From the NCBI RefSeq assembly GCF_904849725.1, contig NC_058522.1, positions 438,307,529-438,371,528 on the forward strand: a stretch of 64,000 bases of DNA, given 5' to 3'. The stretch's first letter is position 1; each line of letters starts with the position of its first letter. Below the pieces are notes generated by a model. It saw only the letters and a program-made list of their open reading frames with translations. It did not search any database and was not told where the DNA came from. Of the stretch, positions 1-64,000 are shown piece by piece. The translations under genes were made by a program, and so were the position numbers. Source of the DNA: Hordeum vulgare subsp. vulgare. Its lineage: Eukaryota; Streptophyta; Magnoliopsida; Poales; Poaceae.

Positions 1-1242
1 GTTGTCTTCAAGGTCTGGCACTTGAATAGGCCTGAACTTCTTCTTGGGAGGCCACGACCATTCAAAGTCTCGCTCAAAGTCCATTTCCTCAAGCTCAGTC
101 TGAGTCTTCAGATGTGCAAGTATATCCCAGGTGCGATCAAAAACCTCATGCAGATAGTGATGGATGAGCTTCACAGAGTTCTGTGTTTCAGTGAGGGTTT
201 TCACAATGGCACCAAACCGGCGTTTGACCCATTTGTGGTTGCGATCCACCTTCTAGTGAAGACTGAGGAGGATCTCTCTTGTATTCATCACGCGAGGAGG
301 AACGGGGCTTGCCGGACGAGTTTCAGTATCATCCCATGAGGAATAAGCTTCTGGCTCTCTGAACTGGCCATCAAGGGGCCTACTGCCTTCTTCAATCACA
401 GATTTTCCTTTGCCTTCAATGGACTCGAAAGTCTTCTTGTTGACCCGGATAGGAGGCATATAACCAACATGATTTTGGCACTCAGCGTGAAAGTTGATGC
501 CTGTCCTTGTCCTGATGAATCTCATGATCCATGGGGCATATATCTTGTGATCAAAAGGACACATAGCATTGTCGGCCAAAGTCCTCAAGAAGAAGTCTTG
601 GATGTTGATAGGAATACCATGAATAATGTTGAAGAGGATATTCTTCATGAGGCCTACAACATCTTCTTCATCATCATGGCCTTTGATTGGTGCGAGCACA
701 CTGCAGAGGATTCTGTAGATAGACCTGGGTGTGTACTTGAGCTCGTGGACGAGGAAGGTTGTTCTCAGAGATTTTCCTTGAGCCAAAGGCTTCATGAGGA
801 CTTCCATCATTCCATTTGGCAGCTCACGCTCACCATAAAGCTTCACAGCCTCATCTGAGGAAATTGGTACGGGCAGTTCTCTAAGGAGTTCAGTAGAAGG
901 AGCCTTGTAGTGAGTGTTTTGGGTCATCCAATCAAACACCCATGTGTTAATGTCTTCAGGGTTGCCAGATATGTGAAGAATGGCATAGAACTGAAGAATT
1001 AACTCGCTGTTCCAGTCAGATATGTCGGAGCACATTGGGAGTAAGCCTGCATCATGAAGGACACTGAGGACTGGCTCCAGGCACAGTATTGCTTCAAGCT
1101 CAACATGAGGAATATGCTTGTGCTGGAATATCTTGTTTCGTCCACAGAGCACAGAGGCATAGTAGTTCATCTGAGTCCTAGTCCAAAACTTCAGATGCCT
1201 CATTTGAGGCTTGTCATAGGGGTTCTCTCCGATGAAGTACAT
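1..1242 (-). pseudogene. Sirevirus third ORF, C-terminal globular region
   Basis: The frame runs from about 1300 down to base 1 and leaves the window. It is broken by one TAG at 253-255, after which the same frame continues (KVDRNHKWVKRRFG). It is joined by a frameshift to the upstream part of the same long protein. It looks folded rather than low-complexity: LKFWTRTQMNYYASVL near the start, and a middle part with YTPRSIYRILCSVL and IYAPWIMRFI. The arrangement loosely recalls the plant-retroelement proteins encoded outside gag-pol, sometimes called env-like, but I see no signal peptide or membrane segment in the visible part. No function can be assigned. Confidence 0.6.
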
Positions 1243-3623
1243 GCATTCTTCAAAGAAATTTTCTTTTTGAAACTTTGGACGCTTGGAGAACGGCTGACGC
1301 TGAACTGGCTGAAGATTTTGCTGAGGAATAGGAGGGGAGACAACAATAGCAGTCTATGGGTTGAGCACAAAAATGCATTGTCTTGGGCCGGTGCATTCTC
1401 TTCAGCATGTTCCTCAGGGTGAGGAATTTCAGCAGTTGGTACTTCAGGCTGAGGAGATTGCTCTGGCTGTGCTTCAGGCTGAGGAATTTCTGCTTCTTTC
1501 TCAGTTGGAGGAGTTGGATCAGCCTGTTCCTCATCTTGAGGATTCTGCTCAGAGTGTTGAATTTCATCAGCTTGAGGATTTTCAGTTTGTTCTTCCTCAG
1601 CTGGTTTGGTGGCAGAGGCAGTTTCATCAGCTGGTGCAGCTGATGCTTGAACATTTTCTGTTTGAGGATTGAAAGGTTGAGGATTGTCGTCTATCTGTAT
1701 TTCCTCATCAGTGTGTTCCTCAGAGGCAACATCTTTCATTTCCTCATCTTCCTTTTTCGCTGGATCATCAATGATGATTATTTCATAGGAAGGAGCGATA
1801 TTCAGTGGCACAGGGTCCAGAGGAGTAGTTTCCTCAAGTGCTTTGAAGCGCTTGGCCTTTGTTTCTTCTTCTGCTGAGGAGGCCTTTCTCTTCTTGGCTT
1901 CCTTCTCAGCAGCCCTGGTTTTCTTCACGTCTGATGCAGACGGAGTCATCTTCTTCACCATTGAAGCTTTTGGTGAAGGGGTTTTCTTGACAGATTCTTC
2001 AGCTGGTATTGAGGAACCAGCTGGAACAAAGTCATCAGCTTGCTGTGGCGAAGCAACTGGGTCAGGGGCAGTCTCATCAGCTGCAGCAAATTTATCAGCT
2101 GGAGTTTCCATGATGATTTCTTCAATGGCCGGTTCTTCAACACGGCGCTCTTGGTTTACTTCCTCAGCTTGAGGAGTTTCCTCATCATGAGGAGATTCAT
2201 CTGCTAGCTCCTCAATCAAGGGCTGAGGAGTTGGTGTTGGGGATGCGGCCTTTTTGTTGTAGTCATCAACAGCACTAGTGGCCAGCTTGATGAAATTGCT
2301 CTTGAGGCTTTTGCGATCTGACAACTTGGAGTACTTGTCAGTCAATTTCTTCAGCTCTGCCTGTGTTGACACCAGTGCATCAGGAGTTAATTTGAGGAGA
2401 TTCTGCTTGAGGAATTTCTCCTTTTTAATCTTTGCAACTTTGGCCTGCCTGGCCTGCTGTTCTTTCCACTTGGCTTCATTTATGAAAGTTGCCACCATGT
2501 GGCTGATGCCAGGGGGAAGTTTCAAGTCATCAATACGAGTGTTTGGGTCCTCATACCAGATGTTGATGTAGTCAAGGAGGACCTTGGGGTCCATGGCCAC
2601 AGAAATGGCACTGCCTGATGCTTGAGCTACTCTTTCCTGCTTGTTTCAGATGATGGCTTGCGGGGTTTGATCATCATATTCATCACTGTCATCTCATGCA
2701 GATGGGACGGTGATGATTTTGCTGGCGCTTGGCAAAGTTGCATGTTCAGCAGTTACCAAAGTCTTCGCAGGAGGTGGTGAAGACTTTGTCTCCGAGCTGG
2801 TTGCAGCTGGGAGTGAGGAGCTGGAGCTGGCGGTTGTAGGCTTCATGACCTGCTTCTGTACTGGTTTCTCTTGAGGCTTTGGTGTTGGAGCTGAGGATTT
2901 TGGTACTGAGGAGATTGGCGCTAATAGTTTTGGCGCTGATGGTTTTGGTGTTGAAGGTTTTGGTACTGAGGGTTTTGGTGCTGAGGGTTTTGTGACTGAG
3001 GCCTGAGCAGACTTATCTTGAGGCTTTGGAGCCCTTGGGTTTGATGGCACAGACTGCATTTGAGGAATTTCTGAGCCTGAGTTTTCTGCGGCACAGGAAG
3101 TAGCAGCACCTGAGGCAGCAGCTGAGGATTCATTGAATTTCCTCACTGCAGCTTCTGCCTGCTTCTTGAGCTTAGCCAGATGCTTTTCCTTCTCATCTGG
3201 ATAGTCATCAATGGTCTTGAGGCTTGAGGGATGTGCTACTTGATGATCCTCAAGTGGGGCTCGTCTGCCAGGGCGCTTCAGAGCGAATTTCTTCGCATAC
3301 TTGGCAGTCACAAACCTGTATTCCTTCCATTCCTTCGCCCATCGGTGTTCAATCTTCTGCAGCCGTATCTTCCTCTTGGCCATTGTCTCATTTTCATCAG
3401 GCGTGCAATAGTCCAAGTAAATATCCTCAGGGATATCCACAGCTGTGTTTTGCTCAAGTTTCTTTCCTCCCTTCTGTTTTCTGTCATCCTCCATTTTCTT
3501 CAGTTGAGGATTTTGCTGATGAGTTTGAACTCTTGAGGATTCTGATGAGCCTGGAAGAGTTTCTTTCAGAAACGCTGCAAATGAGTTAATGTGATGAGAA
3601 CCAAGAGATTCATCAGCTGACAT
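1243..3623 (-). pseudogene. Sirevirus third ORF, N-terminal and low-complexity region
   Basis: The frame begins with an ATG at 3623, 8 bases after a strong 3' splice-site consensus. Residues 1-180 are charged and coiled-coil-like (RKIRLQKIEHRWAKEWKEYR). A proline-rich run of KPSAPKPSVPKPSTPK type follows (2921-3010), then Ser/Ala-rich sequence. Two in-frame TGA codons (2694-2696 and 2646-2648) interrupt it, and the same frame goes on through a second ordered segment near 2600 (MDPKVLLDYINIWYEDP) into a long Glu/Pro/Gln-rich tail with repeated EEP and HPEE units. A frameshift between about 1345 and 1243 leads into the C-terminal region. With that part the ancestral protein exceeded 1,100 residues. 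No known domain recognised. Confidence 0.6.
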
Positions 3624-3631
3624 GTGTGTAC

Positions 3632-3968
3632 CTATGAACAGAGTATAGTTGCGAGGAATTTGGAGAGGTCATATGCGTTCTCAGATTTGAGGAAAATGAA
3701 AAAGTTTGACAGTTTGAGGAATATAACCAGTGGTTGAGGAATTTGCCTAAGCATACTGTTCTTGGGTTCCAGAGTTGTACAGATCCGAAAATTCGCACAA
3801 TTGAGGAATCTCGTGAAAATCTTAGATGCTTAGCATAGTTCATCAGTGATGTGGTGATAGGCAGTGTTTGAGGAATCAAGTGCTTATCATTTCTTAAGGA
3901 AAAACAGATTTCACATACAAGATGTAAAATTTTAGATCTAACTTGCTGTAAAAATGGGATTTATTTAC
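3632..3968 (-). other. candidate 5'-UTR intron of the third ORF
   Basis: On the minus strand the leader reads TTCTAGG followed by GTAAATAA at 3968, a plausible donor. An AT-rich, T-rich stretch follows and ends in TTCATAG at 3632, a good acceptor, with the ATG 8 bases further on (3623). The predicted intron is 337 nt. The upstream exon is GC-rich and the intron AT-rich, as in ordinary plant genes. This is a prediction from splice consensus only. Confidence 0.45.
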
Positions 3969-4253
3969 CCTAGAAGGTGCGCACGAGGAACACAAAAAGG
4001 TGTGTGTGGAGAAGCTCTTCGGTCGCGTGTCCAATGCACCCTAACTCAGCGACACAGGACGTCTACGGCGGCGACGGACGAAGATGGTCCGACTCCGGCG
4101 TGGTTCCGGCGACGGAGAAGTCGAGGCAGTGAAGCTCTTCCTCACCGGCGACGAGACTACCAGCGATGGCGCTAGGGTTCGGTGGTGTATGCAGTGGCAG
4201 GAGAGCGATGGAGCGAAGAAGAGTATGCTGAGGGGGATAAGGACATATTTATA
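3969..4253 (-). promoter_or_regulatory. candidate internal promoter (TATA box) and leader exon for the third ORF
   Basis: A minus-strand TATAAATA lies at 4253-4246, about 1.9 kb 3' of the RT coding part and 0.7 kb past the RNase H stop. A GC-rich leader of gene-like composition follows, with an AACCCTAGCGCC segment typical of plant 5' UTRs, ending at the candidate splice donor at 3968. The surrounding element is AT-rich, so the block stands out by composition. It could be a promoter acquired from a host gene or one evolved inside the Sirevirus lineage. Confidence 0.5.
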
Positions 4254-4975
4254 GCCAAAAGTTACTGTTGGCGCGAAAATTTCGGACCAAACCGCCCCTG
4301 CCTCTTCGTCTCCGCAGGACACGTGTAGCTCCCGAATAGTGTGGTGGAGATAATGGAGATCGTGGTTATCCAATCATGGGAAGTGGGGTTGAGTTACTGT
4401 GTATTAAAGAAACATTTTTTGAAGATTTGAGGATTTTCGTTACAAAATCATCAGCTGACAAGGATGCAGTGAGGATTTTGAACAAAGTTTTAAGTAGAAC
4501 GCATATGAAGAATTGAATAGACTAGATGGGTATAGCATAGAGGTAAAGTAGGGTCCGATCACATTCACTTAGCAGAAATATCAACTTGAAGAAATAACAA
4601 TAAGTGAATGATGTTGAGGACTTTAAATCACAGTCTATCTAGTCAAATGAAAGTCATCAAGTATTTTTGAAGATTTTGTGATAAATCATCACAATGAAGA
4701 ACAGCTGTTTCGAAGAAAAACGCATTGTGAGGAACTTGATCATTTGAAGAAAAACAACTTGAGGAATTTCACATTGGGCGGTGGCGTGACCCACCATATA
4801 AGAATGTTGATTACACACGCCGTGTACAATTGTCGTAGGGCCCTGAGAATCAATTTCTTCGTTAATTTCTTCACATTCAGAGTGACATTCTTTATCAGTT
4901 GAAGAAAATCGATTCATCATGTATTGCACATCTAAGTCGTCAACTTTGCATAAGTGTTAGGATGTGTGCATGTTT
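4254..4975. other. non-coding spacer between pol and the third ORF
   Basis: AT-rich sequence between the RNase H stop and the internal TATA box. No reading frame is credible on either strand. It keeps the repeated TGAGGA and TGAAGA words that mark the whole Sirevirus. It would act as the upstream region of the candidate internal promoter. Confidence 0.5.
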
Positions 4976-5770
4976 TTACAAAACATTTGAAGATTCTAAG
5001 ATATTTAGCTCACACCGCAACTTGCAAAACCTTTTCTCATCCAAGGGCCTAGTGAAGATATCTGCCAGTTGATCATCAGTCTTCACATGGTCGATGAGGA
5101 TATTGCCCTTGAGGACATGGTCCCGAAGAAAATGATGACGAATCTGGATGTGCTTAGTCTTCGAGTGCTGTACTGGGTTGTATGCAATCTTGATAGCACT
5201 CTCATCGTCACAGTAGAGAGGCACATTCTTCATGTTGATGTCGTAGTCCTTGAGGGTTTGCTTCATCCATAGCAATTGAGCACAGCAAGAACCAGCAGCA
5301 ATGTACTCAGCTTCGGCAGTGGAGAGTGATACACAGTTCTGCTTCTTTGAGGACCAGCAAACTAGTGATCTTCCAAGGAAATGGCATGTGCAAGAAGTTG
5401 ACTTGCGATCCACACGGTCACCAGCATAGTCTGAGTCAGAATATCCTACCAGATGAAGATTGGAGCCCTTGGGATACCATAATCCTTGTGTTGGTGTGTG
5501 AGCTAAGTATCGAAGAATATGTTTCACAGCCTTACGGTGTAATTCCTTTGGTTTTGCTTGAAAACGTGCACACATGCAAACCCTAAGCATTATATGTGGC
5601 CTAGATGCACATAGATACAATAAAGAGCCAATCATAGAACGATATACCTGCTGATCGAAATCTTTACCATTTTCATCAGTGCCGAGGTGGCCGTTGGTAG
5701 GCATTGGAGTCTTGGCACCTTTGCATTCGTGCATGTCGAATTTCCTCAGAACATCCTTGAGGTATTTCTC
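4976..5770 (-). pseudogene. Sirevirus pol: C-terminal RT and RNase H
   Basis: The RNase H part cleaves the RNA of RNA-DNA hybrids during reverse transcription. The frame holds the copia signatures RSMIGSLLYL, SDSDYAGD, STSCTCHFLG and SLSTAEAEYIAA, then the KHIQIRHHFLRD block and a natural stop after LESSNVL. It is in the same frame as the upstream RT and is separated from it only by a TAG codon at 5771-5773. It is otherwise uninterrupted, which suggests a fairly recent insertion. Confidence 0.85.
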
Positions 5771-6772
5771 CTATGATATGAAGATTCCATTGTTTTGTTG
5801 ACGAATTTGAAGACCTAAGAAGAATTTCAGCTCCCCCATCATGGACATCTGATATTCTTCTCTCATCATGTAAGCAAATTCATCGCTGTATCGTTTGTCA
5901 GTACAGCCAAATATGATATCATCGACATATATTTGACACACAAATAGCTCATTATCATAGGATTTTGTGAAAAGAGTTGGATCGAGTGAACCAGGTTTGA
6001 AGCCTTTCTTCATGAGGAATTCCTTCAGTGTATCATACCATGCCCGAGGGGCTTGCTTGAGACCATAAAGAGCCTTTTTGAGTCTAAATACTTTGTCTGG
6101 ATTCTTTGGATCCTCAAAACCTGGGGGTTGAGCAACATATACTTCTTCCTCAAGCTTACCATTGAGGAATGCACTTTTCATATCCATTTGATATAAGATG
6201 ATGTTATGATGATTAGCATAAGCAAGTAGTATTCGAATAGCTTCAAGTCTAGCAACAGGTGCAAAAGTTTCATCGAAATCTATTCCTTCAACCTAGGTGT
6301 AGCCTTGGGCTACAAGTCGTGCCTTGTTCCTCACCACTTGACCGTCCTCATCTTGCTTGTTTCGGAAAATCCACTTGGTGCCGATGATATTGTGCTTGCG
6401 AGGATCTGGTCGTTTGACGAGCTCCCATACGTCATTCAGCTTGAATTGAAGAAGTTCTTCTTCCATAGCTTGGATCCACTCCGGTTCCAGAAAAGCCTCG
6501 GCAACTTTTGAGGGTTCTGTGATGGATACAAAGGAAAAATGCCCAAAAAAGTTAACTAAGTGTGAAGCTTTTGAGCAAGTGAGAGGACCTGGCGCGTTGA
6601 TGTGATTGAGGATTTTGTCAAGTTCTACTTCATTTGCAATCCTCGGATGAGCTGGTTGAGGATTTTGTCTGGGCTGAGGAAGTGGTGCTGGTGCAATTTC
6701 CTCACGAGCATCTTCTTGATTTTCATCAGTGATGGGGATCGTTTCTTCATCAATTTCCTCAATTTGGGACAA
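5771..6772 (-). pseudogene. Sirevirus pol: reverse transcriptase (copia RVT_2)
   Basis: Classic Ty1-copia RT motifs are present in order: [50 protein letters not shown] (motif A with its Asp), [17 protein letters not shown], and IYVDDIIFG with the intact YVDD active site. A TAG at 6293-6295 falls between GYT and VEG, and a second TAG (5771-5773) ends the segment. Both fit a Gln codon turned to stop. The link to integrase needs a one-base shift at about 6759-6772. Confidence 0.88.
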
Positions 6773-8150
6773 TGTCTTCAGTAGGCTTGAGCTTTATTGC
6801 TTCCTCAGGAGACAGCTTATCTGGATCAGAAGGTAATTGCTCTCTTTGCGAGCCATTAGTTTCATCGAACCGCACATCTACAGTCTCAACAACTTTGTTG
6901 TGATAGTTGTTGAATACTCTGTAAGTGTGCGAGTCCTTTCCATAACCGAGCATAAAACCTTCATGTGCCTTAGGTGCAGATTTTGAGCTATGGTGAGGAT
7001 CTCTAATCCAGCATTTTGCACCGAAGACTTTCAAATAACTTACATTGGGTTTCTTGTCAGTGAGGAGTTCATATGAGGTTTTCTTGAGGAATTTGTGAAG
7101 ATATACCCTGTTGATGATATGGCATGCAGTGTTGATTGCTTTAGGCCAAAAGCGACGAGGAGTCTGATATTCTTCAAGCATAGTTCTCGCCATTTCAACC
7201 AGAGTCTTGTTCTTCCTTTCGACGACACCATTCTGCGGAGGAGTATAAGGAGCAGATAATTCGTGAGTAATACCAAGTTCATCAAGATAATCATCAAGAC
7301 CAGTGTTTTTGAACTCGGTTCCATTATCACTCCTGATATGTTTGATCTTGATGCCAAAGTTCGTCGAGGCCCTTGAAGAAAATCGTTTGAAGATTTCCTG
7401 CACTTCAGTTTTATACACTATGATATGCACCCAAGTATATCTGGAATAATCATCAACTATGACGAAGCCATATAAAGATGCTGCATTGGTTAGTGTGGCA
7501 TAGTGAGTAGGTCCAAATAGATCCATATGAAGCAATTCGAATGGACGTGTAGTGGTCATGATAGTCTTAGAGGGATGCTTGGATCTGGTCATTTTCCCAG
7601 ATTCACAAGCACTGCCGAGATGATCCTTGAGGAATTTGACTGATTCGATGCCGATGACATGCTTCTTCTTCGCGAGCGTGTGCAAATTCCTCATGCCTGC
7701 ATGACCTAGTCTTCGGTGCGACAACCATCCTTCTGAGGTTTTTGCTAGTAAGCAAGTGGCTGGTTGAGGACCTGTGGAGAAATCAACAATGTACAAATCC
7801 CCTCTTCTTACACCTTCGAAGACTTTGGATCTGTCAGATTCCATAATGACTACACATCTATATCTACCAAAGATAACAATCATATCAAGATCACAAAGCA
7901 TTGAGACTGACATGAGGTTAAAACCAAGGGATTCAACAAGCATCACTTTGTCCATATGCCTATCCTTGGAAATAGCCACTTTGCCAAGTCCCAATACCTT
8001 GCTTTTACCTTTGTCAGCATATGTGATTTGCTTCAGAGGTGATGGAGTTAGTGGCATATTCATCAGTAAGCTTTTATCACCAGTCATGTGGTGTGTGCAG
8101 CCACTATCAAGAACCCACTCAGTATTCTTGGGTTTGTCATCCTGCAGATG
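6759..8150 (-). pseudogene. Sirevirus pol: aspartic protease, GAG-pre-integrase and integrase
   Basis: The protease core LDSGCTHHMTGD lies at about 8120-8085 (active-site Asp in DSG). The GAG-pre-integrase segment with GWLSHRRLGHAGMRNLHTLA follows. The integrase core keeps all three catalytic acidic positions: MDLFGP, IRSDNGTEF and NGVVERKNKTLVE (D, D, E). The integrase segment is a single open frame of 442 codons, so apart from the shift at its C-terminal end it is well preserved. The product would insert the element cDNA into chromosomes. Confidence 0.87.
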
Positions 8151-8365
8151 AATTAGTACAGCTTACCATCTCATATGCTTCAGTTTTGAAGAATATGATA
8201 CTAATTTCATCAGATCAGTAATTTCATCATAACAGAAATGTATGGACGTGTGAAATATTTCTATTTCATCAATCATTAGCTTGCGTCCTATCAAGCATTT
8301 CCTCAGGTCTCCAGCACATTCTTCAGATGATGATTTTCATCTGGAGACATGACCTGCAGAAGTGA

Positions 8366-9862
8366 TTAGTTCGATTTCCTCACCACCCACATCTGAAGGG
8401 GTGGCAAAGCATTCATCATCCTGCGAGCACCATATGAGAAAGGTGGCATTGAAGCCAATGCACTTCCCTTAACAGTAGGGGGGTTAAAGTACTCATATGA
8501 ATATGCAGAGAATTGGTTTGAGGATTTATGAACATAGTGATTTGAGGAGTAACGCTCATATTCATATTCCTTGTAGTTTCCCTGCATGTTAGACGCATTA
8601 GCATGCGTACGAGCATAGTTTTGACCAGTTGAGGATTTTGATCCTCTTGAAGACTTTGGTCCTCCTGAGGAATTTGATCTGGGGTTCAGATTCTTCAGTG
8701 GTGGTGTCATGAGGACATTCACCTGAAGATTTTCAAGACAGCTTTTGGGAACCCAGATTTTCCTCAGGAGAGGGCCATTCCTGCAGTTAGTTCCAACATA
8801 TCGAGCAAATACTTCACCAGATTGATTTTTGAACAGTTTATAGTTGGAGTCAAATGACTCATCTGAGGAATAGGATAATTCACATGAAAAGCCAGTTAGA
8901 TTGGATGGATCAAAAGGAGGCCCAGTAGCAGCAACCCATGAGGTTTTGGGATACTGCTCAGGTTTCCAATAAGATCCATCAGCATTTAATTTCCTCTCAA
9001 AGGCAATCCCTTCTTTCCTCGGGTTCCCGTTCAAGATCTGCTTTTTGAGCACATCACAAAGGGTTTGATGTCCTTTGAGGCTTTTGTATATGCCTGTCAC
9101 GTACAATTCCTTCAACCCTGCATTTTCATCACTAACATTTGTGTTTTCCTCAAGTGAGGAAATAGACACAGCAGGTGCAGTTGAAGAATTTGTAGCAATA
9201 GTAGCATTTGATGATTCTGGGGAGGAATTAGCAGTTTCACGTTCAATGCATTTAAGACATGGAGGAATGAATTCAACTTGACCAACGCTGATCTGTTGAG
9301 CTAGTAATGAATCATTTTCCATACGAAGATCATCATGAGATATCCTCAGCTTCTCAAGGTCAAGCTTCCTTTGAAGAAATTCATAGGAAAGCTTCTCATG
9401 ATCAGTGAGGAGTGTATCATAACGATCCTGAAGATTATCAAATCTAGACTGAAGACTTTTCACATCTTCAGTGAGGATTTGGGTAAGATTCATTTCATCA
9501 TTCAACAGATCATCACTTTTATCTAGCAGTTTCTGAAGCTTTTCCAGAGCAGTTTGTTGTTTAGTGGCAATGATAGCAAGTTTACTGTAACTGGGTTTCT
9601 TATAATTATCAGGTTCACAGTCACTTGAATCAGAGGAGGAGGCATTATTTGGTACCTTTGAACCTTTTGCCATGAAGCAAAAAGTTCGAGCGAAGTCATC
9701 AGCATAGGCATCAGTGCGGATGGTGCTATCATTTTCTTCAAGGTTGAAGATTGACTTGCTGATGAAAGTGGTTGCCAGTGCAAGACTAGCCTGTCCGGAT
9801 TTTGAGTCTTCATCAGAACCCTCTTCTTCATCACATTCCTCTAATTCTTCCTCGGAGTCCAT
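8366..9862 (-). pseudogene. Sirevirus gag C-terminal extension
   Basis: A 498-residue frame continuing gag in a different register. It begins with a very acidic stretch (DSEEELEECDEEE), then a long heptad-like coiled coil (LEKLQKLLDKSDDLLNDE to DLRMENDSLL), then a Ser/Asn/Tyr-rich tail. Sirevirus Gag proteins are unusually long and carry such an extension; in some family members it binds dynein light chain. The frame overlaps the N-terminal gag frame by about 20 bases, so one indel near 9850-9900 probably separates them. It stops just before the protease. Confidence 0.75.
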
Positions 9863-10911
9863 TTCCTTGCCAATAAGTGCCCAGCCTTTCTGAAACTAGT
9901 CTTCTTGTGCGATGAGGGCTTTGAAGATGAGGATTTTGAAGATTTCTTCTTCTTCTTTGAGTCATCAGAACTATCATCCTTGTATTTCTTCTTCTTTGAT
10001 TCCTTTCCCCAACGGGGACAATCAGCAATGTAATGACGTGATTTCTTGCACTTGTGACAGGTTCGTTTCTTGCAGTCCTCAGATGAAGATTCTGATTTCC
10101 TCATGTCTCTTCTTGAAGATTTACCGAACTGACCACGTCGTGTAAATCTCTGGAATTTCCTCACGAGCATTGCAAGCTCCTGTCCAAATTCTTCAGGGTC
10201 ACAAATGTTGTCATCTGTGTCTTCATCTTCAGATGAGGAAATTGCTCTAGCCTTCAGTGCACGTGGTCTGGAATAGCTTGGTACATATAGATCTCTCTTT
10301 TCTTCTAGCTGGAATTCATGAGTATTTAGCCTTTCTAGTATATCAACTGGATCAAGCATCTTGTAATCTGGTCTTTCTAGAATCATCAGAACTAAAGTAT
10401 CAAATAAAGAATCCAAAGATCTCAGCAATTTCTTCACAACTTCGTGATCAGTGATGTCTCGAGCTCCCAGTGCTTGCAGTTCATTTGATATGTGAGTGAG
10501 GCGATCAAAGGTGTCTTGGAAGCTTTCATTGTCATGTCTCTTGAAGCGATTGAAGATATTGCGAAGAATATCAACATGAGAGTCACTCTGGGTTGATACT
10601 CCTTCATTTACCTTGCACAGTCTCTCCCAGATCAGTGTTGCAGAGCCCAAAGCACTTACTCTTCCAAACTGGCCTGGGCTCAGATGGCCACAGATGATGT
10701 TCTTCGCTTGAGAACCGAGTTGCTTGAATTTCTTCACATCAGTAGCAGAGACACTGGCAGAGATGATGGGGACGCCATGTTCCACAATATACCAGAGATC
10801 ATTATCAATAGCTTGTAGATGCATTTGCATTTTGTTCTTCCAGAAGGGAAAGTTCTTTCCTTCATAGGTAGGACATGTTGCAATCACCTTAAACATGCCT
10901 GCAGTCGACAT
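9841..10911 (-). pseudogene. Sirevirus gag N-terminal part with zinc knuckle
   Basis: Begins with ATG at 10911, 54 bases after the primer binding site. Residues 1-210 match the copia UBN2-type Gag: FPFWKNKMQMHL, LWYIVEHGVP, a run containing IWERLCKVNEG, then QDTFDRLTHISNELQALGA. A CCHC knuckle (CHKCKKSRHYIADC, spacing C-2-C-4-H-4-C) is followed by a Lys/Ser-rich tail. The last residues, after SFRKAG, are out of register, which marks the frameshift. The product packages element RNA. Confidence 0.85.
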
Positions 10912-10964
10912 AACTAAAACTCCAGGTGGTTAAACCAAAATCACACAGAACAAGGGAGTACCTC

Positions 10965-10976
10965 GCTCTGATACCA
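10965..10976 (-). other. primer binding site (initiator Met-tRNA)
   Basis: On the minus strand TGGTATCAGAGC, complementary to the 3' end of plant initiator Met-tRNA, lies two bases inside the 5' LTR. It sets the LTR boundary at 10979 and the element orientation. Confidence 0.92.
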
Positions 10977-10978
10977 AT

Positions 10979-12308
10979 TGAAAGTGTGTTATATCGACTA
11001 GAGGGGGTGAATAGGAGATTTTTAGAATTTCATCACTGAGGAAATTCCTTTTGAGGAAATTCCTCACTGATGACTAACTTACAGCGGAAACAGTAAAGGA
11101 TCAGAAGTGCAAAGTTTCACAACAGTAGTTTTTCAGAGTGAAGAATGTGAAAACAGATTGCACAGTGAGCAGGCACGCAGAATACAGACCATCATAACTA
11201 ATGTGAAGAATTTGGGGTTGAGGAAATTCGGAGAAAGTCTTCAGCAAATTCTTCAGACAGTCACAGTGAAAGTCATCAACACATAATACGGGAAAGTAAA
11301 GAGTTGAGGAATTAGAACCCGTTTCTCAGTGAAGACAGTCGTTGATGACCCAGTTCCAACTGTTGTGACAGTCGTACATCTGGTTTGGAGTGGCTTGGTA
11401 TTGAAACAAAAGGACACACAGTCCCTACCGTATTCTCCTTGAGCTAAGGACACACAGTCCTCGCCCAACACTCGTGGTAAGTGTTCAGGGCAAACTTCCA
11501 AACCCTCACAAACTTGGTCACCCGGCGATCCACAATTGACTGCTGGAAAGCTCTAGACCATGACGCCTAACCGTCTGGAGGATGCACAGTCCTCGAAGGT
11601 AAAAGGCTTCAGTCCCACACAGGAACAACTTCTTCAGTGATGCTCAATCACTAGGTTTGGTTTGTGGTTTCGGTGGGTGGTGTATTTCCTCACTGATGAT
11701 TTACTCTCGAAGGCTCTGAGGAATTTGGGTTGCTCTTATGACAAGTGTCAGTTTCTAACGGAGCAGCCAACCAGCTAGTGGTTGTGGGGGTGGCTATTTA
11801 TAGCCTGGGAGCATCCCGACATGATTTGACACTAATGCCCTTAAATAATATGACCGTTGGAGTGGATAAGACCAGTGACTTGGCGTGGCTATCAAAACGG
11901 TCGGAACCCTCAACTGTGAGAGTCCTCATGTCACTCATATTCCTCACTTGAGGCTTTTGGTAGGATTAGGCTTGGGTTGAGCATCATGAGGAAATTCATT
12001 CCATAGTGTAACTTTGACCCCGTTTAACAGTACGGTGTTCCTATTACTCAAATGCGAAGAAAATAAAACATAAAGTGTAAATCTTCATGCTTCAAATTCT
12101 TCAGAGTGATTTTCTTCAGGAACCACCGGACTTCTCAATATCAGTATCTTCATGAGGAATATCAATTTCATCGCAGATTCCTCGCGATTCATTTCTTCAG
12201 CTTCAGACCAATTTCTTCAACTGAAGACATATATTTTATGGGTCGATATTATTCAAATATCTCAAACTCCTCAATGATTTATAGATCCTGTGTACACTCA
12301 CAAACACA
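10979..12308 (-). repeat. 5' LTR of the Sirevirus
   Basis: Bounded by TG at 10979 and CA at 12307-12308. The U3-side TATA box reads TATAAATAG on the minus strand (11802-11794). The transcript-side end has the run CTATTCACCCCCTCTAG before CGATATAACAC, as in related Triticeae Sireviruses. No protein is encoded. TGAGGA and TGAAGA words are very dense, and one CACCGGACT core is at about 12125. The LTR meets unrelated gypsy 3' sequence at 12309, with TTAGA as the expected target copy. Confidence 0.82.
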
Positions 12309-12327
12309 TTAGAGTAGTAAAATTCCT

Positions 12328-12618
12328 ATGCTTGTAGATCATGAAAAGAAAGCCTTAGGTGCTAGTTATATTGTTGAATTCATTCATGATGCTACTGAAA
12401 ATTACTATGAGAGAGGATCATATGCTTCTACTTATTGCAATAGTATCAAGCTTCCTCTCCATATGTTGAAATGTTTGAAGCTATGCTTGTTTTGCCTTCC
12501 TATGCTAGTTGATTCTTGCTCCAATAAATTGTTTGATCACAAAATCCCTATGCATAGGAAGTGGGTTAGACTTAAATGTGCTAGCCATTTTCTCCATGAT
12601 GCTCTCGTTGTGTTTTAA
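12328..12618 (+). pseudogene. degenerate ORF in the 3' region of element A
   Basis: A 96-codon frame with ASYIVEFIHDATENYYERGSY, then a Cys/Leu-rich stretch, ending just before the GGCAACCCAA segment. Frames of this kind recur at the same place in several non-coding gypsy 3' regions of Triticeae. It probably derives from an old coding region upstream of the 3' UTR. Its true N-terminus would lie beyond the Sirevirus insertion. Function unknown. Confidence 0.35.
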
Positions 12619-12619
12619 T

Positions 12620-15318
12620 CCTTACCTTTTATGTGAGCATCATTGAAACCAATGCCTAGCTAAGGGCGTTAAACGATAGCGCTTGTTGGGAGGCAACCCA
12701 ATGAATAAATTTTTATTTGCTTTTTGCTTCCTATTTTGTTTTCTCCACACCATCATAATTCTGTTATGATTGTGTCTTTTGTGTTTCCTTTTGTGTTTGT
12801 GCCAAGCAAAACCGTTATGATTAGTGTTGGTGATGATTGTTTGATCATGCTAGAAAAAGACAGAAACTTTCTGCTCACGAAAAGCATTTTCATTTTTATT
12901 CTGTAAGAGCTTTTGAGTTGATTCTTTTTGCTATTGATTTATATGCAATTTATTCAGACTGTCGTAAGTTTTCAGATTTTGTGAAATAGCAGAAGTATAC
13001 GAAGTATAAAGATTGCTACAGACTGGTCTGTTGTTAACAGATTCTGTTTTTGTTGAGTTGGTTGCTTATTTGATGAAACTATGGATAGTATCGAAGGGTA
13101 CTAGCCATGGAAAAGTGAAAATACAGCAACCCAACACCAATATAAGTAGAATTTAAGTTTGCTACAGTACCTAAGGAAGTGGTGGTTTGCTTTCTTATAC
13201 TAATGTTATCACGAGTTTCTGTTTAAGTTTCGTGTTGTGAAGTTTTCAAGTTTTGGGTGAAGTTCTTATGGACAAAGAGATAAAGAGTGGCAAGAGCTCA
13301 AGCTTGGGGATTCCCAAGGCACCCCAAGTTGATTCAAGGATGTCGTAAAATCCTAAGCTTGGGGATGCTCCAGGAAGGCATCCCCTCTTTCGTCTTCGAT
13401 CCATCGGTAACATTACTTGGGGCTATATTTTTATTCACCACATGTTATGTATTTTGCTTGGAGCGTCTTGTATCGTAGGAGTCTTTTATTTTTTTTGTTG
13501 TGTCACAATCATCCTTGCTGAACACCTAGAGAGAGAGACATGCAATCACCATGATTTTGTCGAGCTTCACTTATATCCTTTGGTTAGACAATTCATCTCA
13601 CATGTGCTTCACTTATATCTTTTGAACTAGTTGCTTTTGCTCTATGTGCTTCACTTATATATTTTAGAGCACAGCGGTGCGTGGCTTGGTAGTTGATCTA
13701 TGCTTTGATAGTAGTCTCAAAAGGGGTAGTTATCCAAAGGGATATGAAAACTTCCACCTTCATGTGCATTGAATAGTTAGAGAAGTTTGATTCATCTCAA
13801 TTAGTTTTGAGTTGTGGTTGTGGTAATATTGAAGTTATATTAGTATGGTGTTGTGGATCTAGAAATACTTGTGTTGAAGTTAGTGATTCCCGTAGCATGC
13901 ATGTATGGTGAACAGCTATGTGATGAAGTCTGAGCATGATTAGTCTATTGATTGTCATCCTTTGTGTGGCCGTCGGGATCGCGCGATGGTTTATACCTAC
14001 CAACCCTTCCCCTAGTAGTATGCGTTGAATGCTTTGTTTCGATTACTACTTAAACTTTTGCAACAAGTATATGAGTTCTTCAAGACTAATGTTGAGTCCA
14101 TGGTTTAGATGCACTTTCACCTTCCACCATCACTATCTTCTTTAGTGTCGTGCAACTTTCGCCGGTGCACAAAACCACCCATATAGCCTCCCTCAAAACA
14201 GCCACCATACCTACCTATTATGGCTTTATCAAAGCTATTCCGAGATATATTGCCATACGACTACCACCATGACATGTGCCACCACTTCTAAATTGCCATT
14301 GCATGATCATAAGATAGCTAGCGTGATGTTCCCATAGATGTCTATGCCATGCTAGATCATTGTCACGGTACACTACCGAAGGCATTTCATATAGAGTCAT
14401 CATTGTTCTAAGTTTGGAGTTGTAAGTGTGATGATCATCTTTGATGGAGAATTGTCCCATGTGAGGAAATAAAAGAGGCCAAAGATGCCCACCAAAAAAC
14501 AAAAAAAAGAGGCCAAAGAGCCCACACACAAAAAAAAATGAGAGAAAAAGAGAGAAGGGACAATGCTTCCACCCTTCCACACTTGTGCTTATTAAGCACC
14601 ATGATTTTCATGATTGAGAGTCTCTCGTTTTGTCACCACCATATAGCTAGTGGGAAATTTTCATTATATAACTTGGTTTGTATATTCCAATGATAGGCTT
14701 CCTCAAAATTGCCTTAGGTCTTCGTGAGCAAGCAAGTTGGATGCACACCCACTAGTTTTCTTTAAGAGCTTTCACATACTCTTAGCTCTAGTGCATCATT
14801 TGTATGGCAATCCCTACTCATTCACGTTGATATCTATTGATGAGCATCTCCATAGCTCATTGATATGCCTACTCAATGTGACCATCTTCTCCTTGTTTGC
14901 CTTGCAACCTCCACCGCACTCCACACCACTTATAGTGCTAAAACCATGGCTCACGCTCATGTATTGCGTGAGAGTCGAAAAAGTTTGAGAAAGTAAAGGT
15001 GTGAAAACAATTACTTGGCCAATACCGGGGTTGTGCATGATTTAAATTTGTTGTGCAAGGATGATAGAGCATAGCCAGACTATATGATTTTGTAGGGATA
15101 ACTTTCTTTTGGCCTTGTTATTTTGAAAGTTCATGATTACCTTGCTAGTTTGCTTGAAGTATTATTGTCTCCACATCAATAGCAAACTATTGTTTTGAAT
15201 CTAACGAATCTGAACATTCATGTCACATAAGAGGAGTTACAAAGGACATCTATGCTAGGTAGCATGAAAGCATCAAAAATTCATTTTTTATCACTTCCCT
15301 ACTCGAGGACGAGCAGGA
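12620..15318 (+). other. long 3' non-coding region of element A
   Basis: About 2.7 kb with no credible gene on either strand. It contains A-rich tracts near 14490-14540 and two internal copies of the polypurine-like AAGCTTGGGGAT motif (13302 and 13352 regions) in addition to the functional-position copy near 15322. Confidence 0.6.
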
Positions 15319-15319
15319 G

Positions 15320-15336
15320 TTAAGCTTGGGGATGCT
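15320..15336 (+). other. polypurine tract of element A
   Basis: The sequence TTAAGCTTGGGGATGCT lies immediately before the LTR start TGATACGTCT. It is the expected plus-strand priming site for reverse transcription. Confidence 0.7.
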
Positions 15337-17032
15337 TGATACGTCTCCAACGTATCTATAATTTTTGATGGTTTCATGCTGTTATCTTGTCAAACTTTGG
15401 ATGTTTTATATGCCTTTTATATATTTTTGGGACTAACATATTAATTCAGTGCCAAGTGCCAGTTCTTGTTCTTTCCTTGTTTTTTACCCTTTTTCAAGCG
15501 GAGTCCAAACGGAATAATTCTTTCACGATGATTTTTTATGGAAAATATCAAAAATACCGGAAGAAAAAGATACCGGAGAGGGGTCCCGAGGAAGCCACAA
15601 GCCCGGCACGCCCTCCCCCCCAGACCGCACCAACCAAGCTTGTGGGCCCCTCAGGGGCCCACTTGACGCAACTCCACCGCCATCTGGTCCTATAAATCCA
15701 GAAACCTCCAGAAACAAACCAAGATCGGGAGTTTTGCCGCCGCAAGCCTCTATAGCCACCAAAAACCAATCTGGAGCCCGTTCCGGCACCCTGTCGGAGG
15801 GGGAATCCATCTCCAGTGGCCATCTTCATCATCCCAGCGATCTCCATGACGAGGAGGGAGTAGTTCACCCTCGGGGCTGATGGTATGTACCAGTAGCTAT
15901 GTGTTTGATCTCTCTCTCTCGTGTTCTTGAGATGTCTTTATCTCGATGTACCGCGGGATTTGCTACTATAGTTGGATCTTATGATGTTCTTCTCCCTCTC
16001 CCTTCTTGTAATCAATTGAGTTTCCCCTTTGAAGTTATGTTATCGGATTGAGTCTTGGAGAACACTTGATGTATGTCTTGCACGTGTCTATCTGTGGTGA
16101 TCAACTTGCGGGTTTGTGACATTGGGAACTTATGCATATGGGTTGGCACATGTTTGGATATTCATGTGAGTACTTGATGTATGTTTTGGTGATCAACTTG
16201 CGGGTTCGTGACATTGGGAACCTATGCATAGGGGTTGGCACACGTTTTGACTCTCCGTTAGAAACTTTGGGGCACTCTTTGAAGTTCTATATGTTGGTTG
16301 AATAGATGATTCTGAGATTGTGTGATGCATATCGGGTAATCATACCCACGGATACTTTAGGTGACAATGGAGTATCTAGGTGACATTAGGGTCTTGGTTG
16401 ATATGTATCTTAAGGTGTTATTCTAGTACGAACTCTATGATGGATTGAACGGAAAGAATAGCTTCGTGTTATTTTACTACGAACTCTTGAATAGATCGAT
16501 CAGAAAGAATAACTTTGTGGTGGTTTCGTACCCGACAATAATCTCTTCGTTTGTTCTCCGCTATTAGTGACTTTGGAGTGACTCTTTGTTGCATGTTGAG
16601 GGCTAGTTATATGATCCAATTATGTTATCATTGTTGAGAGAACTTCACTAGTGAAAGTATGAACCCTAGGCCTTGTTTCCACGCATTGCAATACCGTTCG
16701 TGCTCACTTTTGTTACTAGTTACCTTGCTGTTTTTGTAATTTCAGATTACAAAAACTTATATCTACCATCCATATTGCACTTGTTTCACCATCTCTTCGC
16801 CGAACTAGTGCACCTATACAATTTACCATTGTATTGGGTGTGTTGGGGACACAAGAGACTCTTTGTTATTTGGTTGCAGGGTTGCTTGAGAGAGACCATC
16901 ATCATCCTACGCCTCCCACAGATTGATAAACCTTAGGTCACCCACTTGAGGGGAAATTGCTACTGTCCTACAAACCTCTGCACTTGGAGGCCCAACAATG
17001 TCTACAAGGAGAAGGTTGCGTAGTAGATATCA
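15337..17032 (+). repeat. 3' LTR of gypsy element A
   Basis: Starts TGATACGTCTCC and ends TAGATATCA (CA at 17031-17032), about 1.7 kb. A TATA box (TATAAAT, 15691-15697) lies about 50 bases downstream of a GC-rich inverted-repeat region (CCACAAGC at 15595 with GCTTGTGG at 15638, and the palindrome GGGCCCCTCAGGGGCCC at 15644-15660). An internal 60-bp segment is duplicated at 16096 and 16188. No gene seen. Confidence 0.82.
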
Positions 17033-17786
17033 TATATCCAATAGCAGCACGGTGCTTCCTCGGAGTTTTTAGTAACTTCTTTTCTTCATGCTGTGAGAGG
17101 CTAGCACTAATTATGACAGGATATATCTCTTTTCCATCAAGATAAGCATACTTAAGAGTATCTGGCAACTGTTTAAGCTCGAACACAGGATCACCCTTTG
17201 TTGGGGGTGGATCCCCAAGTAGTTCAACAGGCAAGTTATTCTTAAGGATAGGATATTGTTCTAAGACAACTCTATCTATCTCATCCCTTTCATCCATATG
17301 CATATCATTTTCATGCTCAAGAAAGTATTGCTCTAAGGGATCAGTAGGAGGCACAGCAATAGAAGCTAAGTCAATAGTTTCATCCTTACTAGGAAAAACT
17401 TTTTCATGAGGTTGTCTACCAAACTTGGAGAAATTGAACTCGTGTGACACACCTTCAAAGCCAACAGTGACAGTTTGCTTCTCACAGTCAATATGAGCAT
17501 TGACGGTATTGAGGAAGGGTCTACCAAATATGATGGTACAAAAGCTATCTTGTGCGGTTGCAAGAACGAGGAAATCAGCAGGATACTTCGTTTTACCACA
17601 CAAGATTTCAACATCCCTAACAATTCCCACACGGCAGATAGTGTATCTATTGGCAAGCTGAATAGTGACACCAATAGGCTCTATCTCAATAGGTGCAATC
17701 TCGTCTTTAATTTCATCATATAAGGATTGAGGTATTGCACTAACACTAGCACCCACGTCACATAAACCATGATAGCAATGATCTCC
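17033..17786 (-). pseudogene. gypsy B aspartic protease region, truncated before RT
   Basis: The retropepsin core CDVGASVSAIPQSLYDEI is near 17760, with the active-site Asp in DVGA (most families have DTGA or DSGA). It continues through a well-kept linker (VTIQLANRYTICRVG, FGRPFLNTVNAHIDC) towards the RT. It is cut at 17032 by the 3' end of element A LTR just after HRAAIGY, so RT, RNase H and integrase are separated from it. About 240 codons are open without a stop, so the loss is by insertion rather than decay. The function would be cleavage of the element polyprotein. Confidence 0.82.
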
Positions 17787-18238
17787 TACCTTAACAGAAA
17801 CAACAGGCGTGCCAACAATATGGCTATGTTTGTCTCTAGCGTGAGGTTTAGCAATTCTAGCAGCATCTTCACAGAAGTGAATATTATGTCCCTCAACATC
17901 GTCGGACAGGAGATCTTTGATAATAGCAATGCTAGGTTCAACTCTAATTTGCTAGGGGGTGTAGGTGTTCTAATGTAGCCTCTACGTATCATAGTTGAAG
18001 CTTTAGAATGATCCTTTATCCTAACAGGGAAAGGTGGTTTCTCAATGTAAGCACTGGAAACAATAGGATCATTATAGGCAATGACTTTCTCTTCAACTCG
18101 ATTGGGTTTAACTACATTGACTTCTAAAGGAGGAGAATATTTAAACCACTTCTCTTTAGGGAGATCAATATGAGCAGCAAATGATTCACACAATGAAGCT
18201 ACTATCTCAGAGTCAAGTCCATACTTAACGCTAAAGTC
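17787..18238 (-). pseudogene. gypsy B gag C-terminal region
   Basis: The frame opens with CESFAAHIDLPKEKWFKYSPP and continues SSAYIEKPPFPVRIKDHSKAS, a linker typical of Triticeae gypsy elements between Gag and protease. It is separated from the N-terminal gag by a stop at 18239-18241, and a frameshift near 17950 puts the end out of register with the protease. No CCHC zinc knuckle is seen here. Confidence 0.7.
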
Positions 18239-18979
18239 TCAAAAAGTATTTGTTTCAACAAAGGATTTAACGCAATCAAACGTGAATTCCATACGTGACT
18301 CCTTACCTTCTTCAAGCTCCCAATCTTCAGAGTTGCGTTTAATTCTCTCCAATAAATTCCATCTGAAGTCAATATCTCTCTTCATAAAAGAACCGGTACA
18401 AGAAGTGTCAAGCATGGTGCAATCATCATGAGAAAGCCGGGCATAGAAGTTCTGAATGATAATTTCTCTCGAGAGCTCATGATTGGGGCATGAATATAAC
18501 ATTGATTTAAGCCTCCACCAAGCTTGAGCGATGCTTTCTCTGTCACGAGGCCAAAAATTATAAATATAATTCCGATCACGATGTACTAAATGCATAGGAT
18601 AAAACTTTTGATGAAATTCCAATTTCAACCGATTGTAGTTCCATGATCCAGTATCATCACATAGCCTATACCATGTCATCGCCTTATACTTCAAAGATAA
18701 AGGAAAGACCTTCTTCTTGACCTCATCCTCGGGCAAACCTACATGCTTAAATAAACCATAAACTTCATCTACATAGATTAGATGCAAGTCTGGATGTGAT
18801 GTTCCATCTCCTGTAAAAGGATTAGCCAGCAGTTTCTCAAGCATACCCAAAGGAAATTCAAAGAAAATATTTTCAATAGGTGCAGCAGGTTGAGGAGAAA
18901 CTCTTTGTGCTTCCGTTCGAGGTGAAGATACCCCGAACAAGCCCCTCAAAGGATTAGTTTCCATAGTGACAAGTGACAA
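18239..18979 (-). pseudogene. gypsy B gag, Retrotrans_gag core
   Basis: A 246-codon frame starting METNPLRGLF (an upstream in-frame Met gives MSLVTMET). The capsid-like core contains VYGLFKHVGLPEDEVKKKVFPLSL, MTWYRLCDD, KLEFHQKFYP and ESIAQAWWRLKSMLYSCPNH, the order expected for plant gypsy Gag. It ends VETNTF followed by a stop, and downstream sequence resumes the Gag tail. The first 60 residues are Pro-rich. The start is about 60 bases downstream of the primer binding site. Confidence 0.8.
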
Positions 18980-19040
18980 TAAATTTCAGCACACTATATG
19001 AATGTTTCCTTACCAAGTTCCACTTACCAAAGGCGCTTCA

Positions 19041-19059
19041 CTCGCCGGCAACAGCGCCA
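19041..19059 (-). other. primer binding site of gypsy B
   Basis: On the minus strand TGGCGCTGTTGCCGGCGAG follows the LTR end by a short AAGACTCTTTTC spacer. It is a one-to-two base variant of the TGGCGCCGTTGCCGGGGAG seen in many Triticeae gypsy elements. Confidence 0.75.
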
Positions 19060-19070
19060 GAAAAGAGTCT

Positions 19071-20591
19071 TGATGACTCACAAGTACGGGGGATCTATCG
19101 TAGTCCTTTCGATAAGTAAGAGTGTCGAACCCAACGACGAGCAAAAGGATCTGACAAGTGGTTTTCAGCAAGGTAATATCTGCAAGCACTGAAATTGTCG
19201 ATAACAAGTAGTTGTGTGACAAGATGATTCGTAGCAAGTAGCAAGTAAAAAAAGTAGCAACGGTGCAGCAAAGTGGCCCAATCCCTTTTGTAGCAAGGGA
19301 CAAGCCTGGACAAAGTCTTATAGGAGGAAAAACGCTCCCGAGGACACACGGCAATTTCTGTCATGCTAGTTTTCATCATGTTCATATGATTCGCGTTCGT
19401 TACTTTGATAGTTTGATATGTGGGTGGACCGGCGCTTGGGCACTGCCCGTACTTGGACAAGCATCCCACTTATGATTAACCCCTCTCGCAAGCATCTGCA
19501 ACACGAAAGAAGAATTAAGACAAAGTCTAACCATAGCATTAAACTAGTGGATCCAAATCAGCCCCTTACGAAGCAACGCATAAACTAGGGTTTAAGCTTC
19601 TGTCACTCTAGCAACCCATTATCTACTTACTACTTCCAAATGCCTTCCTCTAGTCCTAAATAATGTTGAAGTGTTATGTATTCGATGTTCACATAACACC
19701 ACTAGAGGAAAACAACATACAACACATCAAAATATCGAACGAATACCAAATTCACATGACTACTATTAGCATGACTTATCCCATGTCCTCAGGAACAAAA
19801 GTAACTACTCACAAAGCATAATAATATTCATGACCAGAGAGGTATTGAGTAGCATCAAGGATCTGAACATAAACTCTTCCAGCAAGTAATCCAACTAGCA
19901 TCAACTACAAAGAGTAATTAACACTACTAGCAACCTTACAAGTACCAATCGGAGTCGCGAGACGGAGATTGGTTACAAGAGATGAACTAGAGTTTGGAGA
20001 TGAGATGGTGCTGATGAAGATGTTGATGGTGATGAGTCCCCTCCGATGAGAGGAGTGTTGGTGATGACGATGGCGACTATTTCCCCCTCCGGGAGGGAAG
20101 TTTCCCTGGCAGGATCGCCCTGTCGGAGCTCTAGATTGGTTCTGCTCAAGTTCCGCCTCGTGGCAGCGGCGAATCCTCCGAAAAGCCTCCTCTTGATTTT
20201 TTTTCCGGACGAAACCCTTATTATAGCAAAAGGGGGGAGCTAGAGCACCAGTTGGGTGCGCACAAGCCCCATAGGCGCTGTCAGGGGGTGGTCGTGACTA
20301 GCAGGCTTGTGGCCACCTGCTCGCTCCCCTCTAGCACTTCTTCGGCCCAGTATTTTTATAAATACCAAAAAAAATCCTCGTTGATTTTTACAGCGTTCGG
20401 AGTTGCGCAGAATAGGTATCTCAAACTTGCTCCATTTTCAGGCCAGAATTCCAGCTGTCGGCATTCTCCCTCTTCATGTAAACCTTGCAAAATAAGAGAG
20501 AAAAGGCATAAGTATTGTACCGTGAAGTGAAATAACAGCCCAAGAAGCGATAAATAACAACATGAATGCATGATGCAAAATGGACGTATTA
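19071..20591 (-). repeat. 5' LTR of gypsy B
   Basis: About 1.52 kb. The minus strand opens TAATACGTCCATTTTGCATC (a TG-to-TA change at the terminus) and ends GACTCACAAGTACG-side CATCA at 19071. A minus-strand TATAATAAG lies near 20217-20226. Upstream of it are CACAAGCC (20261-20268) and GGCTTGTG (20304-20311), an inverted pair also seen in other LTRs here. No reading frame of interest. Confidence 0.78.
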
Positions 20592-21343
20592 GCTGGCACC
20601 TCTTCGATCCAGTAGCCGGCCGACTGGACCAATGGCGTCATGAGTTGCGGCTTGATGCCGGCTAGGATCAAGTCGTTTGCTCTTTTCTCCTGGTCCTTCG
20701 ACTACAGGTGGGCCACTGAAGCGAGGTCGAGCCGGATGCCTTCCTTTGAGTAGAAAAGTGCCATCGCACCTTTGGCAAAGTTGGTGCCGTTGTCGGTGAT
20801 GATGATGCGGGGAACGCCGTAGTGGATGGTGATATCTTTGATGAACCGGGCGGAATTGGGGTCGTCCAGCTTCTTGATGGGTCTTGCCTCAATCCACTTC
20901 GTGAACTTGTCGACGGCTACAAGAAGGTGTGTCATGCCGCCTAGGGCGGTCTTGAACGGCCCCACCATGTCGAGCCCCCAGACGGCGAAAGGCCATGAGA
21001 GGAGGATAGTCTTGAGGGTCGTAGCCGGGAGGTGGCTCTCTATGTTGAAGGCCTGGCAGCCCTCACACTTGTCGACGAGCTGCTTTGCTTCTTCCAGGGA
21101 TGTTGGCCAGTAGAACCCATGGTGAAAGGCCTTGGCCACCAGGGTTATCGAGGCACCGTGGTGTCCGCGCTCACCCTGGTGGATGTCTGTGAGGATCTCT
21201 TGCCCCTTCTCTAATTCGACGCAGTGCTGAAAGACGCCGGTTCCGCTGCGGCAAACCAGCTCGCGGTTGACGATGGTGAAAGCGGTGGATCGGCGTTGGA
21301 TCTGTCGGGCTTCGACTTCGTCTGTTGGAAGCACGCCACCCAC
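20592..21343 (-). pseudogene. gypsy C integrase, frameshifted and truncated
   Basis: The zinc-binding region keeps HHCC (GHHGASI, then CEGCQAF). The core has WGLDMVGPF and IITDNGTNF for the first two catalytic Asp residues. Just after LASVAH the register is lost near 20702. Another frame resumes ILAGIKPQLMTPLVQSAGYW up to 20592, where the LTR of element B begins. The stretch that should hold the catalytic Glu lies across the frameshift. Confidence 0.8.
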
Positions 21344-21390
21344 GAGGTAAGCGAGGATGGGATGGGCCCAAGTTGGGGCTCAAACGGGAG

Positions 21391-22336
21391 CTAGAGCTGG
21401 CTCGAGCTGAGGAACCGGGGGAGCCAGTGCCCAGGGTCTCCAATCGGAGTCCCCGAGGCAGAACCGTCAGACCCCGAGACCATGGCGGAAGCGGACGCGT
21501 CTTCTCTCGTCATGACGGCCAAGGATCCGGAGCAGGCCGCGGTGAGCCCATCAGGAGCCGGCACCGCGGACGAAGCCGGTGGAGCCCCGAGGTCCGAGCG
21601 AGACCGGACGGATCCGCGGGCACGAAGATGGACGCTCATTCTAGAGACGGCTTGATCGATGGCTTGTGCGGTTTCTCGAGGGAGATGCCAGCTGGGAGCG
21701 CCTGTCGGGTGGAGCTGATTTTTGCTAGCGCCTCCGCTGCCTCGTTTTCCACTCGAGGGGACATGATGGAACTCACAACCCTCGAAGGAGATGATGAGCT
21801 GTTGCACGAAGAAGCGGTAGATGTCCATGTTGGAGTCCCTGCCAGACACGTCCTGTACCATGAGGTCCAAGTCACCGAAGCAAATGATCCACCAGATGCC
21901 GAGTTCCCTAGCGAGTCGAAGGCCGTGGACGAGCGATTCTTACTTGGCCACGTTGTTGGAGGCGTTGAAGTGGATTTGCAGGGCAAACTTGTGCTGATCC
22001 CCTTCCGGGATGACAGAATGATGCCGGCTCCCAAGCCGGTTCTCATCTTGGATCCATCGAAGTGCATGCGCCAATGCGGGGAGTTCGGAGGTGGCGACAT
22101 GAACTCGGTCTTGTCCAGTCGACGACGAAGTCGTCCGCCACCTGGGACTTGATGGTCGTGCATGGTTCGTACTGGATGTCGTGGTCGACCATGGCGATGG
22201 TCCACTTGGCGATCAGGCCGGTTGTGTCCTGGTTGCCCATGATCTCTGAAAGTAGAGTCATGCTCACCATGGTGATGGTGTGCTCCTGGAAGTATTGCTT
22301 CAGCTTCTTGGCGGAAAAGTATATGTCGTTGCGCAT
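21391..22336 (-). pseudogene. gypsy C second RNase H-like domain and linker, multiply frameshifted
   Basis: Three overlapping frames together show IYFSAKKLKQYFQEHTITMV, then WRMHFDGSKMRTGLGAGIIL (the DG of an RNase H active site), then DSNMDIYRFFVQQL and FEGCEFHHVPS. This is the archaeal-type RNase H and its tail found in Tat elements. At least two frameshifts separate these segments, so no functional protein is possible. GC content is high. Confidence 0.72.
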
Positions 22337-22423
22337 CTTCTGATAGTGGGGGTAGTTCTACTTGGAGGCGGAGAGGACCTCGCTTACGTAGTAGACGGGG
22401 CGCTGGACCGGCAGCGCCTTGCC

Positions 22424-23143
22424 TTACTTAGGCCACTCCACCACCAGAACGACGCTCACCACTCGTGTGGTTGCCGCGATGTATACGAGCATGGGCTCTT
22501 TCTCGATCGACGCGGCCAAGACGAGCGCATTGGAGAGGGCACGCTTGATGTCACGAAAGGCCTTGTCCGCCTGGCCGGTCCACTCGAACTTGGTCATCTT
22601 CTTCATGAGATGGTAAAGGGGTAGCGCCTTGTCGTCGAGTTGTGTGACGAACTGGCTGAGCGAGGCCAGGCCGCCAATGAACTTCTGGAAGTCACGGAGC
22701 TACGCCGGCTTGCACATGCGCTCGATGGCCTTGATCTTCTCCATGTTAGCTTCAATGCCGCGTGCGGACACGAAGTAACCAAGGAGCTGACCGGCTGGCA
22801 CACCGAAGACGCACTTCTCCGGCTTGAGCCGGATCCTGTAATCGCGCAAGTTGGCGAAGGTCTCCCGGAGATCGTCGAGGAGGTTGAAGTGTATCTTTGA
22901 TTTGATGACAATGTCATCGACATAGAATAGCAAGTCGCAGTCGTTCGTGGAGTCGACCACCTCATCGATCCGGGGTAGGGCGAATGGATCCGTTGGACAA
23001 GCCATGTTCAACCTAGTATAGTCGATACACACGATCCTGGTCTTGTTCTTCTTTAGCACCAGGACTGGGTTGGCCAGCCAGTTCGGGTGGAAAAATTCGT
23101 TGATGAAGCAAGCTGCGAGTAGCCGGGCAATTTCTTCCCCCAT
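22424..23143 (-). pseudogene. gypsy C reverse transcriptase and first RNase H, palm deleted
   Basis: RT signatures present: NPVLVLKKNKTRIVCIDYTRLN, CPTDPFALPRIDEVVD, YVDDIVIKS (intact YVDD) and LRDYRIRLKPEKCVFGVPAGQLLGY. Between DCDLL and YVDD the expected 70 or so residues, including motif A and its catalytic Asp, are missing without loss of frame. After a stop near 22700 the RNase H segment resumes with FEWTGQADKAFRDIKRAL and EKEPMLVYIAAT. This copy cannot encode an active RT. Confidence 0.8.
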
Positions 23144-23484
23144 GGTACGCTGCTTCTCCTCGGATAAACGGCACAGGGTTCACTTGACCTGCTTCGCATC
23201 CGGTCGCACATGAAGCATGTGCTCGGCGAACTTCCTCGGAACACTCCGCGTGTCCTTGGGGACCAGGCAAAGATGTCCTCGTTCTCACAGAGGAAGTCGA
23301 CGATCTCGCCTTCCTATTTGTGGTTGAGGATGGCGCCAATGGTGACGCACTGCTTCACATTAGCCAGGTCGAGTGGCACCTGCCTTGTGTCTTTGGACGG
23401 CTGGAAAGTAGCCTCGCTGGCCAGCTGGGATGGGGGAGTCGGCACGGCCGGCTACTCGGTGGCCTGGGCCATGAGCCGGTCTTG

Positions 23485-24035
23485 CTAACATTTTTCCTCC
23501 GCGATCACCAGTGCTTCAGCCAGCCGTCTATTGTCTCGCATGCACTCGATTGACTTCTTGTAGTCGCCAGATATGGTGATGATGCCTTTGGGACCCGACA
23601 TCTTCATCTTCAGGTAAGCATAACGAGGGATCGCCATGAACTTCGCGAGCGCCAGCCTACCCAGGAGCCGGCGATAGGGGCTATTGAGATCCACCACCTC
23701 GAACCACACCAGCTCGCAGCGGAAGTGAGCCTTGTCGCCGAAGAGGACGTCGAGTTGGATCTTCTCGATGGGGGAGTAGGTTAGCCCAGGACGATGTCGT
23801 GCAAAACCGTCCGGGTCGGCTGCAGGTCCTTCTCCCAGAGCCCCAGCTTGAACAGCGTGTCATGGTAGAGGATGTTGATGTTGCTGCCGCTGTCAACCAG
23901 CACCCGTGAGAACCAGCAGGTGAGCCTCTTGGAGGCGATGGTGGGGTCGAGAATGAGAGCGTAGCTGCCAGGTTTTGGCATGACGGTTGGATGGTCAGTC
24001 CGGCTCCACATGACCGGCTTCTCGGACCAGTGCAT
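23485..24035 (-). pseudogene. gypsy C protease region
   Basis: RVLVDSGSNINILYHDTL contains the DSG retropepsin active site. A second open stretch (VVDLNSPYRRLLGRLALAKF, then GIITISGDYKKSIECMRDN) continues towards the RT in another register. A stop or frameshift at about 23781 and another near 23709 break the frame. Confidence 0.72.
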
Positions 24036-24332
24036 GTACTACAGGACCGAGGGCACGATGACGTTCACCTCATGCAGGCGCTGATGCTGGTTGTACTTGT
24101 CGTCGCCTTCGCTGGTGAAGACGACGTAGGCCCCATCCTGGTTGGGTACTTGGTCGTGGAGATGGTCGTCGTTGGGGGGAGCCGGAGTCGGAGCCGGAAG
24201 GCCCTTGCCTCGGGCCAATCATTGGGAGAAGCTGCATTGTCGGAGCGTGTGCCTAGCCGTCTTTGCCCCGGTGTGCATCTTGCAGGGGGCGTCGAGCATC
24301 CGCTTGAAGGTGAGCTTGGGCTGCCAAGCGCC

Positions 24333-24950
24333 CTAGCTGTCGCGTTGGCGCTGGCTGGAGGCCTGGGCAGCCGGGTGCTCTTCCTTTGTGGAGGTGACCC
24401 GCTTGCTCCCACACTGGGGATCCAGCTGGTCGGATTTCGGCTTGCTGTTCTGGTGGCCCCGGTTGTCAGCAGTCGGCGGCGCGATATCCTTGCTGGTTGT
24501 AGTGAACTTGATCCTCATTGCAGAGTCGGTCGTGGCATACTTGTCCGCCTTGGCCATGAGCTCGGCCAGAGTGGCCGGCTCCGAGCACATGAACTTGTGC
24601 TTGAGGAGGGTGTTGTCTTGGCAGCCCTCGATGAAGTGCTAGATGGCACGAACCTCGTGCAATCCTTCGCAGGAGTGGTGCATCTTGGTCCAACACGTGA
24701 GGTAGTCGCAGACAGGCTCCTGCTCCTCCTGGATGCACATGGCCAGCTCGCGGGGACGGCCGGGATACTTGTAGGTGTCGGTGAAGTTGTGGACGAAGGC
24801 TTCCTCGAAGTCCACCCACACATTGATGCTACCAGCCGGCAGGCTGTTCAGCCAAGTCTGCGTCGATCCGGTCCGCATGAGCGGGACGTAGTGTACCGCA
24901 ACGCGCTTGTTGGCCCGCGCAATGTCGACTGCGGCGGTATAGTCGAACAC
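24333..24950 (-). pseudogene. gypsy C gag, N-terminus removed
   Basis: The capsid-type segment reads STQTWLNSLPAGSINVWVDFEEAFVHNFTDTYKYPGRPRELAMCIQ and is followed by AELMAKADKYATTDSAMR in a second open piece. A stop at 24639-24641 separates the two. The 5' edge of the frame is exactly at an inserted LTR (24951). The usual 80 or more N-terminal Gag residues are not found beyond that LTR, so sequence was lost as well as interrupted. Confidence 0.72.
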
Positions 24951-26474
24951 TGATACGTCTCCAACGTATCTATAATTTTTGATGGTTCCATGCTATTATC
25001 TTGTCAAACTTTGGATGTTTTGTATGCCTTTTATATCTTTTTTGGGACTAATTATTAACTCAGTGCCAATTGCCAGTTCCTGCTTTTCCATGTTTTTGAC
25101 CCTTTTCAGAGGGGAATATTAAACAGAGTCCAAACGGAATAAAACTTTCGAAAAGACTTTTTCGAAACAGAATATATGCAGGGGGCGTGAGAACCAAGGC
25201 AGAGGCCACCAGGGGAGGCCACAAGCCCCCTAGGCGCGGCCAGGGGGCCGCGCCTAGCATGCTTGAGGGCCCCCTGTGGCTCGTCTTCCCTACTTCTTCC
25301 GCCTATAAATCCCCGAAAAATCCAAAACCACGAGAGAGATCCATGAAAATACTTTTTTGCCACAGCAAGCTTCTGTCTCCGCAAGATCGCATCTGGGGCA
25401 CGTTCTGGTGCCCTGCCGGAGGGGGGATTCGGATACGGAGGGCTTCTTCATCAACACCATGACCTCTCCGATGATGCGTGAGTAATTCACCATAGACCTT
25501 CGGGCCATAGCTAGTAGCTAGATGGCTTCTTTTCTCTCTTGGATGTTCAATACAATGTTCTCCATGATCTTCATGGAGATCTATCCGATGTAATCTTCTT
25601 TTGCAGTGTGTTTGTCGAGATCCGAAGAATTGTGGATTTATGATCAGATTATCTATGAATCTTATTTGAGTTTCTTCTGATCTCTCTTATGCATGATTTC
25701 ATATCCTTGTAATTCTCTTCGAGTTGTGGGTTTTCATTTGGCCAACTAGATCTATGATTCTTGCAATGGGAGAAGTGCTTGGTTTTGGGTCCATACCGTG
25801 CGGTGAACTCACCCAGTGACAGAAGGGGTAGCGAGGCACGCATCGTGTTGTTGCCATCAAGGGTAAAAAGATGGAGTTTTCATCATTGGTTTGAGATTAT
25901 CCCTCTACATCATGTCATCTTGCTTAAGGCGTTACTCTGTTCGTCATGAACTCAATACACTAGATGCATGCTGGATAGCGGTCGATGTGTGGAGTAATAG
26001 TAGTAGATGCAGAAAGTATCGGTCTACTTGTCTCGGACGTGATGCCTACATGTATGATCATTGCCTTAGATATTGTCATGACTTTGCGCGGTTCTATCAA
26101 TTGCTCGACAGTAATTTGTTCACCCATCGTAATATTTGCTATTTTGAGAGAAGCCTCTAGTGAACACTATGGCCCCCGGGTCTACTCGACACCATATTTT
26201 CAGCCTTACTCTTTTTCTTTGTTGCACTTTCCGCCTTCAAATCTCACTTTGCAATCAATCTTGAAGGGATTGACAACCCCTTTATAGCGTTGGGTGCAAG
26301 CTCTTTGTGTTTGTGCAGGTACTCTGGACTTGACGAGATTCTCCTACTGGATTGATACCTTGGTTCTCAAACTGAGGGAAATACTTACTGCTCCTGTGCT
26401 GCATCACCCTTTCCTCTTCAAGGGAAAACCAACGCAAGCTCAAGAGACGACAGAAGGTTTCTGTCGACGTAGCA
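24951..26474 (+). repeat. gypsy-type LTR inside element C
   Basis: Opens TGATACGTCTCCAACG like the LTR of element A and ends GACGTAGCA (CA at 26473-26474), about 1.52 kb. The TATA box TATAAAT lies at 25304-25310. A perfect 12-bp stem with a 4-base loop lies 47 bases upstream of it (25230-25257). No internal sequence is attached, so it looks like a solo LTR, but the flanking pentamers (AACAC, GTTAG) do not match. A deletion or recombination at one side is likely. Confidence 0.72.
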
Positions 26475-26874
26475 GTTAGCATACGGTCGGCTGCATTGTT
26501 GCTGCACCGGAGTAGGTAATGGAGTGGACGGGGGTGTGCTCTCCACTGTGTCGTCTCGGCTGGTCGCAGTCGGCGATAGTCAGTGGTACAACCCCTCCAT
26601 TGTAGCCTCACACGGTCAGGTGAGCGGTACCTGAAACGTTGTAGCCATACCTTTGCTGATGATGCCCCTGACATGGTTTGTCAAGGCGATGTGACTGAGA
26701 CTGACCTGCCGGCTAGGGGGTGCAGTCGAGTTGGAGGGGGAGTAGCCTCGCTCGAGCCGGCTCGAGCATGCAGCCGGCCCCTCGTGGGGAATCGATCGTC
26801 CTGTGTATGTTTTTCAAGGGGGAATGGAGGAGTCCTTGCTATTGGCCTACCCCGGGGTTATCCCCCCGTTACTA
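26475..26874 (-). repeat. 5' terminal LTR remnant of element C
   Basis: About 400 bp of GC-rich sequence with CCCCGGGGTTAT near its right end, without genes. It ends at 26874, where the sequence turns within a few bases into an AT-rich LTR of another family. Its position and orientation fit the outer end of the C 5' LTR; the terminal TG appears mutated. Identification is by context only. Confidence 0.45.
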
Positions 26875-28163
26875 TGGTTCGTACTTTCACTAGTGCAATA
26901 TCTCAATGGTGCCAGCATAACTGAATCATATAATCATCCCTTAACATGCAATGAAGAATCACTCCAAGGTTCCTATCTAGCAGAGAACATAACATGAAAT
27001 TTTTGTAGGTAGTAAAACCACCTCAAAGTTATCCTTCCCGATCAATCTATTGAGCCATCCCTATAAATATCACAAACATCCCTAGAGTTTGTACTAAAAT
27101 AACACCTATGATACGCATCAACCAACTCAAATGTCACCTAGATACTCAATGTCACCACAAGTATCCATGAGTTAATTATTCGACATGCATCAAGCAATTT
27201 CAAATTCATCATATTCAATCCAACACAAAGAACCTCAAAGAGTACCCCCCCCCCAAGTTTCTATTGGATAAAGTAGGACGAAAACGTGTACTAACCCGTG
27301 TGCATAGATTACCCCCACTGTCACCATGGGAATCCGCAAGTTGATTACAAAAACGTATATCAAGTGACTCAATAGAATACCCCATTGTCACCAAGGGTAT
27401 CTGCATGCAAGACATATATGAAGTGTTCTCAAATCCAACTTATTCAATCCAACATAACGAAACCTCAAAGGGCAAGACTCAATCCATCACGAGATAGAGA
27501 AGGAAGAACACCATATGATCCAACTATATTAACAAAGCTCATGTACATAAATATCGTGCCACATCAAGAACACGACACACACCCACACACACTGAGAGGG
27601 GGAGAGAGAGTGATCAAACACATAGCAACTGGTACACACCCTTAGCCCCGAGGGTGAAATACTCCCTCCTCGTGATGGAGACCGTCGGGATTATGAAGAT
27701 GGCCTTCAATGATGATTTCCCGCTATAACTGGGTGCCGGAAATGGGCTCCGAATGAGACCGCTTCGAAAAGGACGTTTGTAGTGGCGAGTCGAAGTTCTA
27801 GGTCAAGTTATGGGAGTTTTGGGATTATAGGATTTTTGGGCAACGGTTTCACATTAAGGGGCCCATGAGGTAGTGACAAGCTCGGTCTATACTCCCTACC
27901 CCATAGGGCATGCCCACCGAGCTTATTGCTACCATGGAATTTGTGTGGTCCTTCCATGAAGCTTCAGGGGTCTCTTTTGTTCCAAAAATAATCACCAGAA
28001 GTTTCGGCCCATTCCGAGATCTTTTATTTCTACACAAAAATAACACCATGGTTGTCCTGCTAAAATCAGTGTCACTCACGGTTAGTTTCATTCAAAACAA
28101 TAAAAACATATAAAAATATGGCATGGATACTTCATAAATTATCGATACGTTGGAGTTGTATCA
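26875..28163 (-). repeat. truncated gypsy LTR D
   Basis: The minus strand opens TGATACAACTCCAACG at 28163 and runs about 1.29 kb. It is collinear in places with the second half of LTR A (for example GTGAAAGTACGAACC against GTGAAAGTATGAACC) and then stops where element C begins. About the last 300 bp are missing from this side. TGCGC at 28164-28168 is its expected target copy in LINE K. A C12 run is at about 27246. No gene. Confidence 0.72.
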
Positions 28164-28364
28164 TGCGCCAAGGTGGTTTGTAAGTTCATGCAGGGGTGGG
28201 GGCAACCTTGGAGACGAGCTGAAGGCCTGTAAAGGGGCCCTGTTGGACCATATTGAAGCCCTGGATGTAACTACCGACAATGTCCGCCTTTCAGTCGATG
28301 AATGGCATTTGTGGTATTGCCTTAAAGCCTCGGTGATGGAGATCTTCAAGGGTGAAGAATTATT
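28164..28364 (+). pseudogene. LINE K, fragment 1 (endonuclease-RT linker)
   Basis: The open stretch CKGALLDHIEALDVTTDNVRLSVDEW resembles the segment between endonuclease and RT in plant L1-type LINEs. The next LINE piece starts at 45993 with GANTAYFQAIAN, the expected continuation. The two are separated by a solo LTR with a perfect TTATT duplication, so they were contiguous before that insertion. Confidence 0.6.
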
Positions 28365-29581
28365 TGTTGGAAATATGCCCTTGAGGAAATAATAAAGTGG
28401 TTATTATTATATTTCCTAGTTCATGATAATTGTCTATTATTCATGCTATAATTGTATTAAGCGGAAACCATAATACATGTGTGAATATATAGATCACAAT
28501 GTGTCCCTAGTGAGCCTCTAGTTGTCTAGCTCGTTGTTTAATAGATGATCATGGTTTCCTGATCATGGACATTGGATGTCATTGATAACGGGGTCACATC
28601 ATTGGAGAATGATGCGATGGACAAAACCCAATCCTAAGCATGGCACTAGATTGTACTGTTCGTCTGCTAAAGCTTTTCTAATGTCAAGTATCATTTACTT
28701 AGACCATGAAATTGTGCAACTCCCAGATAGCGTAGGAGTGCTTTGGGTGTATCAAACGTCACAACGTAACTGGCTGATTATAAAGGTGCACTACAAGTAT
28801 CTCTGCAAGTGTTTGTTGGGTTGTACGAATCGATAGTGGGATTTGTCGCTCCGTGTGATGGAGAGGTATCTCTGGTCCCACTCGGTAATCCATTATCATA
28901 ATGAGCTCAATGTGACTAAGGAGTTAGCCACGGGATGATGTATTATGGAACGAGTAAAGAGACTTGCCGGCAACGAGATTGAGAAAGGTATAGGGATACC
29001 AACGACCGAATCTCGGGCAAGTATCGTACCGGTAGACAAAGGGAATTGCATACGGGATTTGATTGAATCCCCGACATCGTGGTTCATCTGATGAGATCAT
29101 CATGGAACATGTGGGAACCAACATGGATATCCATACCCAGTTATTGGTTATTGACCGGAGAGGTGTCTCGGTCATGTCTGCATGGTTCCGAACCCGTAGG
29201 GTCTACACACTTAAGGTTCGATGATGCTAGGGTTGTTATAAGAATAGTATACGTGGTTACCAAAGGTTGTTCGGAGTTCCGGATGAGATCCCGGACGTCA
29301 TGAGGAGTTCCGGAATAGTCCAAAGGTAAAGATTCACATATAGGAAGTGGAGTTTTGATCACCGGAAGAGTTTCGAAGTTCGTCGGTATTGTATTGGGAC
29401 CACCAGAAGGGTTCCGGGGGTCCACCGGGAAGGGCCACCAACCCCGAAGGGCTACATGGGCTGAAAGTGGATGGGAACCAGCCCCTAAGTTGGCTGGTGC
29501 GCCACCCACCCCAGCCCAAGGCGCATAAGAGGGAAGGGTGGGCTAACCCTAGGCGTGGTGGACTTGTCTCGGGTGGCAAGC

Positions 29582-29706
29582 TGTGACAGCCCGATGCCGA
29601 CGTTCCAGAAGATTCCCCTTTATTTCCGTTTCCATCGTGTGGTTATTTTATTTTGTGGCATCATCATGTAGTTTGCATCATAGCATCATGCATGGCATCT
29701 TGCATC
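29582..29706 (+). repeat. element E, first LTR, truncated to its first 125 bp
   Basis: Matches the starts of the other two LTRs (30660 and 43973) through GCATCATGCATGGCATCTTGC, then breaks near TTGCATCGTCTATAG into internal-region sequence. Its left end is flanked by a CAAGC target copy. Confidence 0.8.
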
Positions 29707-30659
29707 GTCTATAGTTTGCATCATTTATTTGTATATGGAGGTCCTTCATGGTGGTTCGTCATGATATCAATTAATTCTCAAAGTGTTCTTCAAGATTCTT
29801 GTTGGAGAACCTCAAGTATCCTTTCTCTTGCATTCATATGTGCAATTGTTCTTCCTTATCCTTTGAGGTGGTATTATAGCATTCTTGTTAGTGTTGGAGT
29901 CTCGAAGAGATTTCCTTTCAAGGCTGAGATAATTAAACCCACCAATTCTATGATCATGATATATTTCAACCCATGATTTCTTCATTGAGCTATCTTGGTT
30001 TAGAATTCACCTAAAGCTTTTCATACGGATTGTTGCTATCATGGTGCTTGTCATTAATCCTAGTTCTCAATGCACCCTCTTGGTGTAAGAAGTTTTGATA
30101 TCTTTGCTTTCAACTATCCTTGTTTCTTTTAGTGGTTGGTTGTCACCTCATAAATGTTGAGATGATCTTCACAAGCCCACTACTGTCTTCTTATTCGTTG
30201 TTGGTTTTCCAACTGCTATGTCAATTCTCTGTCCAGAGGCTCTTCAATTCTATTGTGATAATAGTTGTCATTCTTTTCTTCATTCTCTTCTTCCGCTTGA
30301 GCTAGTTCATATTCTCTTGTTCCGGAGGCTTTGTGATGTTGCTCTTTTGGGTCTATTATGTTGTTCTATCAAGACCATGGTGTTCCCTTGCTCTATTTAG
30401 TTGTTTGATATGTATATTGTCTAATTCTCTCTTCTTATCGAATTTTTTGTCCCATTTTCCTGCCAAAGTGCTGCCGAAATTTTCCGTGAATTCTTGCTTC
30501 CTTCTCTTATCATTCCTCATCTCTTTGCTACCTTCAAGGATTGTTGGTGTCACTCGTTTGTCAAAGAAGTGACTAAGTTTTACCTCTTGTTCTTACTCAT
30601 CCTCTCCCCGCTTTCATTCTTGGATCTCGGGGCGAAATCCTCTTGTAGTGTAGGAGAGT
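29707..30659 (+). repeat. element E, duplicated 3' internal region
   Basis: Nearly identical to 43064-43972. It lies between a truncated LTR and a full LTR, so it is the end of an internal region whose 5' part has been deleted. Compared with the other copy it carries about 39 extra bases near 29850 between two TTGTT repeats. Pyrimidine-rich, no genes. Confidence 0.78.
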
Positions 30660-32451
30660 TGTGACAGACCGATGCCGACGTTCCAGAAGATTCCCCTTCA
30701 TTCCCGTTTCCGTCGTGTGGTTATTTTATTTTGTGGCATCATCATGTAGTTTGCATCATGGTATCATGCATGGCATCTTGCATTGACTGTAGCGTGTGGT
30801 GTTTTGGGTGTGTGTGCTTCGAGTGCTCTCTGAGTCTTATAGCGATAGTAATTCCCCTCCTCTCTTCTCTTTTATTTGTTTTGGGGTTGCGTAAAAGTTT
30901 CCGTTTTAACCCCTTTTAAAAATCGTCTTCTTTTAAAACTCCTTTTGTTAAAAGGTGGGGGCAACCCCTTGGGTTTTCTCTTATTTCTTCTTTTGTTTCA
31001 TTTCAAACTAGAGTTGCATTTTTATTTCTAAAAGGGGGTTATTTTATTCTCTTGTAAAAAAGGGTTTTAATGTATTCTTTAACAGAGGTTTTATTTTTTT
31101 ATTCGTTTAAAAAAGGCCCAAGCTATTTTTATAGTTAGGGTATAATTTTCAAAGGAGCAAAAGCATTTTTCTTATTTTATTTTTGTTAAAAGTTTTTCCT
31201 TGGTTAAGATTTTTTTTTTCTGTTTTAAAAGTAAAAAAACAAATAGGGGGAGGGAGCAAGCCCAGCCGAGCTCGCCCAAGGCCCAGCTCCCCCCTGCCCT
31301 AGCGACCGCTCCCCCCAGCGCCTCCTTCCCCTCGCGTCGTCCTCTCCCACCTCTCGTTCCCCTCTCTGTCTCTTTCGCCATGGCCTCGCCCGATCCCCTC
31401 CCCACGTTCCTCCTCTCGTCCTTCCCTTCTCCCTCCTCGATCTCCCCATGCCCCAGGCCAAGCAGCCCCGCTGCCAGTAGCTCCCCCCCGCGCACCTCCT
31501 CTTCCCCGCCTCCAGTTCCCTCGCCGTCTATGCCCTAGCCTTGCCGCCTGCGCCTGCACTGCCATCCTGCCCTGCCGCGACGCCCCTCTCTGCTCTCCCG
31601 AGCTCACCTGTGCCGCCATGGCCTTGTCTGCGGCCTCCCGTCGCCCCTCGCACTGGCCTCGCCTCGTTCCCCGCCATGGCCGCTGTCGCCCGAGCCCTGC
31701 CGGTGCTCGCCTCGAGCCGCCATGGCTACTCCGTCTCCCCGCCGGTGCCCGTTTCCCCGCGCCGTCGGCCACGGCCGAGGTTCCCCGCCGGTTCGCCCCT
31801 GATGTAGCTACTGCCGAGCCGCCTTGGCGTTCCCCTGCCATTGCATGTTGCTGCCGCGCTGCTCCTGTCGCTGAGCCGATGTTGTAGCTGCTGTTGTTAT
31901 GTAGTGTTGCTTACTGTTGCTGTAGATGCTAGCTGATCTTGCTGCTGCTAGGTTGCTAGCTGGTTTGCATGCCGTCGCTGCTTGCTATGTTCATTCCGAT
32001 GCATTGCTGCTTGCTCTCGCTGCTGGTCATGTTGCCGGCCTTGCCGATTGCTAGTTGCTATGATAGGCTGCCTTGCTGCTAGCTAGTAGTGTTAGCTGCT
32101 GCTGATAGTTGCTAGGTGTAGTTTCTTTGCTTGCTGCGGTTGGTGGCTTGCCTGCTACTGCTAGCCGTGTAGTTGCTGATGGCCTTCATGTTGTTGCCGT
32201 TGCTATGTTGCTTGCTTGCTGCCGTCGCCAGCGATCGTTGTTGTTGTGTCGCCTGCCGTCGCCGCGTGCACCATCCCCGACGCCGTGGAATCGACAAGCT
32301 CGCCGAGACCAACGACGTCCTCGACGACCCCGACCATCTTCGGAAACGAGTTTGACTACCGTCGCTGAAGACCATGAACCAACGCCGAAGACCGTGAACC
32401 AAAACGCCGAGCGAACGACTACCGTCGACGAGACCCGAGAACCACGACGAC

Positions 32452-33362
32452 TGATATGTCTCCATCGTATCTACTTTTCCAAACTCTTTTGCCCTTGTTT
32501 TGGACTCTAATTTGCATGATTTGAATGGAACTAACCTGGACTGACGCTGTTTTCAGCAGAATTGCCTTGGTGTTATTTTTGTGCAGAAATAAAAGTTCTC
32601 CAAACGTCCTGAAAATTTACGGGGAGCAGTTTTGGAAAATAAGAAAAATATCTGTGCCAAGTTCCACCTCAGGGGGTGGGCCAGTGGGCCACAAGCCCTG
32701 GCTCCGCCACCACCCCCCTGGTGGCGGTGGGCAGGCTTGTGGGGCCGACACGGCTCTGCCGCCCCCAATTCCAGCTCTATAAGATCCCTTTCGTCCCAGA
32801 AAAAATAAAAAATAAAATTTAGTATGATTTTTTCTGGAATTTTTGAAAATTACTGGGCCTGAGAGCTGGCCTGGGGGCCAGACCAGTGGGCCACAAGCCT
32901 TGCCACCGCCACCTACCCCCCTGGTGGCGGGTGCAAGCTTGTGGGGCCCACAGGCACCCCCTCCACTCATTCCAACTCTCAGCCTCCTGTTCCACCTCTA
33001 GAAAAAATTGTTTCGCAGCTCAAATCCGTGTTCTTGCTCATTTGGCTGTGATTTTCGATCTCCTTGCTCAAAGCACCATTCTCCGAACCGTTTTGGGGAA
33101 ATTACTCCTTGGTAAGTGACTCCTCCATTGGTCCAATTAGTTTTTGCTCTAGTGCTTTATCCTTCGTGTATTCTTGCTACCTTGGTGACCCTGTTCTTGA
33201 GCTAGATATGTTGATTTTAGTTGGTCCCAAGTAGTTTTAGCGCGTGATACGGTCTCTAGGCACTAGTAGGAGTAGTTGCTACAAGTTGGGTTAATCCTTA
33301 TTCACTTTTCTTTCAAAGTCTCTAAAAAGTACAGAATTTTTCAGAGCTAGAAAAGGGAAAAG
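32452..33362 (+). repeat. element F 5' LTR (chimeric) and leader
   Basis: Bases 32452-32800 match the 3' LTR (36357 onward). After ATAAAAAATAAAATTT the two diverge completely. A second, diverged version of the CCACAAGC hairpin segment then follows at about 32893-32943, as if a related LTR subfamily had been spliced in. The leader ends at the ATG of the Athila-like frame at 33363. No clear primer site was found. Confidence 0.6.
32689..32742 (+). other. GC-rich double-stem hairpin in F LTR
   Basis: CCACAAGCC (32689-32697) pairs with GGCTTGTGG (32734-32742). Inside it CCGCCACCA (32704-32712) pairs with TGGTGGCGG (32719-32727) around a C6 loop. The 3' LTR repeats it at 36593-36645 with one mismatch in the outer arm. 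A TATA-like CTATAAGAT lies about 35 bases downstream. Confidence 0.75.
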
Positions 33363-33670
33363 ATGAGGAGGTTCTTGAGAGGCTCTTCAAGCCGTAACCC
33401 CAAGGAGGATGAGAAGAACCACCCCAAGTACATAGTCCCTCGAGTCACAGAAGTTCAAGCGTGCGAGTGGCCAAGTGATGAATTTTTGCGCGCCGCCGAA
33501 TTTATGAAGACTTTTATTACTTGGTGGAGAACGCAGGTCTTACTGCGTTCGTTGAAGATAAGTGCCCACAATACCTCCTCCTCACCAATATTTTCATTCA
33601 AAGCTTCAACTTCTATCCGAGGAAGAATCCTCCCATGGTTGAGATCATGATATACGATGTCCCCTAGTGC
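33363..33670 (+). pseudogene. element F ORF, N-terminal part
   Basis: Begins MRRFLRGSSSRNPKEDEKN soon after the leader. It reads YIVPRVTEVQACEWPSDEFL and then shifts: near 33530 the sense (YYLVENAGL type) moves to another frame. The next part starts at 33671 after a stop. It belongs with the downstream frame as one gag-like protein interrupted by a frameshift and a stop. Confidence 0.5.
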
Positions 33671-34429
33671 ATGACGCTGCAGGACTTCTGCAATGTATGC
33701 AAATTACCTTATGTTGGGGATATCCGTGACCCTCGTCCATGGGACTTGGAGGATTTCATTGGCTCTATTGCTGTTGGAGAGGGGAGAGGAGTGTCTCGCA
33801 CTAGAATTACTAGCATACATTTTCCTGTGCTTCGGTACTTCTCACTATTTGTGGGAAAATGTTTGATTGGTCGTGGGGAGGCTGGATCACTTAGTTCTCC
33901 AGACCTTGCGGTTTTGCGCGAAGGCCTTTATAACGATAAGACTTATAGCTTGGGCGCTATAGTAGCTCAACAGTTGAACCTGAACCGTTCCAAGGGTGTT
34001 GTCTATGGAGGTATCTATGATATCCGTCTTGCCAGACACTTTGAGATACCCATTAGACTTGGAGAGGAAGGAGAGATGATTCTCCCTGAGAGATATCTGG
34101 ATTATGACAGCATGGTTCGCAATGAATTTTTGGATAGAGATGCTAGTAGACGGATGATTTATAACCTGGTGTTTAATCAGGGTACTCAAGAGACTATTAC
34201 TTTGCTTGCCCCTTCTTTATTTGATCTTCATGCATGCAGGTACACTATTATGCCCACGGACATCTACGCATATTGGGGCTTGGCCCAACCACAGGCGCCC
34301 GTGCCCGAGCCGCCAGTCGAGTACCAGACGCCAGTTTATCAGTGGGAGCGAGAGGAGCTCACACGGCAGTGGCATCCACAGTCTGCTCTGGAGTATCCTC
34401 GAGCTGGTTATTTCCCACCTTGGGAGTAG
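33671..34429 (+). pseudogene. element F ATHILA ORF1-like protein, C-terminal part
   Basis: A 252-codon open frame with HFPVLRYFSLFVGKCLIGRGE, AGSLSSPDLAVLREGLYNDK, TYSLGAIVAQQLNLNRSKG and VYGGIYDIRLARHFEIPIR. This order is that of the Athila ORF1 family of plant gypsy elements, considered Gag-like. It ends PQSALEYPRAGYFPPWE and is followed directly by a non-coding 3' region. The gene lacks its N-terminus in this frame. Confidence 0.65.
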
Positions 34430-36340
34430 ACCAAGCAAGGCAAAAGCCTAAGCCTGGGGGAGTACGTGTTCTCACCGACTTTACATTCATGCTTATGCTT
34501 TCACCTTGTTAGCCGGTGTTTACACTTTGCCACTGTATTATCCATGCTATTTATTTTTGTTTTCTTGTTTTGTGTCCATTTGAGAAAACCCAAAAAGATT
34601 TTTCTTTCTTCTTTTGCTTGTTGGGAGCTTTCTCGTGTAAATAGTTTTATTTTTCTTTGTGTCAAGGTAGAAGATATTGGTTACAATGTTTATTGGTTCT
34701 TGCATGCTTACCTCTTTAGCTTTCAAAAGAGCCATATTACTTTGTCTTCTCCTTTGTGTTTGCCTGCAGATTCAGCTTAGTCCAATGAACGTATTATCGT
34801 TTTCATCGTTCGATCGTGCAAATGAAAGGCAACAATGATGATATATGACGAAGTGACTGAGACTGAAAAGCTGCTATGAACTCTATCTATTTTCTTTTTG
34901 TAAATATGACTAGCTTGTCGACCCAGATTTAGCTTTGTTGTGAGAGAACCATGTTTGCAATGACAACTTAGAGATCATAGTTTCTGATGCCATGCTTATT
35001 TAGCTGAGAGATTATAATGGTTTGTCTTGAATGCCAACATAGATTTTGAGATGACTATGATGTAGTATGATAGGATGGTATTCTCCTTTGAATGTTTCAA
35101 GTGGCTTGACTTGGCGCATGTTCATGCATGTAGTTGAAACAAAATCAACATAGCCTCTATGATGTTCGTGTTCCTGGTGATTTGTATCCTGTTCATGCTT
35201 GCATTCAATGTTAGTCAAACTCATTTCATATTGATGACTGTTGTCGCTCTCTAGTTGGTCGCTTCCCAGTCTTTTGCTAGCCTTCACTTGTACTAAGCGG
35301 AATACTGCTTGTGCATCCACCTCCATAAACCCAAAAGTTTTTCCATGAGAGTCCACCATACCTACCTATTTGCGGTATTTACATGTCGTTCCAAGTAAAT
35401 TTGCATGTACCATTCTCTAAACCTTCAAGAAATAATTTGTTTTGCATGCCCGAACCGCTCATGTGGTGACAGGGGGCTATTGGTATCTTACATGCTAGGA
35501 GTGTTATCCTCGACATGTGTTTATTCACTGTCATTCACGAGAAAGGGGCCGGTATTTGGAATGCCCAGTTCCACGCTTAAATCGAAAACATAACTGTAAA
35601 ACAAGACTCCTCCCGGATTGATGTTAGTATGGACGGTACCCGAGGATTCGGCTAGCCGTGGAGTGTGGTTGATTGGTGGTGGGGGAGTTAAAACTTTACT
35701 TTTCCGTTTGGGAACCGCCTATAGCATGAGTAGCATGGAAGATATTGAGAACTCTTGGTCATTGCGTTGACAATGAAAGCATGCCACCCAAAATTATTAT
35801 CTCTGTTTTCAAAGCTTGAGCTTTGGGACCTCTGCAAATCAATGCTTCCCTCTGCAAAGGGCTTGTCTATTTATTTTCCTGTTGAGTCATCCTCCTCTTA
35901 TATAAGCACCAATTAGAGAGCACCTCTGTCATTTTTATGCTTTGCTTTTGATTTATATTGAGTATGACTATGACTGGATCTTCGTTGCTATGAATTACAA
36001 TGTTTAGTCAGCCCTTGATCTTTGAAAGTGCTCTGCATTTATGTTTTGCGGTCTCAGAAAGAGCTAGAGAGATACCATCTATTCATATTGCTTCATGCTT
36101 GTTTTGATTGAAGTGTTGGTATTCGAAACTCATTATTATTTGCTCGCTAGCTGATTATGCCATTGATATTAGTTTACCGTGAGACCTTTCTGTTATTTGC
36201 TCATGTGGTTAACTTGTGATCTTGCTGAAATTCTGGTTATGAGTTACACATAGTTGCAACAACAAGATCAAACAGAGTTTGCCAAAGTCTTTCTTTCTCT
36301 CTCATTTTGTCAACTGAGTTGCTTGAGGACAAGCAAGGTT
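34430..36340 (+). other. 3' non-coding region of element F
   Basis: About 1.9 kb of AT-rich sequence between the ORF stop and the polypurine tract, with no credible gene on either strand. Confidence 0.65.
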
Positions 36341-36356
36341 TTAAGCTTGGGGGAGT
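36341..36356 (+). other. polypurine tract of element F
   Basis: TTAAGCTTGGGGGAGT directly precedes the 3' LTR start TGATACGTCTCC. Confidence 0.8.
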
Positions 36357-38047
36357 TGATACGTCTCCATCGTATCTACTTTTCCAAACTCTTTTGCCCT
36401 TGTTTTGGACTCTAATTTGCATGATTTGAATGGAACTAACCTGGACTGACGTTGTTTTCAGCAGAATTGCCTTGGTGTTATTTTTGTGCAGAAATCAAAG
36501 TTCTCCAAACGTCCTGAAAATTTACGGGGAGCAGTTTTCGAAAATAAGAAAATATATGCGCCAAGTTCCACCTCAGGGGGTGGGCCAGTGGGCCACAAGC
36601 CCTGGCTCCGCCACCACCCCCCTGGTGGCGGTGGGCAGGCTTGTGTGTCCCACACGGCTCTGCGCCCCCAATTCCAGCTCTATAAGATCCCTTTCGTCCC
36701 AGAAAAAATAAAAAGAGAAGTTTTCGCTGCGTTCGCGATATGGAGGCGCTGCCACCACCTGTTATTCATCTGGACGGCAGATCTGGAGTCCGTCTTGGGC
36801 TCCGGAGAGGGGAAATCATCGCCATCGTCATCATCAACCTTCTTCCCTCTCCAATTCCATGAAGCTCTTCGTCGTACGTGAGTAATCTATTCGTAGGCTC
36901 GCTGGGCGGTGATGAGTAGGATGAGATCTATCATGTAATCGAGTTAGTTTTGATGGGGATTGATCCCTAGTATCCACTATGTTCTGAGATTGATGTTGCT
37001 ACTACTTTGCCATTCTTAATGCTTGTCACTAGGGCCCGAGTGCCATGATTTAAGATCTGAAATTATTATGTTGTCACCAATATATGTGTGTTTTAGATCC
37101 GATCTTGCAAGTTGTAGTTACCTACTATGTGTTATGATCCAGCAACCCCGGAGTGACAATAACCGGAACCACTCCCGGTGATGACCATAGTCTGAGGAGT
37201 TCATGTGTTCACCAAGTGCTAATGCGTTGGTCCGATTCTTTATTAAAAGGAGAACCTTAATATCACGTAGTTTCCTTTTGGACCCCGTTGCCATGGGAGG
37301 GATGGACGATAGATGTCATGCAAGTTCTTTTACCTAAGCACGTATGATGACACATGGAATGCATGCCTACATCACATTGACGAACGGGAGCTAGCCACAT
37401 ATCTCTCCGTGTTATAACTGTTGCATGATGAATATCATCCAAACAAATCACCGACCCATTGCCTACGAGTTTGTCCAACTACTGTTGTTACTTGTTTTGC
37501 TCTGCTGCTGCTACTACTGTTGCTACTGCTGTTACTTGTCTTGCTCTGCTGCTACTGTTGCTACTACTGTCGCTTGCTACTGTTGCTGCTTGCTACTGCT
37601 GTCACTACTGCTGTTCCTTGCCACTGTTATTGCTCGTTACACTGCTGCTACCTGCTACAATCTTAATCGCTGGTCGTTGACGGTAACTGACAATTTCCGT
37701 CAACGAGGCAACTTGGCGCCATTGATACGACAGTTAGAAATAGTCTGTCGTCAATAGATCGTTTGTGACATCATTGTTATCATACTACTTTGTTGTTACT
37801 ACTTTGCTTGCAGATACTAATCTTTCAGGTGTGGTTGAATCTGACGCATTCAGCTGCTAATACTTGAGAGTATCCTCTCACCTCCTATAGGCGATCAACA
37901 AATTTGGGTTGAATACTCTACCCACGAAAACTGCTACGATCCCATGCGCTTGTGGGACGTCAGCAACATTCTTCTAGTTTCGATTGCCGGAGAGCGCTAA
38001 CAGCATTCTTCTGGTGCCGTTGCAAAGGGGAAGAACAGTTGGCATCA
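36357..38047 (+). repeat. 3' LTR of element F
   Basis: 1,691 bp from TGATACGTCTCC to GGCATCA. It contains the hairpin at 36593-36645, a TATA-like CTATAAGAT near 36680, and a degenerate TGCTACTG/TGCTGC repeat block at 37480-37665. The end is fixed by the ACGAC target copy at 38048. Confidence 0.85.
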
Positions 38048-40569
38048 ACGACCACGACGATCGTTGTTCTTCTTCACCGAAACGAACCCCTCCGATTCGC
38101 ACGCTTCGAAGGTATACCGATGGGACGTGTCGTGTACCGAATGCTTGTGATGTATGAGATGTTTCGTATGTTTGCGCCGTATGTTGCCCGTTGCACGTTG
38201 TCCCTCTTATGTTGTGCCCCGACACATGGGAACCTGGTAACCGGGATCACCCCATCTTTATTTAGCATTCTCGCACACGCTTCCAGTTCGTTGGCACCGA
38301 TATCCCGCTGAGTTATCGGGATAGGAACGTTGTCGTGGCTTCGTTTCCGTCTTGCCGCCATGGTTCCCTCTCGCTCGCCGTGGCGACACCTGCTTCTTCT
38401 CTTCCTGCCCGTGTTCTTGTGAACTCGCATGCATGACGCATTCATGGCATATATATCTTGTGTTGCATGTTTCTCGTGCCGTAGCTCCGTTCTATGTTTC
38501 GCGTGTTACCCGACTAGGATGACTTGTAGGATCACCCGCTTCACCCCTTGCCATGTTAACCACATTTAATATTGCCGTGTAAATAACCGGGAGAGAACTA
38601 AGTAATTAAATGTGGAGTTTCATCGATATGCAACTCGTTGCATATCGAGCTTCACTTAATGTGTAGTGTTTGTCTGAGGTGAATTGCCATGCCTTCCCTT
38701 GCATCATTGAACTGATCATGCATCATAGTAGGTTGTGCATCATGTTGTGCATCGTGTGGTGAATATCTGTGTTGAAGTTTGTTTCCGGTTTGCTCCGTCT
38801 CGATAGAGTTCCGCAAACGTGTCGGAATGTGAGGACCCGTTCGTCTAGTTGGTACGCCGACTTCTCGGAGTTGTTCTTCTTCCAAGCGGGATCTCAGGCA
38901 AGATGACCATTTCCCCATATACCATTACTATCATTTCCATCCTAGTTATTTCGATGCTATCAATTATGTCTCGTTGCCTACCACATGTTAAATTTCAGCC
39001 TCTCAACAATGCCATGATAACCTTCAACCTGTTCGACCTAGCAAACCACTGATTGGCTATGTTACTGCTTGCTTAACCATGTTGTTAGCGTTGCTAGTTA
39101 CACGTGTAGTTGCTTCCATGTGATAACATGGGTTCCTTGTCATATCACCCTATTAAATGCTATTTATTTTAATGCACCTATATACTTGGTAAAAGGTGGA
39201 AGGCTCGGCCTTTCTAGCCTGGTGTTTTGTTCCACCTTTGCCCCCTTAGTTTCGACTAACGGTGTTATGTTCCATAAATGAGCGCTCCTAACAGGATCGG
39301 GGTTGTTATGGGGACCCCCTTGATAATTCGTTTTAGATTAAAGCTGGTCTAGCAAGGCCCAACTTTGGTACTACATTTTCCTAATAACTAATGAATTGCA
39401 TAGGGAGTAATTAACCCGAGGAAATTTAATCAACCCCTGGGCCAGTGCTCCTCATGAGTGTTGGTCCAAAATGGACATACTGCGGGGCCACCACGGGGCA
39501 ACTCGAGGTTTGGTACCTGTAGGCTTCTCCATCCGTCGTGTCCTGAGAATGAGATACGTGGCTCCTATCGGGATCGTCGACACGTCGGGCGGCCTTGCTG
39601 GATTAGTTTTACCTTTGACGAGATATCTTGTGCATCGGGATTCCGGTGATGCTTTGGGTAATCTCAGAGTTGAGGTTTTCCACTAGGGAATCCGACAAGA
39701 CCGTGAGCTTCGTGATTGAGGATTTATATGCGGCTTGTGGTAATTTGTGATGGACTAGTTGGAGCACCCCTGCAGGGTTAAATCTTTTCGGAAAGCCGTG
39801 CCCGCGGTTATGTGGCAACGTGGAAACTTTGTTTAACACTGGTTCTAGATAACTTGAAGTTAACTTAATTAAAACTTGCCAACTGTGTGCTTAACCGTGA
39901 TTGTCTCTTTCGTGAGTTCCTTCTCCGATCGAGGACATGGTGGGGTTATGTTTGACGTAGGTAGGTGTTCAGGATCATTCATTTGACCATGAGTAGTTCA
40001 CGTCTGTTATGCGTAGATCTTCCCCCTCTTATTTTTTGTACTCATAAGTTTAGCCACCAAATATATGCTTAGCCGCTACTGCAACCTCACCACTTAACCA
40101 TACCTCACCCATTAAGCTTTGCTAGTCTTGATACCTTTGGAAATGAGATTGTTGAGTCCCTTGTGGCTCACAGATTACTACAACACCAGTTGCAGGTACA
40201 TGTAGAGGTTCCTTGATGCGAGCGCGTTGATTGTTCATTTGGAGTTGCTTCTTCTTCTTCTTCTTCATCGATCTAGGATGGGTTCCAGGCCGGCAACCTG
40301 GGATAGCAAGGATGGATGTCGTTCTTCTTTTCTCGTTTGTTTTCGTCCGTAGTCGGACCCTGCTCTTATTCATGATGATGATGTATTGTACTGACGTGAC
40401 TCGGATGTAGCTTGTGGCGAGTGTAAGCTAATTCTATTATATATCTCTTCTTTTCAGTACATGTACTTGTAACGATATCCATTCTTGCAACACGACGAGA
40501 TGCGCTTCTATCCCTGATGAGGCTCTCATGCCCAATTAAGGATAGGGTCGCATCTTGGGTGTGACAAGT

Positions 40570-40581
40570 TGGTATCAGAGC
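40570..40581 (+). other. primer binding site of element E
   Basis: TGGTATCAGAGC, matching initiator Met-tRNA, lies 3 bases after the LTR end GGGTGTGACA. It proves that the LTR ending at 40566 is a 5' LTR and that E is on the plus strand. Confidence 0.88.
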
Positions 40582-43500
40582 AGTACCGACCTAGGAGCCC
40601 CCTTGATTGATCGAACTTGGCCGAGTCGAGTCTAGTGAAAAACTACTTTGAGTGTAGTTATATATCAAAGAGTAGGATTCTTTTTTCTCCACTTATATGC
40701 TCTGGTGAGGAATCTTGACGTAATAATTTATTCTACTCCTCTTCTCACTCAAGAAAAATTTAGGATCACGCGGATATTCTTGGGATCTATATGATGCCGA
40801 TGTGACGGAGTTATGTCTTGGTGCCTCCTGTCTGACTTGATTTTTTTCCGGGGAGTTGAGCTCCAAGGGATTCTCGAGCACATCGTTATCATTCAGATTT
40901 CTTAGTATCTCAGGACGAAGGATGTTCGTAATTGCTTCAATACTAGTAGTGGCGAGATAACCCCGATGTCCCTAGTACTGGTGCAGATTGTTCGGGAGTA
41001 CTGCCATACTTTGTATCGTTGTGATCACGAGGGTCTGTTGTACATGAAGGTCCGAGATTCTGGTCGTGTCTTGACGGATGTGATACAGGTGACGGGTTAG
41101 TATAGGAATTGTGTGATAATTGTGTGATATTACTCCTTATATCCGTGTACCAGATTGCATGACCAGATATTTCGGGAATTCTTAGGTGGGAATTCAAGTA
41201 GTTGCTTATAGGACAATCTTCCAACAAATGCATGATGTTAGGTTGGGGTTCGACATCTTGTGGATTGGTTTGTTGACGGTCGACTTACAGCGGTTCTTGT
41301 TGTGTCTTAAAGAGTCCTTGTAGCTTGCTATGACTCGGGGACGCTTCGTATGTCAGGTGCACTGCCTTGAACTTGATGGCTACTGTAAGGTTCGAGCCCG
41401 TGCGATCCTGTCCACGAAAATATAGAACGGAAATCTCTCCCATGAGTTTGTTCTGGCTTGTTTCATAAGCCTCTCCTTTTGTTTTGTTGAATATGGTAAT
41501 TCAAGTTGCTTCGATGTCAAGTGGTGATTTCAGATCTTTCCAAGAGGTGTTCTCATATTTTATGGGAATGCTAATTCTTTGCTCTATCAAGTCGTGCTAT
41601 CAATCCTCTTGTCAATTCTTTTCAATCGGAGTCATCGTATAAATTCCATTCAACCGGTGTGCTTCTCTTCAACTGAATTCAATCCTCTCTAATTTATGAA
41701 GATCATTCTCTCTTTTATTCCGGAGTTCATCTCATCTGTCTCAAGTTGTCTTTGTTTTTCCCCGCCCTCCCGCCCTTTTCTTCATTGTTTGGATTTCATC
41801 CAAGTGTCTTTCTTTTCATTAATGCTTCCTCTCTCTTGTCTTTTATTTTGTTTCTAGTGTTTCATTGTGAAGATTCTCAGGAGCTTAGTGTTCATCTTTA
41901 TTCAATCTTGTTATATTTTCCGGCGAATCCAATTTAATTATCCGTGTCATCTTATCCATTCATCCTTTAATTCTTTCCTATGTTGGAAATTCTTATGAGA
42001 CTATCTTGTTATTCATTCCTCTTTTTTCTATCCCGAGTGTTGAAGATATCTTGGAAGTTTCGTGTTTTCAATTCTTTTAAACATTTCGAGGTTCTCAACC
42101 TCATCTAGTCTTCATTTGTACCGGTGCAATATCAATCTTTCTAGCAATATTTTGTAACGGTGGTTTCTTTGAGTGGGCTCATAACCCACAGGTTCTTTCC
42201 CAGGATCTTTCTTGGCTCTTTTGATTTTTTCCCGGATATCATTAATTCTTTTCAACTATGACATAAGTATGTATCTCATCAGTCATATTCCTTCTCCAAG
42301 TTCTATTCGAATTAATTCATTCTTTGGCTCAACCTTTCATTCTTTGTTATACCGGAGTGTCTCAGTTTTTCGTGATGGTGCTTTTCCTATGTTTTCAGTT
42401 TGGAAGACCGAAAGGTTGTTTCTCTCAAATCTTGGTTCATTCTCTTGCAGATTCATCATTTCAGCTTGGTGTCATCATCTTATTTGTTCCAATCATGAGT
42501 AATCCCTTTCTTGCTATCTGGTGCTTCTCTGAGTTGTTATTATTTCTCGTTCCTCCAAAGGCCATCATTTCAGAAGATTCTTCGTTCTCAGCTTTCAGCT
42601 TTCATCCTCAATTCCTCTCAATTGTTGTCTCTTCGTTCGTCTCTAGGTTATCCGGTGCCTTGTTCTAGATTCTCTCAGGTGGCTTATGATCTCTTCATTC
42701 GCATATATCTTCATTAATTTGTGGTGCTCCCATTCAATTGTGAATTCTTACTGGTGCTTCCTTCAATTATGCTTCAAGTGGTGTTTTTCTCTCTGTCTCT
42801 CCAAGATTCATTTCAAGAAGAATAAGTGGTACGCTAAATCCGTTGCTTGGCATCAATTTAATTTGATGAAGGATGAGCATAACATAATTCTTATTCTGGT
42901 TCATAGTAATCTGAATTCTTCTTCCGGAGTGGCTCATGATATCGATTCTTTTCTCAAGTGTTCTTATCTTTTCTTTCCGGAGTTCCAAGTTTTATCAAGT
43001 ATCTCTTCGTGAAGCTTCATCGAAGACTTTGCAAGGCTTCAATCTTATTCTTTCATCCTTCATATCGTTGCATCATTTATTTATATACGGAGGTCCTTCA
43101 TGCTGGTTCGTCATGATATCAATTAATTCTCAAAGTGTTCTTCAAGATTCTTGTTGGAGAACCTCAAGTATCCTTTCTCTTGCATTCATATGTGCAATTG
43201 TTAGTGTAGGAGTCTCGAAGAGATTTCCTTTCAAGGCTGAGATAATTAAACCCACCAATTCTATGATCATGAGATATTTCAACCCATGATTTCTTCATTG
43301 AGCTATCTTGGTTTAGACATCACCTAAAGCTTTTCCTATGGATTGTTGCTATCGTGCTGCTTGTCATTAATCCTAGTTCTCAATGCACCCTCTTGGTGTA
43401 AGAAGTTTTGATATCTTTGCTTTCAACTATCCTTGTTTCTTTTAGTGGTTGGTTGTCACCTCATAAATGTTGAGATGATCTTCATAAGCCCACTACTGTC

Positions 43501-43972
43501 TTCTTCTTCGTTGTTGGTTTTCCAACTGCTATGTAAATTCTCTGTCCGGAGGCTCTTCAATTCTATTGTGATAATAGTTGTCATTCTTTTCTTCATTCTC
43601 TTCTTCCGCTTGAGCAAGTTCATATTCTCTTGTTCCGGAGGCTTTGTGATGTTGCTCTTTTGGGTCTATTATGTTGTTCTATCAAGATCATGGTGTTCCC
43701 TTTCTCTATTTAGTTGTTTGATATGTATATTGTCTAATTCTCTCTTCTTATCGATTTTTTTGTCCCATTTTCCTACCGAAGTGCTGCCGAAATTTTCCAT
43801 GAATTCTTGCTTCCTTCTCTTATCATTCCTCATCTCTTTGCTACCTTCAAGGATTGTTGGTGTTACTCGTTTTTCAAAGAAGCGACTAAGTTTTACCTCT
43901 TGTTCTTACTCATCCTCTCCCCCCTTTCATTCTTGGATCTCGGGGCGAGATCCTCTTGTAGTGTAGGAGAGT
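40582..43972 (+). other. internal region of element E, non-coding
   Basis: About 3.4 kb, strongly pyrimidine-rich on the plus strand, with no frame resembling gag or pol. The motif TCCGGAG recurs many times between about 41720 and 43640. The last 0.9 kb is the sequence duplicated at 29707-30659. It fits a LARD-like non-autonomous element. Confidence 0.65.
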
Positions 43973-45447
43973 TATGACAGCCCGATGCCGACGTTCCAGA
44001 AGATTCCCCTTTATTTCCGTTTCCGTCGTGTGGTTATTTTATTTTGTGGCATCATCATGTAGTTTGCATCATGGCATCATGCATGGCATCTTGCATCGTT
44101 TGTAGCGTCTGGTGTTTTGGGTGTGTGTGCTTTGAGTGCTCTCCGAGTCTTAGTGCGATAGTAATTCCCCTCCTCTCTTCTCTTTTATTTGTTTTGGGGT
44201 TGCGTAAAAGTTTCCGTTTTAACCCCTTTTAAAAATCGTCATCTTTTAAAACTCCTTTTCTTAAAAGGTGGGGGCAACCCCTTGGGTTTTTCTCTTATTT
44301 CTTCTTTTGTTTCATTTCAAACTAGAGTTGCATTTTTATTTCTAAAAGGGGGTTATTTTATTATCTTGTAAAAAGGGGTTTTAATGTATTCTTTAAAAGA
44401 GATTTTATTTTTTTATTCGTTTAAAAAATTCCCAAGCTATTTTTATAGTTAGGGTATAATTTTCAAAGGAGCAAAAGCATTTTTTCTATTTTATTTTTGT
44501 TAAAAGTTATTCTTTGGTTAAGATTTTTTCTGTTTTAAAAGTAAAAAACAAATAGGGGGAGGGAGCAGGCCCTACCGAGCTCGCCCAAGGCCCAGCTCCC
44601 CCTGCCCTAGCGACCGGTCCCCTAGCGTCGTCCTCTCCCTCCTCTCGTTCCCCTCTTTGTCTTGTTCGCCATGGCCTCGCCCAATCCCCTCCTCTCGTTC
44701 CTCCTCTCGTCCTCCCCTTCTCCCTCCTCGATCTCCCCATGCCCCAGGCCGAGCAGCCCCGCCGCCAGTAGCTCCCCCCCCCCCCCCCGCGCGCCGCCTC
44801 TTCCCCGCCTCCAATTCCCTCGCCGTCTGTGCCCTAGCCCCGCCGCCTGCGCCTGCACCGCCTTCCTGCCCTGCCGCGACGCCCCTCTCTGCTCTCCCGA
44901 GCTCGCCTGCGCCACCATGTCCTTGTCCGCGGCATCCCGTCGTCCCTCTCCCGAGCGCGGCTGTTGGAGATGCTCTAACCATGCCTCACCCATTAAGCTT
45001 TGCTAGTCTTAATACCTTTGGAAATGAGATTGTTGAGTCCCGTGTGGCTCACAAATTACTACAACACCAGTTGCAGGTACAGGTAAAGGTTCCTTGACGC
45101 GAGCGCATTGATTGTTCATTTGGAGTTGCTTCTTCTTCTTCTTCTTCATCGATCTAGGATGGGTTCCAGGCCGGCAGCCTGGGATAGCAAGGATGGATGT
45201 CGTTCTTCTTTTCTCGTTTACTTTCGTCCGTAGTCGGACCCTGCTCTTATTCATGATGATGATGTATTGTACTGATGTGACTCGGATGTAGCTTGTGGCG
45301 AGTGTAAGCCAATTCTATTATATATCTCTTCTTTTCAGTACATGTACTTGTAACGATATCCATTCTTGCGACACGACGAGATGCGCTTCTATCCCTGACG
45401 AGGCTCTCGTGCCAAATTGAGGATAGGGTTGCATCTTGGGCGTGACA
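43973..45447 (+). repeat. element E, third LTR, internally deleted (1.48 kb)
   Basis: Starts TATGACAGCCCG (terminal TG changed to TA) and ends GGGCGTGACA. It tracks the second LTR for about 1 kb, including the GC-rich block with a long C run near 44767. It then jumps at about 44975 to sequence matching 40097 onward, so about 2.8 kb is missing relative to the second LTR. Confidence 0.78.
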
Positions 45448-45992
45448 CAAGCCACCCTTGGCCGTCTCCCCCTTGCCCATCTAGGGCTGCTGCACCACCT
45501 AGGGTGGAAACCCTAGGGCTGGGCACCCTCCTCCCTCTCCTCCTATATATAGTGGAGGGTTTTGGGGCTGCACACAGCACAATTCCACCTCTCCACTGCG
45601 CATCCATACCTCCTCTCCTCCTTGTCCTCCGTAGCGCTTAGCGAAGCCCTGCCGGAGTACCACGCCGCTCCACCGTCACCACGCCGTCATGCTGCCGGAG
45701 CTCTCCCTGAACCTCTCCTCCCTCCTTGCTGGATCAAGGCGTTGGAGACGTCACCGGGCTACACGTGTGTTGAACGCGGAGGCGCCCTTGTTCGGCGCTT
45801 AGATCAGAATCCACCGCGATCTGAATCGCTGCAAGTACGACTCCATCAACCGTGTTCTAGTAATCCTTCCGCTTAGCGATCTTCAAAGGTATGGAGATGC
45901 TCTACCTCTTTGCTCGTTGCTGGTTTCTCCATAGATAGATCCTTGTGTGACGTAGGAATTTTTTTGAAATTACTACGTTCCCCAACATTATT

Positions 45993-47628
45993 CCGCTAGT
46001 ATCACAGGGGCCGTAATTTGCTCCTCAAAGGGGGAGCCAACACTGCCTACTTTCAAGCAATTGCCAACGATCGGTGATAGAAATGTTGCATCTCGTGCTT
46101 CTGGGTGGTAGATGTGCTCCTAGAAAATCTGAATGAGATTAGGTCCCAGATTTAGTCCTTCTTCAAAGAGATCCTCATGGTGGAATCCCGTGTGGGGTCT
46201 CTAGCAAACGAATTTTTCCCTTTAGAGGAGTTAGCTCTTCCACTCTCGCCAAAAGAGGTGGGTAGGGCGATCAACTCTATGAAGGCGGGGTCACCTCCTC
46301 GTTTGGATGGCCCAGTGGTGAGCTTCTACCATAAGTTTTGGTATGTGCTTTAGCCGGTGATCATTTTTATGTTCCACAAATCTTACATTGGGACTCTCAA
46401 CGTGTCTCGGGTGAACTATGGTGTCATTATCCTGATTCCAAAGTAATTGGGGTGATAGACATTATGTAGTTTAGGCGAATCACGGTGATTAATGTTATCG
46501 AGCGGATTTTTGTGGAAGTATGTGCGACGCGGTTGGCCCCTGTTGCGGAGTGGATTGCATGCCTGCTACAGACCGCCTTCTTGACGGGCTGGTGTATCCA
46601 TGATGGGATTCTAACCCTTCACGAAATCTTCCATGAGGTGGCGTCACATGACCATAAGGGAGTTTTTCTCAAGTTGGACTTCCAGAAGACGTATGAACAT
46701 GTTGGCTGGTCGTTGTTGTGGTTAGTGCTTCAATGTTGAGGCTTCGACAAGCATTGGTGTTCATGGATCATGCAGTTGGTACGGTGTGGGAATATATCAA
46801 TTAACATTAATGGTGAGGTGGGACCACTCTGTAGATTATCTACATGAGTGAGGAAAGGGGACCATATTTCCCCTCTTCCCTTTTACCTCACCATTGATGC
46901 CTTGGTGGGCATCATGGACAAAGCTAGGATGGTAGGGCACCTCTCGGGGGTTGTGGGACACTTGAACTCTAGTGGACCTGTCACGCATCTACGTTACACA
47001 CACGATACCATGATTATGGTGGAGGGGCCGGACCTTGACATAGTCAATCTTAAGTTCCTCCTTTGTTTTGAGGCCACATCAGGCCATAATATCAATTTTC
47101 ACAAAATTTAGGTCATCGTGTTAGGGTACTGTGAGGCTAAGCAACATCAGCTTGAAGATAAATTGTATTGCAAGTTGGTTGCCTTCCCCATATCTTGTCA
47201 GGGGATGTTGATACCGACTGGAGAATTAAGGTGAGTGAATTTGACCCGTTGGTGGGGTGAGTTGCGTCCCGGATAGAACCTTGGTGCGAGCGTTTCACTT
47301 CCAAGGGGGAGTAAATCATTCCTAGTCGGCTCTAACCTATCTAGCCTTCCCATGTATATGATGGGGATGTATATCTTGCTGGAGGTTATGCATAGCGTGT
47401 TTGATAAGGATCTTGCTAGTTTCTTCTGGCTGACGGCTGACGGCCACCAGAAGTACCACATCTCAAGTGGACAGACATATTTTTACCTAAGGAGAGAGGT
47501 GTATTAGGTATCATTTCCTCGCGCATGAATGTTTCTCTCATGCTACAATGGGTCTGGTGGATCATGCATAGAGATAGGGGTTGTCGCTACAGCTTCTGAA
47601 GGCTAAGTACCTAAGGGGTGACCCCCTC
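45993..47628 (+). pseudogene. LINE K, fragment 2 (reverse transcriptase)
   Basis: Non-LTR RT signatures can be followed through several stops: AGSPPRLDGPVVSFYHKFW, NYGVIILIPK, HDHKGVFLKLDFQKTYEHV (motif A Asp kept), RKGDHISPLPFYLTIDALVG, and RYTHDTMIM where plant LINEs have YADDT, so the first catalytic Asp of that pair is lost. Open pieces are 46485-46739 and 46848-47111. The LINE is ancient and inactive. It is cut at 47628 by solo LTR H. Confidence 0.8.
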
Positions 47629-50091
47629 TGTTAGAGCATATCTCTCCATATGTGGTTTTGGTAATTCATGACAATTCCTATGGACTAATGGTTGCCTTAA
47701 GTTATATTTATAGGATTTGTCCATAGGCACTTCTTGAAGTCCATCTGTTGGGTTCAAGGAGTTTATATGATGACCAAGATGGTATTCAAGGTATTATCCA
47801 AAGAATGGTCATAGAGACACATGGTTGATCAAGATCGCCAGACAAAGAGTAAATCAAGATGATCAACACACAAAGCATACAAGATGTACCGAGAGGGATC
47901 AAGTGATCCCATGATATGGTAAGCATTGTCCATTACGTGTTTGTGCACTAACCCATGGTCTTCGTGAGAGTTCTATGTGGGGGTTAGGTGTGTTTCCATG
48001 GGCTTGCGTCAAAAGGAAGATCTCATACAACCCATGAAGGATGACGTCAAGTGGTGATAGTCATCAAGATTGCGGTGTGCAAGTTCAAGTGGATCAGCAC
48101 GAATATATCATGCTTGAATCTTGCCGTCCATTGTGGTGGCAATGGACTTGTGAAGATATGCTGAAGAGTGGCTCACCCATAGTGAGTATGGGGGAGCAAT
48201 CAACTAGTCTTCATCAAGCCAACGCAATCAAGAAAGGTGGTCCATCTTGAGGAAGCCAAGATCATCATCATCTAGCTCAAGAGGACGAGGTGCACGGTAT
48301 AGGTTTGCCCTTGATAGGTTTTCTGTTTTAGGATAGATTGATGTACTGTCAAGGGGGGCTCTCAAGTGAGTAGCTTGATTGTATCGTTCGTTGAGAGCTC
48401 AAACCATTTGCATCCTTGCATCATACCTCTTGGTTCTTGTTTGGTGTTTCTCTATGTGAGTTTTAGAGCTTATGGTCATCTTCATGACAAGCTCGAGTTC
48501 ATCGAAAACTGAGTCCATGTGCATCTTCTATGATGTTTTTTATGTTGGGAGTTTTTACGGATCTTATTCGAAGAAGGGTTCTCACCATTTTCTTATGGGC
48601 CTTTTATCACTTGCTTCTTATTGATATTTCTATCAAGATTGTGTTATCCCATGTCGTTAGCTTTCCAACAAACTTGGTTTCATTTAAATCGGAGTCCGTA
48701 TGCGAAAGTTAAAGCAGATTCAGTATCCAACGGTAGTACCGCTCCTCGTGCCAGCGGTAGTACCGCTCCTATAGCGGTAGTACCGCCCCCGGAGCTGTTG
48801 TACCGCCCCCGGAGTGGTGGTAATTTCTTACTACCGCTCTCTAGCGGTAGTACCGCTCCGGGTGGGCGGTAGTACCGCTTCGGGACGGTAGTACCTCTCT
48901 CTGAGCGGTTGTTCTTCGTCGGACTTTTTGCGAAGACTTTCTCTAGAGGTAGTACCGCCAGGGTCTAGCTATAGTAGGCTAGCGGCCGACAGGGCTAGCG
49001 GTAGTACCGTTATGCTCGGGCTGTAAGTGGGGGTAAAGGTCTGATTTCTTCCCCCACTATATAAAGGTGGTCTTCTTCCCCCTTGGACTTATCTATTCGT
49101 TGAGCTCATGTTCTACCCCCATTGTTGACCTTCTTAGAGCTTGCTTACTCTCAATCCCTCCAATGATTCTTTCTTGTTCTTGAGGGAAAAGAGAGAGGAG
49201 ATCTAGATCGACATATCCACTAATCACTTTCTCCTCTATGTGAGGGGAACCCCTTGGATCTAGATCTCGGAGTTCTTTGTGAGCTCCTTGTTCTTCCTCT
49301 TATATTTGTCCATAGCTTTTGTTGTTGTGGAGGGATTTGAGTGTGAGGGACTTGTCCACTTTGTGTGTTCTTGCCATTGCATGAGTTGCATCGGTTTGAG
49401 TTCTCCACGGTGATACATGGAAGTGAAGTTTGAGAAGCTTATTACCTTTGGTACTTAGTACCCTAGATATTGTTCTTCGTGGATGCTTTGGCGTCCTAGA
49501 AGCTTGGTGGTGTCTCGGAGCTCAATCATTGTGGTGTAAATATCCGGGCAAGCGTCGGGGTCTCCAATTAGGTTGTGGAGATTTCCGTGAGCAATTTGTA
49601 CGAGTACCGGTGACCGCCCCCAAGGTTTGCCATTTGTACGGGTTCGGTGACCGCCCTCAAGGGTCCCTTAGTGAAATCACGGCATCTTGCATTGTGCGAG
49701 GGCATGAGGAGATTACGGTGGCCTTAGTGGCATCTTGGGGAGCATTGTGCCTCCACACCGCTCCATCGGAGATTAGCATCCGCAAGGGTGTGAACTTCGG
49801 GATACATCATCGTCTCCGCGTGCCTCGGTTATCTCTTACCCGAACCCTTTACTTATGCACTTTACTTTGTGATAGCCATATTGTTTCTTGTCATATATCT
49901 TGCTATCACTTAGTTGTTTATCTTTCTTAGCATAAGTTGTTGGTGCACATAGGTGAGCCTAGTTGTTTTAGGTTTTGTGCTTGACATATTAAACGTTAGT
50001 TTTATTCCGCATCTGTTCAAGCCTAAACCGTAATTATTTTAAAGCGCCTATTCACCACCCCCCCCCTCTAGGCGACATCCACGTCCTTTCA
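47629..50091 (+). repeat. solo LTR H, Sirevirus-type
   Basis: Opens TGTTAGAGCATATCTCTCC and ends CGACATCCACGTCCTTTCA. The terminal segment CCTATTCACC...CCCTCTAGGCGA is the same type as at the end of the Sirevirus LTR at 10979. No internal region is attached. About 2.46 kb. Flanking pentamers CCCTC and CCATG do not match, so the target copy has decayed or one edge is misplaced by a few bases. A 166-codon frame at 49430-49930 has no recognisable features and I do not regard it as a gene. Confidence 0.72.
48729..49010 (+). repeat. palindromic GCGGTAGTACCGC repeat cluster in LTR H
   Basis: At least eight full or slightly altered copies of GGTAGTACCG lie in under 300 bp, with irregular spacing. 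Each copy is self-complementary around one central base. Confidence 0.8.
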
Positions 50092-50995
50092 CCATGCTCA
50101 CATACTCTCACTGGGGCGGTTCCTAGTTTTGGAAATCCATCCAACGGATCAAACATAATATTTGCTTAGGGGCTTTCGTCACTATAGGCAATGGTGAAGG
50201 AACCCAATTACGGCTTGACATATGAGTTAGTGACGAGCCACTTTGGGTGGGTTTCCTAGCTTGTTTGCTATCTATGTTGACCCATTGCTCCTGGATTTTG
50301 TGGCCATCCAGAATGAGCATTGGAACATCTTGTTTCGATGCACAATTGGGCAGGTAGACATTGTGGAATGGGGTCGATTGCGAACAACCCTCCCACTAGT
50401 GTTGCCAGGCTATCCGAACATCATTTCTTGGAGACTCTCACCATGAGATGATTTTTCTGTCAGCACGGCATATCATGCATTATTTCATTCACCCATCATC
50501 CCCTCAACTTCAACTTTGTGGAAGGCCCCGTTGTCTGTGAGGATCAATATATTTGTGTGGTAATTATTCCGTGATCACCTTCCCTCTAGGACGGAGGTAC
50601 TTAAGGGACATGTGTCGAGTGACTGCTTATGCCCTCTTTTTGTTGTTCCGGAGACCGAGGCCTGCATTTTGTTTTCGTGCACAGCTGCCCGTGCCCTATC
50701 GAGTTTCGTCCGCAAGGCCTTGGGCCCAACTGGAAGACCTGGACTCTGAGGAGTTCATTCGGACCATAGCTGTCCAGATGGTATGGAACTGCCGTCAATT
50801 TTGGCTTATATTTGTGGCGTTGTCGTGGACCTTATGAACGACTCATAACCTAATGGTGATTGAGCAGGTCTTTCCACGGAAGTCTTCTAGCTTTTTCTCT
50901 AAATTCCTTGATTTCTTGTAGCATTGGGGGCTTCTTGTTAGGCAGCGGGCCGTGATCGGCTTGGGCACATGCTGGATAGGATTATGGCTACCGTG
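50092..50995 (+). pseudogene. LINE K, fragment 3 (zf-RVT and C-terminal region)
   Basis: Reads SFGNPSNGSNIIF in one frame and TIGNGEGTQLRLDIWVSDEPLW with SWRLSP in another, the pattern of the region between RT and the zf-RVT module of plant LINEs. Cys/His and Trp positions of that module are partly visible (STLWKAPL, then a GHVSSDC-like stretch). Many stops. It ends at the copia element I. Confidence 0.65.
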
Positions 50996-53009
50996 TGTTA
51001 GAATATATGTTGTAATATATACAATTGAGATATAAACTGTATGTAGTTTTAGGGTACATCTTTTTCTGTTTAACTTGGTTGGTTAGGTGGTTGAGATTGA
51101 TATCTATATGTATAGTTAACTTGAGGATCAATCCAATCTCGCCTAACCACCGAATCATGTAAACCCTAAAGCTATGTCTATATATGTAGGGGAACGCTGC
51201 ATGGGAAACAAAAAAATTCCTATGCGCACGCAAGACATATCCATGGTGATAATACTATATGAGAGGGGAAATAGGATCCACATACCCTTGTAGATCGCTA
51301 AGAGAGAAGTGTTAAGAAACGTGATTGATGCAGTCGAACTTCTTCGCGGTTCAAATCGCAAGCCATGCCACGAACTCCTTCCCGATCTAGCACCGAACGG
51401 ACCGCACCTCCGCATTCAGCACACGTGCAGCTCGATGACGATCTCCGTCTTCTTGATCCAACAAGAGAGATGAAGGAGTAGCTGAATTATTCGGAAGCAC
51501 GACGGCATGGCGGCGATGGTGGTGGATCTACTCCAGCAGGCCTTCTTCGTACAGTATAGAACTAGCTACATGATGTCACGAAGTGGTGGAGGGAGAGAGG
51601 GCTGCGCCTTGGCTTGAGGTGCCAAAAACCTCTCTCACCTCCACTATATATAGGAGGGAGAGGAGGGGTGCCGCCCTAGGGTTCGACTGGCACAAGGAGA
51701 GGAGGAGGAGTCCTCCTCCAATACAGTTTGGAAGGATGACTCCCCTTGCCTTATTCGGTTTGGCCCCACCCTCCTTTCCTTGTTCCTCTTGGCCAAATAG
51801 GCCTCCTTGGGCTGGCCACCAGCCCACCAAGGGTTGGTGCACCACCCTTGGGCCTCTTTGGTTCCCTTCCAGGTGGGTGGCCCCTCCCGATGGAACTCCG
51901 GAACCCATTCGTTACTCCCCGTACTTTACCGGTAATGCCCCAAATTCTTTCGGAAGCCAAATGGACACTTCCTATATATCAATCTTCGTCTCCGGACCAT
52001 TCCGGAAACTCTCATGACATCCGGGATATCATCCGGGACACCGAGCAACATTCGGTTACCAACATCAATAATTCAACTATACTGAAACATCACCGAACCT
52101 TAAGTGTGCAGACACTGCGGGTTCGAGAACTATGTAGACATGACCGAGAGACTCTCCGGTCAATATCCAATAGCGGGACCTGTATGTCCATATTTGATCC
52201 TACATATTCTACGAAGATCTTTATCGGTTGAACCTCTATGTCAAGGACTCAGTTAATCCCATATCACATTCCCTTTGTCCTCTCTTATGTTACTTGCACG
52301 AGATTCAATCGTCGGCATCTCTATACCTATTTCAATATTGTTAATAACAAGTCTCTTTACTCATTCCGTAATACAAAATCTCATGGCTAACTCTTTAGTC
52401 ACATTGCTTGCAAGTCTTGTTTGTGATGTTGTATTACCGAGTGGGCCCCGAGATACCTCTTTGTCATACTGAGTGACAAATCCCAGTCTTGATCCATGCT
52501 AACTCAACGCACACCTTCGGAGATACCTGTAGAGCACCTTTATAGTCACCCAGTTACGTTGATACGTTTGATACACACAAGGCATTCATCCGGTGTCGGT
52601 GAGTTACATGATCTCATGGTCATAGGAATGTATACTTGACATGCAGAAAACAGTAGCAATAAAATAACACGATCACATGCTACGTTCAAAGTTTGGGTCT
52701 TGTCCATCACATCATTCTCCTAATGATGTGATCCCGTTATCAAGTGACAACACTTGTCTATGGCTAGGAAACCTTAACCATCTTTGATCAACGAGCTAGT
52801 CAACTAGAAGCTTACTAGGGACAATGTTTTGTCTATGTATCCACACATGTATTTGTGTTTCCATTCAATACAATTCTAGCATGGGTAATAAACGATTATC
52901 TTGAAATAGGAAATATAATAACTATTTTATTATTGCCTCTAGGGAATATTTCCAACAATATAAACACGCAACACGTCCCCGCTAGGCGTATGATTCAACC
53001 AAACTTACA
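50996..53009 (+). repeat. 5' LTR of copia I, split by solo LTR J
   Basis: 236 bp once J and one ATATA copy are removed. It ends AACTTACA, directly followed by TGGTATTCAAAGC, a decayed Met-tRNA primer site (53010-53022). It has a short insertion relative to the 3' LTR near 51010-51035. Confidence 0.82.
51185..52957 (-). mobile_element. solo LTR J, BARE1/WIS/Angela type
   Basis: On the minus strand it opens TGTTGGAAATATTCCC (52957) and ends GCGTTCCCCTACA (51185), 1,773 bp. Perfect ATATA copies flank it (51180-51184, 52958-52962). A minus-strand TATATATAG lies near 51645. It is the same family as LTR G but diverged and in the opposite orientation. No internal region. Confidence 0.9.
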
Positions 53010-53054
53010 TGGTATTCAAAGCCTAGTCCTCTAGCACATCCTTGATGTGCTGCC

Positions 53055-53980
53055 ATGGCCTCAAGCTCCACCACCGCCATCGCCACATGCGCGCTCATCC
53101 CCATCGTTGAACGCCTCCACCGCTCCAACTTCCTAGTATGGCGTGCGCATCCCGTCTCCTACCTAAGCTCACAGAGGGAGGAATCAGCCCGCATGTTGAC
53201 CGACAAGGAAGGCAAACCCACAGATGTACCCAACCCGGCGTGTGAGACCGCCAAGGAGCAAGACTCACAGTTTTTGAGTTTTATCTTCAATTCAATCTCA
53301 CCTCTTGTGATGGTTCGGGCCGCCCAATGCACCATCGTTGCCGCAGCATGGACTGCGATCACGGGGATGTTCATCTCCCAGACGCAAGCACACGTGGTGA
53401 ACATGAGGATGATCATGTCAATGATTAAGAAGGCACCTGAACTATGGCCGAATACATCGGCCGCATGAAGGCACTCGGCAGCGAGTTGGCCTCTGCTGGA
53501 AAACCCCTCACCGACAATGACATGGTGTTGTACATCCTCGTCGGACTCGACTTTGACTACATGTCCTTTATCTCCTTCGTGTGTGCACAGACTGCTCCCA
53601 TCAAGGTGAGCGAGCTCTACTTGCAGCTTATCGGCTTCGAGAGCATGTTAGCCATGTTCGAGAGAGGCCAGTCCTCCCACTCATCTGCCAACGCCATCTC
53701 TCGGGGTGATGGTCATGGTGGATCCAGCCACGATGGAGGACGCGGAGGCAATGGAGGTGGACGCCATGGAGGTGGTCGTGGCAATGGTAGTGGCGGCGGT
53801 CGCGGTGGCCGTGGCAATGGAGGAAGCCGCAACGAGCTTCCAGAAGTATTCTACCAGATCTGCACGAAACCAAACCACACCACCATGGAGTGCTTCCGCC
53901 GCTTCTACGTCGCCTTCACCAAGGAGAAAAGTGTTGGAGCTGTCAACACCAACATCAAATCCTATGGCACCAACTCATAA
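53055..53980 (+). pseudogene. copia I gag
   Basis: Starts MASSSTTAIATCALIPIVER, 46 bases after the 5' LTR. The UBN2-type core includes FLVWRAHPVSYL and AAWTAITGMF. A frameshift at about 53444-53468 joins it to EYIGRMKALGSELASAGKPL and LVGLDFDYMSFI. A Gly/Arg/His-rich stretch follows, and then a zinc-knuckle relic YQICTKPNHTTMEC whose first Cys is replaced by Tyr, so metal binding is probably lost. Confidence 0.8.
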
Positions 53981-55411
53981 GGTGTCGACACCAATTGGTA
54001 CATTGACACCGGGGCAACCGACCACTTCAACAGTGAGTTTGACAAGCTCACAGTGAGGGAGAAGTACTCCGTCCAATCAAGTGAACATGCCAAACGGCGA
54101 AGGTATGAAAATTAGCCATGTTGGTCAAGCCTATATTCATACCCTTACACGTAATCTTCATCTCAAGAATGTATTATATGTGCCTCAAGCTACCAAACAC
54201 TCGATTTCTACCCATCGTCTATCATGTGATAATTATTCCTTCCTTGAAACCCATCCTCACTTCTTCTTTGTAAAGTACAAGGCAATGAATAAAACTCTTC
54301 TTCAAGACAGGTGCAGAGGTGGCCTCTATCCACTCTCATCTGCTCCTTTTGAGCTCAGGCAGGCAAGCTTTTGGTGCAACGAAGGTCTCTCCATCACGGT
54401 GGCACAGCCGATTAGGTCATCCTTCGTCAACAATCGTTCAACATGTTCTTAGGAAGAATAAAATTTCTTTGTACAGTAGTGAGTTGAATAAAGAGGGGGT
54501 CTTTGTGACGCTTGTAAAATGGGAAAAAATCATCAACTTCCTTATCCAAATTCTAGTAGTGTTTCCAAATCTCCTTTAGAGCTAGTTTTTTCATATGTAT
54601 GGGGGCCTGCCCGTGATTCTATCAATAGAAAGAACTATTATGTTAGGTTTGTTGATGATTACAGCAAGTTCACTTGGATCTATATTCTTAAACATAAATA
54701 TAAAGTCTTTAAAATCTTTCATGAATTTCAAGCCCGTGTTGAATGGCATTTTGATCGCAAAATCATCACCATGCAAACTAATTGGGGTGGTGAGTATGAA
54801 GGGTTGAACTCCTTCTTTCATCAAATAGGCATTACTCATCATGTCTCATGCCCTCATGCACATCAACATAATGGCCCCACTAGTGAAAATATCGCCATCT
54901 TGTGCAAGTTGATCTTTCCCTTCTTGCTCATGCTTCAATGCCCTTAAAATTTTGGGATGAGTTATTCATAGCAGCCACTTATCTCATCAATAGAACCCCT
55001 AGCAAAGTCACTAATCTTGAAACACCTCTTCAGCGACTATTCCAAGAAAAATCAAACTATCACACCCTTCGTATATTCAGTCGTGCGTGTTGGCCAAATC
55101 TTCGTCCATTCAATTCCAAAAAACTTGAATTCTGCTCCAAGCAATGTGTTTTTCTTGGCTATAGCAATCTCCACGAAGGTTTCAAATGTCTTGACATTGC
55201 TGCTAGACAGGTCTATATTTCACAAGATGTTGTGTTTAACAAAACAGTCTTTCCGTTCGCCTCCTTAAATCCTAATGTCGGTGCTCATCTTCGAGCTGAA
55301 ACCCTTCTTCTCCCAGAAACACCACCCGCACAACCACTTGATCATGGGGATGAACATATGGTTGATCCATCGGTTAATAGTCAAAAAAATCTGCTATTAA
55401 TTTTGGAGTAA
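53981..55411 (+). pseudogene. copia I protease and integrase
   Basis: The protease core NWYIDTGATDHF follows the gag stop. The pre-integrase region (LHLKNVLYVPQATKHSIS) and the integrase lie in several registers. The integrase reads FVDDYSKFTWIYILK. The first catalytic Asp position reads YVWGPA where relatives have DVWGPA, and the second reads QTNWGGEY where relatives have QTDWGGEY. After SLLAHASMPLKFWDELFIAATYLINR the C-terminal part (FLGYSNLHEGFKCLD) is open. It is inactive both by frameshift and by active-site change. Confidence 0.8.
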
Positions 55412-55419
55412 ACCCTGTT

Positions 55420-57019
55420 TTGCGTCATGATTTTATGCAGCAGAATGGTGCGGAACACGAGGAAGATTCAGATGCTACCACACCTGGCGCTAACACAACT
55501 GTTGGCGGAAATCCCGAGGAGTATCTCTCGTCGGCTGCACCTGCCAGCGGAGCCAGCAGCGCTCCGGTCGGGACAGAAAACGCGCCCACTGACTGCGGGT
55601 CCAAGGGAGCGCACTCTACACCGAGCGGCCCCAAGCGCGGCGCCCAACCAGACATGGTTTCGCAATGGATCTCTGACAACCACCCTGGATCTGCTGCGGT
55701 TTCTAAGTCTGTCGAGGTCCACCTCGGATCTAGCGCACCAGGATCAAGTGGATCAGGATCCTCTGTACCGACGTCATCTACAGCAGTCCCTGTGCAAATA
55801 CAGAAAACAAGATTGCAACATGGTGTTTTGAAACCAAAAATACGTAGAGATGGCACAGACAGGTATGACAAACTTTGTTTTGCAGGATTAACTACCACAG
55901 GAGAACCGAATAATTTGCATGAATCCCTAGAAAACAAGAATTGGAAAAATGCTATGGAAGAAGAATATTATAAAAAAATAAGACATGGCATCTAGTTCCT
56001 CCAGCAAGGGGTAGAAATATTATTTATTGTAAATGGGTATATAGAATTAAAAAGAAATCAAATGGAGTAATAGATAGGTATAAGGCTAGATTAGTTGCAA
56101 AAGGCTTTAAGCGAAGATATGGCATGGACTATGAGGATACTTTTAGCCCACTTGTTAAAGCAGCTACTGTCAGACTTGTTATATCTATTGCAGTATCGAA
56201 AGGTTGGAGTCTTCGTCAGCTGGATGTGCCGAATGTGTTTCTTCATGGCGTTCTAGAGAAAGAAACGTATATGAGACAACCTCCTGAGTATGAAGTGAAC
56301 AACAAGCAACACTATGTGTGTGAGTTTGACAAAGCTTTATATGGGTTGAAACAAGCACTTAGAGCATGGTACTCTAAGTTGAGTGAAAAACTCCAAAGGT
56401 TTGGTTTCAAACCATCAAGGTCGATACATCATTGTTCTTCTATAACAAAGGCAAGACCACTATTTTTATGCTTGTATATGTTGATGACATCATTGTGGCT
56501 AGTTCATCATAGGAAGCAACTAAATCATTGTTGGAAGACCTTAAGAAGGATTTTTCATTAATATATCTTGGTGACTTGCACTATTTCTTGGGGATGGAAG
56601 TAAATAAGGTAAAAGATGCCATACTTTTAACTCAAGAAAAATATGTGTCAGATGTGCTGAAGAAAGCAGGTATGATAAATTGCAAGGTTTAAAATATGCA
56701 TTTATCAACATCTCAAAAACTCTCCAAGGAACATGGTGAATTGTTGAGTGTCGAAGATTCAACAAATTATAGAAGTGTAGTAGGTGCACTACAATACTTA
56801 ACCTTAACAAGGCCTGATATATCCTTTCCTGTGAATAAGGTGTGTCAGTTCTTGCATTCTCCTGCACTTGAACATTGGACAGTAGTAAAAAGAATTCTCA
56901 GGTACCTAAGAGGAACTATGAGTACTGGACTAAAGTTTTGCAAGTCAACGTCCACATTACTGAGTGCCTTTTCAGATGCTGATTGGGCAGGTTGTCCTGA
57001 TGATAGAAGGTCAACATGA
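55420..57019 (+). pseudogene. copia I reverse transcriptase
   Basis: A Ser/Ala/Gly-rich linker (55420-55800) leads into NWKNAMEEEYY. A second frame carries [17 protein letters not shown] and [20 protein letters not shown], then [21 protein letters not shown] (motif A) and [15 protein letters not shown]. The YVDD box ([10 protein letters not shown]) lies in a third frame after a shift at about 56440. The rest ([20 protein letters not shown] and [13 protein letters not shown]) is open to a TGA at 57017-57019. Confidence 0.82.
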
Positions 57020-57427
57020 GGGTTTGTTGTTTTCTTCGGTCCAAACTTAATATCGTGGAGTGCACAAAAACAGGCTATGGTGTCAAGATCTAGCATAGAG
57101 GCTGAGTATAAAGCTCTAGCTAATGACACGACTGAGATAATATGGGTTCAAACCTTGCTTGATGAACTTGGTGTAACTCATTCACTGGTTGACTATTTGT
57201 GGTGTGACAATCTTGGTGCCACATATCTGTCAGCAAACTCAGTGTTCCATGCTAGAACAAAGCACATTGAGGTTGATTATCATTTTGTGCATGAAAGAGT
57301 AGCAAAGAAGCTACTAGACATTCGATTCATTCCCACCAATGACCAAGTTGTCGATGGTTTTACCAAAGCCTTATCATGGCACAAGTTGGAAGACTTCAAG
57401 AACAATCTAAACTTGGTGAAGTTCTGA
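57020..57427 (+). pseudogene. copia I RNase H C-terminal part
   Basis: In frame with the preceding RT tail after one TGA. Signatures are [34 protein letters not shown] and [19 protein letters not shown]. It ends NLNLVKF and a natural stop, 12 bases before the 3' LTR and just ahead of a polypurine tract. Confidence 0.85.
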
Positions 57428-57430
57428 TTG

Positions 57431-57439
57431 AGGGGGGAG
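57431..57439 (+). other. polypurine tract of copia I
   Basis: AGGGGGGAG lies immediately before the 3' LTR start TGTTAGAATATA. Confidence 0.85.
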
Positions 57440-57858
57440 TGTTAGAATATATCTTATAACATATATGTAGTTTTAGGGTCTATCTTTTTCTATTTAACTC
57501 GGCTGGTTAGGTGGTTGAGATTGATCTCTATTGGTATAGTTAACTTGAAGATCAATCCAATCTCGCCTAACCACCGAATCATGTAAACCCCATTGTTGAG
57601 AAAATCGTTAACTGATAATTGCTCGGTTGCGTGGCGAGTAGGGAATTAATAGGCTAATCGAAAAGTTAATCAATCATTTAATCCATTAATCGAGCGATTT
57701 ATCAGTTAATCGACTACTCTACGACCCTACGAGTAGGCATTAATCGACAAGTTAGCTCGTTAATCGGACGAATTCTTAAACAAGAGTAAACCCTAAAGCT
57801 CTGTCTACGTAAACACGCAACGCGTTCGTGCTAGGCATATGCTTCAACCAAACTTACA
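57440..57858 (+). repeat. 3' LTR of copia I, split by a MITE
   Basis: 216 bp after removal of the 195-bp insert and one 8-bp target copy. It ends AACTTACA and matches the 5' LTR throughout, including TCGCCTAACCACCGAATCATG. Confidence 0.85.
57591..57785. mobile_element. hAT-like MITE inside the 3' LTR of copia I
   Basis: A 195-bp insert flanked by perfect 8-bp copies GTAAACCC (57583-57590, 57786-57793). The homologous 5' LTR lacks the insert and has a single copy. The ends are imperfect inverted repeats: TTGTTGAGAAAATCGT at the left against TTGTTTAAGAATTCGT from the right end. Inside are five same-orientation copies of TAATCG(A/G). Eight-base target copies point to the hAT superfamily. Confidence 0.72.
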
Positions 57859-58050
57859 CTGCCCTCTGACCCTCCTCTTCGTAGTCGATGCTTGTTGCAT
57901 GCCACTAGGTGGCTTGTTTTTAATATTTTGCTTATGCTTTTTTGGGCATGATTGTGTTGGTGCCCGAGCTGCCGTACTTACTTTGCTACTTTGGATCTGG
58001 GTTGTATGGATACTGGATGAATGTTTGCTTTATTTATAAAATTCTGCTAG
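57859..58050 (+). pseudogene. LINE K, fragment 4 (3' end)
   Basis: The open stretch PLTLLFVVDACCMPLGGLFL continues into a 3' tail ending near ATTCTGCTAGAATAAAAACA. Its place directly after copia I and in the same orientation as fragments 1-3 makes it the 3' UTR of LINE K. There is no long poly(A), only AATAAAAACA, so the right edge is approximate. Confidence 0.5.
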
Positions 58051-58297
58051 AATAAAAACATCTGGATAATCCGGTGCATTTGTCGTTTCTTATTCTGCGT
58101 TGTCGCATTATTCGTCCCCGTTTGTCGGCGTCGGCCCTAGCTACCCTCTCTGCCGTTTGTATGTACTCCGCTTGGGGCAGGTGCTCTTCCGTCGCCACAG
58201 ACGTAGCAAAGGCTGAGAAACGTGCGCGGCGTACGTCCACACCACACAGGCCGCAGTCAGTAACCTGATCGCGAGGAACAGTAACGGTTAGGTGCGG

Positions 58298-58392
58298 CAC
58301 GTGGAGTATAGAATTTCCTTCCCTTACCACCACAGCTTCATTCTCAAATCATAGGCTCTCTTTCGCTCACGCGCACACAGGCGCATATATAA
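58298..58392 (+). promoter_or_regulatory. promoter elements of the zinc-finger gene
   Basis: A G-box CACGTG lies at 58298-58303 and a TATATAA box at 58386-58392, 35 bases before the ATG at 58427. A Myb-like TAACGGTT is near 58282. LINE K ends only about 370 bp upstream of the ATG, so any longer-range promoter has been displaced. Confidence 0.6.
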
Positions 58393-58426
58393 CACGTCGT
58401 CATCACTGTAGCTCCCTGTACCTACA

Positions 58427-58879
58427 ATGGAACAGCTAAACAGCTGGGAGCAGGACGAGAACGAGCTCAACCTTGAGCTCACCCTCCGCATGACCTGGGC
58501 GGCGGAGGCGGAGGAGGAGCTCGGCGGCTTCTTCCTCTGCGTCTACTGCGACCGCAAGTTCCGCAGCTCGCAGGCGCTCGGCGGCCACCAGAACGCGCAC
58601 AAGCACGAGCGCAGCGTCGCCAAGCGCCGGCGGGAGATCGCCGCCAGCACGCGCGCGCACGGGGCGGGAGCCCCGCCTGCCGCGGCGCAGGAGCAGGACG
58701 CAAGGCCGTGCGGGTACGCCGGCGACAGCGACTTCACGTCTGCGAAGGCGAGGAGGACGGAGCCGCAGAAGGCCGCTGCTCCGATGCTTGCTGGCATGGC
58801 GCGCAAGCGCGCCAAGGGGCCGTCGGAGTACGGCTACGGCGCCGTCGACGAGGGAATGGACCTGTCTCTCAGGCTATGA
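58427..58879 (+). CDS. single C2H2 (QALGGH) zinc-finger protein with EAR motifs
   Basis: An intact single-exon gene of 150 codons, the only clearly functional-looking host gene here. Residues 37-57 form a plant C2H2 finger: CVYCDRKFRSSQALGGHQNAH, spacing C-2-C-12-H-3-H, with the plant-specific QALGGH helix. A basic patch (KRRRE) follows and probably acts as a nuclear signal. The C-terminus ends MDLSLRL, a classic EAR repression motif, and residues 15-21 (LNLELTL) form a second LxLxL motif. Single-finger QALGGH proteins with a C-terminal EAR (SUPERMAN, KNUCKLES, GIS/ZFP types) are nuclear repressors of developmental genes. The exact subfamily cannot be settled by eye. A TATA box 35 bases upstream supports this start. 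Confidence 0.88.
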   Translation: MEQLNSWEQDENELNLELTLRMTWAAEAEEELGGFFLCVYCDRKFRSSQALGGHQNAHKHERSVAKRRREIAASTRAHGAGAPPAAAQEQDARPCGYAGDSDFTSAKARRTEPQKAAAPMLAGMARKRAKGPSEYGYGAVDEGMDLSLRL

Positions 58880-59537
58880 TCATTAGGGTGATTCGTTACT
58901 CCCACCTTTACTTGATTGCCTACTTCGCCGTTCATGTCAAATGAATTGTTTGTTTCAAGCTGTTGTGTGTTGGATGAGATTGATCTGTTCTTAGCTAGTT
59001 GGGTGCATCTATTCATATAATTCCTTCGCCACAAAGAGATGCTGGTTTACATTTACAGGAGATTTGGTCTGTCCTCCGTTGTTTAATCTTTGGTCTAATT
59101 CGCTGATTGATTTCGAGCTTCTTGATTCAATTTTTTGGGGAGGATTACTCAACCTCAAATGATTCATATTCTGCATATTCCATGTGAGTTTTCTAGTTTG
59201 AAAACAAATAATCTCGATCCTATATACTCCCGATCGATTTAACTGGACGATATGCTAAGCTGGCTCTCGCTTTGCAACATTACTTCCAGATACTCTACTG
59301 TCTTTAGGGCCTCTATTAAAAGCGACAAAAGTGCTCCCCATCCTATTTTACTATATTTTTTAGGGAAATCACTATTCCGCAGCTAGCGGATCCCCTATAA
59401 TTTGAGTCCTAAAAAAATTAAACACATTTTTTCCACACAAATTCATTTCAAACACGTTGTTAAACTATTTTGTTCCGGATTTTGATAATGGTACTACATT
59501 AGCATTGGACAATCATAATTAAACATTGCATACATAC
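58880..59537 (+). other. 3' flank of the zinc-finger gene
   Basis: Downstream AT-rich sequence likely containing the 3' UTR to about 59030. I see no second gene. A TTAGGGCCTCTATTAAAAGC segment near 59305 could be the edge of an old DNA transposon, but no matching end was found. Confidence 0.4.
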
Positions 59538-59539
59538 TA

Positions 59540-59614
59540 CTCCCTTTGTTCCTAAATGTTAGGGAAGAACTAGACTAATTCTTTCCAACAACAAGTATTA
59601 TGGTACAGAGGAAG
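59540..59614. mobile_element. Stowaway (Tc1/Mariner) MITE
   Basis: 75 bp with TA on each side (59538-59539 and 59615-59616). The left end CTCCCTTTGTTCCTAAAT is a one- to two-base variant of the grass Stowaway end CTCCCTCCGTTCC. The right end reads CTTCCTCTGTACCATAAT on the opposite strand. Too small to encode anything. Confidence 0.8.
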
Positions 59615-59685
59615 TACACTGCAACCAAACCAACATTGGACTAACACAACGATCGATCTACCTAGCAGACAGTACACACTACCGA

Positions 59686-61300
59686 TCACTTGGTTTTCTT
59701 CTTGTCGTCGTCGCGGTTAAGATACTCCACGAAGTACGAACCGGACGCTGCCCGCATCGGAGGAAGATCGTAAGAGCCGGAGGTGATATCGATCACCGCA
59801 CCGGAAGGGACGGCCAGCCCTGTCAAATGGCATCTCCTCCTTCTCGTCCTTCTCGTTGTCATCGTCTGACTCCTCTAACAGCTCGACGTAATATCTGTCA
59901 TTGTCGACATCACGGCAACCGAGCTTGGCACGGTTGTCTTCGACAACAAGCCCATCTTGGACAGGTCCAAAGAACACCACACTGATGGCGAGGGGATCCG
60001 GCTCGTTGGTTGTACTCCTCACCGATACATCGCAGCCTCCTTGTCCTCCAACTCCTTCGCTCTAGAACCATTGTGCATTGTCAGAGGGGAGCGAACAATG
60101 GCGTCAAGGAAATTAAGGATGGCATTGTTGTCGAATAGGCGCATGGAGGCGGCCGTGTAGGCGTGCGTCCCTTGCTCCTCCATGTCATACGCAGGCCCGT
60201 CGATGAGGGTGGCCAAAGTGGCCGACCGCACAGGGCCCCCAAAATTGTGGGGCCCCGGTCGAAGAAAACTGCCACGCAGATCTGTGTGTGCGAGCCACCA
60301 GAGTCTGATGAGATCGCTCCCTCAATGCTGCGGCAAGCCCTAGGGTCGTAGCCCTCTCCAACACCACCCCCAGTCACCCCCCCTTGCACTGCAATCTGTC
60401 GCCAGCCACTGCTAGCTAACTAATCTTTGCTAATCTTTGTATGCTCGATTGGCTCAGCCCCTGCTGCTTCTGGGCGCCTTCTCCCTTGCCTCCCCCTCGT
60501 CCAGGACCGATGCACATAAAAACCAAGAGCACACTGCTAGGTAATTTCTTGGACCGAGACAGACATATAACAATAGCAGATGCATTTAAACTGGCGTGTT
60601 GTATGTGTTGATTTTCAAATTGATGCTGTATGTGTTGATTTATAAATTGATGCACTTGAACATTGAATCAAAATTAAAGTGAAAAAGAATCATTTATCCA
60701 TTAAACTCAGATTGCGTTCATATTTATTTCAATCTCATTTGTTGAAAAAACAAGATGACGATATTTTTCGTCGACGCCCAAAACAGGAGTGTCTACGCAT
60801 ATAGGACGCACGGACGAAGCAACCTGTGGATCAGGTACTCTTTTGTATCATCATATTAGTTTTGTCATATTTTATCTATTTTGTCCAACCGTTCAACATC
60901 AAGTATCAGTTCTACTCATATTGTGTATATGAGCAAATATTTGGATTCTTTAGCATGAGCAAATATTTGGATTATTTAGTTATATTTATATGATTTAAAG
61001 AAAAAATTGAGGCTGGAATTTAAAGCTCGCCCCGGGCCCCCAAATTCCTGGAGACGGCCCTGGTCATACGTGTCTAGCCACTTGCAGCCAACTCCTTGTG
61101 GTGGATCTCAGCAGCATACTTTCCTCATGGACGGTGTCGAACGCCACGGTAGTTGGATGATGGTAGGTGCGGTGTTGAGCCATTGGACTTGAAGATGTCG
61201 GCGACGGGCGAAGAAGACGGTTGTTGGAGGCGGCGGCAAGGGGCTACGGGAGGCTACGTCGAGGCTGCAGCAGGTTACGCGGAACGGTAGCATGGGAGGG
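59686..61300 (-). pseudogene. AP2/ERF transcription factor pseudogene, split by a hAT element
   Basis: On the minus strand, sequence from 61156 reads SNYRGVRHRP, a stop in place of the conserved Trp (61125-61127), then GKYAAEIHHKELAASG. After one frameshift KWLDTYD follows. At that point 871 bp of transposon intervene, and the domain resumes MEEQGTHAYTAASMRL and NNAILNF. This matches the YRGVR.RPWG...WLGTYDTAEEAARAYD...AILNF pattern of the ERF-type AP2 DNA-binding domain. An acidic region (ELLEESDDDNEKDEKE) and a terminal frame ending KTK at 59686 follow with at least one more frameshift. The 5' end is uncertain. Confidence 0.72.
60192..61062. mobile_element. non-autonomous hAT transposon in the AP2 domain
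   Basis: 871 bp flanked by perfect 8-bp copies GTCATACG (60184-60191, 61063-61070), the size expected for hAT. The ends are inverted: CAGGCCCGTC at the left and CAGGGCCGTC reading in from the right. Subterminal GGGCCCCC/GGGGCCC segments with CAAATT or AAAATT cores occur at both ends. The interior is AT-rich without a transposase frame. Confidence 0.85.
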
Positions 61301-61399
61301 GCGAATCAGGGGCAGCAAGGGGATGAGGTTGTGGGAGGGTCAGTTAGGGTTTGTTGGTATTAGGTTTCTAGGACTAGCCAGGGCATTTGGCCGGTGCGC

Positions 61400-62621
61400 C
61401 CTCGCGTCGCCTCCCCTCGGGCGACGCTAGGGGCCCCCGAAGCCCAAGCCGCCAGAGCGCTTCCCTCCTTCCTCGGCCGCCGCTGCCGCCGGCAAGGGCC
61501 GCGGTGGCGGCGGGCCCTGCGCCTTAGAGCCAGGGCGGGTGGTGCCGCGGAGCCCCAGCGAGGCAGAGGGGCCGTCGCGCGCGGGGAAGACGGGGGCGGC
61601 GGTTAGGGCGGCGGACCTGATGTGCGGCGGCGTTCGTAGCTTCATGGCCGGCCGTGGTCAGGTTGGATGGCGGCGGAGGCGCTCCATCCGGCGAGGGCAG
61701 CGGCTGCGCGCAAGGGCGGTCATCGAGGGATGTGGATCTGGCGTTTCCTGCCCAGATCCGTCACGGCTTGGACTTCTTCGGCCGGTGGCGCGAGGAGGAT
61801 CGGTGTGGGGCGGCGAGGCCCCTGCCGGCATGCCGACGGCGGTCTTCGTCTACATGACGTGCCTCCCTCGGTTCCATCCAGCCACGAGATCGGGGGGTCG
61901 CGACTTCCGGTGAAAACCGCGCCGACCTCGGTCATGGCGGACGATGGCGGCGTCTAGGACATCGTTACCAGCCCATGGCATCGTTGTTGTAGGTTGTGGC
62001 ACCACACTCGTGATGCTCCGAGGGAAACCTTAGATCTGGATCTACCAGTCGGACGATGATGGCATCTTCGATGTCATTTCCCTCCTGAGGGCATCGTTTT
62101 GGAGTACGTGCTGGGTGGACGGGACAAGAGGAGGAGCGGTGTTTGGTCTACCGTGAGCCATACGGTGTAGCCCGGCGGCATGGCGCTGCGGTGCTTCGTC
62201 GACAGGCACGTGTAGGCGGACATGTGCAGGATGGTGGCGCTGTCTGGCACCGTGGTGGCGTCAACGGCAGACCTCGCAAGGATGATGCGTTTGTTCTAGC
62301 TCTGGAGAGGGTACGGTGGTAGATGGTGGAGGCGGCCTCTGCGCCGGACCAGTTTGGGATCCAGTCTCAATGGTGGCTGGGCTGGAGCATCAGACTATAG
62401 ATGTTAGGATTTGGTGCGATATCTGTTTGGTATTTGGCCCGGATATTCAGCACACCTTCATCAAGGGATAGGAGTAGCAACATGTGTTGTCTAGATGGTG
62501 GCTTCAGGCTGACTGATGTATTACTTTGTATGGTCTCTATGAATAATTAATAAAATGGTTGTATGCATCGTCTAGATGCAGAGGCCGGGGGTATATCCTC
62601 CTTTTCTAAAAAAAAAATTGA
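61400..62621 (+). mobile_element. poly(A) retroelement, GC-rich, LINE-derived or SINE-like
   Basis: Flanked by CCGGTGCGC at 61391-61399 and 62622-62630, a 9-bp target copy. It ends in A10 (62608-62617) after the segment GATGCAGAGGCCGGGGGTAT, which is common at the 3' end of Triticeae LINEs. The first 550 bp are very GC-rich and frames there are low-complexity. No RT or endonuclease motif was found. It was probably mobilised by a LINE machinery. Confidence 0.7.
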
Positions 62622-62630
62622 CCGGTGCGC

Positions 62631-63237
62631 GTGTCGTCTATCCTAAGTGCAGTTTTCTCAAGTTTTAATCCAACGGCTTGGGCAAGGACCAAATATAGTA
62701 CCTTGAGCAGATTCTCAAGGAGTAAAAACTCAAAATTAGAAATTTTTGGGTCTGGGGGATCTGCTATAGTTGGGTTTTTTGTCTCAAAAAATTATTTTGC
62801 TCGTCAAATTTAAAGTTTTAGAGGATCTGTCAGAGATGCCCTAATTTCCAAACGTGCACCTAATATATTGAGATAGAGAGATAATCTTTCTGAAAAGGAA
62901 TATCGTATGTACTAAGTTCACACGTTGTTCCCTCGCCCCCTCCCCCCCCCCCCCCCACCCCTTTCCCCTCTCCCAAGGCCCCGTCGAAAGATCTTCCCAT
63001 GGTTCTCTATTTTCATTCAAGTACGCAACTGCACCCAGTTTGGTAAATGTGATCTTCCCATGGTTCTCTATTTTCATTCAAGTACTCAACTGCACCCAGT
63101 TTGGTAAATGATTATTCAGTCACATCCCCTTCCCTTCTTAGATGCACTCACGGGTCTCCCCAGCAGATCCATTGTCTAAAAAGACAAATCAATCATCTAT
63201 CAAAAATTGTCTCCAGTAGCCCGTAGAATCACTACCA
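62631..63237. other. intergenic stretch with C run and tandem duplication
   Basis: AT-rich sequence without genes. It holds a C-run of about 16 near 62942-62957 and two copies of a 61-bp unit at 62990-63050 and 63051-63110. GAGATGCCCTAA at 62833-62844 looks like the terminal repeat of a small DNA transposon, with a possible partner AGGGCATTTGG at 61382, but no target copies are visible. Confidence 0.5.
62990..63110. repeat. 61-bp tandem duplication, two copies
   Basis: The unit starts GATCTTCCCATGG and ends TTTGGTAAATG. The copies differ at about one base (TACGCAAC against TACTCAAC) apart from a terminal base, so the duplication is recent. Confidence 0.9.
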
Positions 63238-64000
63238 TTTTTTTTAGAAAAGGAGGATTATCTCCGGCCTCCGCATCAGCATGATGCATACGGCCTCTTT
63301 ATTAAAATAAACAAACGGATCTTGGTTCATAGTCTTCGACATAGCGGTATAAAAGTGAAAGTAAAGCAAAAAATGCCACAACCGGCAAAACAGGCCTAGA
63401 TGCCTAACCATCTATCCTAATACTGAACCGTCATCCAAACCGGTTGAAGATATCCCTCGCTACCATCTCCCATCGGGTAGATCCAGTAACCAAAGGCTCC
63501 TGGTTTCCACAGGAGTGAGTAATGACCATGTACGGATCAAAGCCGTAGCTCTGTGAAGTACCTGCAAAAAATGAATATTCGTATGTCTGTCAAAAACCAC
63601 ATCATTCCTACAGTTCCATATAGCCCAAAGAAGTGCACAAACTCCAATACGAATGTGCCTAGCAATAATCATATCTACTCCATCTAGCCACGTTACAAAT
63701 AACGTGTCAATGCTATCTAGGGATACAATGTTGAAGGCTATACGCATTGTCTGTCAAAGGACTCTCGCAAGTGGACATTGGAGAAAGAGGTGTGTAATGT
63801 TCTCGTCGTTATCACAGAAGCTACATCGAGTACTCCCCCCCCCCCCTAATTAGTTAGAATCACCTTCTTGTGCACAAACCACAAGAAGACCTTGATCCTT
63901 AAGGGTACCTTGACACTCCAAATATTAATGGATTTTGATATATTAGTCGTATCAATGAGATTCATATACATCAATTTGACCATAAATATTCCGTTATTTG
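63238..64000 (-). pseudogene. LINE 3' end on the minus strand (zf-RVT region)
   Basis: Poly(T) at 63238-63245 marks the poly(A) tail. The next sequence is the opposite strand of GGCCGGAGATAATCCTCC, a LINE 3' end of the same type as at 62590. The minus-strand frame at 63747-63460 contains HIRIGVCALLWAIWNCRNDVVFD, typical of the C-terminus of grass L1 LINE ORF2. Upstream the zf-RVT pattern CDNDENITHLFLQCPLA appears in another frame. It leaves the window at the right. Confidence 0.75.

Follow-up and report, generated by a model that had tools for sequence, protein, structure and literature searches.

A candidate internal promoter and 5'UTR intron ahead of the third open reading frame of a barley Sirevirus

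How Sireviruses express the open reading frame that follows pol, and whether this frame does anything, is described as an open question in the available parts of two reports (PMC2829016, PMC6317226). Support for an internal promoter has been seen, but none has been conclusively identified according to the portion of PMC2829016 at hand, and the function of the post-pol frames has been doubted on the ground that 19 dissimilar groups can be told apart among them (PMC6317226, in part). The soybean element SIRE1 has a third sense frame after pol, as does the barley Sirevirus described here. SIRE1 uses stop-codon suppression for its env-like frame. A stop codon is all that stands between its pol and ENV (same portion of PMC2829016), whereas in the barley element 1,352 nt with 62 stops over the three frames lie in between. 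We describe one such post-pol frame, ORF3, which carries signs of purifying selection. Ahead of it, at defined coordinates, lie a conserved TATA box and donor and an acceptor kept in the family and sister copies; a probe for the donor boundary of this family has 1,668 matches in the genome.

The window is a stretch of 64,000 nt of barley DNA. The element has the following parts.

10979 to 12313, minus strand: 5' LTR, 1,335 nt, first 60 nt missing
4958 to 6355 of L009, outside the window: 3' LTR, 1,398 nt, partner of the 5' LTR
10965 to 10976, minus strand: primer-binding site TGGTATCAGAGC, from sequence
9841 to 10911, minus strand: gag, Pfam Retrotran_gag_2 (E 1.4e-20)
4976 to 8087, minus strand: pol, here in several broken frames, with integrase, then reverse transcriptase and, by position only, RNase H at the end
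3624 to 4975, minus strand: non-coding stretch from the pol stop to ORF3, with 26 ATGs
253 to 3623, minus strand: ORF3, about 1,120 codons, a protein of unknown function, interrupted in the window copy

The element was assigned to the Sireviruses (SIRE/Maximus lineage of Ty1/copia) from its copia domain order, primer-binding site, polypurine octamers AGGGGGAG and size of about 14.4 kb on the minus strand, which bears out the sequence-only reading. The Pfam matches Retrotran_gag_2, rve and RVT_2 follow each other in the copia order gag, integrase, reverse transcriptase. Matches to rve, gag_pre-integrs and SH3 were found in 8087-6759, and RVT_2 matched in 6292-5774 (E 1.3e-54) and in 6793-6296 (E 3.9e-9). 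RNase H gave no Pfam match, and no Pfam family was found in 5770-4976. The motif TGGTATCAGAGC is presumably of the tRNA-Met type. The two LTRs differ by 33 substitutions in 1,320 ungapped aligned positions. Four AGGGGGAG octamers precede the 3' LTR and the last one starts 10 bases ahead of TGTAAGTG; several such octamers, the last starting 10 bp from the LTR, mark Sireviruses in the available text of PMC2829016. The large size (about 14.4 kb), the long LTRs (1,398 nt) and the long linker of Sireviruses were also found. Maximus and the other ENV-containing Sireviruses have the primer-binding site and the repeated polypurine octamer before the 3' LTR in common with the barley element, and the 14.4-kb length and 1.4-kb LTR printed for Maximus agree with those found here (PMC2829016, same parts), a tentative link to Maximus that is based on size and not on a comparison of sequences.

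ORF3 starts with the ATG at 3623-3621. A frame of more than 1,100 codons with defects had been noted, and it was recovered in the window copy as three open pieces (3623-2694, 2600-1200 and 1242-253). Against 30 older loci the N-terminal piece gave dN/dS values of 0.24-0.45, which are rough because dS (0.97-2.01) is near saturation. These values are signs of purifying selection on ORF3. An env-like character, which the sequence-only reading had brought up for such frames, is not supported: no membrane-spanning stretch was detected in eight relatives of the ORF3 pieces, where the best 19-residue hydropathy was 0.56-1.43. The cut-off for a membrane-spanning segment is about 1.6. The window's own top value was 1.66 and appears, by eye, beyond a frameshift. 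Only one of 21 ORF3 C-terminal sequences matched Pfam Transposase_32, a putative plant transposon protein, at an E of 0.079 and below the curated cut-off. The predicted structure of the C-terminal piece reached a mean pLDDT of only 36.5, and no relative turned up when viral contigs were scanned once with alignment A1.

The region between pol and ORF3 contains the following features.

4320 to 4325, minus strand: CACGTG, similar to a G-box, upstream of the TATA box
4246 to 4253, minus strand: TATAAATA, TATA box of the putative internal promoter, conserved in the family, the sister and part of the older copies
3969 to 4221, minus strand: leader rich in G+C and CpG, putative first exon of the 5'UTR, its predicted start about 30 nt past the TATA box
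4168 to 4179, minus strand: telo-box-like AACCCTAGCGCC inside the leader
3632 to 3968, minus strand: candidate 5'UTR intron of 337 nt, donor GT at 3968-3967, acceptor AG at 3633-3632
3503 to 3821, minus strand: conserved tract under nucleotide-level constraint, made up of the candidate intron's 3' half and codons 1-40 of ORF3

The TATA box at 4253-4246, the GC-rich leader with AACCCTAGCGCC at 4179-4168, the donor at 3968, the AT-rich 337-nt interval, the TTCATAG acceptor at 3632 and the ATG 8 nt further on were all verified base for base. The donor context is CTAGG|GTAAATAA and the acceptor context TTCATAG|GTACACAC. The leader has 60.5% G+C, a CpG observed/expected ratio of 1.21 and zero ATGs in the window copy, and the interval 3632 to 3968 has 36.2% G+C, a ratio of 0.50 and six ATGs.

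Read-through or reinitiation from pol is unlikely, given 1,352 nt that hold 26 ATGs and are closed by stops in all three frames. Related copies have retained most of the signals ahead of ORF3, which suggests that its expression does not depend on that of the other genes of the element, and we think it somewhat probable that an internal TATA promoter and a spliced 5'UTR intron drive ORF3 separately from the gag-pol RNA. The stretch 4420-3600 would then be an ancient control region inside the element that is maintained to this day. From its promoter a short sense mRNA would start near 4220, some 30 nt past the TATA box, and splicing at 3968/3632 would free the 250-nt leader exon from the AT-rich intron and its several upstream ATGs, so that the ATG of ORF3 would become accessible to ribosomes. 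The transcript would take its end from the 3' LTR. The LTR-driven gag-pol RNA would have to retain the intron, and ORF3 would be expressed apart from it.

The comparison covered the following copies: 40 family copies, the window included, which are the best 40 of 5,820 candidates; eight copies of a sister lineage with 80-85% identity in the leader; 11 long-frame copies from other lineages, picked for open frames out of 102 matches; and 30 old, decayed copies of an older lineage. Aligning the family copies, as had been proposed, showed TATAAATA in 38/40, the donor GT in 40/40, the acceptor AG in 38/40 and the ORF3 ATG in 40/40, but this conservation alone is weak evidence because the copies are young and were chosen by similarity to the window's own promoter/intron stretch, and in any case they show no variation in 62-73% of their non-CpG columns.

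TATAAATA is present in all eight sister copies, and between 4276 and 3969 the longest run without variation is GCTATAAATATGT, which spans it. Of the 297 12-mers in this interval only two reach 8/8, and both lie inside GCTATAAATATGT. Two runs in the intron equal this run in length (13 nt). In the older copies TATAAATA is identical in 14/30, a level reached by 24 of 880 background 8-mers, and 16/30 have a TATA-like string between -588 and -622 relative to the ATG. A looser TATA-like cluster is also seen near -1,000 in these copies. One long-frame copy, L079, lacks the TATA box at the aligned place. The G-box-like CACGTGTC occurs in 36 of the 39 other family copies. Three of the four sister-set copies covering the site have CACGTGTC or CACGTGCC, and 15 of the 30 older ones have CACATGTC/CACATGTT. 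An E2F-like TTTTCGCGCCAA upstream of the TATA box is exact in 30/39 other family copies but is not retained in the older ones, and was set aside.

Within the leader, the telo-box-like AACCCTAGC was found in 36/39 other family copies and the 12-mer in 7/8 sister copies. The missing ATG was dropped as evidence: it is not significant alone (P 0.28 with dinucleotide and 0.09 with mononucleotide shuffles), 27 family leaders have no ATG and 13 have one, and three of the five fully covered sister leaders contain an ATG.

The donor was followed in the same way. The string GGGTAA is kept in 19/30 older copies, a level reached by 27 of 882 background strings, and GT in 25/30. The TATA box and donor are thus found at corresponding places in the family, the sister and the older copies, and the acceptor in the family and sister copies, which is more than chance, and from this comparison at least the TATA box and donor appear to have been in place before the older lineage split off. 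That the whole arrangement is a chance resemblance or the relic of a once-captured host gene, with ORF3 silent or expressed only by rare leakage, is very unlikely: TATA-like strings are common (nine TATAAATA on both strands of the 64-kb window), and the cluster near -1,000 would fit, but position and sequence are conserved across lineages, and every one of the 30 older loci gives a dN/dS under 0.5.

The acceptor behaves differently in the older copies. Only 11/30 have an AG at the aligned site, which is the background level and no better than a random dinucleotide; five of the other 19 have an AG one base further and 14 have neither, with C or T recurring. Older copies that keep the TATA box and donor with an acceptor at background would fit a real promoter with an unused intron, the RNA from about 4220 staying unspliced or the stretch working only as DNA (an enhancer or CpG island) or as a genomic-RNA signal. 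The probe search, in which the spliced junction was absent from the genome, fits this too. We nevertheless regard it as unlikely, since GT and AG are both retained in 11/11 long-frame copies of other lineages and an unspliced RNA would place three to seven intron ATGs ahead of ORF3.

In the sister comparison, identity is.93-.96 in the 3' half of the intron versus.78-.85 in the leader and the 5' half, and synonymous divergence is low in ORF3 codons 1-40. RNA structure was rejected as the reason for the conserved tract (fold z-score -0.11), as was an intronic small RNA (two Rfam matches of 19.9 and 15.5 bits versus cut-offs of 50 and 48, neither inside the tract). The intron-enhancement-like motif TTNGATYTG, with one mismatch allowed, is present twice in the intron, but also twice in the spacer. 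Since the tract straddles the acceptor, the site at 3632 might instead be used by LTR-initiated RNA with a donor in the leader or gag, so that ORF3 would be expressed retrovirus-style from the long RNA and the nearby TATA box and donor would be secondary. Env-type retroviral splicing has been reported for barley Bagy2 (PMC7264820, available part). This is rather unlikely, as it leaves unexplained both the conserved local donor and the TATA box that holds the only 12-mers kept in 8/8 sister copies within 4276-3969.

The spliced-junction probe matched zero places in the genome versus 1,668 for the donor-boundary probe, which means that the RNA from which new copies arise stays unspliced at 3968/3632. 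The zero intronless copies fit splicing limited to a short internal transcript, which would have no 5' LTR and no primer-binding site and is expected to leave none, and equally fit no splicing at all. Taken together, the autonomous unit proposed by the sequence-only reading is supported by the TATA box, donor and ATG conserved between lineages, by the acceptor kept outside the older copies, by the signs of selection on ORF3 and by the lack of a plausible read-through, whereas initiation, splicing, translation and termination keep the rank of predictions. A wider proposal is possible but tentative: Triticeae Sireviruses may harbour a whole gene of host style, with a TATA promoter, a leader exon, a 5'UTR intron, ORF3 and the 3' LTR for termination, in which the intron sorts two RNA classes. 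The internally started RNA would be spliced and translated, and the LTR-started genomic RNA would keep the intron, perhaps via the conserved tract of about 320 nt over the acceptor and the first 40 codons.

A second, internal promoter that drives 3' genes of a retroelement, as proposed here, is known from foamy virus, an animal retrovirus in which it lies in env and drives regulatory genes. In plants, gene23 of the maize Ty3/gypsy element Grande (Tat) is an accessory frame that lies between pol and the 3' LTR and is served by an internal promoter of its own (PMC7264820, in part), like the candidate in the barley element; the Grande frame is antisense, whereas ORF3 is sense, lies in a copia element and has a candidate 5'UTR intron. 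Bagy2, a barley Ty3/gypsy element, has a sense third frame with reported splicing; the available part of PMC7264820 mentions no internal promoter for it and assigns the promoter role for env-like genes generally to the 5' LTR. A CpG-rich stretch on the 5' side of the third frame is described for ENV-containing Sireviruses in the available part of PMC2829016 and is present in the barley element. In conclusion, the TATA box, leader and intron are new specifics over the earlier proposal of an internal promoter and offer a concrete candidate for it.

The region in front of ORF3, the third frame of this Sirevirus copy, which lies after pol, was read on the minus strand. The TATA box, AACCCTAGCGCC, donor, acceptor and ATG all lie where the sequence-only reading had placed them.

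Features of the element, the first five read from the sequence
4253-4246, minus strand: TATAAATA, TATA box of the candidate promoter
4179-4168, minus strand: AACCCTAGCGCC in the leader
3968-3967, minus strand: donor GT
3633-3632, minus strand: acceptor AG
3623, minus strand: ORF3 ATG
10979-12313: 5' LTR, first 60 nt missing relative to the 3' LTR
directly beyond the window edge: 3' LTR, 1,398 nt

The proposed contrast between a G+C-rich leader and an AT-rich interval also holds, with 60.5% G+C and a CpG observed/expected ratio of 1.21 in the leader and 36.2% and 0.50 between donor and acceptor. Pfam gave the minus-strand order gag, integrase, reverse transcriptase; the final pol piece (5770-4976) matched no Pfam family and is assigned to RNase H by position only. 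The LTRs differ by 33 substitutions across 1,320 ungapped positions, which at 1.3e-8 substitutions per site and year gives an age of roughly 1 million years. The shortened 5' LTR meets unrelated sequence at an abrupt junction (12313/12314). Upstream of the 3' LTR stand four AGGGGGAG octamers, the last of which begins 10 nt from the LTR, an arrangement described for Sireviruses (PMC2829016). The heptamer TTCCTCA/TGAGGAA occurs 57 times against 3.5 expected in nine element segments totalling about 11.7 kb (window 253-12313), on both strands and in LTR, gag, pol, intron and ORF3, its hexamer cores falling in more than one frame; the remaining 51.6 kb of the window holds 11 against 9.9 expected.

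The conservation of the signals was examined in three sets of copies. A search of the genome (4.21 Gb, 180 contigs) with 3600-4400 gave 5,820 first-look candidates, and the best 40, the window and 39 others at 96-97%, were all read. In these 40 rows TATAAATA was intact in 38, the donor GT present in 40, the acceptor AG in 38 and the ORF3 ATG in 40. The acceptor reads TTCACAG in 32 of the 39 other copies and TTCATAG, as in the window, in 5; two lack the AG. This is weak evidence, because the copies are young, were selected for resembling the query region itself, and are invariant at 62-73% of non-CpG columns in any case.

The second set came from a protein search with the relative P0141, in which 101 of 31,414 candidates were scored and 102 matches listed. 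Its 30 best loci, the older lineage, all contain stops, and the branch dividing them from the window family measures 0.41 changes per site. TATAAATA was identical in 14 of the 30, a level that 24 of 880 windows of equal length attain, and GGGTAA was found in 19, a level attained by 27 of 882 background windows. The donor GT was present in 25. A TATA-like string lies 588-622 nt upstream of the ATG in 16 loci; a looser cluster near -1,000 (-986 to -1,015) was seen in eight and TA-repeat runs near -1,000 in two more. Since the TATA box and donor signals are kept in this lineage, the candidate promoter and donor are old. The acceptor AG was aligned in only 11 of the 30, the dinucleotide background level; it was shifted one base further on in five and absent from both places in 14. 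In many of the older copies C, T or A stands in place of the acceptor G at 3632; these copies are dispersed across the tree, and C and T turn up repeatedly in separate branches. For the acceptor, the older copies either speak against constraint or come from lineages in which splicing disappeared before decay set in.

For the third set, eleven copies with a long ORF3 were hand-picked from the 102 listed matches and read in short pieces. Their open frames span 606-1,173 codons as counted by the search tool; the matched part is stop-free in seven and has one to three stops in four. Donor GT and acceptor AG were present in all eleven, with GTATAT in L080 and GTAATT in L079. Eight span the control region and fall in one sister lineage, with a leader 80-85% identical to the window. 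GCTATAAATATGT is unchanged in 8/8. No other invariant run within 4276-3969 is as long, and only 2 of the 297 12-mers in that interval reach 8/8, both inside GCTATAAATATGT; two invariant runs in the intron match its length. AACCCTAGCGCC is retained in 7/8. In the more distant L079 the TATA box is missing from the aligned position, and in L074 and L076 this position falls outside the coverage.

Between about 3821 and 3503, a tract that spans the acceptor and ORF3 codons 1-40, nucleotide divergence is reduced. In the sister copies the 3' half of the intron is.93-.96 identical, versus.78-.85 in the leader and 5' half; the short promoter piece gave.78-.90. In the older copies the p-distance is.20-.33 in the tract versus.33-.52. 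Synonymous divergence is.34-.37 in codons 1-40 versus.55-.83 further on. Conservation for splicing control is our guess; possibly the tract was instead homogenised by recombination. An RNA structure and an Rfam family were also considered, and neither explains the low divergence.

A 32-nt spliced-junction probe found 0 places in the whole genome on both strands with up to 3 mismatches, whereas the matching unspliced donor-boundary probe found 1,668 (837 + 831). Both carry the window's letters, so the results apply to the window family, not the older copies. Intron-like sequence was seen by eye before the ATG in all 38 ORF3-found loci displayed at the acceptor. It follows that the RNA giving rise to new copies stays unspliced at this point. 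Such a result would be expected of a separate, internally started transcript lacking PBS and 5' LTR, and it argues against heavy splicing of the genomic RNA at this intron; it is no demonstration that splicing occurs. Three exact donor-probe matches in G000:C5:267833313-267858294 are spaced exactly 12,475 bases apart, resembling a tandem array of LTR-sharing elements.

ORF3 itself had been described as a long frame with defects, and these were found: it is split into three open pieces (3623-2694, 2600-1200, 1242-253), so the window copy is broken. At E <= 0.001 the N-terminal piece has 77 relatives and the C-terminal piece 104. The predicted methionine is the start in 25 of 32 relatives showing the N-terminal region; the other seven continue into the intron on the upstream side, each showing SQVL-M or SQVQ-M. 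This fits a conserved acceptor, CAG and CAA being indistinguishable from protein. The ATG lies 8 nt from the acceptor in the family, usually 7 in the older copies and, as deduced from protein, 6 in these seven, which means that the reading frame in front of the ATG is not preserved. For the N-terminal piece dN/dS was 0.24-0.45 against the 30 older loci (dS 0.97-2.01, near saturation), 0.08-0.51 across 50-150 codons against the long-frame copies L073-L080, and 0.39-0.66 against five young family copies, where differences are mostly post-insertion. Pfam gave no firm family for ORF3. In 8 relatives hydropathy revealed no membrane-spanning segment, which makes 'env-like' no more than a label.

Across these comparisons the TATA box and donor are better conserved than chance would explain. 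A candidate internal transcription unit for ORF3 is the most likely reading, which we favour somewhat; the acceptor is its weakest part. That reading makes the old question of Sirevirus ORF expression directly testable.

In the literature, an internal promoter for Sirevirus ENV is a hypothesis of 2002 (cited in PMC2829016), backed in 2010 by CpG islands with none conclusively identified (PMC2829016). A 2012 database paper names stop-codon suppression and an internal promoter as expression modes (PMC3414828). In a 2019 survey 74% of SIRE elements carried an extra ORF; these ORFs fell into 19 dissimilar groups, and the survey cast doubt on any function (PMC6317226). According to a 2020 review, the 5' LTR drives transcription of env-like genes, and Grande gene23, which is antisense, has a promoter of its own (PMC7264820). 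The portions of PMC3485330 and PMC11963269 available add nothing on Sirevirus ORF expression, and among top-ranked open-licence titles and abstract beginnings no description of a TATA box with a 5'UTR intron before a Sirevirus ORF was found. By lengths alone, the element resembles Maximus, with which its size of about 14.4 kb and its LTR length agree (Table 2 of PMC2829016).
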